A stretch of 64,000 nucleotides of DNA from Promethearchaeia archaeon. GTDB taxonomy: Archaea; Asgardarchaeota; Lokiarchaeia; Sigyniarchaeales; SOKP01. The position numbers were made by a program, and so were the translations under genes. Shown in pieces: positions 1 to 64,000 of this stretch (its first letter is position 1; each line of letters opens with the position of its first letter). A model generated the notes under the pieces. It worked only from the letters and a program-made list of their open reading frames with translations, was not told the DNA's origin and did no database searches. Where the stretch lies: assembly GCA_029856045.1 (NCBI GenBank), contig JAHQWG010000016.1, forward strand, positions 251,921-315,920, given 5' to 3'.

Positions 1-140
1 CGGGGTGCGGTGACGTGCACCGTGGAAGGGGGACGAGAGCTCCTGTAAAAGACAGGGTTGGTGAGACTGGGGGTGTAAGAGGGAAGCTTCCGGGCGACCC
101 TTTCAGCCCGCCGTTCTCAAACGCTCGAGTGTGTGGATAT
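1..140 (+). rRNA. 23S ribosomal RNA, 3' end (partial)
   Basis: The first 140 bases are far richer in GC than the rest of the window and match the 3' terminal domain of large-subunit rRNA. Landmarks in order are GGTTGGTGAGACTGG, GGTGTAAG, TTCAGCCCGCCG and CGCTCGAGTG. These correspond to the conserved ending GGTTGATAG / GTGTAAG / TTCAGC / TACTAAT-N-CTCGAG of 23S rRNA. The 5' part lies outside the window. The exact 3' end is uncertain by about 15 bases. No 5S rRNA gene is visible downstream. Confidence 0.92.
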
Positions 141-450
141 GAAAGGTGGATCATAGATTTAGGCTTAGAATATTTAGGATTAGAAATGGTGTAAAGATGA
201 TTCTGTTGGAAGAATATATTCCTAAATTTATTTTTTATTTCTATTTTAGTATTCCAATAATCATCTTTTTTCCAAAAAATTTAATTATAATCCCAAAATA
301 ATTGTTCTAAATAATAAATTTCAAGAAAACATCAAATTTTTTTAAGTAATATCATAAATGCCAACCGACAAAAAACTTTTATACTAATCTTTTGGGGACA
401 TTTCAATATTATAATAGGAAAAATTAGAAATAATTGAGGATTCAATTTTT
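141..450. other. Intergenic region after 23S rRNA
   Basis: About 310 bases of AT-rich DNA between the rRNA 3' end and the first protein gene. No ORF or structured RNA was recognised. It holds a CCGACAAAAAA motif (365-375) directly upstream of a TATA-like box (TTTTATAC, 377-384), the likely promoter of the next gene. Confidence 0.6.
365..384 (+). promoter_or_regulatory. Putative promoter with CCGACAAAA element
   Basis: CCGACAAAAAA is followed at once by TTTTATAC, a reasonable archaeal TATA box. Transcription would start near 405-410, about 40 bases before the ATG at 451. The CCGACAAAA element recurs upstream of orc1/cdc6 (3641) and nrdD (30352). Confidence 0.45.
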
Positions 451-1215
451 ATGGCAGATGTTCACAATAAAAGTTTTTTTGGTCAAAAGGTTGGAATGAT
501 ATTATCTAGTAGATCGAAAACAGATCCATTTATCTTTCTTAAGTTTCTGAAGAAAAAGGCAAATAATGAATGGGAAAAACCATCAAAGGGAGAAGGAAAG
601 ACAATAAAAATCTCAATCGAAGAAATGATTACAATTATAAGCGTACTTTACAGGAAACTTCCTAAATGGAGTGGTTTTCATTCATTTAAACAAGGGAAGA
701 CTTCAATAAACTTTAATTGGGATGAAAAGGATGAATTATTGTGGATTAGAGTTGATGAATATGCAAAAAGTTTAAGATTTCCACAAACTGAATTTTTAAA
801 ATTATTAATTGAACATTTAATAAAAGAAAAAATTTCATTTGCAACTTCTGGAAATACGACTTTAAACAAAAAAGAATCATCAGATAAGAATTCTGAAGAT
901 TATCATGAATCTTTTGAAAGTCAATCTTTTTTTGAAAATATTAATGATTTAAATAATAACGAAAACAAGAAAGCTACTGTCGAGCAATACATGATTAATG
1001 GCAATAATGATAAAAAAAAGAATACTCCTAAACAAATAATTAAAGCAAGAGTTAAAAAAGTGACAGATAAAGCAGTGTTACTTATATTTGTGAATGGAAA
1101 AGAAGTTTGGCTCCCCAAGAGTACAATTTATTGCGATTTCGATCCCAAATTAAATACACATGAGCAAGAGTTTCTTATTGAAAATTGGATTTTGGAGAAA
1201 AATCTTATCGTTTAA
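451..1215 (+). CDS. Hypothetical protein, possible nucleic-acid-binding
   Basis: 254 aa, not assigned to a named family with confidence. Residues about 15-135 form a compact alpha/beta-looking region, including GKTIKISIEEM and a HLIKEKISFATSG ending. A polar, Asn/Ser/Lys-rich linker follows (about 137-190). The C-terminal 55 residues (KARVKKVTDKAVLL, EVWLPKS) resemble a small add-on domain seen in various prokaryotic proteins, often written as TDKAxLVxF...WIPKSQI. That domain and the charged linker suggest nucleic-acid binding, but this is inference. The gene stands alone and has a TATA-like promoter and an 11-T run after the stop. Confidence 0.85.
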   Translation: MADVHNKSFFGQKVGMILSSRSKTDPFIFLKFLKKKANNEWEKPSKGEGKTIKISIEEMITIISVLYRKLPKWSGFHSFKQGKTSINFNWDEKDELLWIRVDEYAKSLRFPQTEFLKLLIEHLIKEKISFATSGNTTLNKKESSDKNSEDYHESFESQSFFENINDLNNNENKKATVEQYMINGNNDKKKNTPKQIIKARVKKVTDKAVLLIFVNGKEVWLPKSTIYCDFDPKLNTHEQEFLIENWILEKNLIV

Positions 1216-1231
1216 TAATTAAATCAAAATC

Positions 1232-1242
1232 TTTTTTTTTTT
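1232..1242 (+). terminator. Poly-T terminator
   Basis: Run of 11 T residues, 17 bases after the stop of the preceding gene and just before the next start. Oligo-T tracts are the usual intrinsic termination signal in archaea. Confidence 0.55.
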
Positions 1243-1261
1243 AATTTGCAATACATTATTT

Positions 1262-2056
1262 ATGAAGAAATTAGTTTGTCTCAAACCATCTCAAAGTAAA
1301 AGATTAATTGCGATATTAATAGCACGTCTTCCAATGATTCAAGAAAAAATGCAAAAGGGAAATATTTTTGTAACAAAAGGAACAACTCAAGGATATATAC
1401 TAGAGGAGTTAATAAAAATTTCAAAGAGTGAATATTCTTTTAAAAAACCCGATTTTGTTGCAGGACAAATAATTCCAACTGAAGATCATAACGGTATTGG
1501 ATCACTTTCAGTAAATCCCATATCATGGCCAGAAATTCATTTTAAAGATGGGGAAATAAGGGAAGCTACAGATCGTGTAAAATGTATTCAACGTTTCAAG
1601 AAAGGAGATATTATCCTCAAAGGTGGTAATGCATTAGATTATAATGGTCTAGTTGGTGTGTTTTTAGGAAGTAAAACTGGAGGATCAATTGGAAGCCTAA
1701 TAGGATTAATAAAAGCACTCGGACTGAAACTTTTAATTCCAATAACACTTGAAAAATTAATAGATGGTGATGTTGTTGAATTATCTGAAATTTTGGGTAT
1801 GCACGAGATTGATGATCCAGGAAAAAACAGTCTAAAAATTGGTATGATGCCAATATCTGGTACAATAATGAATGAAGTCACTGTTTTGGAGTCAATTTTT
1901 AATATTAATGCTTATCATGTAGGGAGTGGTGGAGTAGGAGGAATGGAAGGCGCAATCACTTTATTACTTGAAGGAAGTGAAAGTATAATCGAAGAAATTT
2001 CAATTATTTTAGAAAAATTAGAGAATGAGCCAGATTTTAAACCAAATCGACCTTAA
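1262..2056 (+). CDS. Conserved archaeal-type hypothetical protein
   Basis: 264 aa. Glycine-rich conserved-looking stretches are visible: KGGNALDYNGLVGV (about 120-133), GSKTGGSIGS (about 137-146), a LIPITLEKLIDGDVV segment and GGVGGMEGAI near the C-terminus. They suggest a phosphate- or nucleotide-binding enzyme fold, but I cannot name the function. No membrane segments or zinc ligands. ATG at 1262 follows the terminator of the upstream gene by about 20 bases, so it is probably its own transcription unit. A 9-T run (2077-2085) follows the stop. Confidence 0.85.
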   Translation: MKKLVCLKPSQSKRLIAILIARLPMIQEKMQKGNIFVTKGTTQGYILEELIKISKSEYSFKKPDFVAGQIIPTEDHNGIGSLSVNPISWPEIHFKDGEIREATDRVKCIQRFKKGDIILKGGNALDYNGLVGVFLGSKTGGSIGSLIGLIKALGLKLLIPITLEKLIDGDVVELSEILGMHEIDDPGKNSLKIGMMPISGTIMNEVTVLESIFNINAYHVGSGGVGGMEGAITLLLEGSESIIEEISIILEKLENEPDFKPNRP

Positions 2057-2076
2057 ATACAGCAAATTTTTATTTC

Positions 2077-2085
2077 TTTTTTTTT
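2077..2085 (+). terminator. Poly-T terminator
   Basis: Nine T residues, 20 bases after the stop codon at 2056. A second TATA-like motif (CTTTATAAT, 2123-2131) for the next gene lies just beyond it. Confidence 0.45.
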
Positions 2086-2144
2086 CTAAGTTTACTTCAA
2101 CAAACATCTAAAAAAAAAAGGACTTTATAATTGTAGCTATAGAT

Positions 2145-2660
2145 TTGATAATAATTTTGTCAATAACAGAAAACTTAGATCATTCTAATTGGTGGGAGGC
2201 CGTATTTTTTAATCAAAAAGTAAAGGTTAGAAGTATTATTAGAAATGAAGAAATAGAATATATGAAATTTTTTATGTCTAAAACCAAAATATATTGTCAA
2301 AATATAATTCATTATAAAAATTATATCTTTTTTTTTGTTAAGCCTTATCTTTTTCAGAAAGCAAATAAATATTTAGCACAATTAAGATATGCTCTGATCG
2401 GAAAAAAGGTTCTTATTATTAAACAAAAAAGACGAATTATTGATTTAATTTATACTTTCTTTCCAAATGTAAATATTCGAAAACTAGAATTATTAATAAA
2501 AAACAATACTGGAGACTTAGAATTGCTCATATTTATCCCCCACTTTAAAGAGAGAGGCATTGCTGTTGGCAAAGCAGGAAATTATATAAAAATTGTTAAT
2601 GAGATATTTGAAGAATTTATTTACCCAGTTAAAATCTCTTGTTTATATTTAAGGGAATAG
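2145..2660 (+). CDS. KH-domain-like protein, NusA-related (tentative)
   Basis: 171 aa from a TTG start. The last 50 residues, with GIAVGKAGNYIKIVNEIFEE, look like a KH-type RNA-binding loop (GxxG equivalent VGKAG). This is reminiscent of archaeal NusA, where IGKNGxNI occupies the same place. The N-terminal 110 residues carry no motif I recognise. The TATA-like box at 2123-2131 is only about 20 bases upstream of TTG, so a later start (for example ATG 2259) cannot be excluded. It converges on carS, 19 bases away. Confidence 0.7.
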   Translation: MIIILSITENLDHSNWWEAVFFNQKVKVRSIIRNEEIEYMKFFMSKTKIYCQNIIHYKNYIFFFVKPYLFQKANKYLAQLRYALIGKKVLIIKQKRRIIDLIYTFFPNVNIRKLELLIKNNTGDLELLIFIPHFKERGIAVGKAGNYIKIVNEIFEEFIYPVKISCLYLRE

Positions 2661-2679
2661 AAATTTTTTTACAAAGCGT

Positions 2680-3468
2680 TTACCAAGGAACGTTCTTTAA
2701 ACCGATTAAATAAGCTATTGTATTGGCTAATATTGCTACAGATGGAGTTAAGATAAGTAAAAAACTTATTATTAAAATATCTAACGGCAAAAAGATTTCT
2801 GGCAAAATAAACGAAGGAATAGACGCCATAATCATAGCAAAAATCGCAAAATCAAGTTGGTCTATAATCCATAATGGATTTCCTCTACTGACATTTAATC
2901 TTCTTTTAATAAAAGAACCAATTAAATCTCCAAAAGCTGCACCATAAGCACACAAAAAAATTCTTATAATTATAGTTAAATAACCAAAAATTAAATTATC
3001 ATCAGGTCTAACACCAATAAAATAATATCTATAATAAATCATACTATTATAATATTTATATACACCATTAGCAATTCCTTCAGAAGGAATGGGCTCAATA
3101 AAAGCCCATAAAACAATAAAAAGAAGAAAGATTGCTGCAGAAATTGGAATTCCTATTAAAATTGGTCCTCTAATAAATCCCTTCCAAGTTTTTCCAGGTC
3201 CAAAAATTCGTCTTCCATCAATAAAATTTTTTCCTCCATCAATTGGCTTTCCTCCGCCTATTAAAACCATGCCTGCATTTGCTAAATAAGCGGGAACTAT
3301 AAATAATAAAGAAAAAATTAATAATGCAACCCAATCAGTCCATGAAAAAATTAATGAAATTATTAAAAAATCGATAAAAATTAAAAAAATGCACACTAAA
3401 GCAAGTATAAATGCGATTTTCTTGTTTATTTTTTCCTTCTCATTTAGTTCATTTCTTTTATTTCGCAT
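2680..3468 (-). CDS. carS: CDP-archaeol synthase (CarS)
   Basis: 262 aa integral membrane protein of the DUF46/CarS family. It transfers CMP from CTP to 2,3-di-O-geranylgeranylglyceryl phosphate, giving CDP-archaeol, the activated precursor of archaeal polar lipids. The diagnostic N-terminal block is complete: PAYLANAG (about 59-66), GGGKPIDGGKNF and GRRIFGPGKTWKGF. The C-terminal block AAFGDLIGSFIKRRLN ... GNPLWIIDQLDF is also present. About six hydrophobic segments are visible. Two N-terminal helices precede the family core. It is transcribed away from the AT-rich region upstream of orc1/cdc6. Its presence indicates archaeal ether-lipid synthesis. Confidence 0.95.
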   Translation of the reverse strand: MRNKRNELNEKEKINKKIAFILALVCIFLIFIDFLIISLIFSWTDWVALLIFSLLFIVPAYLANAGMVLIGGGKPIDGGKNFIDGRRIFGPGKTWKGFIRGPILIGIPISAAIFLLFIVLWAFIEPIPSEGIANGVYKYYNSMIYYRYYFIGVRPDDNLIFGYLTIIIRIFLCAYGAAFGDLIGSFIKRRLNVSRGNPLWIIDQLDFAIFAMIMASIPSFILPEIFLPLDILIISFLLILTPSVAILANTIAYLIGLKNVPW

Positions 3469-3848
3469 AAAATTACTTCTATGAGATGATTGATTAAATT
3501 TAATTTAATATTAATAAATGTTTTAATTAACATAAATTAATAAATTGTCAATATTGAAAAATATCAAATAATTTTCGATTTAATATTTCTTTTGTTAATT
3601 ACATAATCGTTGTTTAATAATATCTCTTTATAACCAATTGCCGACAAAAATATAATTATTGTTTATTGATAATTCTTTCTTACTAAATATTTCCTTTGGA
3701 GTAAAAAACAAAAATTAAAATTCATTAAGATTTCACGATTTTGGAAAATAATAATCAATTAATAAAAAATATTAAAAATCTATTAAAAGATATTAATGAG
3801 TTCTTAATTTTTTTTTGATTAATAGGAAGATTTAAATATTCTCTCCAG
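3469..3848. other. AT-rich intergenic region, candidate replication origin
   Basis: 380 bases between divergent carS and orc1/cdc6, very AT-rich and without an ORF. It contains an ORB-like site (3689-3702, minus orientation), a GCCGACAAAAATATAAT element (3640-3656) and a TATA-like TTTAAATA (3831-3838). Two more ORB-like sites straddle the orc1/cdc6 start (3842-3855, 3871-3884). Archaeal origins often lie next to orc1/cdc6 and contain ORB repeats beside an AT-rich unwinding element. The origin assignment is inference. Confidence 0.45.
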
Positions 3849-3884
3849 ATGAAATTTTTTATTGAGCTTAATTTCAACTGGAAC
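3689..3884. repeat. Three ORB-like (origin recognition box) repeats
   Basis: Three 14-base sites fit YTCCARWKGAAAT: ACTCCAAAGGAAAT (minus, 3689-3702), TCTCCAGATGAAAT (plus, 3842-3855) and GTTCCAGTTGAAAT (minus, 3871-3884). The last two form an inverted pair around the cdc6 start. The core resembles archaeal mini-ORB elements, whose family form is about TTCCANTGGAAA, or TTACACTTGAAA in Methanothermobacter. Function as Orc1/Cdc6 binding sites is inferred. Confidence 0.45.
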
Positions 3885-5243
3885 TCAATCTTAGAATTTA
3901 TATTAGCTAGGGGAAAAGTTTTGAAAGAAAATAATGAATTGAATTATAAATTTGATATTTCACAATTTTATACGGATTTTTTGAAAAGTCCTAAAATATT
4001 TAAGAATAGGGATGCTTTAAATCCAACTTATATTCCAAATAACCTACCTCATCGTGATATACAGATAAAAAGAATTGCTGAAATTACAGCTTGCCTTTTA
4101 AAAGATGGAGTTCCTTTTAATTTTTTAAGTTATGGAAAGACAGGAACAGGAAAAACTTCAGTCATAAGGTTTGTTAGCAGGAAACTTGATGAAAAATGTA
4201 ACGAAATTCAAATAAATAGACCTTGGTGGATTTATAATAATTGTCAGCAAGTTAATACTCCATATAGAATTTTAGCAAATATTTTTAATACTCTTTCCAC
4301 GGAGGAAAAAATCCCGCCAACAGGTTTGCCAAAAGATATAATATTTCAAAAACTCTTAAATTTGTTAGATGATGTTGTTGGAAACTCCGTATGTTTTATT
4401 GTTCTGGATGAAATCGATATTTTGATTAAAAAAAAAGGCGGAAATGAAATATTATATGATTTAACTAGATTAAATGAGAAATATCAATTAAAAAAAAGTA
4501 GAGTTTGTTTAATTGGAATATCAAATATCTTAAAATTTAAAAGTTTTCTTGATCCTCGAGTTTTGAGCAGTTTTGGTGGAGAAGAATTAGTCTTTCCTGC
4601 CTATAATGCTGAAGAATTGACAGATATTTTACAAGAAAGAGGTGAAATTGCTTTTTTTAAAAATGTGATATCGGAAGAGACAATTCCATTATGTGCAGCA
4701 CTTGCGGCAAAAGAACATGGAGATGCTAGAAAAGCTCTACAATTACTTAGGAAAGCAGGTGAATTAGCAGAAAGAAGCCATAATAAAAAGGTGTCACCAA
4801 AATTTGTTTATAAAGCTCAAAAATCTTTAGAACAAGATAATACGGAACAATTCATAGAGAGCTTACCAAAGCAAATTCAATTAGTTTTATGTTCTATTTT
4901 TCTAATTGCAAAACATCTTCCTAACTTAAAAATAATTACTGGTGATATTTATGATGTATATCTTGAAATTTATGAAAAAATTCCCGGTGTTAAGAAATTA
5001 ACACGAAGGAGAGTAAGTGATTTAATAAATGAGCTGGCATTAGCAGGTATCATAAAAGCTGAAGTTGTATCGATGGGTTACTATGGTCGTTCAAAAATCG
5101 TAAAATTAGATATACCATTAGATCAATTATTTAAAATTTTAGAAAAAATTGAAAATATAAAACACATTCTTAATTATAAACCTATTATTGCACAAAATGG
5201 AAAAGCAAAATTAAAGAAAAATACTTTTAAAAAACTATTTTAA
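3849..5243 (+). CDS. cdc6: Orc1/Cdc6 replication initiator
   Basis: 464 aa AAA+ replication initiator; it binds origin ORB elements and loads MCM. Landmarks: RDALNPTYIPNNLPHRD (about 54-70), typical of the family N-terminus; Walker A GKTGTGKTS (about 96-104); Walker B IVLDEID (about 184-190); sensor-1 region LIGISN; and a C-terminal winged helix with LTRRRVSDLINELALAGII. The ATG at 3849 gives about 45 residues more than usual. TTG at 3921, with AGGGG 7-11 bases upstream, would remove 24 of these and better fits a TATA box at 3831-3838. The stop codon overlaps that of the convergent DUF2240 gene within TTAA. Only one orc1/cdc6 is in the window. Confidence 0.96.
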   Translation: MKFFIELNFNWNSILEFILARGKVLKENNELNYKFDISQFYTDFLKSPKIFKNRDALNPTYIPNNLPHRDIQIKRIAEITACLLKDGVPFNFLSYGKTGTGKTSVIRFVSRKLDEKCNEIQINRPWWIYNNCQQVNTPYRILANIFNTLSTEEKIPPTGLPKDIIFQKLLNLLDDVVGNSVCFIVLDEIDILIKKKGGNEILYDLTRLNEKYQLKKSRVCLIGISNILKFKSFLDPRVLSSFGGEELVFPAYNAEELTDILQERGEIAFFKNVISEETIPLCAALAAKEHGDARKALQLLRKAGELAERSHNKKVSPKFVYKAQKSLEQDNTEQFIESLPKQIQLVLCSIFLIAKHLPNLKIITGDIYDVYLEIYEKIPGVKKLTRRRVSDLINELALAGIIKAEVVSMGYYGRSKIVKLDIPLDQLFKILEKIENIKHILNYKPIIAQNGKAKLKKNTFKKLF

Positions 5244-5917
5244 ATAAATTCCCAATTATCGAGTTCTTCTATAATATTCTTCAATATCTTTTCAGTTTTT
5301 GATTCATTTTCTGAATTTAAAATTAAAAATAATTTAACTAAATGTTTACATAACTTTTTTTGTCTACTCTTGCGAGTTAAATAATCATGGCAATCATGAA
5401 TGATTTTTTTTTTATTTAATTCAACTTCAAATTTATAACGCTTTTCTTTAGTACCACTAACCTCTCCTCTTATTATTCCTTGATCAATATTAAGTTCACG
5501 AAATGTAAAAGAATTTTTAGAAACTGATACTGACCTATTTAGAGTACTTTCATCTGATAATTCTTTTAAAAGCATATTAAATGAACCTTTTCTTTCTTTA
5601 GAAAGATCTTTCAGACTGATTGCTTTTAAACTAATATTTTCTAGCGCATTTTTCACTTTTTCATTCTCTTTTTTTTGCCAAGTAATGAAATCTTCTCGTA
5701 ATTCTTTAGAAAGGAAAATTTTTCCACTTTTTTCAACTAAAAAACCTTTTTTTATTAATTCATTGAATAATTGAACTGATTTATTTGGTTTTAAAAGAAA
5801 TAATTCAAAAGAAATATAATAAATTAGCTCTTCCCTCCCAATTGAAGGAAGATCTAAGCTCCTCCAAATATATATTATCAATTCCTTGTGATTTGAAGGT
5901 GTTTTATTAATAATCAT
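5240..5917 (-). CDS. DUF2240-type protein with SWIM-like zinc motif
   Basis: 225 aa. The N-terminal 75 residues look like the archaeal DUF2240 helical/winged-helix region (EELIYYISFELFLL ... LFNELIKKGFLVEK). The C-terminal part holds HDCHDYLTRKSRQKKLCKHL (about 178-197), a SWIM-type CxC-CxH-like zinc motif with His in the first position. DUF2240 genes often neighbour PolD or other replication genes in euryarchaea, and here it lies 14 bases downstream of the PolD small subunit on the same strand, so the two are probably co-transcribed. A DNA-binding accessory role is inferred. Its stop overlaps that of cdc6. Confidence 0.85.
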   Translation of the reverse strand: MIINKTPSNHKELIIYIWRSLDLPSIGREELIYYISFELFLLKPNKSVQLFNELIKKGFLVEKSGKIFLSKELREDFITWQKKENEKVKNALENISLKAISLKDLSKERKGSFNMLLKELSDESTLNRSVSVSKNSFTFRELNIDQGIIRGEVSGTKEKRYKFEVELNKKKIIHDCHDYLTRKSRQKKLCKHLVKLFLILNSENESKTEKILKNIIEELDNWEFI

Positions 5918-5931
5918 TTTTTTTACACAAA

Positions 5932-7818
5932 TTAGTTATTATCTTTACTATTTAAATTGATTTCTGTTATTTTCCTTTTATCTAGCTCAACAATACCAAT
6001 TCTACCTGGAGTTGGATTGATTCCGAAAGATTCCATATATTTTGTTTTATTTTGAAAGCATCCACTATTTACTAATAAAATATTACGATAATTCCCAAAA
6101 CCACTTACATGAATATGACCGGTATGAAAAATATCAGGAATAGTATCAATTACTAACCAATCTTTTCTCACTGGAGCAATTAGATTTTTTCCTCCGTATG
6201 AAGGTGCTAAATGTCTAAATCTCAATATTTCTTTCATCGATTTTGTGGGGTGTTCGTGAGATAAACCTGGAATTGACATATTAAGATCAATTAAACTGTC
6301 ACCATGAAATGATAACGTTTTTACGCCTTCAGTTTGAATTAAAACTGGATCTCCCACACAAATAACACCTAAATCAAACAAACCATCAATATATTTTTTT
6401 GGAACAGCGGGTTGAGGTAATGCCTTATGCACGGGCTCATGAGATCCAGGTGAATAAAATATCTTAATATATGATGGGACCTCTCTTAATAACTCTGCTG
6501 CTTTCTCATATTGTTTATAAATATCTGAAATTTCTAAATTTTCTTTTTGATTGGGATATATCCCAATTCCATCAATTAAATCTCCTGCTATCATAATATA
6601 TTTAATTTTACCTGCAAAATTTCTTGTTTTTTGGTTTCCAAACTCTCCATTCAAAAATTTAATGAATCTTTTCCATAATTTTGGAATAAATTTTTTACTT
6701 CCAATATGCAGATCGGAAATTAATGCAATAGATAAAGGAGTATCAGAATATTCTGGGTTAAAAGAAACTGGTACATCTATTTCTGTAAGATTTCGAACAA
6801 AAATTATTCCAGGTCTATTATTTTCCCCAGGTCTATAAAAACCTTCGACGTAAATCATTATATCATTTACTAAATAATTCGTTTTTTGGAACAACTCATA
6901 ATTAATTGAGTCATTTTTAATTAAAAGATTTATTCGTCCAGTTAAATCCTCAATTTGTATCATTTTATTTTCAGATGATGTTGTTTTAATGTTTATGATT
7001 AATCCTATTACTTTTACCTCGCCTACTTGATTTAACCTTAAAATATTTGCAATATTATTTGCTGCTGAAACATTTTCTCGTTTTCTCATTAATTTTTTAA
7101 ATGTACAAAATCTGTCTTTAAAAAGTTCCAAAAAATCTTCGTATTCTCCCGAAGTATGTATCTTTCCATTTGGATCTTTCAATATCTCATATTTTGCATC
7201 ATATTCTTTAGCTAACGGACTATAGCTTTTTATACTAGAATAAGTTTGATTTATTTTTATTTTATTAATTTCAACTTTACTCTCTTTCATATCATCAATT
7301 TTAAGAGAATTTTGTATTTTCGTCTCATAGGCCGATTTAACATCATAATTTTCTGAAAACAAATCGTTTTGATAAATTTCGGGAGGTGAAATTATTTTTT
7401 TAATTTCATTATCTTCTTCCTCACAAGTGGTTTCAAATTCAGCTTTAATGTCGCTACTTTTTTTTTTAATCAAATCCTCTGAAATGCTTGAAGTTTTCTC
7501 AATTTCAACAACTGCTTTATTAATTTCTGATGTTTTTATAATTTTTTTAATTTTTTGATATTGGTTAGTATAATTTGTAAAAATTTTTGGTCTTTTATTT
7601 TCTGGAATTTTTAGTATCTCATCTATTGTAATATGATTGTTAAAAGAAGGTAAGAAACTTGTTTCTTTTATTAAGATATCAATATTAATATTTGGCTCAT
7701 CTGACTTCAAAATTAAATTAAATAATTCTGGTGATATGTTAATACCAGATTTTAATAACTTCTTAATCAAGAACTTTCTTATCTCTGTTTGATTATGTGG
7801 TAAAAGGTTTTCTTCCAT
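5932..7818 (-). CDS. polB: DNA polymerase D small subunit (DP1)
   Basis: 628 aa, the exonuclease subunit of the archaeal replicative polymerase PolD. After a helical N-terminal domain and a charged linker (about 1-215) come an OB-fold region (about 255-340) and the calcineurin-like phosphoesterase core. Metal-site motifs are ISDLHIGS (about 367-374), AGDLIDG, SPGSHEP (the GNHD equivalent), FHGDS and HTGHIHVSG. All expected ligands appear present, so 3'-5' exonuclease activity is likely intact. It is divergent from the large-subunit gene across 335 bases, and followed on its own strand by the DUF2240 gene. Confidence 0.97.
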   Translation of the reverse strand: MEENLLPHNQTEIRKFLIKKLLKSGINISPELFNLILKSDEPNINIDILIKETSFLPSFNNHITIDEILKIPENKRPKIFTNYTNQYQKIKKIIKTSEINKAVVEIEKTSSISEDLIKKKSSDIKAEFETTCEEEDNEIKKIISPPEIYQNDLFSENYDVKSAYETKIQNSLKIDDMKESKVEINKIKINQTYSSIKSYSPLAKEYDAKYEILKDPNGKIHTSGEYEDFLELFKDRFCTFKKLMRKRENVSAANNIANILRLNQVGEVKVIGLIINIKTTSSENKMIQIEDLTGRINLLIKNDSINYELFQKTNYLVNDIMIYVEGFYRPGENNRPGIIFVRNLTEIDVPVSFNPEYSDTPLSIALISDLHIGSKKFIPKLWKRFIKFLNGEFGNQKTRNFAGKIKYIMIAGDLIDGIGIYPNQKENLEISDIYKQYEKAAELLREVPSYIKIFYSPGSHEPVHKALPQPAVPKKYIDGLFDLGVICVGDPVLIQTEGVKTLSFHGDSLIDLNMSIPGLSHEHPTKSMKEILRFRHLAPSYGGKNLIAPVRKDWLVIDTIPDIFHTGHIHVSGFGNYRNILLVNSGCFQNKTKYMESFGINPTPGRIGIVELDKRKITEINLNSKDNN

Positions 7819-8153
7819 TCCCTATTAGCAAATCCCATAAATTTTTTAAAATAAAAACTTATTAAATCCAACAATTTTAATTCTATTTGAATATTTTTTA
7901 TATTTTTTTAATAACCTCTTAAGATATAAATAAAAGAAAATAATAAATGAAAACTCCATTTTACTTTATTGATTTTTACAATTATTCAAAGAAATATAAT
8001 AAGATTTTTTCTTTTTTATGAAAAATAATAGCACTGTATATCGCTTTAACAGATATTGAATACCTCCTTAATAATAGGTATAAAATATAATATGGTACTA
8101 TATAATTTTACATTACAAGTTTTACAACTATAAAAAAGAATATTTGGTTTAGT
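7819..8153. other. Divergent promoter region between PolD subunit genes
   Basis: 335 bases, strongly AT-rich, no ORF. TATA-like stretches lie near 7924 (GATATAAATAA) and 8078 (GGTATAAAATATAA). A 6-base inverted repeat, ATACCT...AGGTAT, spans 8060-8081 and overlaps the second of these. Regulation from it is only a guess. Confidence 0.5.
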
Positions 8154-11100
8154 ATGGTAGTATTAAGTAAATGGCAAGAAGAATATTTTAATGAGCTAGA
8201 ACAACGAGTAAATCAAATTTATGATATTGCAAAAGAAGCGAAAAGTAGGGGGTTAGATCCATCAACAGATGTAGAGTCTCCTATTGCTAAGGATCTTGCT
8301 GGGAGAGTAGAAACTTTAATTGGACCAAAAGGAATTGCTAAACGTCTTAGAGAGTTAAAAGAGAGTGGATTAAATGAAGATGAAATTGTATTTGAAATTG
8401 CAACAGAAATATTAGATAAAAAATTAGGCAACATTGAATCAAAGGATGAAAGAGTTGATAGAGCAATTAGAGCAGCATTAGCAATTAAAACACAAGGTGT
8501 TGTTTCAGCTCCATTGGAAGGAATTTCAAGAATTCTTATCCGAAAAGACAATTTAGGAAACTCTTATTTATCTTTGTACTTTGCTGGACCTATACGAGCC
8601 GCTGGTGGAACAACAACTGCATTATGCGTATTACTTGCTGATATGGTAAGGAAAAAAATAAATCTACCAAAATATAAGGCAACTGAGGGAGAAATTGGGC
8701 GAATGGTGGAAGAAATAAAACTTTATAATCGAATTTTAAATTTGCAATATCCTGCATCTAATGAGGAAATTAGATTTGCAGTTAAAAATTTACCAGTAGA
8801 AATAAATGGAGATCCAACAGAAAAAGAGGAGGTATCAGCTTTTCGGGATCTCCCTCGAATAGATACTAATAGAATTAGAGGTGGTGCATGTTTAGTTTTA
8901 AATGACGGAATCCTTTTAAAAAAGAGTAAGCTTCAAAAAATTACCAATCAAATGAACTTAATTGGATGGGAATGGCTAGATGAGTTAATAAAAATATCTA
9001 AATCTAGTGAATCGAAATTTGATAAAGAAATTAAAAAATCTAAACATCAAAAAATAGCAAAAGATGAAAAATTTATTACTGACATTATCGCTGGAAGGCC
9101 AGTCTTTAGTTATCCCTCAGAAACTGGAGGCCATCGAATTCGTTACGGGAGGTCTCGCAATAGTGGATTAGCAGCATGCGGGATGCATCCAGCAACAATG
9201 ACACTTTTTGATAATTTTATTGCCATTGGCACTCAAATTAAAATAGAAAGACCCGGAAAAAGTGCCTCTATTGTTCCAGTTTCTAGTATTGAAACACCAA
9301 TTGTTTTATTAAAAAATGGAAACGTAGTAAAGATAAAAACCGAATCTATGGCTAATGAATTATATAAAGATATTGAAAAAATTCTATTTTTGGGGGATAT
9401 TCTTATTGGCTATGGAGAATTCGTTGAAAATAATCATATTTTACTTCCATCTGGATATTGTGAAGAATGGTGGGCTCTAGATTTAAAGAATTCATTGGAA
9501 AAGAATAAAGAAAAAATTAAAAAATTTCCCATTGAGGAAGAGAGATTAAAAACTTTTCATAAAGACTTCTTTAAAAAGATACCATCCGCGGAAGAAGCAA
9601 TTGCTATTAGTAAAATTCTAAATATTCCACTTCACCCAGTTTATACTGATTTTTGGAATAACTTAACATTAAAAGAAATCATCTCATTAAGAAAGTTCTT
9701 TATAGATAATTATAAAAATGGAATTTTAACTTTGGATATAATTCCAGAAATTAAATCTATCCTAGAGAAAGCTTTTATCCCGCATAGAATTATTGACAAT
9801 AAAATTGTATTTAGCAAGGCAAAAAATAAAATCTATGAGGAAATTTTCGGTTTAAAATCTAAAAAAGATATTGATCTCTCTAAAATATCAAATATCTTTG
9901 ACTTATTCAATTCATTATCTGCCATGAAAATCAAAAATATGTGTTACCATTATATAGGATCCCGGATGGGGCGACCAGAAAAATCTGAAGAAAAAAAAAT
10001 GAAACCTCCAATTCATGTATTATTTCCCTTAAGTAAAAAAGTAGGCAGCTCTCGTACTATTCAAAAAGCAATTGAATTGGGTAAGATCAAAATTGATATT
10101 TGCAGAAAAAAATGCCCTAACTGTAATACGATTACTATTTTTAATAAATGCAACACATGTGGAACTCACACAAAATTCCAAAAATTTTGCCCTAATTGCA
10201 AGAAATTCGTTGATGCAAAAAATGTATCTTGTCCATATTGCAACGGAATGCTGAAAAACTCAACTCCAGCATTATTCAATTTTAAAAAATATATTAATTC
10301 AATTATGAAAGAGATAAATCATTCTCTTCCCAATGTCAAGGGTGTATATGGGCTTACAAATTTAATGAAAGTTGCAGAACCACTCCAAAAAGGAATCTTG
10401 AGAGCATTACACGGAGTTTTTGTATATAAAGATGGCACAATTCGTTATGATGCAACTGATCTCCCATTGACACACTTCAAACCAAATGAAATTGGTACTT
10501 CTATAAAGAAACTAATTGAATTTGGTTATTTATATGACATTTATGGGAAACCTCTTGAAAACGATGAACAAATTCTTGAATTAAAAGTACAAGATATTCT
10601 TTTATCTGAACATAGTACAAAATATTTTGTAAAAGTTGCCAATTTTCTTGATGACGAATTGAAAACTTTCTATAATATAAATCCATTTTATAATATTAAG
10701 AATATTTCTGATTTAATAGGCCAAATCTTTATAGGTTTAGCACCCCATACTTCCGCGGGAATAATTGGGAGAGCTATTGGCTTTTCATCAGCTAGGGCTA
10801 TTTACGCACACCCTTTCTGGCATGCTGCGAAACGTCGAAATTGTGATGGGGATGAAGATGGATTGATGCTATTAATGGATTGTTTACTTAATTTTTCACT
10901 GCATTATCTTCCAAGTAAAATTGGAGGAAAAATGGATGAACCACTTGTTATATCAGTAAGGCTTGACCCAAATGAAATTGATTCAGAGGCCCATAACATT
11001 GATACTCTTTATCGATATCCCTTAGAATTTTATGAAAGTACAGAGAAATATTTGGATCCTATTGAAATAATAGATAAAATGGAATTGGAAAGTACTCGTC

Positions 11101-11597
11101 TCGGATCTGAACTCCAATTTGAACAACTTGGATTCACTCATCCCACTGAATCAATTAATGCTGGCCCTCTTACTACGGCTTATAAATTATATGAAACAAT
11201 AGATGAAAAAATACATGCTCAATTATATTTGGCAAAAATCATAAAGTCTGTAAATGTCCAAGATGTTGCCAGAAGAATTTTAAAAACACATTTTACTCCT
11301 GATATTCTTGGAAACCTGCGCTCATTCACCAACCAAAACTTTAGGTGTGTTAAATGTAATGAAAAATATAGAACACCACCTTTATACACAGGCGGTGTAT
11401 GTAAATGTGGTGGGAATATCATCTTAACAGTGAATCGTGGTGGGATCGAAAAATATATACCCCGATCATTAAAAATAATAAAAGAATTTGATCTAGATAA
11501 CTATACTAAACAAAAAATGGAATTAATTGAGTCATACGTAAAATCCGTAGCTAACAATCCAAAAATAAGGCAACATCATTTATCAGACTTTTTCTAA
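8154..11597 (+). CDS. polC: DNA polymerase D large subunit (DP2)
   Basis: 1147 aa catalytic subunit of archaeal PolD, full family length. The N-terminus (WQEEYFNELEQRVNQIYDIA) is typical. Internal hallmarks include GPIRAAGGTTTAL (about 143-155) and GGHRIRYGRSRNSG. A cysteine-rich zinc module lies at about 649-702 (CPNC, CNTCG, CPNC, CPYC). The active-site block RRNCDGDEDGLMLL has Asp898 and Asp900 as catalytic residues. A second zinc module is at about 1064-1085 (CVKC ... CKCGG). There is no intein, although PolD large subunits often carry one near the active site. It stands alone on the plus strand, divergent from the DP1 gene. Confidence 0.97.
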   Translation: MVVLSKWQEEYFNELEQRVNQIYDIAKEAKSRGLDPSTDVESPIAKDLAGRVETLIGPKGIAKRLRELKESGLNEDEIVFEIATEILDKKLGNIESKDERVDRAIRAALAIKTQGVVSAPLEGISRILIRKDNLGNSYLSLYFAGPIRAAGGTTTALCVLLADMVRKKINLPKYKATEGEIGRMVEEIKLYNRILNLQYPASNEEIRFAVKNLPVEINGDPTEKEEVSAFRDLPRIDTNRIRGGACLVLNDGILLKKSKLQKITNQMNLIGWEWLDELIKISKSSESKFDKEIKKSKHQKIAKDEKFITDIIAGRPVFSYPSETGGHRIRYGRSRNSGLAACGMHPATMTLFDNFIAIGTQIKIERPGKSASIVPVSSIETPIVLLKNGNVVKIKTESMANELYKDIEKILFLGDILIGYGEFVENNHILLPSGYCEEWWALDLKNSLEKNKEKIKKFPIEEERLKTFHKDFFKKIPSAEEAIAISKILNIPLHPVYTDFWNNLTLKEIISLRKFFIDNYKNGILTLDIIPEIKSILEKAFIPHRIIDNKIVFSKAKNKIYEEIFGLKSKKDIDLSKISNIFDLFNSLSAMKIKNMCYHYIGSRMGRPEKSEEKKMKPPIHVLFPLSKKVGSSRTIQKAIELGKIKIDICRKKCPNCNTITIFNKCNTCGTHTKFQKFCPNCKKFVDAKNVSCPYCNGMLKNSTPALFNFKKYINSIMKEINHSLPNVKGVYGLTNLMKVAEPLQKGILRALHGVFVYKDGTIRYDATDLPLTHFKPNEIGTSIKKLIEFGYLYDIYGKPLENDEQILELKVQDILLSEHSTKYFVKVANFLDDELKTFYNINPFYNIKNISDLIGQIFIGLAPHTSAGIIGRAIGFSSARAIYAHPFWHAAKRRNCDGDEDGLMLLMDCLLNFSLHYLPSKIGGKMDEPLVISVRLDPNEIDSEAHNIDTLYRYPLEFYESTEKYLDPIEIIDKMELESTRLGSELQFEQLGFTHPTESINAGPLTTAYKLYETIDEKIHAQLYLAKIIKSVNVQDVARRILKTHFTPDILGNLRSFTNQNFRCVKCNEKYRTPPLYTGGVCKCGGNIILTVNRGGIEKYIPRSLKIIKEFDLDNYTKQKMELIESYVKSVANNPKIRQHHLSDFF

Positions 11598-11788
11598 TCT
11601 TATCCTAAATCAAATTTTTTATTCATTTCTATTAAAATACGATTATAAAAAATCTAAATTAATATTATAATTGATTTTTTAAATAAGCAAAATTATGTTA
11701 AAATTATAAGAAACAGTAAATTTAATTTATATTTTAATTAAGAATCCTTCCAAAAAAATAGTGTTTAAAGAAAGGTATTGGTTTTAGA

Positions 11789-14188
11789 TTGAGCTCTGAA
11801 AACGTACTGAAAAGGACCATCAAGTTAAAAATGGATCTTCTTTCAAGTAATTATGATTTATGCATAGAACGTATTAAATTCTTTACCGAAATATATAAAG
11901 AAAATAAAGAAGACCATGAAATTTTGAAAAGAGCTATGGCACTTGCACACACTTTAAAGAACATGACTATTTTTATTAGAAATGATGAATTGCTTGTCGG
12001 AAATGAAACTAGTAAAAATTTAGGTGAGAAAATCAATCTTGATTTACTTTCCTATGATGATAATTTTAGTAAACGTAGTAGTATTTTAAAATTCGGAAAA
12101 AGAAAACTTCAACCTTTCCAAATTGAAGATCATGAAATTGATGATTTATTAGAGCTTGTTCCATTTTGGAAGGGAAAGGCTTTATATAGTGATATTATAT
12201 ATCAACGATTGATTGATGAAAAGCTTATCAATAGTACTAGAAAGTTAGCTGCTGTCGCCCCTAATATCGCTATCCAAGTAGGAACTTCTGAAGGTCATTT
12301 ATCTGCTGGTTATGAAAAGCTACTAAAACTAGGTTATGCTGGAATTATTAAAGAAGCTGAATCTTATCAAAAACTTTTGGATAAGAAAGATAATAAATAT
12401 AAAGAAAAAAACGATTTTTATGAAGCTGTGAAGATATATTATAAAGCAGCCATTGATTTTTCATTACGTTATTCAGACCTTGCTTATAAAAAAGTAAATA
12501 ACGAAAAAAATGACCAGCGAAAAAATGAGCTCGAAATTATTGCAGAAATGATGAAAAAATTTGGTGAAAAACCTCCTGAATCCTTCTATGAAGCAATTCA
12601 ATATATTTGGTTTACTCAAAATATAGCAAACATCATTTATAATCGAAGCGTTGTTGCTTTAGGAAGATTGGATCAAATTTTATGGCCTTTTTATCAAAAA
12701 GATTTAAAAAAAAATAAGATTACTCACGAACTTGCTTTAGAATTAATAGAAGAACTAAATTTAAAATTGACTTGGAATGTTACAATATTACCCACAGATT
12801 ATACAATGATTGCCAATGCACTAGGTCAAAATACTCAAACAATAACTATTTCTGGGATGGATAAAAATGGAGCTGATGCTACAAATGATCTTTCTTATCT
12901 CTTTCTTGAAGCTTATAAGAATTTAAAGATTTTTACTACGGACTTATCAGTGAGAATACACAAAAATACACCAAAAAAATTTTTTAAAGAAGTAATAAAA
13001 GTTTTCAAATATACTTCAGGAATAGCATTCTATAATGATGATATTATAGTCCCATCATTGGTAAAAGCAGGATATTCTTTAGAAGATGCTCGAGATTATG
13101 TTCTAATTGGATGCGTTGAACCTACTGGTCAAGGTAATAGTTTTGAAGCAACTGCTCGAATGTTTCTGAATTTACCTGGGGTTTTGGAATTAACTCTGAA
13201 TAATGGGTATAGTAATATATCAAAAATGGTTGATGGATTACAGACAGGAGATCCAACAATCTTTAAGACTTTTGAAGATCTTCTAGAAGCCTTTATTCAT
13301 CAATTAAGATTTAATATAAATAAGTCAGTAAAAATAGCAGAAGTGGGTGATCTTGAAGTAATGAAATATTTTCAAGATCCATTCATTTCAGCTACATTAA
13401 AAGGATGTATGGAGAGTGGGAAGGATTATGTTTGTGGAGGTGCAAAATATAACTTTTCTTCCATAACTGGGTATGGTTTTGCAACATTAGTCGATTCATT
13501 ATATAACATTAAAAAAGTAGTATATGAAGAAAACCTAATTTCGCTTCCTGAATTCATTCAAATTATGAATTCTAATTTTAAAGATAAAGAATTATTTCGA
13601 CAAAAATTGATTAATAGCTATAATAAATGGGGTAATGATAAAGATAGTATTGATTCTCTTGCAAAAGAGTTATGGGATTTGTTTTGCTTTGAAGTTGTTA
13701 AACATGTACCTCTCAGAGGAGGTAGATATAATGCTGGAGCATATTCAATGGGTATACATGTTATTGAAGGTTTTTTTACCAGACCCACTGCTGATGGAAG
13801 AAAAGCTATGGAACCGATCTCAAATAGTTTATCTCCCGTAAATAAAGTTGAAAAAAATGGAATTACAGCAATTTTAAATTCTGTGGCCAAATTGAATTAT
13901 GATTACGCAACAAATGGAGTTGCAGTAAACATTAGAATTCATCCACAAAATCTTGAAAAGGAGGAAAATGTAGATAAGCTATATTTTTTGTTAAAATCCT
14001 ATTTTGATTCAGGAGGTATGCAAATTCAACCAAATGTAGTTTCAACAGAGACTCTTAAAGATGCTCAGAAACATCCTGAAAAATATAATGATTTAATCGT
14101 TAAAGTAGGTGGATATAATGCAACATTTACTGATCTTGGAGCACCAATTCAAAATGATATAATTGATAGATTAGAAAATGACTTTTGA
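11789..14188 (+). CDS. Glycyl radical enzyme, dehydratase/lyase type
   Basis: 799 aa pyruvate formate-lyase-like glycyl radical enzyme from a TTG start. The active-site loop reads IGCVEPTGQGN with Cys442 and Glu444. Cys followed by Glu two positions on is the pattern of eliminating members (glycerol/diol dehydratase, choline TMA-lyase), whereas true PFL has Cys-Cys. The radical loop near the C-terminus is KVGGYNATF with Gly775 as the radical site, followed by LQxxII-like DIIDR. Substrate cannot be told from sequence. No activating radical SAM gene is adjacent; a radical SAM protein of the PFL-activase-related COG2108 type lies at 48.9 kb. The enzyme implies anaerobic metabolism. Confidence 0.93.
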   Translation: MSSENVLKRTIKLKMDLLSSNYDLCIERIKFFTEIYKENKEDHEILKRAMALAHTLKNMTIFIRNDELLVGNETSKNLGEKINLDLLSYDDNFSKRSSILKFGKRKLQPFQIEDHEIDDLLELVPFWKGKALYSDIIYQRLIDEKLINSTRKLAAVAPNIAIQVGTSEGHLSAGYEKLLKLGYAGIIKEAESYQKLLDKKDNKYKEKNDFYEAVKIYYKAAIDFSLRYSDLAYKKVNNEKNDQRKNELEIIAEMMKKFGEKPPESFYEAIQYIWFTQNIANIIYNRSVVALGRLDQILWPFYQKDLKKNKITHELALELIEELNLKLTWNVTILPTDYTMIANALGQNTQTITISGMDKNGADATNDLSYLFLEAYKNLKIFTTDLSVRIHKNTPKKFFKEVIKVFKYTSGIAFYNDDIIVPSLVKAGYSLEDARDYVLIGCVEPTGQGNSFEATARMFLNLPGVLELTLNNGYSNISKMVDGLQTGDPTIFKTFEDLLEAFIHQLRFNINKSVKIAEVGDLEVMKYFQDPFISATLKGCMESGKDYVCGGAKYNFSSITGYGFATLVDSLYNIKKVVYEENLISLPEFIQIMNSNFKDKELFRQKLINSYNKWGNDKDSIDSLAKELWDLFCFEVVKHVPLRGGRYNAGAYSMGIHVIEGFFTRPTADGRKAMEPISNSLSPVNKVEKNGITAILNSVAKLNYDYATNGVAVNIRIHPQNLEKEENVDKLYFLLKSYFDSGGMQIQPNVVSTETLKDAQKHPEKYNDLIVKVGGYNATFTDLGAPIQNDIIDRLENDF

Positions 14189-14258
14189 TCAAACTTAAAT
14201 GAAGAAAATACAATGTTTTGTTTCGTAATTATTTTTTCATAAAATTGGAAAATTAAAA

Positions 14259-14371
14259 TGGTGAAGGAGGGGGGATTCGAACCCCCGAAGGCCTACGCCA
14301 ATGGAGCCTCGGTCCATCACCTCTAATCTCTTGACCTAAGCCAAGATTTGACCATGCTTGGCGACTCCTTC
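14259..14371 (-). tRNA. tRNA-Leu(GAG) with D-arm intron, CCA encoded
   Basis: On the minus strand, acceptor GAAGGAG (14371-14365) pairs with CTCCTTC, followed by A73 and an encoded CCA (14259-14261). T arm is GGGGG-TTCGAAT-CCCCC. A long variable arm (TGGC-GTAG-GCC) marks class II. Anticodon stem ATGGA/TCCAT encloses CCGAGGC, anticodon GAG, so leucine; A73 agrees. Between the D loop (GCCAAGCATGGTCAAA) and GGTG lie 25 extra bases forming a hairpin. Their removal restores GGTCAAAGGTG, close to the leucine consensus. Mature length is about 85 plus CCA. Position 33 is C rather than T, which is unusual. Confidence 0.88.
14323..14347 (-). other. 25-nt intron in the D arm of tRNA-Leu
   Basis: The insert folds as TCTTG-loop-CAAGA. 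The flanks GGTC and GATT can pair as a 4-bp central helix, with AAA and AGAG as bulges, giving a relaxed bulge-helix-bulge site for the archaeal tRNA splicing endonuclease. The cut could shift by one base because A repeats at the junction. Confidence 0.7.
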
Positions 14372-14584
14372 TCGATTTAGAATTTTTTAAAGAAATAAAG
14401 TCCAATTAATTATTTTAATAAAAAATTAAAAATTTTTCCAATTTATTAAGAAAAAAGAATATTTAGATTAATATCCGAATATGTTATTAATTTTTATCTA
14501 AAAAATTTTTATTAAAGTCTATTATATTTTACTTAATTTTTATTTTATTTACAAATATAACTAAAATTATATTAATTTCATGTC

Positions 14585-15592
14585 ATGTCAATAAATAGAA
14601 AAAAATTAGAAGCTTTATTAAGATGGTATTTTAATACTGTTGGAGAAGATCTTTTAGCTTCAATAATTGTGGATAGAGAAGGACTGGTTCTAGCCTCACA
14701 ATCTCGAGAAGATAAAATTGATGAGGAAATAGTTGGTGGTTTATCTTCACTAATCGAGCCTGTGTTGAAAAGAATTACACAAGAATTTAGTTCAGGGAAT
14801 TTTGGGACAGGAACATTTGATACAGAGGAATATAGACTAATCTTTTGCGAAGCTGGAGAGGATGCTGTTTTTATCTCAATCTTGGATGGTATTGCAATGA
14901 TTGATCCCATTTTTCCCTATGCATATTTAGCTGCAGAAAAAATTGCAAGAATATTTGATGGTCGAGAGGTAAGTCCCGTTATACCAAATCTATATAAAAA
15001 GGTTGGGTCAGAAAAAATTACAAAAAAAGAAGGAAAAATTCAACAGATTGGCGTGAAATCGGAAGAATATGCTTATAAATTAATTCTTGGCGGAGAAGGT
15101 GGTGTTGGTAAAACATCTATGGTAATGAGATTTGTTCATGATAATTTCCAAGAAAGTTATAAAGCAACAATAGGCACAAACATTATGAAAAAAGAATGTG
15201 AATTTATGGATTTGAATACAAAAGTTCGTTTCATCATATGGGATCTTGCAGGACAAGCTCAATTCGCTCGAGTTCGCCAAACTTATCTACGAAATTCTGA
15301 AGCAGGATTATTAGTATTTGATGTAACGAGAAGAGATACTTTTAATAAAATTAAGAATTGGCATGAAGAAATATTAAAAGATTCAAAGAAAACATCATTA
15401 GTTTTAGTGGGAAATAAAATTGATTTAATAGACCAGAGAGATGTAACAAAAGAAGAAGGAGAAGCACTAGCAAAAGAATTGGATCTCTCATATTTTGAAA
15501 CTTCTGCGAAAGATGGTACTGGGGTAGATGACGCATTTAAAATGCTTGCACTCCAAATGATTGATAAATATATTATCGTTAAAGAAGTATAG
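14585..15592 (+). CDS. Roadblock-domain Rab-like small GTPase
   Basis: 335 aa fusion. Residues about 1-125 resemble a roadblock/LC7 domain (SIIVDREGLVLAS, then an alternating strand/helix region). Residues about 160-335 are a complete Ras-superfamily GTPase: P loop GGEGGVGKTS (169-178), switch I TIGTN, switch II WDLAGQ (about 219-224), NKID (about 276) and SAKDG. The catalytic Gln after AG is kept. There is no C-terminal cysteine for prenylation. Roadblock proteins regulate GTPases in eukaryotes (for example Ragulator) and in bacterial MglB, so the fused form may be self-regulating. Such fusions are typical of Asgard archaea. It lies between two tRNA genes. Confidence 0.93.
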   Translation: MSINRKKLEALLRWYFNTVGEDLLASIIVDREGLVLASQSREDKIDEEIVGGLSSLIEPVLKRITQEFSSGNFGTGTFDTEEYRLIFCEAGEDAVFISILDGIAMIDPIFPYAYLAAEKIARIFDGREVSPVIPNLYKKVGSEKITKKEGKIQQIGVKSEEYAYKLILGGEGGVGKTSMVMRFVHDNFQESYKATIGTNIMKKECEFMDLNTKVRFIIWDLAGQAQFARVRQTYLRNSEAGLLVFDVTRRDTFNKIKNWHEEILKDSKKTSLVLVGNKIDLIDQRDVTKEEGEALAKELDLSYFETSAKDGTGVDDAFKMLALQMIDKYIIVKEV

Positions 15593-15598
15593 TAATAA

Positions 15599-15690
15599 AG
15601 CCTCTGGAGAGATTTGAACTCTCGACCTTCTGATTACGATTTCTGTGCTTAATAAGCATATCAGACGCTATACCGCTAAGCTACAGAGGC
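15599..15690 (-). tRNA. tRNA-Thr(CGT) with intron at position 32/33
   Basis: On the minus strand, acceptor GCCTCTG (15690-15684) pairs with CAGAGGC, followed by discriminator T73, which is normal for archaeal tRNA-Thr. D arm is GCTTAGCGGTATAGC and T arm GAGAG-TTCAAAT-CTCTC. The anticodon stem TCTGA/TCAGA is split by a 20-base intron. After removal the loop reads TTCGTAA, anticodon CGT. CCA is not encoded. Mature length is 72. The gene starts 7 bases after the stop of the convergent roadblock-GTPase. Confidence 0.93.
15640..15659 (-). other. 20-nt intron at 32/33 of tRNA-Thr
   Basis: The pre-tRNA folds into a textbook bulge-helix-bulge: outer GCG/CGT, 4-bp central helix TCTG/CAGA, 3-base bulges ATA and AAT, inner hairpin TGCTT-ATT-AAGCA. 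Cutting after the second base of each bulge removes exactly 20 bases and restores a normal 7-base anticodon loop. Introns usually sit at 37/38; 32/33 is non-canonical. Confidence 0.85.
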
Positions 15691-15770
15691 ATTTACATAA
15701 ATATCTTTAAAAATTAAATAATTATAATTCTATAGTAGTTATAAATTTTTTTTCAGAAAAATACATTTGA

Positions 15771-16811
15771 GTGGCAATGAAAGGATTAACTCTCAAAGAA
15801 CTTGGAGAATCGAAAATCATTGAGATTATCGAACAATTGATTTTTGAAAACACCGGTGAAAAAATACAAAATGATGATGCTTTTTTTATGGATTTGAAAA
15901 TTAAAGGTAATCTAAATCAAAATTACGTTGTTATTAATACCGATATGCTCGTCTCTACTTCAGATGTTCCCCATCAAATGACCCCCTTTCATATCGGACG
16001 AAAATCAGTTATTATGAATATTAGTGATCTACTAGTAAAGGGAATCACACCGGTGGCAGTAATTATCTCTTTAGGACTTCCAAATGATATGATACTAACC
16101 GATTTTAAAGAACTTATGATGGGAATTATTGATACTTGTAAAAGATTTAATTTGAAGTATCTAGGAGGAGATCTTAATGAGACTAAAGATGAAATAATTA
16201 TTAACCCAACTGTATTCGGATTCGGACAAAAAGATAAAATAATCTACAGAAAAGGAATGAAAATAGGGGATATTTTATGCATAAATGGCTGTTTTGGTCT
16301 TACTGGAGTTGGATTCAATATTATTTTAAATAAATTAGGAGATTTTTCTGATCCAAATTACAAAATAGCAATCGATTCTGTTTTAAATCCCTCAATCAGC
16401 CATATAGAAGGTAAGATTTTGGCAAAAAACAAATTAGCGACTGCTAGTATCGATTCTTCTGACGGATTGGCAAAATCTCTAAAAGAACTTACTAAAACAA
16501 ATAATAATCTTGGTTTTGAAATTAACCTAAATGATGTCCCAACAGAAAAAATTGTTAAAGAATACTCTGAAAAATTTAATATCCCTTTTGAAAAATTAAT
16601 ATTTAATGGTGGGGAAGAATTTATACATCTTTTCACAATTGCCCCCAATAATTTTAATAAAGCCTTACAATTAATTAAAGATCAAAATGGGTATCTTATA
16701 CCAATAGGAAAAGTAATAGCAGAAAATAAAATTTATATTATTAAAGATGATAAAAGAAATGTCCTAAAAGATTTTGGCTATGAGCACTTTATAACGGTGC
16801 ATGAAAAGTAA
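15771..16811 (+). CDS. thiL: Thiamine-monophosphate kinase (ThiL)
   Basis: 346 aa member of the AIRS/PurM-like family. It phosphorylates thiamine phosphate to thiamine diphosphate with ATP. Motifs: N-terminal LGESKIIEII, NDDAFFMDL (Mg-ATP binding), NTDMLVSTSDVP, GRKSVIMNISDLLVKGITPVAV, and YLGGDLNETKD, all in family order. GTG at 15771 is the listed start; ATG at 15777 is two codons later and equally possible. It stands between tRNA-Thr and tRNA-Lys with no other thiamine gene nearby. Confidence 0.93.
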   Translation: MAMKGLTLKELGESKIIEIIEQLIFENTGEKIQNDDAFFMDLKIKGNLNQNYVVINTDMLVSTSDVPHQMTPFHIGRKSVIMNISDLLVKGITPVAVIISLGLPNDMILTDFKELMMGIIDTCKRFNLKYLGGDLNETKDEIIINPTVFGFGQKDKIIYRKGMKIGDILCINGCFGLTGVGFNIILNKLGDFSDPNYKIAIDSVLNPSISHIEGKILAKNKLATASIDSSDGLAKSLKELTKTNNNLGFEINLNDVPTEKIVKEYSEKFNIPFEKLIFNGGEEFIHLFTIAPNNFNKALQLIKDQNGYLIPIGKVIAENKIYIIKDDKRNVLKDFGYEHFITVHEK

Positions 16812-16890
16812 AGTAATTAATAAAATTTTTATTTTGTTTAATATTATATTGAAATCAAATCTATAACTTCTAAAGAAAAAAATAATATGA

Positions 16891-16964
16891 GGGCTTGTGG
16901 CGCAGTCAGGTAGCGCAACGGGCTTTTAACCCGCAGGTCGGGGGTTCAACTCCCCTCAAGCCCG
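16891..16964 (+). tRNA. tRNA-Lys(TTT)
   Basis: Acceptor GGGCTTG/CAAGCCC with discriminator G. D arm GCGC-AGTCAGGTA-GCGC. Anticodon arm CGGG-CTTTTAA-CCCG with anticodon TTT, plus an A-C mismatch at 27-43. T arm GGGGG-TTCAACT-CCCCT. 74 bases, no intron, no encoded CCA. A TATA-like CTATAAC at 16861-16867 sits about 28 bases upstream. Confidence 0.96.
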
Positions 16965-17049
16965 CTTAAAATCATCCTCCTAATTTAAAAAATAGACTTT
17001 CTCATGTCGATAAATTAATTAAATCATTATAATTTAAACAATAATAAGC

Positions 17050-18030
17050 ATGAAATTTCAAGATCAGCTCTTAATTAAATCAGAATCACCAATAAACGAA
17101 GATTATAGTTGTAGACCTGAAGATCGGGATATCGAAACCTATATAAACTATGGAATTATTAATCTTGATAAACCAAAAGGACCTACAAGCCATGAAGTGG
17201 TAACTTGGGTAAGAAAAATCTTAGGAGTGCAAAAAACTGGGCATGGTGGGACTCTCGACCCGAAAGTCACCGGGATATTGCCTTGTGCTATAGGTAAATC
17301 AACAAAAGCAGTCTCATACTTATTAAATTCAAAAAAAGAATATGTTTGTGTCATTTTCTTTCATTCTCCCATTTCAGAAAGACAAATTAGAAACTTATTT
17401 TCATTATTCACTGGAAAAATATATCAAAGACCTCCCTTAAAATCCTCTGTTGCGAGAAAATTACGGGTTCGGGAAATTTATTATAATAAAATTTTGGAAA
17501 TTCAAGGTCAATATGTTTTATTTAGAGTTGGTTGCCAAGCTGGCACCTATATTAGAAAATTATGTTTTGATCTTGGAGAAGCATTATGTAGCGGAGCCCA
17601 TATGGTTGAGTTAAGAAGGACAAAATCTAGTGTTTTTGAAGAAAATAAAATATTAATTACCCTACAAAATTTAAAGGATGCAGTCACAATTTTTAGAGAG
17701 GAAGGAGATGAATATTATTTACGAAAAGTTATTCAACCTCTCGAGATAATCACTGAATCTTTTCCAAAAATATTCGTAAGAGATAGTGCTGTTGATGCAC
17801 TATGTCATGGAGCAAATTTAACATCTCCGGGTATCTTATATGTTGATGCCTCAATTCAAAAAGGTACTGTAGTTGCTATCATGACCCAAAAAAAAGAATT
17901 GATTGCTTTTGGAACAGCCTTAAAAAGTGGGATGAAAATTTATAAAGCAAATTCAGGTATAATGGTAAAAATCAATAGAGTCTTTATGAAAAGAAGAACT
18001 TACCCACGATGGACGGAATTCAAAAAATGA
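17050..18030 (+). CDS. cbf5: Cbf5 H/ACA pseudouridine synthase
   Basis: 326 aa catalytic subunit of archaeal H/ACA RNPs, which convert uridines in rRNA to pseudouridine. The N-terminal region has YGIINLDKPKGPTSHEV (about 36-52). The catalytic loop is GHGGTLDPKVTGILP with the essential Asp. Next come KEYVCVIFFH, RPPLKSSVARKLRVR and GTYIRKLCFDLG. The C-terminal PUA domain (about 240-320) ends with MKRRTYPRW. A dyskerin-like architecture and length fit. The last four bases overlap the start of the methyltransferase gene (ATGA), indicating translational coupling. Confidence 0.95.
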   Translation: MKFQDQLLIKSESPINEDYSCRPEDRDIETYINYGIINLDKPKGPTSHEVVTWVRKILGVQKTGHGGTLDPKVTGILPCAIGKSTKAVSYLLNSKKEYVCVIFFHSPISERQIRNLFSLFTGKIYQRPPLKSSVARKLRVREIYYNKILEIQGQYVLFRVGCQAGTYIRKLCFDLGEALCSGAHMVELRRTKSSVFEENKILITLQNLKDAVTIFREEGDEYYLRKVIQPLEIITESFPKIFVRDSAVDALCHGANLTSPGILYVDASIQKGTVVAIMTQKKELIAFGTALKSGMKIYKANSGIMVKINRVFMKRRTYPRWTEFKK

Positions 18031-18653
18031 AAGATATAAATAATTCTCATTATTTTTCTAAATCCCCTCATTCAATCTTAAAAACTTATTCAATTTCAGA
18101 AAGTTTACGAGGACATTTGTATATATTTAAAACTTCCTCAGGGATTTTTAGCCATCGAAAAATTGATCTTGGAACGAAAACATTTATAAAATACATGAAA
18201 ATACCACCTAAAAATGCCTTACTTTTAGATATGGGATGTGGATATGGACCAATAGGTATTGTATTAGCGAAAGAAAATCCAGAAAGTACCATATACATGA
18301 TCGATATAAACAGTAGGGCAATTTGGTGTGCTAGAGAAAATGTTAAAATTAATCATGTTAAAAATGTCAAAATCTTTAATAATTCTTATTTTGACCCTAT
18401 AAAATCTGAAAATTTAAAATTTGATGGGATTTATTCAAATCCTCCTTTAAAAAAAGGCAAAAAAGAGTTTTTAAATTTTTGTTATTTAATCCCTAATTAT
18501 TTAAGAAAAGGAGGTACTTTTCAATTTGTTATAAGAAGAACAATTGGTGCAAAAAATATATTTGAAATTCTCTCAGATACACTCTCCGATATGGAAATAG
18601 AAATAAAATTTAAAAGAAGTGGTTATTGGATCTTTTTTTTAAAAAAAGGTTAG
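18027..18653 (+). CDS. RsmC-like class I SAM methyltransferase
   Basis: 208 aa with a Rossmann-fold methyltransferase core: LLLDMGCGYGPIGIVLA (motif I), YMIDINSRAIWCARENV (motif II) and SNPPLKKG (motif IV, NPP type). The NPP signature indicates methylation of an exocyclic amino group on a base, as in RsmC. RNA is the probable substrate, given the coupling to cbf5. I prefer ATG 18027 over ATG 18009 because it forms the ATGA overlap with the cbf5 stop. Confidence 0.88.
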   Translation: MKDINNSHYFSKSPHSILKTYSISESLRGHLYIFKTSSGIFSHRKIDLGTKTFIKYMKIPPKNALLLDMGCGYGPIGIVLAKENPESTIYMIDINSRAIWCARENVKINHVKNVKIFNNSYFDPIKSENLKFDGIYSNPPLKKGKKEFLNFCYLIPNYLRKGGTFQFVIRRTIGAKNIFEILSDTLSDMEIEIKFKRSGYWIFFLKKG

Positions 18654-18730
18654 GGAAAGGAAAAATTTTTTAGATAAGGATTATTTCAAAAATTATAAGA
18701 CTATTTCTCTATTAAATTAAGTGATATCTT

Positions 18731-18988
18731 TTGGCTAAAAAAAAACTAGACGTCCTAAGGCACAACTTAGTCCCTAAACACATCATATTAACAAAAGAGC
18801 AAACTAAAGATTTATTAAATAAGTATAAGATTAGAGTTGTTGACTTACCTCGCATTTTAAACTCAGATCCTGCTATTTTTTCAATTGGAGCAAAAGAGGG
18901 CGATATTGTCAAAATTTTAAGAAAATCCCACACAACCTTAGATGAAATTGAATATTATAGGTATGTAACTAAAGAAAAAACTAGTTAA
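18731..18988 (+). CDS. rpoH: RNA polymerase subunit H (Rpb5 C-terminal type)
   Basis: 85 aa, TTG start. Matches archaeal RpoH throughout: HNLVPKHIILTKEQ, LLNKYKIRVVDLPRILNSDP, GAKEGDIVKILRKS and YYRYV at the C-terminus. RpoH corresponds to the C-terminal domain of eukaryotic Rpb5. It lies 58 bases ahead of rpoB, the standard archaeal order. Confidence 0.96.
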   Translation: MAKKKLDVLRHNLVPKHIILTKEQTKDLLNKYKIRVVDLPRILNSDPAIFSIGAKEGDIVKILRKSHTTLDEIEYYRYVTKEKTS

Positions 18989-19046
18989 TATATAAATCTA
19001 AAATCTTAAATCAAGATTATTGTAAAATAAACTGCGTGAAGAAATA

Positions 19047-22000
19047 TTGAGTTTGGAAGAAAATTATTTAATAACCAATGAAGATGCTTGGTTAATTTTA
19101 AAAAATTTATTTAAAGAAAAAGGTTTAGTCCGTCAGCACTTAGATTCATATAATGATTTTATTGAGCATCAAATGCAAGATATTGTAGAAGAGAGTTCTC
19201 AAGTGATACCTGATATCCCCGGATTTAAAATTAAATTCAATAAAATCCATGTTGGTCTCCCCATGATTAGGGAGGCTGACGGTGCTACAAAAGAAATAAC
19301 TCCTATGGAAGCTAGAATTAGAGAATTAAGTTACGCTGGTGATATTCATCTTGATATGATTCCAATTACCATTGATGAGAGAACTCAAAGAGAAGAACCT
19401 CAAGAAACGATAAAAATTTATATAGGCAAGCTTCCGATTATGTTAAAAAGTTGTCGTTGTCCCCTTCGAGAACTGACGGCTCAAGAGCTCATAAACAGAG
19501 GTGAAGATCCACTTGATCCGGGAGGTTATTTTGTTATAAATGGTACTGAAAGAGTATTAGTGACTCAAGAAGATCTTGCACCAAACAGAATTTTAGCAGA
19601 AGTATCAAGTAAAAGCTCAAGCGCAACCCACCAAGCAAAAGTTTTTTCTACCAAGAATGGTTTTAGAGCACCTGTAACAATTGAACGAAAAAAAGATGGA
19701 AATTTAAGAGTGTCTTTTCCTTCTGTACCAGGAAAGATACCATTAGCAATTCTTATGCGTGCTTTAGGACTTAAATCGGATCGTGAAATTTTTGAAGCTA
19801 TTTCTGAGAATTCGGAGATACAAAAAGAGTTAATTCCAGTAATAGATGTTGCATCAGAAATACAAGTTCATCAAGATCCAGAAAAATCTCTTCAAAATGC
19901 ATTAGATTATATAGGAAAAAGAGTTGCGGTAGGACAAACAAAAGATTATCGTATTAAACGAGCTTGTCAAGTATTGGATAGATATTTATTACCACATATT
20001 GGTAATGAACAAAGCGATCGAATTAAAAAGGCATATTACCTTGGTCAGATGAGTCAGAAAGTTATGGAACTTTCATTAGGATTGAGAGAACCTGATGATA
20101 AAGATCATTATGCAAATAAACGCCTTAAACTTGCGGGAGAATTATTTACTTCTTTATTTAGGGTTGCTTTTTTGAATTTAGTTAAAGATATTAAATATCA
20201 ATTAGAAAGAATTGCGGTTCGAGGAAGAGCACCCAATATTAAAACTGCCGTAAGAGCAGATGTGATCTCTGAAAGAATTAGGCATGCGCTCGCCACAGGA
20301 AATTGGGTTGGTGGAAAAGCTGGGGTTAGCCAATTACTGAATCGAACTAATCATGTTGCTTCTCTGAGCCATCTTAGAAGAGTCGTCTCGCCTTTAAGTC
20401 GAAGTCAACCCCATTTTGAAGCACGAGATCTACATCCTACACAATGGGGGAAAATCTGTCCCAGCGAAACACCAGAAGGTCCTAATTGTGGCTTAGTTAA
20501 AAATTTAGCACTGGCATCAATAATTTCCGTAGGGACGGATGAAGAGATTATAGAACATATTTTAATTGATTTAGGCGTTATCCCAATTGATGAGGTAAAA
20601 AACATAAAAGGAAATAAAATTAAAATATTTTTAAATGGAAGACTAATTGGAATTCATCAAAAACATAATCCATTAATAAGACAAATAAGAGAAAAGAGAA
20701 GAAGAGGCGAAATTGACCAAACCGTTAATATTGCTTATTATAATGATTCAAATGAAATCCAAATAAATTGTGATGGTGGCAGAGCTACCCGACCATTATT
20801 TGTAATAAAGAATAGTGAAGTTTTAATAACTGAAGAAGACATAGAAAAATTGAAGAATGGAAAATATCAATGGTCTGATTTAATTGAGAAAGGCGTAATT
20901 GAATATTTAGATGCTGAAGAAGAAGAAAATGCACTTATTGCCATGTTCCAAGATGATCTAACTTTAGAACATACCCATTTAGAAATCTCACCTGCTGCAA
21001 TCTTGGGTATATGTGCTTCAATTATTCCATTTCCAGAACATAATCAATCCCCAAGAAATACTTATGAAGCTGGAATGGTAAAACAAGCATTGGGTTTATT
21101 CTCAGCAAATCTTCACATAAGACTTGACACTAGAGGCCACACTCTACATTACCCTCAGATGCCATTAGTTAAAACTCATCCTATGGATATTATAGGTTTT
21201 GATAAACGTCCTGCTGGTCAAAACTTTGTTATTGCAATGATGTCTTATGAAGGATTCAATATTGAAGACGCTTTAATAATCAATAAAGCATCTATTGAGA
21301 GAGGTCTTGCACGCAGTCATTTCTTTCGCACTTATGATGGAGAGGAGAGAAAGTACCCTGGCGGCGAGCTAGATAAATTTGAGATACCTGAAAGGGGAGT
21401 TAGGGGTTTTAAATCCGCAGAATCATACAGATTTCTCTCAGAATTCGATGGAATTATCGAACCAGAAACTCAAGTTGATGGTGGCGATGTATTAATTGGA
21501 AGGACTTCTCCGCCAAGATTCATAAAGTCTTATGGAGAGTTCGATTTATCTCAACCTAATCGCAGAGAAACTTCAATTAATATGCGGCACAGTGAGAAGG
21601 GAATCGTAGACACTATCATCATTTCTGAAACAGTTGACGGAAATAAACTCGTAAAAATCAAAGTTAGGGATCTTCGGATTCCAGAATTGGGAGATAAATT
21701 TTCATCAAGACATGGTCAGAAAGGTGTTATTGGGTTAGTTGCAGCTCAAGAAGATTTACCATTTTCAGCAGACGGCATAATTCCTGATATGATAATTAAC
21801 CCTCATGCAATGCCAAGTAGGATGACATTAGGACAACTTTTTGAAGGTATTAGCGGGAAAATCGCATGTACTACTGGAAAAATCGGTGACGCAACAGCAT
21901 TTGAGTGGAAGAATATTACTGAGTTACAGGAGTTATTATTGAAAGCTGGATTTGAGTTTAACGGGCGGGAGACACTATATAACGGTATTACAGGTGAGAA

Positions 22001-22427
22001 ATATGAAGTAGGTATTTATTGTGCACCAATTTATTATCAAAAATTGTATCATCTTGTTGCTGATAAAATTCACGCAAGAGCCCGAGGACCCGTGCAAATT
22101 TTGACCAGACAACCAACAGAAGGTCGTGCAAGAGAAGGAGGGCTAAGATTTGGCGAAATGGAGAGGGATTGTCTTATTGGACATGGAAGTGCTCTACTTC
22201 TTAAAGAGAGATTATTAGATGAATCCGATAAAACAGTTGTATTAATATGTGAACGGTGTGGATTGCTTGCTGTATATGACCGGAATCGTGACATGACTTA
22301 TTGTCCAATTTGCGGGCAAGGCACTAAAATTTCAAGAGTAGTTTGTAGTTATGCTTTCAAATTATTAGTGCAGGAAATGATGAGTCTTGGATTAGCCCCT
22401 AGATTAAAGTTAAAGGATAAAGTCTAA
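19047..22427 (+). CDS. rpoB: RNA polymerase subunit B, undivided
   Basis: 1126 aa second-largest subunit of RNA polymerase in one piece, not split into B' and B''. Landmarks include GGYFVINGTERVLVTQEDLAP, RVVSPLSRSQPHFEARDLHPT, GKICPSETPEGPNCGLVKNL, SYEGFNIEDALIINK, FSSRHGQKGV, MPSRMTLGQL and a C-terminal zinc ribbon (CERCGLL ... CPICGQG, about 1068-1092). TTG start at 19047. The genes that normally follow, rpoA1 and rpoA2, are absent; the next gene is a TrmJ-like methyltransferase. Confidence 0.98.
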   Translation: MSLEENYLITNEDAWLILKNLFKEKGLVRQHLDSYNDFIEHQMQDIVEESSQVIPDIPGFKIKFNKIHVGLPMIREADGATKEITPMEARIRELSYAGDIHLDMIPITIDERTQREEPQETIKIYIGKLPIMLKSCRCPLRELTAQELINRGEDPLDPGGYFVINGTERVLVTQEDLAPNRILAEVSSKSSSATHQAKVFSTKNGFRAPVTIERKKDGNLRVSFPSVPGKIPLAILMRALGLKSDREIFEAISENSEIQKELIPVIDVASEIQVHQDPEKSLQNALDYIGKRVAVGQTKDYRIKRACQVLDRYLLPHIGNEQSDRIKKAYYLGQMSQKVMELSLGLREPDDKDHYANKRLKLAGELFTSLFRVAFLNLVKDIKYQLERIAVRGRAPNIKTAVRADVISERIRHALATGNWVGGKAGVSQLLNRTNHVASLSHLRRVVSPLSRSQPHFEARDLHPTQWGKICPSETPEGPNCGLVKNLALASIISVGTDEEIIEHILIDLGVIPIDEVKNIKGNKIKIFLNGRLIGIHQKHNPLIRQIREKRRRGEIDQTVNIAYYNDSNEIQINCDGGRATRPLFVIKNSEVLITEEDIEKLKNGKYQWSDLIEKGVIEYLDAEEEENALIAMFQDDLTLEHTHLEISPAAILGICASIIPFPEHNQSPRNTYEAGMVKQALGLFSANLHIRLDTRGHTLHYPQMPLVKTHPMDIIGFDKRPAGQNFVIAMMSYEGFNIEDALIINKASIERGLARSHFFRTYDGEERKYPGGELDKFEIPERGVRGFKSAESYRFLSEFDGIIEPETQVDGGDVLIGRTSPPRFIKSYGEFDLSQPNRRETSINMRHSEKGIVDTIIISETVDGNKLVKIKVRDLRIPELGDKFSSRHGQKGVIGLVAAQEDLPFSADGIIPDMIINPHAMPSRMTLGQLFEGISGKIACTTGKIGDATAFEWKNITELQELLLKAGFEFNGRETLYNGITGEKYEVGIYCAPIYYQKLYHLVADKIHARARGPVQILTRQPTEGRAREGGLRFGEMERDCLIGHGSALLLKERLLDESDKTVVLICERCGLLAVYDRNRDMTYCPICGQGTKISRVVCSYAFKLLVQEMMSLGLAPRLKLKDKV

Positions 22428-22562
22428 TAATTTTATTTTTGCTTTATTTTCCGTAATATCTAATCCTAAAAAAAAGAGAATAAAAGACTGTTTTAATTTT
22501 TTTTAATTTTAAGTATTAAGGTTATTTTTAAAATTATAAAATGAGAATGAGTTGTGATATAA

Positions 22563-23423
22563 ATGAATAAAAAACAATTATTTGGACAACGTGATTCTTT
22601 TCAAGAAACAAGAGTAAATGAAAATTACAAAAATCTTTCTTTTACAATAATTTTAGTGCAACCAGAACATTCTGGCAATATTGGGAGCATCGCAAGGGTT
22701 ATGCGCAATTTTGATTTTTTTAATTTAGTTGTTTTTAATCCCATTGAGCGTGAAGAACATATCCTTAGTTATGAAACACGGGGCTTCGCAATGCATGGTA
22801 AGGAAATTCTTCTAAATTCTGAAATTGTTGAGATTGGACCACCAAAATATCATACTTCTGAATTAAAAAATTATTTAAAAAAATTTGATTTAATTATTGC
22901 GACCACTGCTAGTGGTATGCGTTATACAAATCTTAGAAGATTAACAATATTCCCTGAAGACTTTTCCCTTCCTCTATCAAAAAAACCTCTCAATATTGCA
23001 ATTTTATTTGGAAAAGAATCAAGGGGATTAACAAATGAGGAGATCAGTTTGGCTGATATTCTTTTAAGAATTCCAGCTAGTAATACCTATCCTACTTTAA
23101 ATCTTTCTCATGCTGTAGGTATTATTTTATATGAATTTTATAAAAAAATAAATATTATAAATATTGGCAGAGGAAATAAACCAGTATTATTAGCTAATAA
23201 GCAAGATCGCCTTATTATTTATAAAATCATAAGAAATTTAATAAAGCAAATAAAAGTCAGAACTCATAAAAAAGAAAAGGTATTTTATGCATTTAAAAAC
23301 GTATTTGAAAGAGCAATCATGTCAAAAAAGGAATTAAATTTTATTCTAGGACTTTTTTCCAAATTAAATTCTATTATGAATCACCTAAATATGGAAAAAA
23401 AAAAAAAGGAAATTTTGAAATGA
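22563..23423 (+). CDS. TrmJ-like SPOUT RNA methyltransferase
   Basis: 286 aa, TrmH/SpoU superfamily, group 1. The family blocks are SGNIGSIARVMRNFDF (about 40-55), a central TTASGMRYTNLRR, ALLFGKESRGL-like ILFGKESRGLTNEE, and NLSHAVGIILYEFYK, together the knotted SAM site. TrmJ methylates the 2'-O of nucleotide 32 in tRNA, but the target here is inferred. Residues after about 200 form a basic helical extension. It converges on a small membrane-protein gene 4 bases away. Confidence 0.92.
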   Translation: MNKKQLFGQRDSFQETRVNENYKNLSFTIILVQPEHSGNIGSIARVMRNFDFFNLVVFNPIEREEHILSYETRGFAMHGKEILLNSEIVEIGPPKYHTSELKNYLKKFDLIIATTASGMRYTNLRRLTIFPEDFSLPLSKKPLNIAILFGKESRGLTNEEISLADILLRIPASNTYPTLNLSHAVGIILYEFYKKINIINIGRGNKPVLLANKQDRLIIYKIIRNLIKQIKVRTHKKEKVFYAFKNVFERAIMSKKELNFILGLFSKLNSIMNHLNMEKKKKEILK

Positions 23424-23427
23424 TATG

Positions 23428-23871
23428 TTACAATCCGACACCTGTATAATTATATAACTCAGGGAGGACACAGTATATTAAAAACAAGAAAAAGAATGTT
23501 ATCAGAGATATCCATATTGAATGCTCCCAGGAATCAGTGATCAAGAATTTCACTAATAAAAATAAAAAGAGAAAAGCTATAACAGGTGCTAATTGTACTA
23601 GAAAATTTTGTCCTGATGGATATATTGCGGTTCGAAGTCCTGCCAATAAATCTCCAATCACGCCTAAGACCGTAGTAATCGCCCCAACGACAAGTGGAAT
23701 GATCAAAACCATAATAAAGGCGATTAATAAAATCATCCATTTCTTATCAGATGCCCGTAATTTAGAATCAACTAATCTTACAGCGATATATAAAATCAAA
23801 GCGACAATAACTGTTGCTAACACAAGCCAAATAATATACCATATAGTAGCTTCACTTATTTGAAACAGCAT
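23428..23871 (-). CDS. Four-helix membrane protein, unknown
   Basis: 147 aa. Four hydrophobic segments: about 11-33, 44-73, 92-112 and 117-138. There is a short charged loop (SKLRASDKKW) between the first two. No catalytic motif and no signal-peptidase site. Function unknown. A 62-aa two-helix membrane protein lies 127 bases upstream on the same strand. Confidence 0.75.
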   Translation of the reverse strand: MLFQISEATIWYIIWLVLATVIVALILYIAVRLVDSKLRASDKKWMILLIAFIMVLIIPLVVGAITTVLGVIGDLLAGLRTAIYPSGQNFLVQLAPVIAFLFLFLLVKFLITDSWEHSIWISLITFFFLFLIYCVLPELYNYTGVGL

Positions 23872-23998
23872 TTAAGTTCACTATTATTTTTAGAATTTAT
23901 ATATACATAATATCCATTGAAACTTTAAATTTCATACTATTTTTAATAAATTAAAATAAAAATTGACTAATTATTTCTATTTAAAAATAAGTTTCACT

Positions 23999-24187
23999 TT
24001 ATATACCAAAATTAACTAGGAAGAAGTGAATCCCAAAACCCAAACTAATTGAAGAAACAACTATGGTAATAATATATAATTTAATAGAAACTTCTGTACT
24101 ATATTTAACATATAAAACCAGAACACCCAAAAAACCAATACCAATTATAATTAAAATCCAAGCCCATACGTAAATTTGAATTATCAT
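23999..24187 (-). CDS. Small two-helix membrane protein
   Basis: 62 aa with two clear hydrophobic segments (about 5-27 and 37-58) separated by KYSTEVSIK. It precedes the four-helix membrane protein on the same strand. No recognised family. Hydrophobic composition and position support a real gene, but the short length leaves doubt. Confidence 0.55.
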   Translation of the reverse strand: MIIQIYVWAWILIIIGIGFLGVLVLYVKYSTEVSIKLYIITIVVSSISLGFGIHFFLVNFGI

Positions 24188-24357
24188 TATATCATCATTG
24201 ATTAAAAAAGATATGAAATAAGTATTATATCTATTTTTAATTTTTCAATTATATTAATTTTTTTTTATTCTTTAAAAGTTCAATAAAAGATAAAAATCAA
24301 ATATTTTAAATTTCTATTTTATATTATTTCATAAGAATAATTTGAGGTTTAATTTAT

Positions 24358-25137
24358 TTGCATTTTATTACATCTATACTTCAAAATTCAATGCTGAAAA
24401 ATCCAGCAGAAGATTATAAGGAAATCCACAAACATTTTACAAGATATTCTAAAGGAGAATTTACTGGACCAGTAATGAAAGTTAGATTCTCAGCTAATAA
24501 AATAACATTATCTGGGAGTTTTGAATATGAGGATTTTATCCAAGAATATGTAGTTTCCGTAATACCCGATAATGAAATTGAAGTGAAATTGGACATCCTT
24601 GCTGGGTCAGATTTAAGTGCAGTTTTTCCAAAGTTAGGTTTAGATTGGCAATTGAAAAAATCAACAGGAGAAATTAAAAATTTTAAGGGTACATTTCAAG
24701 AAAAATTCTTTAAATCAAGATTTCTTGAGGTAATAAAAGAACTGAATAAATTTAGTTATTATTTTATCAATTTTAATGATCAACAAGGATTTTCTGTAAA
24801 ATGTAAAACAAAACCACCGCAACCATCTAAAAAAAAAATAACTGATAAAGAATTTGAAAAATTAACTAAATTTTGTATTGGTACAGTAAAAAACACAAAA
24901 AAAAATCAAAAGATTTTATATGAAAAATTAATCCCAGATTTTGAAGATAAAATACCTGAAACAATTAAAATAATTAAATTAATTAATATATATAAATTCA
25001 ATAATATTATCATTCCTAAAGGCCTAAAAAACACCATTTTGATAAGACTTAAAGCAATAAGAGAAGGAAAATTAGTGAGAACTATTGAAATTAATAATGA
25101 TATGGAATATGAAAATTCATTAACTTTCTCAGTATAA
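24358..25137 (+). CDS. Hypothetical soluble protein
   Basis: 259 aa from a TTG start, with GAGGT about 14 bases upstream. Not recognised. The first 130 residues alternate strands (MKVRFSANKITLSGSFEYEDFIQEYVV, shown here in part) and may form a beta-rich domain. The second half is Lys-rich and helical, with KPPQPSKKK as a hinge near 158. No membrane segment or zinc ligands. Confidence 0.75.
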   Translation: MHFITSILQNSMLKNPAEDYKEIHKHFTRYSKGEFTGPVMKVRFSANKITLSGSFEYEDFIQEYVVSVIPDNEIEVKLDILAGSDLSAVFPKLGLDWQLKKSTGEIKNFKGTFQEKFFKSRFLEVIKELNKFSYYFINFNDQQGFSVKCKTKPPQPSKKKITDKEFEKLTKFCIGTVKNTKKNQKILYEKLIPDFEDKIPETIKIIKLINIYKFNNIIIPKGLKNTILIRLKAIREGKLVRTIEINNDMEYENSLTFSV

Positions 25138-25289
25138 ATTATTTTTTATAAAGCTAAAGGAATTTTAATAATTAAATTAACTTAAAAATCACTTTCGATC
25201 AATACTGAAATTGTATATTTTAAATAAATTTTAATTTTAGTAAATATTTACAAATATATTATTTATTTCCTAAAAGTTAGTGATTTCTT

Positions 25290-25868
25290 ATCTCTGAACT
25301 TAAACCCTTATTAAAATCATTTTTATTTGTGATTGGAGGCAATATTTGCATTGAAGTCGCAAAAGAGTTATTGAATTCAAAAAATAAAGAAATAACCGAT
25401 GATATAATAACGGAAAACATAAAGAAAAGAATTCAAGATATAAATATTGATTTTGAACCGGATGATGAGGAAAAATTAAAGTTAAATACGGTTCGAAAAA
25501 CATTATATAAATTATATTCAGCAAAATTAGCTCAATTTAGAAGAGTGAGGGATAAGAATACAGGTTGGTTTATCTATTATTGGTGGCATGATTTTGATAA
25601 GCTAAATGAGATTTTACTTGAAAAAGAGCAAAAAATAATAAGTAAATTAAGGGATCGATTAAGATATGAGTTAAATAATTATTTTTTTATTTGTGAAAAT
25701 TGTAGAAAACCTGAAACTCGGTTTATTTTTGATGACGCTGTAGATTTAAATTTCAAATGCCCTGTTGATGGTTGCGGAGGTAATTTAGTTGCAGATGAAA
25801 ACAAAAAAATAATTGATTTCTTAAAGGAAAAAATAGTTACACTTCAAGAAACAATAAAAAATTTTTAA
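25290..25868 (+). CDS. tfe: Transcription factor E (TFE alpha), ATC start proposed
   Basis: About 192 aa. TFE stabilises promoter opening and is the archaeal TFIIE-alpha counterpart. The N-terminal winged helix contains NTVRKTLYKLYSAKLAQFRR and the family signature DKNTGWFIYYW. The C-terminal zinc ribbon has CENC (about 148-151) and CPVDGCGG. The first ATG/GTG/TTG in frame is GTG 25329, yet similarity to the TFE N-terminus (SELKPLLKSFLF) runs upstream to about 25293. Between the in-frame stop at 25281 and 25329 only ATC 25290 looks usable. A start at GTG 25329 (179 aa) is the alternative. Confidence 0.93.
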   Translation: MSELKPLLKSFLFVIGGNICIEVAKELLNSKNKEITDDIITENIKKRIQDINIDFEPDDEEKLKLNTVRKTLYKLYSAKLAQFRRVRDKNTGWFIYYWWHDFDKLNEILLEKEQKIISKLRDRLRYELNNYFFICENCRKPETRFIFDDAVDLNFKCPVDGCGGNLVADENKKIIDFLKEKIVTLQETIKNF

Positions 25869-25874
25869 CTCATA

Positions 25875-26423
25875 TTAATTCTTCTTCTTCCTTACTGTAA
25901 TCATATCTCCTAATGTCGTTGGAGCCTTTTTTTGTTGAATATATCTTCTATAGTCATTCTCATCTTCTTTCTTTTTTTCAATGAGCTTAATATTGTAAGT
26001 CTTTTCAATCTTTTTAGCTAATGAGATTGTTGGGATTCTTTTTCCGTTTTCAAGGCTTCGGATTAAAGATTCTTTCTCATGTAATTTTAAAGCGAATTTT
26101 TCTTGAGTTAATTTATATCTTTCTCGTGCTTTTTTAATTTTAGTCGCGAAATTCCTGACAATTTGTAGATCTGACTCATCATCTTTTTTTACACTTGGTT
26201 TCGCTATATAAGGGATAATTCCCGATTTACGCTTTACCGGTTTTTTATAAAAGATTTTTGATTGAGTTTTTGAAGAGGAAGTTATTGAAGTTTTTTGTCC
26301 TAAATTTGAACATGATTGACACACTGTGACTTTAACACCCTCAACAACAATATTAATGGGTTTCCCCCAAATTATGCCTCCACAAATTGAACATTCTGGA
26401 TAATTTTGCTTTTTATGGGACAT
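25875..26423 (-). CDS. mbf1: Archaeal MBF1-type zinc-ribbon/HTH regulator
   Basis: 182 aa. N-terminal zinc ribbon CSICGG ... CQSC (about 11-38), a basic linker, then an Xre/Cro-type helix-turn-helix (about 90-150) with LTQEKFALKLHEKESLIRSL and NGKRIPTISLAKKIEKTY. This is the architecture of archaeal multiprotein bridging factor 1, a coactivator that has also been linked to translation. It converges on tfe, six bases apart. Confidence 0.94.
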   Translation of the reverse strand: MSHKKQNYPECSICGGIIWGKPINIVVEGVKVTVCQSCSNLGQKTSITSSSKTQSKIFYKKPVKRKSGIIPYIAKPSVKKDDESDLQIVRNFATKIKKARERYKLTQEKFALKLHEKESLIRSLENGKRIPTISLAKKIEKTYNIKLIEKKKEDENDYRRYIQQKKAPTTLGDMITVRKKKN

Positions 26424-26662
26424 TATATTTTCTTATATTATTAGAAATAAAAAAAATTTATGTATAAATTTACTAAAAATATTTTTATTGTAATAAAATT
26501 TCAAGATATTGAATTTCTTTTTATCCAATAATTACAATTAAATAAATTTTAAATAACATTATCGTCATTTTCTTATATCTGATAATAATATTTTATATAA
26601 TCATCAAATTTAAATTTTCTAAATATATATTTAGTCATAATAAAAAAGAATGAAAAACATTA

Positions 26663-27877
26663 ATGCCCGCTATTAAAGAAAAAAATAAAAAAGAGGATCT
26701 CAAAGAAGGAGAGTATTTAGTCACTTATACACGACACCTTGAAAAACGACTAAGAAGTCTAGAGACTGAAAAACAATTATTAGACGCAGAACGACTAAGA
26801 TTAGAACAAGAACTTCATAGTTTAAGAAATGAAATAGATAGACTTAGAGAACCGCCTTTAGTTACCGCTACTGTTATTGATGTGCTTGATGAAAAAAAGG
26901 GAAGAGCGGTAGTAAAAAGCTCAACAGGTCCAAGTTTTGTAGTTAATTCAAGTCGAAAAGTTAAAGGCCAAAAAATAGAATCGGGTATGAGGGTCGCACT
27001 GAATCAACGTACGTTTGCAATTATGGAGATTTTACCTGCAAAGTTAGATCCATTTGTTAAAGGTATGGAAGTGATTGATTCCATTCCAGATATTTCATAT
27101 GAAGATGTTGGAGGTTTAGAGGAACAAATACAAGAAATTCGAGAAACCGTCGAATTACCATTAAAGAAACCAGAATTATTTGAAAGAATTGGAATTGAAC
27201 CTCCTAAGGGAGTATTATTATTTGGAGCTCCTGGTACTGGTAAAACATTGGTAGCAAAGGCTGTAGCGCATGAAACCCAAGCTAGATTTATCAGAATTAT
27301 TGGTTCTGAGTTAGTTCAAAAGTTTATTGGAGAAGGTGCACGTTTAGTTAGAGAGATATTTCAACTGGCTAAAGAAAAAGCACCATCAATTATCTTTATT
27401 GATGAATTAGATGCGATTGGATCAAAACGATTACAAATTGCCACTTCGGGAGATAGAGAGGTTCAACGAACATTAATGCAACTTCTCAGTGAGATGGATG
27501 GATTTGACCAAAGAGGGGATGTTAAAATTATTGGTGCTACTAATAGACCTGATATATTAGACCCTGCTCTATTAAGACCTGGTAGATTTGATCGATTAAT
27601 AGATTTTCCAATTCCTGGATGGCAAGGAAGAGAGTGTATTTTTAAGATTCATATGAGAGGGATGAATATTGACAAATCTAACTTTAATTTAAATCGTCTA
27701 GTAGATATGACAAAAGGAGCTACAGGAGCAGATATAAAGGCAATATGTTCTGAAGCGGGTATGTTTGCTATTAGGAGAGAAGCAGATAATATATCCTTTA
27801 AGGACTTTTTAGAAGCTACTAATAAAGTTTTAGGAAAAATGAAAGAAAAAAGTATGGAATCTAAGCTTTACTCTTAA
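26663..27877 (+). CDS. pan: Proteasome-activating nucleotidase (PAN)
   Basis: 404 aa hexameric AAA+ unfoldase that feeds the 20S proteasome. N-terminal coiled coil (about 22-68), OB domain (about 70-125), then AAA+: [13 protein letters not shown] (Walker A, about 190-202), [11 protein letters not shown] (Walker B), [21 protein letters not shown] (sensor 1 and arginine fingers; quoted in part) and [13 protein letters not shown] (sensor 2). It ends in LYS, a valid HbYX tail for docking into the 20S alpha ring. Proteasome subunits are not in the window. Confidence 0.97.
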
Positions 27878-28102
27878 TTTCAAAATTATTTCTTTTTTGT
27901 GATAAATTTTATTTTGTTATTCATTTCTATTTTATAAAGTCAAAAAAGAGAGAGAAGGAAAAAAAGAAAGAATAAGAAATATTATTGATAAAATGGAAAT
28001 ATTATAATATCTATTAAAAAACCTTTTTTTAAAAAAAAAGTAATGATATTAACCTATAAGATAATTCAATAAAAATATACCAGAAAATATAGTAGTTAAA
28101 TA

Positions 28103-28579
28103 TTGCAGAACGAAGAAATTGCGTTCCGAAAAGTTAGATCGTTATCAGATTTTATTTTCGGTAAAGAAATTACAAATCTTTTTTTTAATGATGAAAGTAA
28201 TTGTAAAATGGAAAGATCCAAGAAAACAAAAAAAATTAAATTTATTTATCATAACAATAATCTTTTATTTATTTTAAGACCAACTTCCGGGTATTTTGCT
28301 CTAACTTTATATTCCGCTCAAAAAATAATTGATCATATACCTCCTCCTAAATTGAGAGTGATTGTACAAAATGATGTTTCGGAATTTATAAAAAAGGGGA
28401 GGAATGTTTTTTGTAAACATATAATAGAGATTGATACTAACTTAAGACCAAATGATGAGGTTATTGCTGTTAATGAAAATGATAAATTATTAGGAATTGG
28501 AAAATTGAAGCTACCAGTTGATTATCTCTTATCATTTGATAAAGGCGTTGGAATAAAAATTAGAAAAGGAAATAAATAA
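28103..28579 (+). CDS. PUA-domain RNA-binding protein
   Basis: 158 aa, TTG start. The N-terminal pre-PUA part has KVRSLSDFIFGKEI. The C-terminal PUA domain has RVIVQNDVSEFIKKGRNVFC, LRPNDEVIAVNENDKLLGIG and GVGIKIRKG. It matches the archaeal stand-alone PUA family related to the C-terminal part of tRNA-guanine transglycosylases (TIGR00451 type). RNA, probably tRNA, is the likely ligand. It is followed at 59 bases by nac, a pairing also seen in other archaea, and probably shares its mRNA. Confidence 0.88.
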   Translation: MQNEEIAFRKVRSLSDFIFGKEITNLFFNDESNCKMERSKKTKKIKFIYHNNNLLFILRPTSGYFALTLYSAQKIIDHIPPPKLRVIVQNDVSEFIKKGRNVFCKHIIEIDTNLRPNDEVIAVNENDKLLGIGKLKLPVDYLLSFDKGVGIKIRKGNK

Positions 28580-28638
28580 AATAATATCTCACATTAAATG
28601 TAGTAATTAATATCAGAAAGAATTTTTGGTGATTTTTT

Positions 28639-29127
28639 TTGGTTAAAGTTCCAAAAGATCTTCAGAAAAAAAAGAAAGATGTTCCTAAAAGACCACAACC
28701 TAAAATTGCAAGAAAAGGAGAGCAATCTTTAGGGTCAAGGGCCATGAGAAGAAAAATGGAGCAACAAGGAATCTCTATGGACCCAATAGATGTGAATAGA
28801 GTAATTTTTGAGTTAGCAGATAAAACTATGGTGATAGAGCAACCAGAAGTCTTCTTAATGAAACAGATGGGGCAAGAAATATATCAAGTTATGGGAACGG
28901 CAGAAGAAAAAACAATTGGTATTTCAAGCGTAGAATCAGTTCAAATTGCAGATTCAACTGAAAAGGAAGAAATTACTGATGAAGAATTAAAGCCAGAAAT
29001 TACAGAAAATGACATACAACTTGTCGCCGCACAAGCAAATGTTTCATTAAAAGAAGCTGAAGCAGCATTAAAAGATTCTAATGGTAATATCGCTCAAGCA
29101 ATTATTTTTTTGAAAAATAGACCTTAA
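28639..29127 (+). CDS. nac: Nascent polypeptide-associated complex protein (NAC)
   Basis: 162 aa, TTG start. Ribosome-associated chaperone acting at the tunnel exit. A basic N-terminus (KVPKDLQKKKKDVPKRPQ) is suited to ribosome binding. The NAC domain is at about 45-95 (VNRVIFELADKTMVIEQPEV ... YQVMGTAEEK). The C-terminal UBA domain is at about 122-160 (VAAQANVSLKEAEAALKDS, GNIAQAIIFLKN). An unusually long basic N-terminal lead of about 25 residues precedes the conserved SRAMRRKMEQQG. Confidence 0.96.
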   Translation: MVKVPKDLQKKKKDVPKRPQPKIARKGEQSLGSRAMRRKMEQQGISMDPIDVNRVIFELADKTMVIEQPEVFLMKQMGQEIYQVMGTAEEKTIGISSVESVQIADSTEKEEITDEELKPEITENDIQLVAAQANVSLKEAEAALKDSNGNIAQAIIFLKNRP

Positions 29128-29198
29128 TTAATTACCAAAAATTAAAGTAAGATAATATATTTTTTATGATATAAATTTTCAATAAAACCTATTAATCG

Positions 29199-29579
29199 TT
29201 GAAAATGTCTAAAAAAGAAAAAAAGAAACCATCTGCGCTACCTGAGCTACCCGATTTAGATAAAAAATTTTTAGATATAATTCAATTTACAGGTTGGATC
29301 TCGCTCCTAATTGGTGGATCTCTGCTTATTTTAAATCTATATCTCGCTTTTATTGATGAAAACCATATAATAACAATAGGGGCCATTGAAATAGGGATTT
29401 CTAGAACTTCAGTTGTTATAATGATCTTTAGCATTACAACAACGGTTTTTTGTTTTGGCATAGTTGATCTATTAAGAAGTGATCTCTCAAAAAAGAGACA
29501 ATATTTTATGTCTTGGTTAATTGGAGAATTCCTATTAGCTATGTTTGGAGTCTTCTCTTTAGCAGTATATCAATGGTAA
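29199..29579 (+). CDS. Membrane protein, three helices, unknown
   Basis: 126 aa. A Lys- and Pro-rich cytosolic start (KKEKKKPSALPELPDLDKK) is followed by three hydrophobic segments at about 28-52, 68-92 and 103-122. TTG 29199 is the listed start; ATG 29205 (two codons on) is as likely. 71 bases after nac on the same strand, so possibly co-transcribed. No family recognised. Confidence 0.7.
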   Translation: MKMSKKEKKKPSALPELPDLDKKFLDIIQFTGWISLLIGGSLLILNLYLAFIDENHIITIGAIEIGISRTSVVIMIFSITTTVFCFGIVDLLRSDLSKKRQYFMSWLIGEFLLAMFGVFSLAVYQW

Positions 29580-29607
29580 CTCTGAGTTCTTAATCTAAAT
29601 TTCTATT

Positions 29608-29964
29608 TTAGACATATTCTTCCCTATAAGGGGAAAATGCTTCAATTACTTCAGCTTCTTCTAATATAAATGCCCCATGTTTTTGATTAGAATTAAAAAT
29701 GTAGGAATCTCCCTTTTTTGTTATAAATTGCTCCATTTTTCCCCCTTCTTCTATTTCAAACCTTATCTTTCCTCTTAAAACAAAACCTGTTTGACTCGAT
29801 ATATGAGTATGAATTGGAATTGTAAAATTTTTCTCTAATAAAAATTGGCAAAGCATTATGTTTTCATTGAAAACTAAAGTCTTTCTATATATACCATCTA
29901 ACATTTTAACAAATTTTGTCTCTTCTAACCCGATTTTAAACTTCTCACTCAAAATATAAAGCAC
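29608..29964 (-). CDS. Cupin-domain protein
   Basis: 118 aa single cupin barrel. Motif 1 is IPIHTHISSQTGFVLRGKI, with the two metal-binding His residues; the usual Glu is replaced by a Gln/Thr region. Motif 2 is GDSYIFNSNQKHGA with the third His. GTG start. Function cannot be inferred beyond small-molecule or metal binding. It converges on the membrane-protein gene at 29579. Confidence 0.85.
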   Translation of the reverse strand: MLYILSEKFKIGLEETKFVKMLDGIYRKTLVFNENIMLCQFLLEKNFTIPIHTHISSQTGFVLRGKIRFEIEEGGKMEQFITKKGDSYIFNSNQKHGAFILEEAEVIEAFSPYREEYV

Positions 29965-30468
29965 CTAAACAATACATATTTTTTTACAATCAAATTAGAA
30001 AATTTATTTCTTTAAATATGACAGTTTTATTTTTACTATTATTATAATTTTCTGAATTTCAAAATCAATTCTCAAAAAGAATTTAAAAATTAGAAAGTCA
30101 GCAAACTCTCTCAAAATAAACGACATAAAAAATAATATAATAAAAATTTAAAATATTTAGAAATCTCTCAATTTAATATATCAAATCATAATATAATCAA
30201 TCAATAAATATCTAAGCGCACATTAATAAATTTTCTTATGGTGGTAATAATTTTTTTAAAAAATAAAAAAAACATTAATTTTTTATATCTAAAAAATAAA
30301 TTATTAATTCAATTGTATCAAATTATTCTAACAGAGGGAAACGGAGAGGTGCCGACAAAATACGACAAAAAGAATCACTTATTTCGAACTAAACTCTTTT
30401 CTTTTAGGAAAAAAATATCCAACCCTTAAAAACAAGTATTAAAAATAATTTTAAAAAAATGAATAATT
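29965..30468. other. Intergenic leader region of nrdD
   Basis: About 500 bases. Mostly very AT-rich, but 30331-30354 (ACAGAGGGAAACGGAGAGGT and following bases) is clearly GC-richer. It is followed by a tandem element CCGACAAAATACGACAAAA (30352-30370). CGACATAAAA occurs at 30121. A 63-codon ORF (30238-30429) overlaps this but has low-complexity composition. A small RNA or a regulatory leader is possible; no known riboswitch was recognised. Confidence 0.5.
30352..30370 (+). promoter_or_regulatory. Tandem CGACAAAA element upstream of nrdD
   Basis: Two direct copies of CGACAAAA at 10-base spacing (30353-30360 and 30363-30370), one helical turn apart, about 100 bases before the nrdD start. The same octamer occurs upstream of orc1/cdc6 and of the gene at 451. 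Operator function is inferred. Confidence 0.4.
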
Positions 30469-32631
30469 ATGGTCATTACAATACAAGATAAAGATTTAAA
30501 AGATTCGAAAGAAAAAAATGCTAAAAAAAATCAACATCGCATTTGGTATATTAAAAATCTTCTTCCAAAAGTCTATCAGTCTAAAGGAGATGTAGTTAAT
30601 TTTGATCCCATTAAGATTGAAGAAAGTATTATCAAAGAAACTAGCATGGATATAGAAGAAGCGAAAAAAGTAACTGAAAAAGTAGTTAGAAGAATCATTT
30701 CATCAACTATAAAGTTTCTCTCAGGGCCACATATTAGAGAATTAGTATGTTCCGTTTTGTCTGAACAAGGTTTTGAAAATGAAAGAAAACTTTATACAAG
30801 AATCGGTATGCCTCTTATGGATTATGAGCGACTCTTATATAAAGGAACTAAAGAAAATGCAAATCAATTTTCTAATCCAGAATCAATTCATAATTGGAGT
30901 GCTGATAGTTTAGCCGAAGAATACGCACTCTTAAGATTACTTACTACAGAACAATCCCATGCACATTTATCTGGAGATATCCACGTTCATATGCTGAGAT
31001 ATTTCGATTTGCGTCCTTTCTGCCAAGAATGGGACCTAAGATTAATTTTAAAGTATGGACTTCCCCCAACAAAAACGTGGAGCCACTCAGCTTGCTCAGG
31101 ACCCGCGAAATCTGCTATGGTTGCAATGTTACATGCAGCAAAATGGTTGGGAATAGTACAGGGTGAGTTTAGTGGTGGTCAGGGTTATGATAATTTCACT
31201 ACAATGATTGCACCATATATTTCAGGTTTAAATGAGAAAGATATAAAACAGGCGGCCCAATGTTTTGTTTTTGAAACAAATCAAATTTTTGCTGCACGAG
31301 GAGGTCAAGTTCCATTTACCTCTATATCATGCACACCCACTGTGCCTAAAATATTAGAAGAAATAAACGCAATTGGTATAGGTGGAAAGGTTGTTGGTAA
31401 ATATGGTGACTTCAAAGATGAAACCCTAAAATTATTCAATGCTTTAACTGAGATCTATTACGAAGGGGATGGCTTTGGAAAACTATTTGCATTTCCAAAA
31501 CATGAAATAAAATTGAAAAAAGAATGGATGATAAAATATGAAGATGCCTATTTAAAACTAATGGAAGAAACTGCTAAATTTGGAACGCCATACTTTCTAA
31601 ATACTTGCGCTGATTGGCTTCCCGATGAAATACACAGCCAATGTTGTAGAATAATATTAACTCCCGATGGTATGAGAAAAACATGTGATGATCCTGATGC
31701 TTTTGATTGGACAAAATCATACATGAATATGGGCTCGCTTCAAAGTATTTCTGTTAATTTACCCAGGGTGGCTTATCAGTCAAATGGTGATGATGATAAA
31801 TTATTCGAAATATTGGGTGATCGTCTTAACATGATGAAAGACATAAATCTTATTAAGCTTAATATTCTTGAACAAAGGTTAAAGGATCGGCAATTACCAC
31901 TTTGTGCAAGTGTAGTTGATGGAAACCAATTACTTGATATGAGAAAACAAAGCCTCTCAATTGGTTTTGTGGGATTAAATGAAATGGTTCAATATCATAC
32001 CGGACAAGAATTACATGAATCAGATACAGCTTTTAATTTTGGAAAACGAGTTCTTCAATTTCTGTCAGACAGAACGGAAGAATTTAAATACCATCCCCAT
32101 AACACTCAAAAAATTAAATTTAGCTTATGGGAACAACCAGCTGAGCATTGTTCAACTAGATTTGCTCTTTTAGACCTAAAACATTATAAAAACAAAGTCA
32201 TATATTGTGGAACTAAAAATTCTCCATATTATACAAATAGTAGTCATCTAAATTATGATGCTGACATTCCTCTTTTCGAAAGAATCCTAAAACAAGCTGA
32301 ATTTCACCCCATTATTAAAGGTGGAGTAATTACTCATTTATGGATGGGCGAGCAAAAACCTGATCCAGAGGATATTTGGCAAATGACGAAAAAAATCGCC
32401 TTTAACACCAATACAGCTTATTTTGCTTATACTTTTGATTTTTCTTATTGTACAAAATGCGGACTTTTTATTCAAGGAGTTCATGATGAATGCAGTAATC
32501 CAAGATGTGATGGTAAGGGGAAAGATATTGAAGTTTATTCAAGGGTTACCGGGTATTATTCTCGTGTGGACCGTTGGAATAAAGGTAAGGCACAAGAATT
32601 CAAAGATAGAAAACGATATGGTCTTGTTTAA
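30469..32631 (+). CDS. nrdD: Anaerobic ribonucleoside-triphosphate reductase
   Basis: 720 aa class III ribonucleotide reductase, which makes dNTPs under anoxia using a glycyl radical. The N-terminal ATP-cone (about 33-120; KVYQSKGDVVNFDPIKIEES) gives allosteric control by dATP/ATP. The catalytic barrel includes SGGQGYDNFTT and NMGSLQSISVNLPR. The C-terminal zinc site is CTKCGLFIQGVHDECSNPRC (about 664-683). The radical loop is RVTGYYSRVDRW with Gly695. NrdG, the activating enzyme, is not adjacent. A T8 run just after the stop (32632-32639) should end the transcript. Confidence 0.96.
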   Translation: MVITIQDKDLKDSKEKNAKKNQHRIWYIKNLLPKVYQSKGDVVNFDPIKIEESIIKETSMDIEEAKKVTEKVVRRIISSTIKFLSGPHIRELVCSVLSEQGFENERKLYTRIGMPLMDYERLLYKGTKENANQFSNPESIHNWSADSLAEEYALLRLLTTEQSHAHLSGDIHVHMLRYFDLRPFCQEWDLRLILKYGLPPTKTWSHSACSGPAKSAMVAMLHAAKWLGIVQGEFSGGQGYDNFTTMIAPYISGLNEKDIKQAAQCFVFETNQIFAARGGQVPFTSISCTPTVPKILEEINAIGIGGKVVGKYGDFKDETLKLFNALTEIYYEGDGFGKLFAFPKHEIKLKKEWMIKYEDAYLKLMEETAKFGTPYFLNTCADWLPDEIHSQCCRIILTPDGMRKTCDDPDAFDWTKSYMNMGSLQSISVNLPRVAYQSNGDDDKLFEILGDRLNMMKDINLIKLNILEQRLKDRQLPLCASVVDGNQLLDMRKQSLSIGFVGLNEMVQYHTGQELHESDTAFNFGKRVLQFLSDRTEEFKYHPHNTQKIKFSLWEQPAEHCSTRFALLDLKHYKNKVIYCGTKNSPYYTNSSHLNYDADIPLFERILKQAEFHPIIKGGVITHLWMGEQKPDPEDIWQMTKKIAFNTNTAYFAYTFDFSYCTKCGLFIQGVHDECSNPRCDGKGKDIEVYSRVTGYYSRVDRWNKGKAQEFKDRKRYGLV

Positions 32632-32648
32632 TTTTTTTTATCTTTTTT
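32632..32648 (+). terminator. Poly-T terminator after nrdD
   Basis: Two T tracts, T8 then T6, separated by ATC, starting next to the nrdD stop codon; typical archaeal intrinsic termination signal. Confidence 0.45.
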
Positions 32649-32726
32649 CTCCAATTCTATTTATATTCTTAATAAAAAATTATAATCATACCTAATTTTT
32701 TTAAAATTCCAATAACTTAATTATAT

Positions 32727-33062
32727 ATGAGCTCATTTTTCAAAGATTTGACCATTTCAAACCTTCAAAAAGAAATTGATAATTGGATTATCAATGAAGG
32801 TGGCGGATATTGGCCACCGTTTTCAATGTTAGCTGCTATTCTTGAAGAGTTGGGTGAGGTTTCGCGTGAAATTAATATTATAGAAAAAATTAAACCCCCC
32901 AAACCTGATCAGGTTAAGGGAGATCTGGGCATGGAATTAGCAGATCTAGTTATTGCAATAATATGTACTGCTAATTATTATAAAATTGATTTGGCTGAAA
33001 AATTAATCGAAAAAATAAAGCAAATAAAAATTAGAGACAAAAATAGATTTATTAAAATATAA
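32727..33062 (+). CDS. MazG-like nucleotide pyrophosphohydrolase
   Basis: 111 aa all-alpha NTP pyrophosphatase. The metal-binding pattern is complete: EELGEVSRE (EExxE-type helix, about 40-48) and MELADLVIAI (ExxD helix, about 74-83). It probably hydrolyses non-canonical or excess (d)NTPs to NMPs. It follows nrdD by 95 bases on the same strand, which fits a nucleotide-pool role, although a terminator lies between them. It converges on the aminotransferase gene. Confidence 0.9.
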   Translation: MSSFFKDLTISNLQKEIDNWIINEGGGYWPPFSMLAAILEELGEVSREINIIEKIKPPKPDQVKGDLGMELADLVIAIICTANYYKIDLAEKLIEKIKQIKIRDKNRFIKI

Positions 33063-33079
33063 GAAAATAATTGATTAAT

Positions 33080-34480
33080 TTATTCAATCATTTTACAGAT
33101 ATTTTCAATTTTCGCTACGGTCTCATCAACTATTTCATTTGTATGTTGTATACAAGTATAAAATCTACTCCCCGCAACTGAAATTATATTTTCGCAAACT
33201 AATGCCGCACCTAAATGCTCCATAAATTCCTTACGTTCCCTTATTTGACCAAAATGCTTAGGGTTATCCATATCTAAATTCATTACAGCGGATGTATGCA
33301 TATGAACCGTGGCATTGAAATTATAGGAAATCCATGGTAAATTATATTTTTTAAATATTTCATTTAATCCATTTGCCAACCAAGTTCCTATTTTTCCTGC
33401 CTTCTCAGTAGCATTAGTTTCCTCAACAAATTTTATTGCCCAGTATGCTGCTGCACAAGTTAATGGGTTTGCAGCAAGAGTTCCACCACAATATGCCCTT
33501 TTTCTACCACCGCCCACTCCTGCAGCGATATATTGCATAACATCTGCTCGACCACCAATTGCGGCAGCAGATGGGTATCCATGCCCCACAATTTTACCAA
33601 ATATAGAGATATCGGGATTAATCCCATAATATGCCTGACCACCGCCCATATGTAATCTAAAAGCACAAACAACTTCATCAAATATCAATAAAGCTCCATT
33701 TTCATGACACAGTTCTTCCACTTCTTTATTAAATCCAGGTCTTACGGGATTTGCTCCACTCTCTGGACCCATAGGTTCGAGTAATACTGCCGCTATTTTC
33801 TTCTTCTCTTTAAATAATTGTTTTAATGCTTCAATATCATTTGGCTTGACAGACTCTATAAATTTAAACACCGGTTTTGGAATTCCATGTGATTCTAAAG
33901 TTTTTGTACCAGGAATATGCAAATCATAAACTAATTGATCACTCCATCCATGATAACCTCCACCTATTTTAATAACCCATTTCCTGCCAGTAAAAATCCG
34001 AGCTACTCTTATTGCTAACATGTCAGCCTCAGTACCTGATTGTAACCATCTAATATTTTCGCAAGAAGGAAAGTGCTTTTGTAAAGCTTCTGCAGCTAAA
34101 ATCTCATATTCATTAGTGATTCCATGACAAGATCCTATTTCTTTAATAACTTCGATAATCTTTTCTGTATGAGGTGGATAATTATGTCCTAAAATGGTTG
34201 GACCCCCATTCATAAGGAAATCTACTAATTTAACATCATCAACAGTCCACATATAACATCCATCAACTCTCTTGGATGCTAATGGAAATGGAAAATTAAA
34301 TGCAAGATTATGCTCCACACCACCCGGAATGATTTTTCGGGCTCTATCATATAACTCCTTTGATTTTTTATGTGTTTCTGTATACTTTTTAACTATTTCT
34401 TTTAATTTATCTGGCTTAAATTTCCTTAAAGGATTATTAACTAAACCTTTTATTCCTTCCATTATTTCATTATAATTCAT
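33080..34480 (-). CDS. Class III aminotransferase, GSAM-like
   Basis: 466 aa PLP enzyme of fold type I. Family features: ARKIIPGGVEHNLAF at the N-terminus, NGGPTILGHNYPP, SGTEADMLAIRVAR (phosphate-binding), GGYHGWSD, LLEPMGPESG, LIFDEVVCAFRL, and FGKIVGHGYPSAAAIGG, where Lys forms the aldimine. It is most like glutamate-1-semialdehyde 2,1-aminomutase. However, no haem or tetrapyrrole genes are nearby, and the neighbours are an FGGY kinase and MfnA. Another omega-aminotransferase-like substrate is therefore possible. Confidence 0.9.
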   Translation of the reverse strand: MNYNEIMEGIKGLVNNPLRKFKPDKLKEIVKKYTETHKKSKELYDRARKIIPGGVEHNLAFNFPFPLASKRVDGCYMWTVDDVKLVDFLMNGGPTILGHNYPPHTEKIIEVIKEIGSCHGITNEYEILAAEALQKHFPSCENIRWLQSGTEADMLAIRVARIFTGRKWVIKIGGGYHGWSDQLVYDLHIPGTKTLESHGIPKPVFKFIESVKPNDIEALKQLFKEKKKIAAVLLEPMGPESGANPVRPGFNKEVEELCHENGALLIFDEVVCAFRLHMGGGQAYYGINPDISIFGKIVGHGYPSAAAIGGRADVMQYIAAGVGGGRKRAYCGGTLAANPLTCAAAYWAIKFVEETNATEKAGKIGTWLANGLNEIFKKYNLPWISYNFNATVHMHTSAVMNLDMDNPKHFGQIRERKEFMEHLGAALVCENIISVAGSRFYTCIQHTNEIVDETVAKIENICKMIE

Positions 34481-34615
34481 ATTTCATTAATCACTTTCAC
34501 TAATTTTGAAAAGCCTTTGACAATGTGCTTTTTATTTAATAATATTTAAAAAATTAAGACAAAATATTAATTTAAGCAAAAAACATTTTTAATAAGAACT
34601 TAAAATGTGCTAAGA

Positions 34616-36196
34616 ATGAATGAAGAAAAATATATCCTTGCTCATGATCATGGGACTTCTGGAAGTAAAGCTGCAATAGTATCAACCCATGGAGAAGTTC
34701 TTGGTTTTGAATTCGAAGAAGTTCCATTATTTTTACCCAGTGCGGGAGCAGCCGAGCAGAACCCAGATGATTGGTGGAATGCAATGAAAAAATCTATTAC
34801 AAGGGTGTTGGATAAAAACTTGGTACCAATTGATGATATAGTTGGATTTTGTAATACTAGCCAATGGAGCGGAACTGTTCCAGTTGATAAAGATGGAAAT
34901 CACTTAATGAACGCAATTATATGGATGGATACAAGAGGGGCGCCTTATGTAGAAAAATTCTATAAAGGAATTTTAAAAGTGGGCGGATTAAATATAATAA
35001 AAGCATTAAAATGGGTTAAAATAACTGGAGGTGCGCTAAGTACAACTGGGAAGGATTCCATTGCTCATATTTTATTTTTAAAAAATGAGCACCCTGATAT
35101 TTATAATAAAACCTTTAAATTCCTAGAACCTCAAGATTACATTAATTTAAAACTTACAGGTAAATTCGCCGCTTCTACTTGTTCTATCCAAGTTCATTGG
35201 ATTACAGATATAAGGGATATTAATAATGTTGTTTATCATGATGGACTCATAAAAAAATTAAAACTTAATAGAGATCAATATCCAGATCTAAAATTAACAA
35301 CTGATATTTTGGGAACTATTAATAAAGAGGTAGCAGATGAGTTTGGTTTAAATGAGGATGTCAAAGTTATTATGGGTGCCCCAGACATCTCTTCAGCAGC
35401 AGTAGGTTCAGGAGCAGTTAGGGATTATGAAGGACATATCTACCTTGGAACATCATCATGGTGTGTATGTCATGTACCATTTAAAAAGACAGATCTATTT
35501 CATAATATGGCCAGCCTAGTCTCCGCAATTCCAGGAAGATATTTGTTTACAAACGAGCAAGAAATTGCTGGAGGATGCCTTTCATTTATGAGAGATAATA
35601 TATTATATCATCAAGATGAGCTACTTCTTGAAGAGAAAGTTCCGGATGTTTATAAAATATTTGATAGAATTGTAGAGAAGGTGGAACCTGGAAGTAATAA
35701 ACTAATTTTTACTCCATGGTTATATGGAGAGCGATCTCCTATTGATGATCATACAATTAGAGGGGGACTTCATAATCTCTCATTGGAAACGCATAGAGAG
35801 CATATGATAAGAGCAATATTTGAAGGAGTTGCTTATAATTCCAGATGGATATCTCAATATGTCGAGAAAAATATTAAACGCCCCTTAAATCCAATAAATT
35901 TAATTGGAGGTGGCGCAAATAGCAATATATGGTGTCAAATTTATGCTGACGTTCTTAATAGAACAATTAGACAGGTTGAGAATCCAATTGAAGCAAATGC
36001 ACGAGGAGCTGCTTTTATTGGATCAGTTGGACTAGGATACATTACTTTTGATGAAATTCCAAAATATATTAAATATTCAAATATCTATGAACCTAATCCC
36101 GCAAACACAAAGATCTACGATGATCTATTCCAAGAATTTATCACTATTTATAATAATAATAAAAAAATGTACAAGCGTTTAAACAAATTTCATTAA
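34616..36196 (+). CDS. FGGY-family carbohydrate kinase
   Basis: About 526 aa sugar/polyol kinase of the glycerol kinase/xylulokinase family. N-terminal phosphate loop HDHGTSGSKAAIV (about 9-21), DQSS-type region EQNPDDWWNAM, catalytic-area IIWMDTRGAPY, and the C-terminal ATP-binding LIGGGANSNIWCQIYADVL. The sugar cannot be assigned. The longer frame starts at GTG 34607; ATG 34616 gives a better N-terminus (MNEEKYILAHDHG). Divergent from the aminotransferase gene. Confidence 0.92.
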   Translation: MNEEKYILAHDHGTSGSKAAIVSTHGEVLGFEFEEVPLFLPSAGAAEQNPDDWWNAMKKSITRVLDKNLVPIDDIVGFCNTSQWSGTVPVDKDGNHLMNAIIWMDTRGAPYVEKFYKGILKVGGLNIIKALKWVKITGGALSTTGKDSIAHILFLKNEHPDIYNKTFKFLEPQDYINLKLTGKFAASTCSIQVHWITDIRDINNVVYHDGLIKKLKLNRDQYPDLKLTTDILGTINKEVADEFGLNEDVKVIMGAPDISSAAVGSGAVRDYEGHIYLGTSSWCVCHVPFKKTDLFHNMASLVSAIPGRYLFTNEQEIAGGCLSFMRDNILYHQDELLLEEKVPDVYKIFDRIVEKVEPGSNKLIFTPWLYGERSPIDDHTIRGGLHNLSLETHREHMIRAIFEGVAYNSRWISQYVEKNIKRPLNPINLIGGGANSNIWCQIYADVLNRTIRQVENPIEANARGAAFIGSVGLGYITFDEIPKYIKYSNIYEPNPANTKIYDDLFQEFITIYNNNKKMYKRLNKFH

Positions 36197-36232
36197 TTTT
36201 ATTTAAATCTTTATTATTAGAAATTGACATAC

Positions 36233-37408
36233 ATGAAAGATATTGAAAAATCAAAAGAAAAAATTATCGAAGAATTGGAAAAAAGACTCTCCAAAGATTT
36301 AACTTATGATTCTGGATTTATATTGGGTTCTATGTGCACTGAACCCTTGAAATTTGCAACTGAAATTTATACAAAATATATTACTAAAAATCTTGGAGAC
36401 CCGGGGTTATTCCCAGGAACAATGGAACTAGAAAATGAAATAATTCAAGAGATGGGAGGTTTATTTGGATGTCGGAATGTTTTAGGAACTATAACAACTG
36501 GTGGAACTGAGTCTAATATAATTGCTATGAGAATTGCAAGAAACTTGTTTAAAAATAAAAAAAATCCAGAATTCATTGTTCCTGCATCAGCGCATATTTC
36601 ATTTGATAAAGGTGCAGAATTATTAAAAATTGCCCTAAAAAAAGCAAAATTAAAGAAAGATTTTTCCTTGGATTTAAATCATCTTTCATCTCTTATATCC
36701 GAAAATACGATTGGTCTTGTAGGTGTAGCTGGAACAACTTCATTAGGTTTAATTGATCCTATCGATAAACTCGCAAATATATCAGAAGAAAATAATTTAT
36801 TTCTACATGTGGATGCCGCATTTGGTGGCTTTGTCCTTCCTTTTTTAAAAGAATTGGGATATAAAATCCCAAGCTGGGATTTTTCAATAAAAAATGTATT
36901 ATCAATAACTGCAGATCCTCATAAAATGGGCTTAGTTCCTATTCCAAGTGGAGGTTTTCTAATAAAACCATCATCATTTTATGAAGAATTTGGATATGAA
37001 ATCCCTTATCTTGCAGGTGGGGGGTTCAAACATTTTAATATTATTGGAACTCGAATAGGAGCTTCAGCAATCGCGTTTTGGGCTTTATGGAACTATTTAG
37101 GAAGGGAAGGATATAAAAATATAGTAAAGGAATGTATGGAAACAACATTTTATTTCATGAAAAGAATCGATGAAATATCCGGCATCAAGGTTGTTGTTAA
37201 ACCAATTATGAATATTATCGGAATAACTACAGAGAATGGTGAAAATATTAAAATCATCGATAAGGAATTAAGAAAAAAAAAATGGAAGCTAGGTTTATTT
37301 AATAATTTAAAAATATTGCGAGCAGTAATTATGCCACACGTAAAAAAAGAGCATATCGATAAATTTTGCATTGATTTAGAACTAATCACGAAAAAATTAT
37401 TCAATTAA
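36233..37408 (+). CDS. mfnA: MfnA-type pyridoxal-dependent decarboxylase
   Basis: 391 aa group II decarboxylase. It matches archaeal MfnA (L-tyrosine/L-aspartate 1-decarboxylase), giving tyramine for methanofuran or beta-alanine for coenzyme A. Motifs: GDPGLFPGTMELE (about 48-60), TTGGTESNIIAMRIAR, HISFDKGAE, HVDAAFGGFVLP, and ADPHKMGLVP, where Lys carries PLP. In a non-methanogen the beta-alanine/CoA role is more likely, but that is inference. Start ATG 36233 preferred over TTG 36224. 36 bases after the FGGY kinase. Confidence 0.93.
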   Translation: MKDIEKSKEKIIEELEKRLSKDLTYDSGFILGSMCTEPLKFATEIYTKYITKNLGDPGLFPGTMELENEIIQEMGGLFGCRNVLGTITTGGTESNIIAMRIARNLFKNKKNPEFIVPASAHISFDKGAELLKIALKKAKLKKDFSLDLNHLSSLISENTIGLVGVAGTTSLGLIDPIDKLANISEENNLFLHVDAAFGGFVLPFLKELGYKIPSWDFSIKNVLSITADPHKMGLVPIPSGGFLIKPSSFYEEFGYEIPYLAGGGFKHFNIIGTRIGASAIAFWALWNYLGREGYKNIVKECMETTFYFMKRIDEISGIKVVVKPIMNIIGITTENGENIKIIDKELRKKKWKLGLFNNLKILRAVIMPHVKKEHIDKFCIDLELITKKLFN

Positions 37409-37663
37409 CCTAATTCTTTCCATGAGTCAATAAGAGTATTTTCTTTCTTACTTTCCAGATACTTCAGAAATTATATTTAATCTTTTTAAAAATAAGATGA
37501 TCTGATTTATTTTCCTTTTCAAAAACAAATATTTAATCTTGCTTATTCTATTTTAAATTATTTTTTTAATAATATCTTTTGAAATTTATCATTTATAAAT
37601 ACAAAATTTTATTTATAAGAATTACAAATTTATTTTCATTGAACTACCATTGAAAAATTAAAA

Positions 37664-38644
37664 ATGGCTAAAAAAAAAGAAAAACTTTCTGCAAAGATAA
37701 AAACTTCACGGTATTGGACAAAGACATGTTCTAATCCAAAATGTAATTTTGAATACCCTAATTGGTTTACTAGCTGTCCAAAATGCCATACACCATGGAC
37801 ACAATCAACATCCACAGATATTAATAAATTTGATAAAATACCATCTAAAAAAACAATTAAAATTGTAGTTAAAATTACTGATGAATCTCCAGAAAATCCT
37901 ATTGTTTATGTAAGACTTAGATTTACAGCTGATGGAGGAAATTCTTGGTTTCAAGTACCTATGGAAAAACATCAAGATTTTTATCTTTCAGAAATCGAAG
38001 AAATGCCTTTAGGATCAAAAGTAATATATTATATTGAAGCAGAAGATGCTTCTGGTGAAATTTACATTGAAAATAATGACGGAAAATATTTTGCCTATTA
38101 TGTTGAGCCTCAACCAGCTGTAAAACAAAACACAGTTAAAGATCAGAAAAAAATTGGACAAGCACCATTCGAAGGGGAAGTCTTGGATAAACCATTTCTC
38201 TATGAAAGTCAAAATCTTAAAAAAACTATTAATGCACTTGAAAAAAAAACTCAACAAATATTTTCACAAATACAAACACAAAGCAAACCCCCTCAAGAAG
38301 AAGTGATTTTTCAAGATAAATCTCAACCTCAACCTGTAAAAAAAGGAAGCCCCCTTCATCCCGTAAAGGTTCCACAAAAAGGTAGTCCCATAAAAAAAAG
38401 CCAAGTTCAACCTGTAAAGATTCCTCAAAAAAATAATTCGGTTCAAGCTCCACCTCAACAAGAAATCATAAAACAAAAATTACAAGAACCAAAACAACCA
38501 AAAATTCAAAATAATGAATTAACTATATTCGGGAAACCACAACGAAAAATTGATGAAAATCTTAAAGTGTGTCCGAATTGCCAAAGTAAAATTAAATCTA
38601 TTTGGACTTCATGTCCAATATGCGGATATAGAGAGACAAGTTAA
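37664..38644 (+). CDS. Protein with two terminal zinc ribbons and a beta domain
   Basis: 326 aa, family not recognised. Order: N-terminal zinc ribbon (CSNPKCNFEYPNWFTSCPKC, about 22-41). Then an Ig/fibronectin-like or carbohydrate-binding-like beta domain (about 64-155; YVRLRFTADGGNSWFQVPM, YYIEAEDASGEIY). Then a Gln/Pro/Lys-rich disordered linker (about 160-295) with repeated QPVK/HPVK-P-QK segments. Last a C-terminal zinc ribbon (CPNCQSKIKSIWTSCPICG, about 303-321). It converges with the Rab-like GTPase gene 13 bases away, which also has a Pro-rich linker and a C-terminal zinc ribbon. The shared layout suggests related functions. Confidence 0.88.
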   Translation: MAKKKEKLSAKIKTSRYWTKTCSNPKCNFEYPNWFTSCPKCHTPWTQSTSTDINKFDKIPSKKTIKIVVKITDESPENPIVYVRLRFTADGGNSWFQVPMEKHQDFYLSEIEEMPLGSKVIYYIEAEDASGEIYIENNDGKYFAYYVEPQPAVKQNTVKDQKKIGQAPFEGEVLDKPFLYESQNLKKTINALEKKTQQIFSQIQTQSKPPQEEVIFQDKSQPQPVKKGSPLHPVKVPQKGSPIKKSQVQPVKIPQKNNSVQAPPQQEIIKQKLQEPKQPKIQNNELTIFGKPQRKIDENLKVCPNCQSKIKSIWTSCPICGYRETS

Positions 38645-38657
38645 TTAAACTAATGGA

Positions 38658-40076
38658 TTAAAGCTTTGCTCCGCAACGATTGCAAAATTTATATGCCTTA
38701 GATAGAACAGCTCCACAATGCTGACATATGATCATCTCTTTCTTTCTTACTTTTTCCTTTTCACTCTTTTTTTCTTTCTCTTTGGATTTTTTCTTTTCCT
38801 TATGTTTTTTCTTAATTTCTTCTGCATTGGGAATTACTCTTAATGTTGCATCTGAAATAGGAGTAGATGGCTCTTTTTTCTCAGACATAAATGGAATAAA
38901 ATTACCAATTGATTCTGGAGCTCCCTCAATTTCTCCTTTCTTTTTGCTTGCTTCACTTAACGTTTGAAAAAAATCCCCTTTAGAAGAATTTTCTTGAGGT
39001 AAATATTGCGTTAAGGAAGGGCTTTTTGATGGTTCTAATTCTGAAAATAAAATTGGTTTATAATTTTCTGCTTTTGGTGATTCTGACTTAGGAATTAGTT
39101 GTTCAGACTCGTCTTGTTTAGGTGGTTTTGGTGCAGGAGATATTGGTTGAAAACCAGGAGGAGGTGGAACAGGTTTTGGAGTTTTTTCTGAAAATGGTAC
39201 TCCTTTAGGAGTAAAAGTCTCTTGTTCGAAAGCAGCTGGAGAAATAGCATCTTTTGGAATTTCTTGAGTCGGAGACATCTTAATTGCAGGTTCAGGAACA
39301 GGTGGTGCAGAAAATGCGGGTTCAGGTTCTGGTTCAGGTTCAGGTTCAGGTTCAGGAACAGGTGGTGCAGAAAATGCGGGTTCAGGTTCAGGAACAGGTG
39401 GTGCAGAAAATGCGGGTTCAGGTTCAGGTTCAGGAACAGATGGTGCAGAAAATACGGGTTCAGGTTCAGGAATAGATTTTGGGTGCATTGCTATCATCCC
39501 TGGTTTTAATAATTCTTTTTGACCAAGCAATTCTTGTGGAACTTCAAGTCCCATCATTAAATAAGCTAGAATCGCGAAACAGTCACTCACATTTTCTCCT
39601 GATTTTGCACTAGTTTCTAAATAATAAAACTTAAATTTTTGTGAAAATAACTCTATATCGCTTTCACTGACTGCTCTTTCATTAATTAAATCACTTTTAT
39701 TACCAATAAGTAACATGGGAATATCGCTTTTAGAATTTGATTTAATTTCTTCAATCCAATTTGGTAAATGTTCGAAACTTTCAATATTGGTTAGATCAAA
39801 AACTAATAACGCACCTAATGCTCCTCGATAATACATTGGTCGCACTGAAGAAAATCGTTCCTGACCTCCAGTATCCCATAATTGAAGTTTACATTTTTTA
39901 ATACCCTCTAAAGTTTGAATCTCTATAGTCTTTATATGAAAATCGACGCCTATCGTCAATTTATAATCCTGTTCGAAGAAACCTTTAGTAAAACGTATTG
40001 TAAGTGCGGTTTTTCCTACACCTCCGTCGCCTGTAACAATAGCCTTAAAAAGGAAATCATATTCAGTAGCTGACAT
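38658..40076 (-). CDS. Rab-like GTPase with proline-rich tail and zinc ribbon
   Basis: 472 aa. Residues about 8-175 are a Rab-type GTPase: GDGGVGKTAL (16-25), effector loop TIGVDFHIKT, LWDTGGQERFSSV, NKSD (about 127-130) and ETSAKSGEN. Switch II has DTGGQ where most Rabs have DTAGQ. Then follow a repeat of (PEP)n-AFSAPPV units (about 201-268) and a long Pro/Ser/Lys-rich segment. The C-terminal zinc ribbon is CQHCGAVLSKAYKFCNRCG (about 451-469). There is no prenylation cysteine, so the zinc ribbon or linker may provide localisation. Small GTPases of this kind are an Asgard hallmark; this tail architecture is unusual. Confidence 0.93.
   Translation of the reverse strand: MSATEYDFLFKAIVTGDGGVGKTALTIRFTKGFFEQDYKLTIGVDFHIKTIEIQTLEGIKKCKLQLWDTGGQERFSSVRPMYYRGALGALLVFDLTNIESFEHLPNWIEEIKSNSKSDIPMLLIGNKSDLINERAVSESDIELFSQKFKFYYLETSAKSGENVSDCFAILAYLMMGLEVPQELLGQKELLKPGMIAMHPKSIPEPEPVFSAPSVPEPEPEPAFSAPPVPEPEPAFSAPPVPEPEPEPEPEPEPAFSAPPVPEPAIKMSPTQEIPKDAISPAAFEQETFTPKGVPFSEKTPKPVPPPPGFQPISPAPKPPKQDESEQLIPKSESPKAENYKPILFSELEPSKSPSLTQYLPQENSSKGDFFQTLSEASKKKGEIEGAPESIGNFIPFMSEKKEPSTPISDATLRVIPNAEEIKKKHKEKKKSKEKEKKSEKEKVRKKEMIICQHCGAVLSKAYKFCNRCGAKL
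39289..39474 (-). repeat. In-frame tandem repeats in GTPase tail
   Basis: Four degenerate copies of a unit with core GGTTCAGGAACAGGTGGTG and following bases, separated by variable numbers of GGTTCA hexamers (plus-strand reading). In protein they are PEP repeats plus AFSAPPV. Length differences are multiples of 3 or 6 bases, so frame is kept. The array is likely to vary in length between strains. Confidence 0.9.
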
Positions 40077-40577
40077 TTTATAATTCTTCCTCCAAAAACA
40101 TAATATTATTTCCTAAACAAATCATAATCTTAAAAAACGACAATTTAAGAAAAATTAAATTTAAATGATATTTCGTTCATTTTAATGTTAAAAATATTTA
40201 CTATGATATTTACTATGTAATATATCACATGTATGAATTTATATTTTAATATTCTTATTTACAAAAAAAAATGAAATCTTATACACAACTCGTGTCTCTT
40301 TATATTAAATTTTAATTTTAATATAACCAAAGATAAAAATATTCCTTTAATTTGATTTAATTAAATTTTTTCTTTTCTACACCCTTCTTAATTTTTAATT
40401 CTTTTTGGATATTTTTCAAAATGAAAGTATTTTAAAGTAGTGATAAAATTACTAAAACTAAAATATTTGATTTATTAAAAATCATAAAATTGAAAATAAT
40501 AAAATTATTATTTAGAACTGATAAGATTTTATTGATAACTTTATTTTTTAAATGGAATAAAATGGTTTTTTATAAAA
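40077..40577. other. AT-rich intergenic region
   Basis: 501 bases between the divergent GTPase and hps genes. It is extremely AT-rich with many oligo-A/T tracts. No ORF, RNA structure or repeat was recognised. CGACAATTT at 40138-40146 is a weak relative of the CGACAAAA element. Confidence 0.5.
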
Positions 40578-41915
40578 ATGATAAGAAAAAATAATGCACC
40601 CGTATTACAAATAGCTCTTGACTTAGTAAATTTACATAGAGCTTTACAAATAGCAGAAGAAGCAATCAAAGGAGGAGTAAATTGGATTGAAGCCGGAACT
40701 CCACTTATCAAATCCGAAGGCATGAACGCTGTAAGAAAATTAAAAGAGAAGTTTCCTAACCATACAATTGTAGCAGATATGAAGACTGTAGATGGAGGTT
40801 CTGCAGAAATAGAAATAGCTGCTAAGGCAGGAGCTGGAGTTGTCCTCATGTTAGGAGTAAGTGATAATACATCAATCCGTGAAGCAATTCTTGCCGGTAA
40901 GAAATATGGTGTTAAAATTGGATGTGATTTGATTGATATTGATGAAGAAAAATTTATAGAAAGGGCGTTAGAATTAGAAGAAATGGGCGTGGATATCATT
41001 TGTGTACATGTGGGTGTTGACCAGCAAATGATCTATGGTGGTAAGAAGACTATCGAATTAACAAGAAAAGTTGCGGAAAGATTAAATCCAACAACTCTTG
41101 TTGCAACCGCTGGAGGATTAAATAGTGAGACTGCTAATGAAGCAAGAGAAGCTGGAGCAGATATTATAATTGTTGGAGGTGCTTTATATAAAGCAAAAAG
41201 TCCTGAAGAATCTGCAAGAACAATTTTGAAAGCAATCAATGAAGCCAAATCTATCAAAACTGATTTATTCAAAAAATATAGTGAAGAAGAATTATATAAA
41301 GTTTTTATGAAAGTATCCACGCCAAATGTTTCAGATGCGATGCATAGAGAAGGAGAAATGCAAGGATTATTCCCCATTTGGATTGGAACTGATAAAGAAC
41401 CATTAAAATTTGCAGGTAAAGCTGTTACAGTTCGAGCATATAACGGAGATTGGTCCAAGCCCGTGGAAGCTATTGATGTTGCACAAGAAGGAGAAGTTAT
41501 TGTTATTGATGCTTGTGAAGGAAAAGATGCAGTTTGGGGTGAACTTGCATCATGGAGTTGTAAACAAAAAGGAATCGCTGCAGTAGTTATTGATGGTGCG
41601 ATAAGAGATGTTGATGATATAAGAGAAATAAAATTCCCCGCATTTGCTAGATATATAACACCCACTGCTGGAGAACCACGAGGTATGGGAGAAATTAACA
41701 CATCAATTGAATGTGGAAACCAAAAAATTGAGGCTGGAGATTGGATCATTGGTGATCAATCCGGAGTTGTAGTAGTTCCTAAATATAAAGCAAAGGAAAT
41801 TGCAAATAGAGCTATTGATGTGTTAGAAAAAGAAAACCGAATCAGAGAAGAAATTCAGCGAGGTTCTACTTTATCGAAAGTAATAAAACTTAAAAAATGG
41901 GAAAAATTTGGCTGA
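40578..41915 (+). CDS. hps: Fused hexulose-6-phosphate synthase / RraA-like protein
   Basis: 445 aa two-domain enzyme. Residues about 1-220 form an OMP-decarboxylase-type barrel of hexulose-6-phosphate synthase: LQIALDLVN, WIEAGTPLIKSEG, IVADMKTVDGGSAE (catalytic Asp/Lys/Asp), CVHVGVDQQ, ATAGGLN. It condenses formaldehyde with ribulose 5-phosphate, or runs in reverse to make ribulose 5-phosphate for nucleotide synthesis. Residues about 230-435 are RraA/DlpA-like (STPNVSDAMHR, GEVIVIDACEGKDAVWGEL, IDGAIRDVDDIRE), a fold shared with HMG aldolases. The fusion is common in archaea. No separate PHI isomerase gene is nearby. Confidence 0.94.
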   Translation: MIRKNNAPVLQIALDLVNLHRALQIAEEAIKGGVNWIEAGTPLIKSEGMNAVRKLKEKFPNHTIVADMKTVDGGSAEIEIAAKAGAGVVLMLGVSDNTSIREAILAGKKYGVKIGCDLIDIDEEKFIERALELEEMGVDIICVHVGVDQQMIYGGKKTIELTRKVAERLNPTTLVATAGGLNSETANEAREAGADIIIVGGALYKAKSPEESARTILKAINEAKSIKTDLFKKYSEEELYKVFMKVSTPNVSDAMHREGEMQGLFPIWIGTDKEPLKFAGKAVTVRAYNGDWSKPVEAIDVAQEGEVIVIDACEGKDAVWGELASWSCKQKGIAAVVIDGAIRDVDDIREIKFPAFARYITPTAGEPRGMGEINTSIECGNQKIEAGDWIIGDQSGVVVVPKYKAKEIANRAIDVLEKENRIREEIQRGSTLSKVIKLKKWEKFG

Positions 41916-41936
41916 AAACATCTTTAAATAATTAGA

Positions 41937-42893
41937 TTAAAAGATTATCTTTTTTACTTCTTCTAAAAGAGTTGGTAAATTAGATTTGATTAAATCGACA
42001 TTTCCTTCTTCCCTAGTTGATTTTAAGCTTAAAAATAACCGTATTGTTTTTTTCTCACCTTTTGTTGGATGAATTATGAAGGTTTTAACATATGTGAAAT
42101 TATCCTTGAAAAAATCTAACTTCTCATCAATTTTAACTTTATTATTTATTAAAGCTTGAAAAAATTCGAGATCTTCATTTAGTTTAGGTATTATTTTTAT
42201 ATCATACTCTTTTAAATCAATTACATCCTTATAATAATCGGAAATAATCAATCCTTTATGAGAGAATAATAAAACATAATCGCAAGAGAAATTTTCTGCG
42301 AATTCTTTTAATTTATTATCCGCACTTTCTAAAAAAAGAATTTTATTCAAAGAAGAGGATAATGCTTTTGTGAGAGAGTAAATATTATAAATAGATGTAT
42401 CGAAAAATCGAAAATTCATTTTAGGATTTGATTTTTGAATTAAATCTACTAACATTCTTTTCCTTTCTTTGAACTCTTCAAGGTTTTTATAATTGGGATC
42501 GAATTTATGAAAACAAATATTTATCTCATTATTATATTCCAGGTTTCGAAAAATATTTAATAATTCATGTAAATAATTAACAGAAGTTTCGAAACGCATT
42601 TCATCTTGGATATCAATTAAATATAATATTGCATCAGTATCCTCAAAATATATAGGGTGATTTACGTAAATATTTCTAAATTTCTCTTGTCCTCCCATAT
42701 CCCATAAATTCAATTGATGTTTTCTTAAGATTATGCAAGTAGAATAATCTATCTTAATGGTTGGTTTTAAGTCTTCAATCTTCTCCCAGAAATTATATTT
42801 CTTCCTTATCGCAATTAAATAACTGGACTTTCCTGCATTATCTAATCCTGAAAGAATGATCTTATATTCCTTCAAATCACTATGTTGCGCCAT
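41937..42893 (-). CDS. Rag/Gtr-like GTPase with C-terminal roadblock-like domain
   Basis: 318 aa. The GTPase part (about 8-190) has GLDNAGKSSYL (15-25), LWDMGGQEKFR (about 61-71) and FHKFDP as the G4 motif. His-Lys-x-Asp instead of Asn-Lys-x-Asp, and the phrase AILYLIDIQDEM, are typical of the Rag/Gtr family rather than Arf. The C-terminal 130 residues (FSCDYVLLFSHKGLIISDYY ... YVKTFIIHP, in parts) look like the roadblock/longin-type domain that follows the G domain in RagA/Gtr1. In eukaryotes Rag GTPases signal amino acids to TORC1; the archaeal role is unknown. Confidence 0.88.
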   Translation of the reverse strand: MAQHSDLKEYKIILSGLDNAGKSSYLIAIRKKYNFWEKIEDLKPTIKIDYSTCIILRKHQLNLWDMGGQEKFRNIYVNHPIYFEDTDAILYLIDIQDEMRFETSVNYLHELLNIFRNLEYNNEINICFHKFDPNYKNLEEFKERKRMLVDLIQKSNPKMNFRFFDTSIYNIYSLTKALSSSLNKILFLESADNKLKEFAENFSCDYVLLFSHKGLIISDYYKDVIDLKEYDIKIIPKLNEDLEFFQALINNKVKIDEKLDFFKDNFTYVKTFIIHPTKGEKKTIRLFLSLKSTREEGNVDLIKSNLPTLLEEVKKIIF

Positions 42894-42983
42894 TTTTTAA
42901 AACATCTTGAATTTTTCATAAAATATTTTTATAATTTAATTAAGTATAATGAAATAAATAATGATATATATTTTATTATTTAA

Positions 42984-43964
42984 ATGGCTGATTTTATTGG
43001 CATTTTATTGACAATTGACGCAATCTTTTCATGGGCTTTTGCCAGTTTAGTATATAAATTCGGCTTACAAAAAATAGAAGCTCCGCAAGCTCTTTTACCT
43101 AGGTTATTATTTGTTTCCCTCTTTACTTTTGTTATATCCTTGTTCTTTGGAAATTATTTCATATTCACTGGATTGAATTTTCAACAATTAATGGATTATT
43201 TTATCGCTTGTATTATTTCTGGAGCTACCGTTACAATTGGAGATCTTCTATATTTTCATTCATTAAAAAAAATTGATGCTTCTCGAGCTTATCCCCTAAG
43301 TTCATTATCTTTAGTTTTTGTTTATCCATTCGCAGCAATCTTTTTTGGAGAAATAATCACATTTTCAATTATGATAGGGGGCATTATTATTTTAATAGGT
43401 GCTTTTTTTTTAAGTTCAAAAGATATCCCTAAGAATGAAATATTAAGCTCAAATAATGTAAATAAAAACTCTAATAACCTAGAAAATAAAATCGAAGTAA
43501 AACAAAAATTATCTGAAGATTTATTCATAGGAGTAATTTTAGCTTTGTGTACGGCATTCTTCTGGGCTTTAGCAATTATTTCATTCAATCAAGCCAGAAT
43601 TCTCGCAAACGGAGAAGTTTTTGCTACAAATTTTTTTCGAATTATAAGCGCAACAATATTCATTTCCATACTAGGAATGTTTAAACACAAATATTATGAA
43701 GGATTTAAAAAAGAAAATAGAATCCATGTAAAATATTTTATTTATATAGCTATTGCTGGCTCATTATCTTTGGGTTTTGCAGATTCATTGTTCTATAAAG
43801 CGGCTGAAATAAATGGATTAATATTAACTTCTACAATAACTGCAAGCACACCTTTAATTCAACAACTTGCCTCAGTTTTAATATTAAAAGAAAAATTTCG
43901 TAAGAGATTTTTAATTGCCGTAATACTAATTATTTTAGGAAATTACATTATAATTTTCTTATAA
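42984..43964 (+). CDS. DMT/EamA-family transporter
   Basis: 326 aa with about ten hydrophobic helices in two EamA repeats of five (about 3-145 and 170-326), separated by a polar loop rich in Asn and Lys (about 147-175). SRAYPLSSLSLVFVYPFAAI in repeat one and STITASTPLIQQLASVLIL in repeat two are typical EamA segments. Substrate unknown; the family exports amino acids, nucleosides or metabolites. It is divergent from the Rag-like GTPase gene and followed 24 bases later by archease. Confidence 0.9.
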   Translation: MADFIGILLTIDAIFSWAFASLVYKFGLQKIEAPQALLPRLLFVSLFTFVISLFFGNYFIFTGLNFQQLMDYFIACIISGATVTIGDLLYFHSLKKIDASRAYPLSSLSLVFVYPFAAIFFGEIITFSIMIGGIIILIGAFFLSSKDIPKNEILSSNNVNKNSNNLENKIEVKQKLSEDLFIGVILALCTAFFWALAIISFNQARILANGEVFATNFFRIISATIFISILGMFKHKYYEGFKKENRIHVKYFIYIAIAGSLSLGFADSLFYKAAEINGLILTSTITASTPLIQQLASVLILKEKFRKRFLIAVILIILGNYIIIFL

Positions 43965-43988
43965 AAGATTGATAATATTTTTTTAATT

Positions 43989-44423
43989 ATGAGTGAAAAA
44001 GGCTATAAATTTCTCGACCATATCTCAGACGTCCAAGTTAATTGTTGGGGTTTAGATCTAAAAGAAGCGTTTTCACAAGCAGCACTAAGTTTATTTGATA
44101 CGATTACAGACATCAGAAAAATTGATAAGAAAATCTCAAAATCGATTCAAATTACAGCAGAGGATAAAGAGTCCCTACTATTTGATTTCTTAAGTGAATT
44201 TTTATATATTTTTGATACTGAAAACCTGATTTTTTCCGAGATTAAAGTGATTAATATTGATGAAAGTCATGATGGATATATGCTAAATGCCCAAGTAATA
44301 GGTGATTTTTTTGATTTGAAAAAGCATTCAAGCGGAATAGAAGTTAAAGCAATAACGTATTCATACATGAAAATTGAAGAAAAAAAAAATAAAACAATAA
44401 TTGAAGTAATTTTTGATATCTAA
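43989..44423 (+). CDS. Archease (RtcB activator)
   Basis: 144 aa. Archease speeds guanylylation and turnover of the RNA ligase RtcB. The conserved N-terminal metal site is FLDHISDVQVNCWG (about 8-21); SLFDTI, LLFDFLSEFLYIFD and a C-terminal TYSYMKIEE also match the family. The stop codon overlaps that of the convergent rtcB gene within CTAA (44420-44423). Confidence 0.95.
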   Translation: MSEKGYKFLDHISDVQVNCWGLDLKEAFSQAALSLFDTITDIRKIDKKISKSIQITAEDKESLLFDFLSEFLYIFDTENLIFSEIKVINIDESHDGYMLNAQVIGDFFDLKKHSSGIEVKAITYSYMKIEEKKNKTIIEVIFDI

Positions 44424-45892
44424 CCTTTGACTACGCCTATAGGAACTAATCTTACAATCTTTTTGACTATTCCAAGATCATGACTAACTTGAACGACCTG
44501 ATCGATATTCTTATAAGCGCCGGGTGCTTCTTCTGCTAAAACTTTCATTGAAGCTGCTTCAACTGTAATTCCATGTCTAGCCAGATCATCCTTGATTTTT
44601 TCGCCCCAGAATTTTTTCTTCGCTTTTGATCTAGATAATTGCCGACCAGCTCCATGTGCGGTTGATCCGAAAGATAACTCCATAGCCTTTGGTCCTCCAA
44701 CACATAAATAACTTGCTGAACCCATAGTGCCTGGGATCAAAACCGGTTGCCCCACTGCTTTATATTCTTCGGGAATTTGGGGATGACCGGGAGGAAAGGC
44801 TCTTGTTGCACCTTTTCTGTGAATATTTAATTTCATTTTCTTACCATTAATTTCATGCTCTTCAATTTTTAAAATGTTATGACAAACATCGTATATTAAA
44901 TTTAATCCAAGTTCTATCGGATCTTTTTTTAAAATTTCCTTAAATGATTCCCTAACCCAATGTGTAATTAATTGACGATTATTCCACGCAAAATTGGCAG
45001 CACAAGCCATCCCACTTAAATAATCTTTTGCTTCTGGTGTATCTGCCTTAAGATAAGCAAGCTCCCTATCAGGAACTACAATTCCATATTTCTGCATAGC
45101 CTTATCAAATATTCTTAAATAATCTGTTGCAATTTGATGCCCCATTGCTCTCGAGCCAGTGTGCACCATCACTGTAACTTGCCCTTTTTCTTCTATCCCC
45201 AATATTTTTGCAATAGATGCATCATAAATTTCATTTACTTCCTGAATTTCTACAAAATGATTTCCAGATCCCAATGAGCCGATTTGGCGGATTCCCCTCT
45301 CCTTAGCTCTTCTTGAAACCTTGTTAGAATCGGCTCCCTTCATACATCCATTTTCTTCACAAAATTTTCTATCCTCTGGGTATCCATATCCATTTTCTAT
45401 CGCCCAGTTCACACCATTTTCTAAAGCTTTATCTAAATGATCATAATTAATATTTAATTTTCCTTTGGAACCCAATCCACTCGGAACATTTTTGAAAAGA
45501 GATTTAACCAAATGTGGTAATGCATTTCTTATTTCTTCCCTTTTTAGATCTGTGCGGAGGAGTCTGACCCCGCAATTAATGTCATACCCAACACCACCAG
45601 GTGAAACCGCCCCCGTTTCTGCATCTGTTCCAGCAACGCCGCCGATACAGAAGCCATAACCTTGATGTGCATCACTTAAAGCAATAACATGTTTTACTAT
45701 TCCATCTAAACATGCTACATTAGTTATTTGATCAAGAGTTTTATCTTTCCTTATATTTTCCATTAAAAAATCATTTGCATAAACTATTGCAGGCACTTTC
45801 ATTTGAAATTTTTTTGTTTCGCCGTATATTCTAGAAAATTTTGCTTGAGGAGATATTAAAAAAATATTTTCTGAAATTTTTTTTATGTCCAT
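44420..45892 (-). CDS. rtcB: tRNA-splicing ligase RtcB
   Basis: 490 aa GTP- and Mn-dependent RNA ligase that joins 2',3'-cyclic phosphate and 5'-OH ends, finishing tRNA splicing. Active-site blocks are complete: SDAHQGYGFCIGGVAGTD, GGVGYDINCGVRLL (Mn-binding Cys), GSGNHFVEIQ, VHTGSRAMGHQIA, HRKGATRAFPPGHP (guanylylated His region), IPGTMGSASYLCVG and STAHGAGRQLSR. No intein. Substrates are present in this window: two tRNA genes with introns. Confidence 0.97.
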   Translation of the reverse strand: MDIKKISENIFLISPQAKFSRIYGETKKFQMKVPAIVYANDFLMENIRKDKTLDQITNVACLDGIVKHVIALSDAHQGYGFCIGGVAGTDAETGAVSPGGVGYDINCGVRLLRTDLKREEIRNALPHLVKSLFKNVPSGLGSKGKLNINYDHLDKALENGVNWAIENGYGYPEDRKFCEENGCMKGADSNKVSRRAKERGIRQIGSLGSGNHFVEIQEVNEIYDASIAKILGIEEKGQVTVMVHTGSRAMGHQIATDYLRIFDKAMQKYGIVVPDRELAYLKADTPEAKDYLSGMACAANFAWNNRQLITHWVRESFKEILKKDPIELGLNLIYDVCHNILKIEEHEINGKKMKLNIHRKGATRAFPPGHPQIPEEYKAVGQPVLIPGTMGSASYLCVGGPKAMELSFGSTAHGAGRQLSRSKAKKKFWGEKIKDDLARHGITVEAASMKVLAEEAPGAYKNIDQVVQVSHDLGIVKKIVRLVPIGVVKG

Positions 45893-46212
45893 AATAAGTT
45901 TATAAGATTAAAAAACATAAAAAAATTCTTTATAAAATAAAAAAAAAATCCATCTTTTTCTTAATTCATAGGAATTTAATCCCTATTGAAAAAAAAATCT
46001 TAAAAAAATCTTAGTACAGCATGGTATTACTTCATTATTTCCTCACAAAATAAAGATTTAAAGAATATATGAATAAAATATTTTTTTAAATACAATTATA
46101 AATACAATTTTTTATTAATTATTTAAAAATAAATGAAGTTATTTTCTAGTTTATAGGTGTATCTAACATAATTCATAGTTTCTATTTAATCCATCAACTT
46201 ACGGGAATCTGC
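45893..46212. other. AT-rich intergenic region
   Basis: 320 bases between divergent rtcB and the longin-like gene, with oligo-A/T tracts and no ORF or stable structure that I can see. Confidence 0.5.
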
Positions 46213-46905
46213 ATGATTTATAGGAAATATGGAGCAATTGAATTAAATCAAGATCTAGTTTCGGGGTTTCTAACTGCTCTAAAAGATTTCGCAAGCGAGA
46301 TAAGTAAAGGTAAGGGGCAACTCAAGATTGTAGACATGCGACTCTTCAACCTAATCCTTGTTTTTAAAGCAGGAGTCTTAGTGGTGGTTGCAGCTGATAA
46401 AAATGATTCTAGAGAAATCGCTCAAGCGAGACTTGAAGAAATAGTAGATGTTTTTATGGAAAAATATTCTGAATACATAGGTGAAGATAATTGGACAGGA
46501 GATATTCGTATATTTAAAGGATTTGAAACAATTATTGATAAAATTCTCGAAGTTGGAAAGGCAAGTGAAGTCCCAATTAGAATTCCCATTTTAAAAATAT
46601 ATAAGAAAGATTATGAAAAATCTCAAAAAAAGATAGCCAAAAAAGGGTTAATTCTTCAAGAAGTAGATTTTAGATCAACTATTGAAGGAACTTACAAACC
46701 TGAATGGACCTCAAAGAGATTACCTAAACAAGTTGTGAGTCAAGGAATGCTTTCAGAACAAGAATATGAAATTTCCCATCTATGCGACGGATTTCATACT
46801 TTAGAAAAAATTGCAGAAGAAGCGGGTATTCCAGAAAACGATATAGGGTTAATTATTGATGAATTAGATGAGCTTGGATTGCTAGAATTTATAATAATTC
46901 AGTAA
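46213..46905 (+). CDS. Longin-like domain protein with C-terminal helical domain
   Basis: 230 aa. Residues about 1-125 look like an Asgard longin/roadblock-type fold: IYRKYGAIELNQDLVSGFL, LKIVDMRLFNLILVFKAG, GVLVVVAADKNDSRE, then a helix ending FMEKY. The last 60 residues (SEQEYEISHLCDGFHTLEKI, GIPENDIGLIIDELDELGLL) look like a small winged-helix-like module. Longin domains regulate trafficking GTPases in eukaryotes, and three Ras-superfamily genes occur in this window. The link to them is inference. Confidence 0.85.
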   Translation: MIYRKYGAIELNQDLVSGFLTALKDFASEISKGKGQLKIVDMRLFNLILVFKAGVLVVVAADKNDSREIAQARLEEIVDVFMEKYSEYIGEDNWTGDIRIFKGFETIIDKILEVGKASEVPIRIPILKIYKKDYEKSQKKIAKKGLILQEVDFRSTIEGTYKPEWTSKRLPKQVVSQGMLSEQEYEISHLCDGFHTLEKIAEEAGIPENDIGLIIDELDELGLLEFIIIQ

Positions 46906-47014
46906 TTATTAATAATTTTTCAAAGTTTGAACTAAATCTATTTTTTATCCTAAAATTTTTAAATTTCATACTTCTTAAATTATTTAAAACTTATATTAAG
47001 AAGAGATTATAAAA

Positions 47015-47332
47015 ATGACGTATATGATTTTCATCTCAACTGTACCTAATCTTGAAGAAGGAAAGAAAATTGCACGTTTTCTAGTAGAACAAAAAATTAT
47101 TGCATGCTGTAATATCATTTCTAATGTGATTTCAATATATGAATGGGAGGAAAAAATTGAGGAAGGCAATGAACTTTTATTAATCATTAAAACCAAAAAA
47201 GAAAACAGTAAAAAATTAATTGATATTATAAATAGCATACATAGCTATGAAGTTTCTGAATGTATAGGTTTTGATATTACAGAAGGATCAAAGAAATATT
47301 TAGATTGGATGGATAAAATAATAAAGATTTAA
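47015..47332 (+). CDS. cutA: CutA1-like protein
   Basis: 105 aa trimeric CutA family protein. Signatures: STVPNLEEGKKIARFLVEQK, IACCNIISNVISIYEWEEKI, ELLLIIKTKKENSKKL and the closing HSYEVSECIGFDITEGSKKYLDW. Historically linked to divalent-cation tolerance; the real function is unsettled. It precedes an unknown membrane-anchored protein by 8 bases, probably the same operon. Confidence 0.95.
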   Translation: MTYMIFISTVPNLEEGKKIARFLVEQKIIACCNIISNVISIYEWEEKIEEGNELLLIIKTKKENSKKLIDIINSIHSYEVSECIGFDITEGSKKYLDWMDKIIKI

Positions 47333-47340
47333 TATATCTT

Positions 47341-48180
47341 ATGCAAGTTCATTGGATTTTTCAAATTGATTGGTTTTTTTGGGGCACAATTATTATTATC
47401 TTATTAATTATTTTCCTAATCTCAGTTAAAATTTTTAAGAATACACATCGTTGGAGAAATTTTTTATCGAATCCTTTGATTATGGTAAAAAAAAACAAGA
47501 ATTTTGAAATTCAATGTGGAGAACAAGAAATTTTTAAAATTTCATTCACATTATTTGAATCTATAATCACTGATGTTGCTGATAATAAAGATAAAAAGAC
47601 TTCAAATCTTCTGATTATTCTCAAGAAGAGGAGATATAATACATATCCATTTGCAGAAGCTCTTGCTTCAATCGATCTTAAGGTAATTTTTATAGATTTC
47701 AAAAAAATTAGGAAAATTGAAGGTAAAAAACTAGTTAAGATAAAAATTAGTGGGTTATTAATTGATAAAATTTCAAAAGCGATTTATATTCATTTTGTTA
47801 AATTAGGAGATATTCCTAAGTACCAAAAAATTGTCTTTCTCTTTCCTAATCTTACTAATCATTTTTTAAAAATCTCTACATTAACAAATCTTTTTGACAA
47901 ATTTTTTCTGATATTAAGTAATTTTTCAGCGAATTATGAGATTTTAAAGAACTTTTTAAATCAAGACATAATTGACATAAAGAATCTTTATTTTATTATC
48001 CCATTAAAGAGATTCTTAAAAAAAAATGAAGATCAATTGAATAAAATTAATAGATTAAAAGAGAATTATAAAATACACGAAAAAAATTTTTTAATTCTTG
48101 AAAACTCTTTTAAATCGTTAAAAAATTATGAAACAATCATTATTGGCTTTATTTTAAATAATATTTTTAAAAAACAATAA
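47341..48180 (+). CDS. Membrane-anchored hypothetical protein
   Basis: 279 aa. One N-terminal hydrophobic helix (about 12-36), then a soluble Lys/Phe/Leu-rich domain facing the cytosol or outside. The segment NLLIILKKRRYNTYPFAEAL and VIFIDFKKI could be parallel beta/alpha units, but no nucleophile elbow or binding motif is visible. ATG only 8 bases after cutA indicates co-transcription. Function unknown. Confidence 0.8.
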   Translation: MQVHWIFQIDWFFWGTIIIILLIIFLISVKIFKNTHRWRNFLSNPLIMVKKNKNFEIQCGEQEIFKISFTLFESIITDVADNKDKKTSNLLIILKKRRYNTYPFAEALASIDLKVIFIDFKKIRKIEGKKLVKIKISGLLIDKISKAIYIHFVKLGDIPKYQKIVFLFPNLTNHFLKISTLTNLFDKFFLILSNFSANYEILKNFLNQDIIDIKNLYFIIPLKRFLKKNEDQLNKINRLKENYKIHEKNFLILENSFKSLKNYETIIIGFILNNIFKKQ

Positions 48181-48201
48181 GTATTAACTAAAAAATGTTC
48201 G

Positions 48202-48909
48202 ATGACAAAAGAAAAGATTTCGATGGAATATTCAAATAAGGTTATTTATGATAAAAACCATTGGGATATATTAACTCATAAACGAGATCGAGCAAAAAAG
48301 ATTTTATCCATGTTTTATAAAGAAGGTTTAAACCCTTTGGTGTTTGGGAGTTTAGCACGGGGAGATGTGAAAAAGAGTAGTGATATAGATATAATTTTTC
48401 CCGATAAAACTCCTACATATAAATTAGAGATTATTATTGAAAAAAATGGAGAATATATTATTGCTAAGGACATAATTCAAGCAACTCCAGGAGACACAAT
48501 CAAGGCAAATATTTATATATCCGAGCAAGAATGTTTAACAGTTCCTTTAACGAAATTCATGAAAAAATCTTTTCAATTCTATCAATTTGGTGGTTGTCTT
48601 GATTTAGATCAGCTTTTAAAAAATGAAAGGGTTCCAGGCATAGACAAAAATTTAATATTAAAGATACCATCCAAATATGGCCATAATGAGCTTGATCTTA
48701 AAAATAATGAATTATTTACTTCGAAATTATTAAATATTGATATGGAATTTATACTTCAAAGAATACGTGTTTTAACTAGAAGGGATAAAGTTGGCAGAAC
48801 TGGAGTTTTCCTACATGAAAAATTAAATTTAGAGGATAATTTTGAAAAAGTGTTAAAGAATATTAGTGATCGAAATTCTCTTGTGAGAAGGATACTTATG
48901 AAAGACTGA
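48202..48909 (+). CDS. Nucleotidyltransferase-fold protein
   Basis: 235 aa. The polymerase-beta-type core has VFGSLARGDVKKSSDIDII (about 48-66), which is the GSxxRG...SDIDxx signature with two metal-binding Asp residues. A third Asp may be in AKDIIQATPGD. The C-terminal half (LTRRDKVGRTGVFLHEKLNL) is family-specific, probably an archaeal uncharacterised NTase group. Substrate unknown; it is not the short MNT antitoxin type. It is 21 bases after the previous gene and 12 bases before the radical SAM gene. Confidence 0.88.
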   Translation: MTKEKISMEYSNKVIYDKNHWDILTHKRDRAKKILSMFYKEGLNPLVFGSLARGDVKKSSDIDIIFPDKTPTYKLEIIIEKNGEYIIAKDIIQATPGDTIKANIYISEQECLTVPLTKFMKKSFQFYQFGGCLDLDQLLKNERVPGIDKNLILKIPSKYGHNELDLKNNELFTSKLLNIDMEFILQRIRVLTRRDKVGRTGVFLHEKLNLEDNFEKVLKNISDRNSLVRRILMKD

Positions 48910-48921
48910 GGTTAAATAAAA

Positions 48922-50052
48922 TTGACACGAGCAGAATTATTTAGAACTAAAGGTGAATCTTATTTTATTCGTGGGATTCCTAAGGGATGTAAATATTGTA
49001 TAAAAGGACAAAAGGTCGTTCTATTCCTTAATGGAATTTGTCAGAAACCTGATCATTGTTCTTGGTATTGTCCTATCTCAGAAGAAAGAAAAAATAAAGA
49101 AATAACATACGCTGATGAAATTCAGGTTAAAGATTCTAAAGATTTATTAAAAGAAATTAATCTTGTAAAAGCCAAAGGTGTTTCAATAACTGGTGGAGAA
49201 CCTCTTGCCCCTAATAATATAAATCAGACCCTGGATTACATAATTTTTTTAAAAAAAGAAATGGGATCTGATTTTCATATACATCTATATACCAATGGAA
49301 TTAATTTTAATGAGCAATTAGCGCAAAAATTATCATTGGTAGGATTAGATGAGATAAGATTTCATCCTTCTAAGGAGAATTGGATTAATATTAAATATGC
49401 GTTATATAAAGGTATGTCTGTGGGTGCAGAAGTTCCGGTAATTCCTGATAAAAAGAATTTGAAAACTCTAAAAGAATTTATCTATTTTGTAGATAATCTT
49501 AATTGTGATTTTATCAATTTAAATGAATTTGAAATGTGTTTTCCAAATAGTGAATCTCTTAAATCTAAAGGATTTTTATTGAAAGAAGGAACAATGGCAT
49601 CTGTTAAAAAAAGCGAAGAATCAGCTCTCAAACTAATTGAAAATGTAGCAAAAAAAACAAAGTTAAATCTTCACTATTGCCCTATTATTTTAAAGGATCA
49701 TTATCAATTAAAAAATCGATATAAACGGAGAGCAAGAAGTATTAAGGCACCCTATGAAGTAGTTAATAATGCAGGTCTTCTTATTTATGCACAAATTGAA
49801 GGTACAGCAGTATCTCTAAGGGAGTTTAGCGATAATGTCATATCAAAATTAAACTTACCTGAAAGTCTCTTTTCTTTTAAAGAATCAAAAATTAATTTAC
49901 CATGGTATATTCCAATTCACCAAAAATTTGTTGGAGAATTAAAAAAATACGAATTAGAGTGCTACATTATTGAAGGAACACCATTTCGCGACAAATATTT
50001 TCAAATAACTGAGAAAACACCAATAAGCTTAATTAATATTATTAAAGAATGA
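48922..50052 (+). CDS. Radical SAM protein, COG2108-like
   Basis: 376 aa, TTG start. GVSITGGEPLAP is the SAM-binding GGE motif. The cluster cysteines are atypical: after GCKYC (CX2C, about 23-26) comes CQKPDHCSWYC, spaced CX5CX3C instead of CX3CX2C. This arrangement fits the archaeal family described as related to pyruvate formate-lyase activase (COG2108). Two later Cys residues (MCFPN, YCPII) could hold an additional cluster. Activation of the orphan glycyl radical enzyme is possible but unproven. The stop overlaps the ATG of the next frame (ATGA). Confidence 0.85.
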   Translation: MTRAELFRTKGESYFIRGIPKGCKYCIKGQKVVLFLNGICQKPDHCSWYCPISEERKNKEITYADEIQVKDSKDLLKEINLVKAKGVSITGGEPLAPNNINQTLDYIIFLKKEMGSDFHIHLYTNGINFNEQLAQKLSLVGLDEIRFHPSKENWINIKYALYKGMSVGAEVPVIPDKKNLKTLKEFIYFVDNLNCDFINLNEFEMCFPNSESLKSKGFLLKEGTMASVKKSEESALKLIENVAKKTKLNLHYCPIILKDHYQLKNRYKRRARSIKAPYEVVNNAGLLIYAQIEGTAVSLREFSDNVISKLNLPESLFSFKESKINLPWYIPIHQKFVGELKKYELECYIIEGTPFRDKYFQITEKTPISLINIIKE

Positions 50053-50093
50053 TATATTTATTAGTAAAGTTGCTCTTGAAATTGACATTATCG

Positions 50094-50534
50094 ATGATTA
50101 TAAAAGATGTTACAAATAAAGATATAGAGGAGATCTCTTATTTAGAAGAAAAAATATTTGGAATAGATGCATTTTCTACGGATCTTCTAAAAAAATTACT
50201 AAATAATAAATTATTGTTCATAAAATTAGTTAATGAAACTGAAAAAATCCTTGGATTTTCTATTTCTATTGAGGGTTCTAAAAATCAAGCAAATATAATT
50301 AATTTTTTAATAATAGAAGAGTATCAACATCAAGGATTAGGCTCCTTTCTATTAAAAAGGACATTAAAAGAAATAAAAAATAAAAATAAATTTAAATCAA
50401 TTATTCTAAATGTAAAAATTGACAATGATGTCGCAATTCATTTATATGAAAAGTATGGTTTTAAAGTAATCAAAATAATTGATAACTATTATGAATCTGG
50501 AGCCTCATCAAATTTGATGAAACTTAAGTTGTAG
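50094..50534 (+). CDS. RimI-like GNAT N-acetyltransferase
   Basis: 146 aa from ATG 50094. GNAT core: IIKDVTNKDIEEISYLEEKI (beta1/alpha1), INFLIIEEYQHQGLGSFLLK, containing the acetyl-CoA loop QHQGLGS, and IHLYEKYGFKVIKI. It closely follows the RimI/ArdA-type N-terminal acetyltransferase pattern. The reading frame opens at ATG 50049, overlapping the radical SAM stop, but the extra 15 hydrophobic residues do not fit the family. Translation may still be coupled. Confidence 0.88.
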   Translation: MIIKDVTNKDIEEISYLEEKIFGIDAFSTDLLKKLLNNKLLFIKLVNETEKILGFSISIEGSKNQANIINFLIIEEYQHQGLGSFLLKRTLKEIKNKNKFKSIILNVKIDNDVAIHLYEKYGFKVIKIIDNYYESGASSNLMKLKL

Positions 50535-50587
50535 TTGGTTTAAAAATATCTAGATAATTATAAATATACCGATTTTGTATTATCATA

Positions 50588-50597
50588 ATATATAAAG
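50588..50597 (+). promoter_or_regulatory. TATA-box promoter of the 50-aa gene
   Basis: ATATATAAAG lies 23-32 bases upstream of the ATG at 50620. A transcript would begin only a few bases before the start codon, with GGATAAGGAAA just ahead of it. This suggests a nearly leaderless mRNA. Confidence 0.45.
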
Positions 50598-50619
50598 TAT
50601 AGATATAGGGATAAGGAAA

Positions 50620-50772
50620 ATGCCACAACTTGATGATGAGTTAAAGAAAGCTATTAAAGAGGGTAAAACATTAAGCCCTGTCGACCAAACAGAAGTAGAC
50701 AGGATAAAAGCCGAACGCGAAAAAAGAAAGCAAGAACTGGAAAAAGTCAAAGAGTCTTTAGAAAAGAAATAA
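50620..50772 (+). CDS. Small charged 50-aa helical protein
   Basis: 50 aa. It starts MPQLDDELKKAIKEGKTLSP and continues as a continuous, highly charged helix with heptad-like spacing to the C-terminus (ELEKVKESLEKK). GC content and codon use are higher than in the surrounding intergenic DNA. It has its own TATA box and sits alone between the GNAT gene and pelA. No family recognised; a coiled-coil or translation-associated small protein is conceivable. Confidence 0.65.
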   Translation: MPQLDDELKKAIKEGKTLSPVDQTEVDRIKAEREKRKQELEKVKESLEKK

Positions 50773-50868
50773 TCTTATTTTAATTATTTTTTTCCTCACT
50801 TTTTTTTTAAAATATTCATTATATTCCTAGATGAATAAATTTAACCTTTAGGAGCTTGATAAATTCTT

Positions 50869-51936
50869 TTGAAAATTAAGTATTTCGACGATAAGAAAGG
50901 AGAATTAAAAGTTCAAATAGAATGTTTAAATGATCTTTGGATCTTATTTAATGTAATTTACAAGGATGATAAAACTATATCGAGAACTACAAGACGTATT
51001 ATTCTTAGAGAAGGTGATTCTGGAGATCGCAAACCTATGATCTTAACTCTTGAAGTAAAAGACGTAGCATTTCATGAATATTCTAATCGTCTGAGGATTA
51101 AGGGAATTATTTTATCTGGACCTGAAGATTTAATTTCTTTTGGCTCTTATCACACTTTCAATGTTTCTGTTGGCTCTATAATAACTATTATTAAAAAGAA
51201 ATGGATGAAACAAGATTTAAGTCGAATAGAAAAAAGTTCAAAGGTTCAAAGCTTTCGAATCCTTATTATCGCTATTGAATCAGGATTAGCAACGGTTGCA
51301 ATTATTTCGGATTATAGTCAAAAAATAATAACCAGTATTAAGCATAACATCCCTGGAAAAAGATATGAAAAAACACTAAGAAATAAAGAAATTGGGGAAT
51401 TTTTTGGAAAAATTGACACAATTATTGCAGATAATTTAGAGCGAATTGATATAAACTTAATTATTATTACTGGTCCTGGAGGCTTTAAAGAAAAATATGC
51501 AGATATATTAGAAAAAAGTCGTCCAAATTTGGCTCAAAAAATTAAAATCATTAATTCTAGTTCCGCAACCTTCAGCGCAATAAAGGAAGTTATAAAATCA
51601 AAAGAATTAGAAAAAATTAAAAAAACTTCACGAATAGTTTATGAAACTAATCTAATGGATAAATTTATAGAACAATTAGGGAAAGATACTAAATTGGTAT
51701 CTTATGGTTGGGATCATATAAAAAATGCAGCTTCAATGGGTGCGATTGATATACTACTAATTTCTGATAAATTATTAAGAGGTCTTTCATTTGATAAACG
51801 ATCAGAACTTGAAGATACATTAAATATAATTGAAAAAAAAAACGGGAAAATAGAAATTTTTAGTAGTGAGCATTCTGCTGGAGAACAATTAATCAGTTTC
51901 GGAAGTATTGTTGCTATATTAAGATATAAAATTTAA
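50869..51936 (+). CDS. pelA: aPelota, ribosome rescue factor
   Basis: 355 aa, TTG start. Pelota (Dom34) binds the A site of stalled ribosomes and with aABCE1 splits them. The N-terminal Sm-like domain includes RTTRRIILREGDSGDRK. The middle domain includes ILIIAIESGLATVAIISDYS and IITGPGGFKEKYADIL. The C-terminal L7Ae-like domain includes YGWDHIKNAASMGAIDILLI and SSEHSAGEQLISFGSIVAIL. As expected, the GGQ motif of aRF1 is absent. Confidence 0.96.
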   Translation: MKIKYFDDKKGELKVQIECLNDLWILFNVIYKDDKTISRTTRRIILREGDSGDRKPMILTLEVKDVAFHEYSNRLRIKGIILSGPEDLISFGSYHTFNVSVGSIITIIKKKWMKQDLSRIEKSSKVQSFRILIIAIESGLATVAIISDYSQKIITSIKHNIPGKRYEKTLRNKEIGEFFGKIDTIIADNLERIDINLIIITGPGGFKEKYADILEKSRPNLAQKIKIINSSSATFSAIKEVIKSKELEKIKKTSRIVYETNLMDKFIEQLGKDTKLVSYGWDHIKNAASMGAIDILLISDKLLRGLSFDKRSELEDTLNIIEKKNGKIEIFSSEHSAGEQLISFGSIVAILRYKI

Positions 51937-51962
51937 ATTAAATTTAAAAAAAGATTTGTACC

Positions 51963-52991
51963 ATGCCTTCTGAGATAATTTATGTGGATAGTAGCTCTGA
52001 AATTCCCCTATATGGGTTAGATTTTATCGGAATAATAGACCGTGGTACAAATATTTTAGAAATCAAACCTCTAACTCAGTGTAATCTTATTTGCAAATAT
52101 TGTTTTGTAAGTGCTGGAGATTATATCACTAATTTTATAGTCGATGTTAATTATTTAATTGAAAAAATTGTCCCTCTAATCGAAATCAAGGGAAAAAACG
52201 ATATAGAAATACATATCGCACCATACGGAGAAATCTTACTATATAAGGATTTAATTAAGCTAATTAAAAAATTAAAATTAATAGATGGAATATACAAAAT
52301 TTCTATGCAAACTAATGGGCTATTATTGAGTAAAGAAAGCATCATTGAGCTTGAAAAAGCTGGACTTTCTCAAATTAATATCAGTCTAAATACACTTGAT
52401 CAAGATAAAGCAGAATATTTAAGTAATTATAAAGGATATCAACTCCAACACCTTTTGACTATGATTGATTTTCTTATGGAATCCAAAATTGATCTTGTTA
52501 TTGCCCCCGTTTGGATTCCTAAGGTAAATGATCAAGATATCGAAGAATTAATTCGGTTTGTACAGAATTACCAGGATAAAATAGATACTCCTAATAAAAT
52601 TCGAATTGGAATTCAAAAATACTTAATTTATAAAACTGGAAGGAGAATAAAAAAAATTAGACCTAAAAGTTGGGGTTTTTTTTACAAACAGTTGAATACT
52701 TTAGAAAAGAAGCACAACATGAAATTAAAATTAGGACCTAAAGATTTTGGAATTCATAAACGACAATGTCTATCTCTTCCAATTCAAAAGGGAAATTTAG
52801 TTAAAAGCCAAATAATTTCTATAGGTAGATGGGATTCTGAATTCATTGCAAAATTTGATGATAATTGGGGCATCAAAATTCTATTAAATAAAACCCAAAA
52901 AAATATCCCACTAATTGGAAAGAAAATTGATACAAAGATCATCAAATCAAAACGAGAAGAAAATTTATTAACGGGAATTATTGAGAATTAG
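51963..52991 (+). CDS. Radical SAM protein, COG2100-like
   Basis: 342 aa. Canonical cluster motif CNLICKYCF (CX3CX2C, about 39-46), a shortened SAM loop HIAPYGEILLYKDL, and the strand order MQTNGLLLS ... INISLNTLD. The family is an archaeal Fe-S oxidoreductase group of unknown reaction. The C-terminal 60 residues (LVKSQIISIGRWDSEFIAKF) may form an added OB/TRAM-like domain, suggesting an RNA substrate; this is inference. It follows pelA by 26 bases. Confidence 0.88.
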   Translation: MPSEIIYVDSSSEIPLYGLDFIGIIDRGTNILEIKPLTQCNLICKYCFVSAGDYITNFIVDVNYLIEKIVPLIEIKGKNDIEIHIAPYGEILLYKDLIKLIKKLKLIDGIYKISMQTNGLLLSKESIIELEKAGLSQINISLNTLDQDKAEYLSNYKGYQLQHLLTMIDFLMESKIDLVIAPVWIPKVNDQDIEELIRFVQNYQDKIDTPNKIRIGIQKYLIYKTGRRIKKIRPKSWGFFYKQLNTLEKKHNMKLKLGPKDFGIHKRQCLSLPIQKGNLVKSQIISIGRWDSEFIAKFDDNWGIKILLNKTQKNIPLIGKKIDTKIIKSKREENLLTGIIEN

Positions 52992-53077
52992 CCTAAATAT
53001 TAGTAAATTTTTAAATTTTTAAAAAATATTATAATAAAAATAAAAAAATAAAACAATAAAAAAAAGGGGAAATCAAA

Positions 53078-53698
53078 ATGACGATATTGACACCCGAGGA
53101 TGAGATAGATTTAGCAAAATTTGAAGTGGAACTCGTAAAGAATTGGAATAAAATGATTGGCTCTCAAAAGAGTGTTACAGCAGCTCATATGAGATTATCT
53201 AACCTTATTATCAAAGAAAATTCTGCACGAGAAATTTTTTTAAGAACTGCTAGAGATGTGTATAAACAAATGAAAGTACTAGCAAGAGAAAAAATGTCTA
53301 ATATCGATGAGGATGATGAGAAAATAATTCAAAAAATAATTCATGATAATGAACAAATATTTGAAAATAATAAAAAATTTCTTAACGCTATAAAAGATCT
53401 AGGATTACAAAGAGAATATTTACATAAAGAATTTCAAGAATTAACTGAAGCATTAAAGGAGGTATCTTCAAAAAGAAAAGCGGTTGTTAATAAAGCTTTA
53501 AAAATCGAAATATCTAAGAATAAATTAATTGAAGGAGAGAAACTTGAAATGATGGATCAAGAATTTAAAGATATACAAAAGGAGTTTGACAGATCTAAAG
53601 GACGTTTTTTGAAAAAAGTTGAACATATCGAATCAACGAGGAATGAAGTTAATTCTTTATGGAATAAACTAAAAGATTCTATTATGGGATTTGACTGA
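53078..53698 (+). CDS. Coiled-coil protein, unknown
   Basis: 206 aa, almost entirely helical. Long amphipathic stretches cover about 10-75 and 80-200. Ribosome-binding AAGGGGAAATC precedes the ATG by about 5 bases. Length and all-helical character recall eukaryote-like membrane-remodelling or scaffold proteins, but no ESCRT-III or BAR signature was seen. It sits 123 bases upstream of the poly-proline protein on the same strand. Confidence 0.85.
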   Translation: MTILTPEDEIDLAKFEVELVKNWNKMIGSQKSVTAAHMRLSNLIIKENSAREIFLRTARDVYKQMKVLAREKMSNIDEDDEKIIQKIIHDNEQIFENNKKFLNAIKDLGLQREYLHKEFQELTEALKEVSSKRKAVVNKALKIEISKNKLIEGEKLEMMDQEFKDIQKEFDRSKGRFLKKVEHIESTRNEVNSLWNKLKDSIMGFD

Positions 53699-53821
53699 AT
53701 TAAAAAAAAAATATCTAAATTTAAAATATTAGTATAGAATAATTGAAAAATAAAAAGGTAAATAATTAAAAATAAATATTTAATCGATTATAATTAAATA
53801 GAAAAATTTTTTTCTTAGGGG

Positions 53822-54238
53822 ATGATAAAAATAGCCGAAGAATTTAATTCAATGTTAGCTGCAACCCGGAAAGCACCACTTGATGAGAAACTCAAAGGAC
53901 TTGCAGATATTATTGAAAGTATAATGCAAATTTTGTTAAAAATTCCTAATTTAGTAGATCAAAGCTTAACTGTTATAAATTCAAGAATCTCTTCAATTGA
54001 AGGAAAGGTCACTTCATTGGAAACAAAAGTTGGTCAAGGAGCTACGGCTGTATCGGCAGAAGCTGGAAGTCTGGCTCGATCCCCAGTAACTCCACCACCT
54101 CCGCCAGGAACACCTCCACCACCTCCGGGACGCCCACCTGCTGGACCTCAACCAGCGAGAGCAGCTAATCCAGTCTCTCTACGCGGAGCAATCATGGGGG
54201 AATTGAAGGAGTTATTTTCAAAAAGAAAAAAAATATAA
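53822..54238 (+). CDS. Poly-proline protein with WH2-like C-terminus
   Basis: 138 aa. The N-terminal 80 residues are helical, with a short coiled coil (SLTVINSRISSIEGKVTSLE, about 46-65). Residues about 91-115 are two PPPPPG blocks, PPPPPGTPPPPPG, then RPPAGPQP. The final segment is LRGAIMGELKELFSKRKKI. Poly-proline PPPPPG blocks are profilin-binding sites in eukaryotes, and Asgard profilins are known. The tail resembles a WH2 actin-binding motif (RxALLxxIxxGxxLKKV) in spacing, but the match is loose. ATG 53852 is an alternative start, since the GGGG in front of ATG 53822 is too close to act as a ribosome-binding site. Confidence 0.8.
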   Translation: MIKIAEEFNSMLAATRKAPLDEKLKGLADIIESIMQILLKIPNLVDQSLTVINSRISSIEGKVTSLETKVGQGATAVSAEAGSLARSPVTPPPPPGTPPPPPGRPPAGPQPARAANPVSLRGAIMGELKELFSKRKKI

Positions 54239-54526
54239 TAATTTTATATATTTAAACCTTAACGAAACATCTATTTCATACAATTTGATTCTCGAATAAT
54301 AAAATTTAATATTTAATTTTGTTTCGTTTTACTGATAAAATAAAATAAAAAATATAGTTTTATTTCTTTCAAATCGCGAAATAATTACTCATTTCAGATA
54401 TTTTTTTTAAAGATTAAAAAATGATTACTTTAAATTAGTTTTAATATTTTAAATAAGATTTTAGTTATCATTAATGTTTTAAATAAGATTTTCATTAATA
54501 TTTTAACAAAATTTATAAAGTAGAAT

Positions 54527-56293
54527 ATGACTGGAAATACAAAATCAGTAAAGGTAATACATGATTCTCAGAGGAAAGTTCTAGAAATAGTATCATTATT
54601 ACGAGTGATGAATAATTACTATGGAAAAAAGAAGGATATTCAAAAGAAAATGAAACCAATTGTTTTAAAAAGATTTAAAAAGAGTATAAAAGAATTAAAA
54701 GAAAATTCAGATTGGTTATTTTCTGTTCCGAGCACATTAGACTCTTTAAATATAGAATTTATGAAAAAAAATGATGCTTTTCGATTTCCCGATGCAATCC
54801 ATTTGTTTGAGGCATGGATGAATCTTGGGATGGATGCTGTTTTTCCAAGAGTTGCATTTAACTTTGATTTTCCAGGGGTATTACCAAATGAAAGAAAAAG
54901 GTCTGTATTTCAGTTTATTTACAATTTTTCTCGTGGTTTTGGTTTTCCAATCATTTTTAATCCCACATTTTATGAACATAATATAGGTTTATTGAGATTT
55001 CTTAATCCATTATTAAAATGGGGTTATACTGTTTTTCACAAAGTAAATCAAGCAAATTCTCTTGTTGAAAAACGTTTCAATTTAAATAGACATCATCCTG
55101 GAGAATTTGAATCTGTGATGATTTCAGAATTTAAAGATGGATTTAAAGGAGTTGACACACTTTTACATGGATATAAAATAAAAAAACCAAAATTAATCGG
55201 AAATTATGATGATTTAAATCAAGCCTTAGAAAATGTTGTATTTTCTTATTCAATAGGAGATCATGCAATGAGTATTATAAAATATAGAGGACAAGAAGTT
55301 AAAGAAATCCCACTTATTGATAATGATTTTATTAAAAAAAAATATGATATTGATTTTTACCCTTATATCAAAAAATTAATCTCAACTAATAACGCTATTA
55401 CTCAAAGAATTAAAGAATTAAGAAAGGAAATCACAGAAAAATTAAAGGAATTTTCACTTATTGATAAAATAAGATTTAGATTAAGGAAAGGTAAAGTTAT
55501 TCCTTTATCTAAAGACGTGCAAAAAGTTAAAGATATTGAGTTAAAAAAAAATATCTTAGATAAAATTAGACAAAAATTATGGACTACTCCATTATATACT
55601 CATACAGTTCATTCACCTAAACAATATAAGCTCAGTTACACTCAGGAGGAAAATGATTTAGATGAATTAGAACAAGAAGAATCTGATTCAATCTTGTTAA
55701 AATTAGTAAGAAAATATGGAAAAAAATATAAAATCGAGTTCAATGAAGAAAATATCATTAAAAAGCTTGAGGAATTAAGAGATGACATGGCAAAGATGTG
55801 GCTATATTTTAAAGAAAGACATCTTAATTATGCAAAAAGAAAAATGATAAAAATTACTTCAATTTCCGTTAATGATTCTAATTATAGAGAAAAAATTTTA
55901 AAATTAGTAGATGAATTAATACCAATTATAACAATTCATGAGATTTTTATACGACCTTTATCAGATTCTGTTTATCCCGAATCCATTCCACAAACTCAAA
56001 AAATGTGGTCTTATCTCGCAACATTCTTAAGTTCTAAGTATAATTTAATGGGTGTTAACTTAATAAAAACCTTCAATCGAATAGCATATTATAGATGGGC
56101 TTATTTTTTCAAAAAGAAAAATATGAAATTTGAACATTTTTTTGATTATTTCGTAAAAATACCAATTTGGGAAAATATCCCAGATGAAATTATGAATTGT
56201 TTTAAATCTTATCCAAATGAAAAGATTATCTTCGTTAAAAGCCCAAAACAATCAATAAGAAATAGAGTTTCTAAATTAAAAGAAAAATTTTAA
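54527..56293 (+). CDS. Large hypothetical protein
   Basis: 588 aa, unrecognised. No membrane helices, zinc ligands or P loop. The N-terminal 280 residues have an aromatic-rich region (AFRFPDAIHLFEAWMNLGMD, PRVAFNFDFPGVLPNERKR, FGFPIIFNPTFYEH) that may be a folded domain. The middle (about 280-430) is charged helical with an Asp/Glu-rich patch. The C-terminal 150 residues are helical and basic. The only close neighbours are the poly-proline gene upstream and the Elf1-like gene converging 4 bases away. Confidence 0.85.
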   Translation: MTGNTKSVKVIHDSQRKVLEIVSLLRVMNNYYGKKKDIQKKMKPIVLKRFKKSIKELKENSDWLFSVPSTLDSLNIEFMKKNDAFRFPDAIHLFEAWMNLGMDAVFPRVAFNFDFPGVLPNERKRSVFQFIYNFSRGFGFPIIFNPTFYEHNIGLLRFLNPLLKWGYTVFHKVNQANSLVEKRFNLNRHHPGEFESVMISEFKDGFKGVDTLLHGYKIKKPKLIGNYDDLNQALENVVFSYSIGDHAMSIIKYRGQEVKEIPLIDNDFIKKKYDIDFYPYIKKLISTNNAITQRIKELRKEITEKLKEFSLIDKIRFRLRKGKVIPLSKDVQKVKDIELKKNILDKIRQKLWTTPLYTHTVHSPKQYKLSYTQEENDLDELEQEESDSILLKLVRKYGKKYKIEFNEENIIKKLEELRDDMAKMWLYFKERHLNYAKRKMIKITSISVNDSNYREKILKLVDELIPIITIHEIFIRPLSDSVYPESIPQTQKMWSYLATFLSSKYNLMGVNLIKTFNRIAYYRWAYFFKKKNMKFEHFFDYFVKIPIWENIPDEIMNCFKSYPNEKIIFVKSPKQSIRNRVSKLKEKF

Positions 56294-56297
56294 AAGA

Positions 56298-57029
56298 TTA
56301 CCACTCTAGGAATCCTGGGTCATCAAATACCTCTTCAAGCGTTTTATCTTTTGCTAACTTTTCTTCTCCTTCTATTTCTTCTTTAAAATCAACACCATAA
56401 TCTTCTTGTTTTATTTTTTCACGTAATTCTCTTTCTAAAAGTATAAAGTGTGCTGCCTCATCTCTCCATTTATTAGATTCTTCTAGTAATTCTTTCTCTC
56501 CTGTTGAAATATATTCCTTAGATAATTCTGCCGCTTTCATTTTTGTAATATCTGATAGAAGTGAATAAGTTAAAGCTAATTCACTCCAGTTTTTCTCTTT
56601 TTCATGTTCTTTTATATTTCCCTTTAAACGATGATATTCTTGATCTTTAAAATATAAATCAATAAATGATCCATAAAAATCTACAGCAGCTTCAATAGAA
56701 CGGGCTAAAACCTCTTTTTGTAATCCGCAAGTTCCGCATTTAACTTCAACCAAATTGACAATTTTATCCTTTAATTCAACTTTCTTTATTTTTCCGCCAC
56801 AAATAGAGCAGTTTTTTACATTTTCTCCGTTTATATCATATAAATCATTTGCTGAGCGTAAGTACACCTCCCATTCTAGCCCACAATCAACACATTTTAT
56901 AGAATATGCAATTAGTTTGATCTTCTTCTCTATTTTAACTGATTTAGCCCCGCACTCAGGGCATGTAAAAATTTTTGGCAGTTTGCGGATTTTTCGATAA
57001 ACCTTCTTTCTTTTCTTCCTTCGACCCAT
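56298..57029 (-). CDS. Elf1-like protein with duplicated zinc ribbon
   Basis: 243 aa. The start MGRRKKRKKVYRKIRKLPKI and FTCPECGAKSV ... IKCVDCGLEWEV match elongation factor Elf1/Elof1 (basic tail plus a CxxC-CxxC ribbon). A second ribbon follows, CSICGGKIKK ... VKCGTCGLQKEVLARSIEA, and ends with AVDFYGSFIDLYF, the Elf1 C-terminal signature (VDVYxxFID). So the ribbon is duplicated (about 18-58 and 72-120). A charged helical extension (about 125-243) is added. Elf1 travels with Pol II in eukaryotes; a role with archaeal RNA polymerase is plausible but inferred. Confidence 0.82.
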   Translation of the reverse strand: MGRRKKRKKVYRKIRKLPKIFTCPECGAKSVKIEKKIKLIAYSIKCVDCGLEWEVYLRSANDLYDINGENVKNCSICGGKIKKVELKDKIVNLVEVKCGTCGLQKEVLARSIEAAVDFYGSFIDLYFKDQEYHRLKGNIKEHEKEKNWSELALTYSLLSDITKMKAAELSKEYISTGEKELLEESNKWRDEAAHFILLERELREKIKQEDYGVDFKEEIEGEEKLAKDKTLEEVFDDPGFLEW

Positions 57030-57247
57030 AAAATTTCCCGTCTTTGTAATATTTGTTATTTTTCTTTTAATTTTTAATAATTTTTAAGAGTAAAAAATTT
57101 TTCTCTTTTTAATTTACCCATTTCCCGTAAAACAGAAAAATTTTTATGTTATGGTATAATAATTTTATTATCTCTTTTTAATTATCTTATTGGAATAGAT
57201 TACATTGATTAGATCATATCATTTAATACCATATAAATTAAAGTAGG

Positions 57248-58354
57248 TTGGAAGAAATGGAACAGCATAAGCAATTATCCATTGAATTAGATAAAAATCT
57301 TATAAATAAAGTATTTGAAAATGTAGAGATGCGCTATATTCTATTATATCTTTACATAGTTCGAAATGATATGTTAAAAAATTTATCAGATGAATCTTGG
57401 CTCCATTCATTTAAAAGATTAATGAATTTGGATGAAATTCTCAAAAGCGATTTGGAATTATATTCAAATAAAGAACTGACCGAAATATTAATAGATTTAG
57501 GAATAATTAAAAATTTAAGATCTTTAAAAGAACTGGAAAAGAAAGAAGATGATTTTTTAATTAAAACTTTAGAACCAATAAGAATCGAAGATAATAAGAT
57601 AATTGTTCCAGAAAATACATTATTTCCTATTATCTCAAAAAAATTTCCATTTCTAACAAAACGAAATTTTCACTATGCCATCTCAAGGTTAAAAGGTATA
57701 ATGTGCGAAAATAGCGATGTAATTCATCCTTTTCTATTTGAAATTGGTAAGGAAAATTATTTATTAGCAGACGATCTATATGAAATTTTAGATGATTTAG
57801 GAAATCCATATCAAACAATAAAGGTCGAAATCACTATTAGTGAATTTTATAACAGGTTTAAAGAATTATTAGAAAAAGTCTCGATTTTCTTAGAACTATA
57901 TGATCCTTTATTAAATAAAAAATCAAATCTCAGAATTATCAAAGAGGCAATAGACAATAATAAAGTCATTCTTGAATTTATGCAAGAAAAGGTAAAAAAA
58001 TTGCCTGCTAAATTTGATCTGGAGGATGTAGTAGATAAAGAAAATGAAATTTTTAAAAAATGGCATTCTATACTTATAAATTTACTTAAAAAACGGAATA
58101 GATTAAATGAAATTGATGAAGAATTAAGTAAAATTAAAAATTACTATTCTGGAAAGGGAAAAAAATATACCTATTTAGAATTTATTACTAAAATATCATA
58201 CAATGAAGATAATATCTTAAACCAAATTAAAGATAGACTGATAGAATTAAGAGAAGAATTAGTAAATATCAAAAAAGAAGTATCTAAATTTGAAAAAAAT
58301 GAAATAAAACTGCTTAATTTAGATTATGAACGATTTAGAATTATAAATGAATAA
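57248..58354 (+). CDS. Hypothetical protein, first gene of AAA+ array
   Basis: 368 aa, unrecognised. The first 190 residues look like a folded mixed region, possibly with winged-helix-like units (YSNKELTEILIDLGIIKNLR; LTKRNFHYAISRLKGIMCEN). Residues about 200-360 are coiled coil. No zinc ligands or membrane segments. GGTTGG lies 5-10 bases upstream of ATG. It opens a same-strand array of six genes running to the window edge, the longest internal gap being about 61 bases. Confidence 0.82.
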   Translation: MEEMEQHKQLSIELDKNLINKVFENVEMRYILLYLYIVRNDMLKNLSDESWLHSFKRLMNLDEILKSDLELYSNKELTEILIDLGIIKNLRSLKELEKKEDDFLIKTLEPIRIEDNKIIVPENTLFPIISKKFPFLTKRNFHYAISRLKGIMCENSDVIHPFLFEIGKENYLLADDLYEILDDLGNPYQTIKVEITISEFYNRFKELLEKVSIFLELYDPLLNKKSNLRIIKEAIDNNKVILEFMQEKVKKLPAKFDLEDVVDKENEIFKKWHSILINLLKKRNRLNEIDEELSKIKNYYSGKGKKYTYLEFITKISYNEDNILNQIKDRLIELREELVNIKKEVSKFEKNEIKLLNLDYERFRIINE

Positions 58355-58373
58355 ATAAGGAAGGTGCCCGATT

Positions 58374-59342
58374 ATTAACTGCCCTGTATGTAACGTTGAG
58401 ATGGAACAACTCGTTCAAGAAATATTTCAATGTCCAAAGTGTAAAAAAATTATTAAAGGACAGATTAAAGAAATTAAAAAAAAGAAAGAAGTTGCTGTTG
58501 GAGAAATTCAAGAAGGAGATTATTTTCATAACAACGCTAGTTTAAATAAGAAATATGAAATTTGTGAAAAAGGAATTACAATATCTAAATCTCCAAATAG
58601 GTGGGTGGCAGCATTACTCTGTCATAGCTCCTATTTAAGCAGCTCTAAATATATCAGACTTAGTTGGTGGAAAAAGGAAATAAATACACATGCAGGCTTT
58701 TTCAAAATAACTGAATCTATAGTATTGGATAATTTAATCAAATCCTTAAAAAAAATAAATTCTTCATTTGATGAGTATTGGGGTAATTTTAAAGGATTTG
58801 AAAAAAAAAAAATAGAAACAGAAGAAAAAGCAATTCAAAATGAGCGTCTAAAAATTCTAAAGTATAGAATTCTCGAAAATAAAATTTGCCCGAATTGTAG
58901 TAAAAAATTATCATTAAGTAAAAGAAAAACACATTATGAATGTGAACACTGTGGCGAGATCATCATCTTGGAATCTCATAATGAACCTATTTTTAATATT
59001 GATCCTAAAGATCTCTCATTAGAATTCTCAACAAATTTTCCTATCAACTTTTACCTCCCCGTAGCGGGTATTACTATAGAATGGTTAATGAGTTTATGGA
59101 AAGCTATAGTTGTTATATATTCAAAAGATAACCCCAATAAGAAATGGTTAAGATTCTATGCTTGGGAAAGGAATTTGCAACAACTGCTAAAATACGGATA
59201 TTATGAAGCCGGTGATGGAGGACAATTATCTTGGACTACAAAAAAAGGAACAGGCTCACCTAATATTTTTGATAAATCAGAAGTCCCTATTCTAATAGAT
59301 GCTCTAAAAAAGCTTCAGAAAGAAATAGGTTGGGTTAAATAA
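58374..59342 (+). CDS. Zinc-ribbon protein of AAA+ array, ATT start proposed
   Basis: About 322 aa, family unknown. The first in-frame ATG is 58401, but the frame upstream encodes INCPVCNVEME, completing a zinc ribbon with CPKC (CPVC...CPKC). Starting at 58401 would cut the ribbon in half. No ATG, GTG or TTG lies between the in-frame stop (58356) and 58401. ATT 58371 or 58374 follows GGAAGGTG (58359-58366) at a normal distance. A second ribbon is at about 172-196 (CPNCSKKL ... CEHCGE). The C-terminus has RFYAWERNLQQLLKYGYYEA and GDGGQLSWTTKKGTG. Confidence 0.82.
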   Translation: MNCPVCNVEMEQLVQEIFQCPKCKKIIKGQIKEIKKKKEVAVGEIQEGDYFHNNASLNKKYEICEKGITISKSPNRWVAALLCHSSYLSSSKYIRLSWWKKEINTHAGFFKITESIVLDNLIKSLKKINSSFDEYWGNFKGFEKKKIETEEKAIQNERLKILKYRILENKICPNCSKKLSLSKRKTHYECEHCGEIIILESHNEPIFNIDPKDLSLEFSTNFPINFYLPVAGITIEWLMSLWKAIVVIYSKDNPNKKWLRFYAWERNLQQLLKYGYYEAGDGGQLSWTTKKGTGSPNIFDKSEVPILIDALKKLQKEIGWVK

Positions 59343-59382
59343 GATATAAATTTATACAAAAGATTATGATGTGATTGAATAA

Positions 59383-60525
59383 ATGAGTGGAATCGATAAT
59401 CTTGAATGGGAAAAATTGTTGACTGAATTCTCTAAAAATGTTGATAAATCTCTCAAGAAACTTGAAGAAAGAGATATTGATAATATTCCTGGTGCTAAAC
59501 AAGCCTTGGTTGAGAGATTACGAGTTATGAGAGATTATTTTCCACAAAATAACGGAGATCTCTTTATAAAATCAATTAATGAGAAAATTCAAAATGCATT
59601 TTTCCCAAAAACCAAAGATCTAGCTGAAGCATTTGAGCTAATTTTAAAGTCACGCTCTCATGATCAAGATTTTATAATAAATGAATTAATTAATGGTTTT
59701 ATATCATCAAGAAGCAAAACAATTGCTTTAAATGTTCAAGGAACTGTTATTGATAGAATGGTTGAGGCATTTAGTAAAGGACCGGATTTTCAAATTGTAG
59801 ATCATCAATTCTATGCAATGTTTTCCGACCCCAATAAAGCACGCAAATATGTAAAAGAAAGTTTGCAAGACCTTGTGGATTTATTTGGTTTAGAAGCGAA
59901 AGAATTAATTGTTGAAAAAGATAAAAGGAAAAGCGAGCGAAAAGTTTATACTTTTTACACGTTTCCCGAAAAAATATTAGAAATTTTAGAAGGTGAATAT
60001 GTTGATACTGATGATGTACTCGGAGAAAAAAGGGTTTCAGAAAAATTCGATAAAACAGTTTTCATATCTTTGTTTTTAGCCAATATATCAGTTCACAGAG
60101 ATGATTTAAAGAAAATAGGTGGAGTATATACTATAAACGGCATCTGTAGCATATTTAGTTTAATTCTTTTGATCTCGCTTATGCCTAAATTGGAGGTAAA
60201 TGAGACCAATCCAGTCTTAAGAGACCCAACTTATAACCCTGAGACAATGAGTATTATTCCAAAATCATGGATGATGAAGGAAATTCTGTTGGATTTATTG
60301 GAACCCCTAATAAATATTGTAGCATATAGATTGGGTGGCGGAGAATGGTTAAAATCGGTTGAAACCTCTGAGGTTAAAAAAAAGATACACAATCAAATAC
60401 GGTTTCTTATCAAAGACGTAAATAAATGGGTATACGGACAGTTAACAAGAGTGGAAATTCCCATATTCATTGAAATCTCCAATATTTTCGCTGAGGTATT
60501 GATTGACTATTCTACAGGGGAGTAA
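59383..60525 (+). CDS. Hypothetical protein of AAA+ array
   Basis: 380 aa, mostly helical, family unknown. The N-terminal 110 residues contain LKKLEERDIDNIPGAKQALV. A middle region is rich in charged helices. A hydrophobic stretch TINGICSIFSLILLISLMP (about 247-265) could be a buried or membrane helix. It lies 40 bases after the zinc-ribbon gene and 26 bases before the next gene. Confidence 0.82.
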   Translation: MSGIDNLEWEKLLTEFSKNVDKSLKKLEERDIDNIPGAKQALVERLRVMRDYFPQNNGDLFIKSINEKIQNAFFPKTKDLAEAFELILKSRSHDQDFIINELINGFISSRSKTIALNVQGTVIDRMVEAFSKGPDFQIVDHQFYAMFSDPNKARKYVKESLQDLVDLFGLEAKELIVEKDKRKSERKVYTFYTFPEKILEILEGEYVDTDDVLGEKRVSEKFDKTVFISLFLANISVHRDDLKKIGGVYTINGICSIFSLILLISLMPKLEVNETNPVLRDPTYNPETMSIIPKSWMMKEILLDLLEPLINIVAYRLGGGEWLKSVETSEVKKKIHNQIRFLIKDVNKWVYGQLTRVEIPIFIEISNIFAEVLIDYSTGE

Positions 60526-60551
60526 AATTAAATACTTAGGGGGAAATTAAT

Positions 60552-61820
60552 ATGGTTAGAGAAAGATGGACAGACATTTTAGCTAGATACTTAACATATT
60601 TAAGTCATCTGGTTCCAATTCTCAAAGAAACAAAGAAAACTGTCCAAAATATGAGTTTGGAAGTGATGATGGACGTAAAGATTTTTGATAAGATTAAAAT
60701 GGACGAAGAAAAACGATTAGTGAAGAAAGTGAGGGCTTTATCCGAATTCTCGGCATATTATAGAGGTGAAGTATTTGAAAATATAAAAAATTTTATATAC
60801 AAATATGCTGAGGATTTAGAACCTATAGATATTAAAGATTATCTAATTGAATTTTTTGATGAATGCATAAGTGCTTTAGAAATATTAATGAATGTTACAA
60901 ACCCAGATCAAAAAAAATTAAATTCCACATATTTATATCTTCTTTACAAATATTTAGAAGATCTTTTATTACCTATAGGTAAAAATTTTGAAGAAATTTA
61001 CATGAAGTTGAATAAAACATCAAAAAATTGGCATGAATGTCAAAGGTATATGATGATTCCTCATACATATTATAGGGAAACTGTGGATAACCCCGATTTC
61101 TTCGAAATTCCCGGTATTTCTCCAAAATTATACCAAATAATTAATAATATAACCTCTTTATACAACTTGGATCCTAATTATTATCCGTGTCCTGAAGATT
61201 CTAACATAGAAATTCCAGTAGTCTTGATTGAAGATGTTTTTGAAGCATTTATTGATAATATTGCTCATGAAGAGCAAGAAGCAGTTGAAAAAATTTGTGA
61301 ACGTTTAGGATTAAGAGTTCTAGATGGGATTTTTCTTGCTCCCAAGTATGATTTTATAGATGTTCTAATTAAACTTGATTTCCTTAGAGAGAATAAACAA
61401 TCTGATGGCAAGATTAGATTAATACCTCAATTCAGTAATGAAACTTTAATTTTAAGTTATCTAGCGTTCGTTTCTTTCCGTCGAGGTTTTTTATCTAAAG
61501 AATTAATTAATTGGATTTCTATGACATTTGCGTTCATTATTTTTTCAACGATTTTAAAATCTCAATTAAGTGATCATAATATTTTCTATCCTATTTTTAC
61601 TGGTTTGAAAACTCAAGAAAAAGTAATACCTTATATGATGAAACTTCTATGCTTTAATAATTATTTGAAATTAGATAGGATGAAAATACGAGATTCTGTC
61701 CAGTACAGAAAAGAAATTTTTAATTTTGCAGGATCTAGCATAGATTGCATTAAGCAATTAATTTTAGATTTAAGTGAATATTTAAAAGAAATAAAAAAAA
61801 AAAAAAAAGAAGGGGTGTAA
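60552..61820 (+). CDS. Hypothetical protein of AAA+ array with A16 tract
   Basis: 422 aa, largely helical, family unknown. Ribosome-binding TAGGGGGAAA sits about 8 bases before ATG. A hydrophobic helix FLSKELINWISMTFAFIIFS (about 312-331) is embedded, comparable with that in the preceding protein; the two may be distant relatives. The 3' end holds a run of 16 A (61793-61808) encoding Lys5, then GAAGGGGTGTAA, whose GGGGTG is also the likely ribosome-binding site for the AAA+ gene. Confidence 0.82.
   Translation: MVRERWTDILARYLTYLSHLVPILKETKKTVQNMSLEVMMDVKIFDKIKMDEEKRLVKKVRALSEFSAYYRGEVFENIKNFIYKYAEDLEPIDIKDYLIEFFDECISALEILMNVTNPDQKKLNSTYLYLLYKYLEDLLLPIGKNFEEIYMKLNKTSKNWHECQRYMMIPHTYYRETVDNPDFFEIPGISPKLYQIINNITSLYNLDPNYYPCPEDSNIEIPVVLIEDVFEAFIDNIAHEEQEAVEKICERLGLRVLDGIFLAPKYDFIDVLIKLDFLRENKQSDGKIRLIPQFSNETLILSYLAFVSFRRGFLSKELINWISMTFAFIIFSTILKSQLSDHNIFYPIFTGLKTQEKVIPYMMKLLCFNNYLKLDRMKIRDSVQYRKEIFNFAGSSIDCIKQLILDLSEYLKEIKKKKKEGV
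61793..61808 (+). repeat. A16 homopolymer inside a coding region
   Basis: Sixteen consecutive A residues near the 3' end of the 422-aa gene. Such tracts are prone to polymerase slippage and to assembly or sequencing error, so the exact C-terminus of that protein is less certain. Confidence 0.95.
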
Positions 61821-61826
61821 GAAAAA

Positions 61827-62903
61827 ATTACATATTCAGATGATGAAATTAAAGAAAGGCTTGATAAGTATGGAACGGTTTATTTACCAAATGAAATTAT
61901 AGAGAATGTTGATGATATTTTAGGAAATGAGATTCTAAAGGAAAGGCTTGAAGATTTTTTCAGTTCCTTAAAAAAATATAGTGAAGTTGTTGAAAAATTA
62001 AAAAAGACTAAATTAGTCCCAAATTTAACTGTCCTCCTATATGGACCACCTGGAACTGGAAAAACTTCTTTAGCTCGAGCATTTGCAAAGGAATTTGATA
62101 TCCCATTGTGTGTAGTAGAGTCTGACAGATTAGTTTCTGCATTATTAGGCGATACCGTTAAAAATATTAGAAAAGTTGTGGAATTATCAGCTCAGATTGC
62201 GGAAGAAAATGGAGCTTTTATATTGTTTTTTGATGAAATTGATGCAATTGCATCCGAAAGATCGAATATTCACGAAGTAGGCGAAATTAAAAGAGCTGTA
62301 ATATCTTTCTTACAAATAATTGATAAAATAAACTACTTTGGAACACCATTAGCAATTTTAGGTGCTACTAACCATCAAGACCAATTAGATTCTGCAATTT
62401 GGAGGAGATTCACATTTCATTTGAAATTTGATTTTCCTACATTTCATCTCAGGAAGAAAATAATTGAGGCTTTTATTAATAAAATTAGTAACGCAAAAAT
62501 TGGAGTAGATGATGTAATTCTTGTTAGTTTAAACAAAGAATATGCATTATTAAAATCTAAGGAAGAAAAATTAAAGCCTATAGTAAGAAATGAAAAATAT
62601 TCACAAGATTTGGATGAATTGTGGAATGATAAAAAAATTATCGAGAATAGAGGAATTTTATTTTTAACGCGTGGATACACAGGTGCAGATTTAGAGCGTG
62701 GAGTGAGAGTTGCTCTGTTTAAAGCATTAAAAAATGACATTTTAACCTATGAAAATTTTACCCATTCCTTAGAATTAGTAGGAGGTACTAAAATCCATGT
62801 TGAACAACAATATTTTTTGAGTGTTTCTGAAAGGAAATCTTCCAGGGATAAAAAAATATCAAGAATAAACAACAACAATCTGGAAGGTCCTCGTGAAATT
62901 TAA
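61827..62903 (+). CDS. AAA+ ATPase, ATT start proposed
   Basis: About 358 aa. Classic-AAA (Cdc48/FtsH/SpoVK-like) module: LLYGPPGTGKTSLARAFA (Walker A), ILFFDEIDAIASER (Walker B), LGATNHQDQLDSAIWRRF (sensor 1 and arginine finger) and LTRGYTGADLERGVRVALF (sensor 2). The helix YLPNEIIENVDDILGNEILK before the P loop is standard for AAA proteins. The first TTG (62106) lies after Walker A, so the real start must be upstream. No ATG/GTG/TTG exists in frame after the previous stop (61818-61820). ATT 61827 lies 9 bases after GGGGTG. No N-terminal substrate domain is present; the array partners may supply it. Confidence 0.9.
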   Translation: MTYSDDEIKERLDKYGTVYLPNEIIENVDDILGNEILKERLEDFFSSLKKYSEVVEKLKKTKLVPNLTVLLYGPPGTGKTSLARAFAKEFDIPLCVVESDRLVSALLGDTVKNIRKVVELSAQIAEENGAFILFFDEIDAIASERSNIHEVGEIKRAVISFLQIIDKINYFGTPLAILGATNHQDQLDSAIWRRFTFHLKFDFPTFHLRKKIIEAFINKISNAKIGVDDVILVSLNKEYALLKSKEEKLKPIVRNEKYSQDLDELWNDKKIIENRGILFLTRGYTGADLERGVRVALFKALKNDILTYENFTHSLELVGGTKIHVEQQYFLSVSERKSSRDKKISRINNNNLEGPREI

Positions 62904-62964
62904 TAATTAATTTTTTTAAAAATCTCCTATTGATTATATAAAAATACAAGTAAAAAATCGAAAG

Positions 62965-64000
62965 ATGGAATCAGAGAACATAATCTTTTCTGCAGAAAGA
63001 ATAAAAGGATTAACTAATCCTATTGATAAAATTCGAGGAAAATTAAATTTAATTAATAAATTATATCTCAATTATAAAGAAACTCTAAAAAATTTACTTA
63101 AAAAACCCAATCTAATAGAGAATGATAGAATAAAATTCTTTAATGATTTAGATAACACATTAGAAGAAATATATTCAAAATTATCCAAAAACTCTGAACT
63201 TAACTTAGAAAATTGGTTGTCAATTAAAGATTTACTTTTATCTGAATATATTCTTTCAATAAAAAACATTTTAACAGAAAAAAAAATTTCTCAAGATTCT
63301 CTTAAAAAAGTTGGTATTTCATTAATTAAAAACAAGAAAGTATCATCTTTTTTAGAAAAAACAAGTTTTATTTTTTCACTCGATGTTGATTTTTGGGAAT
63401 CAATAGTTAATTCATTAAAAAATAACCCTGATTTTCTAAAAACCCTAAATAAAATAAAAAAATTTTGTCAAAATGAGAGGGAACGAATATTAAATATTGA
63501 ACTAAATAAAATTCCTAAAAACATCGACTATAAAATTATCAATGAGTTTAAAAAAGAATTCAGAAAAAACAAAATTTCTTTTAAAGAATTCATGATAACT
63601 TCAGAATCCAGATTTCCTAAAACTAAATTTGCCACCCAAAAGATTACTTTAGACACAAAAAAGAAAAAGAATGAACTTGATATATTAAAAGAAAAACAAG
63701 AGACACGATTCAAATCTTATGATAAATTATTTACTCTTTCCGAAGATGAATTTCAAAGATTAAAACGTAAAAAAAAAAGAAAAAAATTAGATTCTTTATC
63801 TAAATTAGAAAAAAAAGAATACCCTCCTGATGATAAAAAAAAGGAGAAGGACAAGAAAGAAGAATCAACCCAAACCACAAAACAAGATATATTTAGTAGA
63901 GATATAATAGAAAATAATGAAGCTGATATCGATCCTTTAGAAGTTATTAGAAAAAGAAAGCAAAAAAAGGAAGAAGAATTTGAAAAACACTTAAATAAAA
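62965..64000 (+). CDS. Lysine-rich hypothetical protein (partial, cut by window end)
   Basis: At least 345 aa; the frame is open to the window edge. It starts MESENIIFSAERIKGL. Residues 1-200 are helical with many Lys, Asn and Leu. After about 230 it becomes a highly charged Lys/Glu linker (RLKRKKKRKKLDSLSKLEKK, then KKKEKDKKEEST). The C-terminus lies outside the window. It is 61 bases after the AAA+ gene, same strand. Function unknown. Confidence 0.8.
   Translation, partial: MESENIIFSAERIKGLTNPIDKIRGKLNLINKLYLNYKETLKNLLKKPNLIENDRIKFFNDLDNTLEEIYSKLSKNSELNLENWLSIKDLLLSEYILSIKNILTEKKISQDSLKKVGISLIKNKKVSSFLEKTSFIFSLDVDFWESIVNSLKNNPDFLKTLNKIKKFCQNERERILNIELNKIPKNIDYKIINEFKKEFRKNKISFKEFMITSESRFPKTKFATQKITLDTKKKKNELDILKEKQETRFKSYDKLFTLSEDEFQRLKRKKKRKKLDSLSKLEKKEYPPDDKKKEKDKKEESTQTTKQDIFSRDIIENNEADIDPLEVIRKRKQKKEEEFEKHLNK

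Follow-up and report, generated by a model that had tools for sequence, protein, structure and literature searches.

The AAA+ ATPase gene and its start column

The window, i.e. the whole stretch of 64,000 nucleotides that was analysed (source genome G000, one of the Lokiarchaeia), contains a gene for an AAA+ ATPase without a standard start codon (Table 1). In the frame of this gene no ATG, GTG or TTG is present from the TAA of the preceding gene up to the TTG at 62106, as had been described in an earlier note on this DNA. The Walker A motif (GPPGTGKT) is encoded upstream of this TTG and occupies residues 73-80 when numbered from the ATT at 61827, so that a start at TTG 62106 would remove it. 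The placement of the Shine-Dalgarno-like GGGGTG ahead of the ATT was also found as first described. The translation from the ATT matches PF00004 with an E-value of 2e-28.

Table 1. Features of the window that bear on the use of non-standard start codons
Feature	Position	Strand	Remarks
TFE-like transcription factor gene	25290..25868	+	inferred ATC start; named from sequence features
Conserved gene of about 245 aa	46168..46905	+	inferred ATA (or neighbouring ATT) start after AGGTG
Zinc-ribbon protein, ATPase gene cluster	58371..59342	+	probable ATT start at 58371 or 58374, after AAGGAAGGTG
Conserved 422-aa protein, upstream gene	60552..61820	+	without family match; adjoins the AAA+ gene in nearly all examined orthologues
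GGGGTG, Shine-Dalgarno-like	61812..61817	+	9 nt 5' of the ATT; GAGGTG with one G-U wobble
TAA	61818..61820	+	stop of the 422-aa gene and in-frame bound of the AAA+ frame
Inferred ATT start codon of the AAA+ ATPase	61827..61829	+	from orthologue alignment
AAA+ ATPase, 358 aa, PF00004	61827..62903	+	domain nearest IetA and Cdc48-type

The gene product is a single-AAA+ protein near the IetA and Cdc48-type domains, and VCP-like ATPases were matched as well. Its ATPase domain is like that of IetA (PADLOC PDLC02196, E-value 3e-60), but the NF042959 score of 184.8 bits lies far under the cut-off of 510, and no protease family match that could indicate an IetS-like partner was obtained among the four neighbouring proteins tested. 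Both results speak against an identity as IetA defence ATPase. The gene sits in a conserved cluster, the proteins of which have no assigned families. The AlphaFold model of the ATPase is mediocre (pLDDT 62) but places the residues just after the ATT in a helix with a pLDDT of about 80. Elsewhere in G000, beyond the window, a GTPase gene of the OBG/DRG type with a split P-loop start was observed at about 178.7 kb of contig C27 on the minus strand (L103), and likewise in G004 (C6:1363, L118). In both genomes 'VLIGVVGK' and 'KPSSGKST' are about 50 nt apart with stops in between; the interruption may be an intron or a short insertion, or the gene may be broken.

Orthologues of the AAA+ gene, all of them MAG sequences, were collected from 53 of the 65 genomes of the family. 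The earlier note had proposed an N-terminal alignment with relatives as a check on the start. In the protein alignment of 24 members the first residue is that of ATT 61827, before Walker A, and the sequence is conserved from there on. Within the genus, the column of this codon holds ATT in G001, G002 and G004 and TTG in G003, the AAA+ protein of which is 77% identical. The ATT and the leader GAAGGGGTGTAAGAAAAA are common to four MAGs of the genus; GGGGTG is unchanged in G001, G004 and G002 and is found in the shifted form GGGTG in G003. In other genera the column holds ATG (G006, G010), ATT (G020, G078, G009) or ATA (G007), and in the sister family f2 it holds ATG or GTG. ATG is also present at the aligned start codon in G034 and G028, and GTG in G036. 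The column is the start in G003, G010, G034, G037 and G032, since in each of these five genomes the aligned NTG is preceded, at a distance of three codons, by an in-frame stop. A stop in frame is also often found two to three codons 5' of the AUN codon.

The missing NTG in G000 is not due to chance, since 20 of the 53 family orthologues, G000 included, have no in-frame ATG, GTG or TTG ahead of the conserved core. The codons found in these are ATT, ATA or GTT. In a second set of genera the N-terminus is 11 residues longer, and the start column there again holds ATG, ATT, ATA or GTT. Even near-identical sisters differ at the start (ATG in G066 vs ATA in G076), and the sister pair G051 and G055 has ATT and GTT, respectively. 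By parsimony, at least ten changes between NTG and non-NTG were counted on the gene tree, the 10 ambiguous genomes being left out. Where ATT codons are adjacent (G005, G019, G009, G023, G075), we infer the exact start codon. The gene combines standard starts at the same codon in relatives with a frame that is free of NTG from the upstream stop to where the protein becomes conserved. With ATG, GTG, TTG, ATT or ATA at the aligned codon of the orthologues and a conserved protein that starts there, translation of the ATPase from AUU 61827, one of two explanations given in the earlier note, is strongly supported by the comparison of sequences and close to certain.

AUN starts in other genes

The earlier note had treated the start as an isolated oddity, which did not hold up when other genes were scanned. 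For G000 the sample covered 300 kb, and contigs were used for G004, G016 and G020 of the same family. The controls came from the sister family f2 (G028, G030) and from two further Asgard families, f21 (G127, G156) and f7 (G108, G145). Orthologous genes were sought in which sequence conserved with a relative lies 5' of the first NTG, and the candidates were then reviewed by eye. Many candidates of a first loose scan were false (antisense ORFs, chance extension), and it was therefore replaced by a scored scan. Four candidates or candidate sets were set aside: G000_20/G004_2 with a broken P-loop, G000_86/G020_0 without distant support, G145_191, the alignment of which begins at residue 127 of its partner, and G145_209/G108_51, where the gene start has an ATG.

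In scans of about 100-170 genes, AUU, AUA, AUC or CUG starts were found for about 2-4% of the testable genes per Lokiarchaeial genome. These rates are lower bounds, because a chance GTG within the Shine-Dalgarno motif conceals a case. G000 yielded five of 170 genes (the ATPase with ATT, a TFE-like gene with ATC, a zinc-ribbon gene with ATT, a 251-codon ORF with ATA and a 405-codon ORF with ATT). The same five were found among 158 tested genes of G004, the orthologues of the two genomes not being independent of each other. G016 yielded two of 110 tested genes, both with ATA, and G020 about five of 160 (the ATPase, TFE, proteasome alpha and a 534-codon operon gene, all with ATT, and one gene with CTG). 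In the controls, one non-NTG start was found among 147 genes of f2 (the aIF1 gene), one among 182 genes of f21 (proteasome alpha of G127, ATT) and none among the 227 genes of f7 in the same scan. The ATT of the G127 proteasome alpha gene directly follows the leader GAGGTGAATTAA, like in G020.

The start column of the TFE-like gene holds ATA in G004, ATT in G020 and ATG in G016. For the zinc-ribbon gene, a CPxC motif is conserved 5' of ATG 58401 and the G016 orthologue has ATG at the aligned codon; translation probably begins at ATT 58371/58374 and not at ATG 58401. The gene of about 245 residues starts with ATG in both G016 and G020. Just past window position 64000, downstream of the ATPase cluster, a gene of about 525-540 codons was observed whose N-terminal region has no NTG start in either G016 (ATA) or G020 (ATT).

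In the four family genomes, a Shine-Dalgarno-like element precedes ATT near gene starts in 28 of 241 cases, vs 171 of 3127 for other codons (Fisher p = 3e-4). This enrichment at ATT is absent in the controls (14/226 vs 288/4812, p = 0.49), and in the same test ATA and ATC show none at gene starts. The test is a modest one, as Shine-Dalgarno motifs are sparse and weak in the Lokiarchaeial lineage. By this comparison, AUN starts (AUU, AUA and AUC, rarely also GUU or CUG) are tolerated recurrently, in a few percent of Lokiarchaeial genes.

The start of the aIF1 gene

The single non-NTG match in f2 was the aIF1 gene, which was therefore collected from 48 genomes. These represent the families f1 and f2, and genomes of f4, a family of the same order, were considered in addition. 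ATG is the start in none of the 48, and in 37 of them no ATG, GTG or TTG is present between the in-frame stop and the zinc knuckle CPxC. The usual layout is AAGGTTGTGA, followed by about 9 bases and then ATT AAA GAC. ATC is found in G008, ATA in genus g1 and in f2, TTG in genus g15 of f2 and GTG in G078. In G000 itself, the only SUI1 gene has its ATA at contig position 190763. An in-frame GTG lies four codons 5' of this ATA in G000, G001, G002 and G004; it is not conserved, as G003 has GGG. The comparison shows that the start of aIF1 is a non-AUG codon across f1 and f2; a lineage-wide non-AUG start is one trait expected of an infC-like autoregulated fidelity factor.

The aIF1 genes of f4 start with ATG. 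Elsewhere in Asgard archaea ATG is also the most common start; GTG prevails in f19, ATA is found in f11, f17 and f5 and probably in f16, and CTG in f15. CTG and ATA starts of other Asgard families (L230 in G087, L213 in G083, L216, L217) follow AGGAGG or GGAAGG. The SUI1 domain scores of the family of G000 are the lowest, at 46-70 bits vs 75-86 bits in many other Asgard archaea.

A possible aIF1 circuit and its alternatives

It is known that aIF1 promotes fidelity and lowers the stability of initiation complexes on non-AUG codons (PMC6237735). In the proposed mechanism, the GGGGTG 9 nt upstream would set initiation at AUU 61827, and the AUU would presumably be decoded as methionine by an ordinary CAU initiator tRNA. 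An odd initiator tRNA was considered and rejected: among the candidate loci, the one examined looks ordinary, with anticodon CAU, A1-U72, a GGG/CCC anticodon stem and an intron. Introns were observed in several tRNA genes of G000 (L161-L185), the initiator candidate among them, which were missed by ARAGORN. Starts at AUN codons are predicted to be weak and to respond to aIF1, which would lower initiation at them by destabilising the complexes. Because the aIF1 gene has a conserved AUU, AUA or AUC start, aIF1 most likely curbs its own synthesis, and its level would in turn tune other genes with AUN starts, such as the AAA+ ATPase. The feedback loop, the low efficiency of AUN starts and the decoding as methionine are what we infer from these patterns. 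Taken together, the start at AUU 61827, the tolerance of AUN starts in Lokiarchaeia and an aIF1 that limits itself and tunes AUN genes form a reading that we consider quite probable. For a circuit in Lokiarchaeia, and patchily in other Asgard archaea, in which aIF1 governs a whole AUN regulon (the ATPase, TFE, proteasome alpha and others), the chances appear evenly balanced.

The same starts could also reflect relaxed fidelity without any regulation, where poorly discriminating aIF1 or ribosomes permit a neutral drift to AUN codons and no feedback loop exists. The repeated switching on the ATPase gene tree, the AUN starts in many unrelated genes and the low SUI1 scores of a somewhat divergent aIF1 are in line with this explanation, and a start that changes freely between AUG and AUU fits relaxed constraint as well as it fits regulation. 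However, ATG is one mutation away and yet absent from aIF1 in all 48 genomes while the ATPase toggles, and AUA, CUG or GUG is found on aIF1 in further Asgard lineages too. Neutral relaxed fidelity accounts for the toggling ATPase start and less well for the ATG-free aIF1; as a complete explanation it is possible but the less probable one.

Termination-reinitiation, in which ribosomes that end the upstream gene restart close by and take the AUU without de novo codon selection, is improbable. TAA and ATT are just 6 nt apart in G000 and several relatives have short gaps as well, but the gaps are about 20-80 nt in most AAA+ orthologues with AUN starts.

The earlier note had also offered read-through of the TAA at 61818, yielding a fusion of 422+358 residues, because the AAA+ frame equals that of the preceding gene. 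This frame relation stands for G000 and G001 and breaks down in the sister genomes: of 51 orthologues, 40 have the upstream stop in a different frame, among them G002, G003 and G004 of the same genus, and the gap between this stop and the AAA+ start ranges from 5 to 80 nt across the family. Read-through was rejected since the frame relation is not conserved. Moreover, most same-frame orthologues have one or more additional stops, so that no single leaky stop is conserved between the two genes, and many relatives have an ordinary ATG; a fusion is hence very unlikely. Least credible of all is that the gene is a pseudogene or that the DNA was misread or misassembled: a run of 16 A lies just 5' of the start region, but independent MAGs (one contig labelled with about 72x coverage) carry the identical ATT and leader, and the ATPase core is intact and conserved, with a mean column identity of 72% over 24 sequences.

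Bacteria offer a parallel to the preferred reading, an aIF1 that restrains its own AUN start. Bacterial infC, the gene of IF3, starts with AUU or AUA; in S. aureus the start is AUA (PMC13009471), and E. coli IF3 is a repressor of its own translation. As with Lokiarchaeial aIF1, a fidelity factor is here encoded by a gene whose start codon it rejects. However, the folds of IF3 and aIF1 are not homologous (PMC7531240), non-AUG starts are common to more genes in Lokiarchaeia, and the aIF1 feedback is a proposal drawn from start codon patterns. In eukaryotes, eIF1, the orthologue of aIF1, keeps its own production low by way of an unfavourable start site; the autoregulation via an AUG in poor context is credited to Ivanov 2010 as cited in PMC6237735. 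This differs from the AUU or AUA after a Shine-Dalgarno-like element in aIF1.

Archaeal start codons have been described as AUG, GUG and UUG (PMC7531240). Among 61,358 reconstructed ancestral AUG starts in 36 prokaryote genome groups, a single switch to AUU was counted, a count that rests on annotation, which rarely calls AUU (PMC5622118). In the open-access literature (as distinct from subscription journals and preprints), no earlier report was found of AUU or other non-AUG starts in Asgard archaea or of aIF1 autoregulation.

If AUN starts occur in a few percent of the genes, many Lokiarchaeal gene models would be truncated or missed at their N-termini, including those of TFE, the proteasome and aIF1. 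Complex cells are considered to descend from ancestors closely related to Lokiarchaea, and the affected gene models are those used to argue about eukaryote origins. The AUN starts, that of the aIF1 gene included, suggest that protein synthesis is under a feedback control that had gone unrecognised. The aIF1 circuit, if true, would be the archaeal counterpart to the IF3 and eIF1 loops, and the non-AUG start of aIF1 suggests that start-fidelity feedback arose in all three domains.
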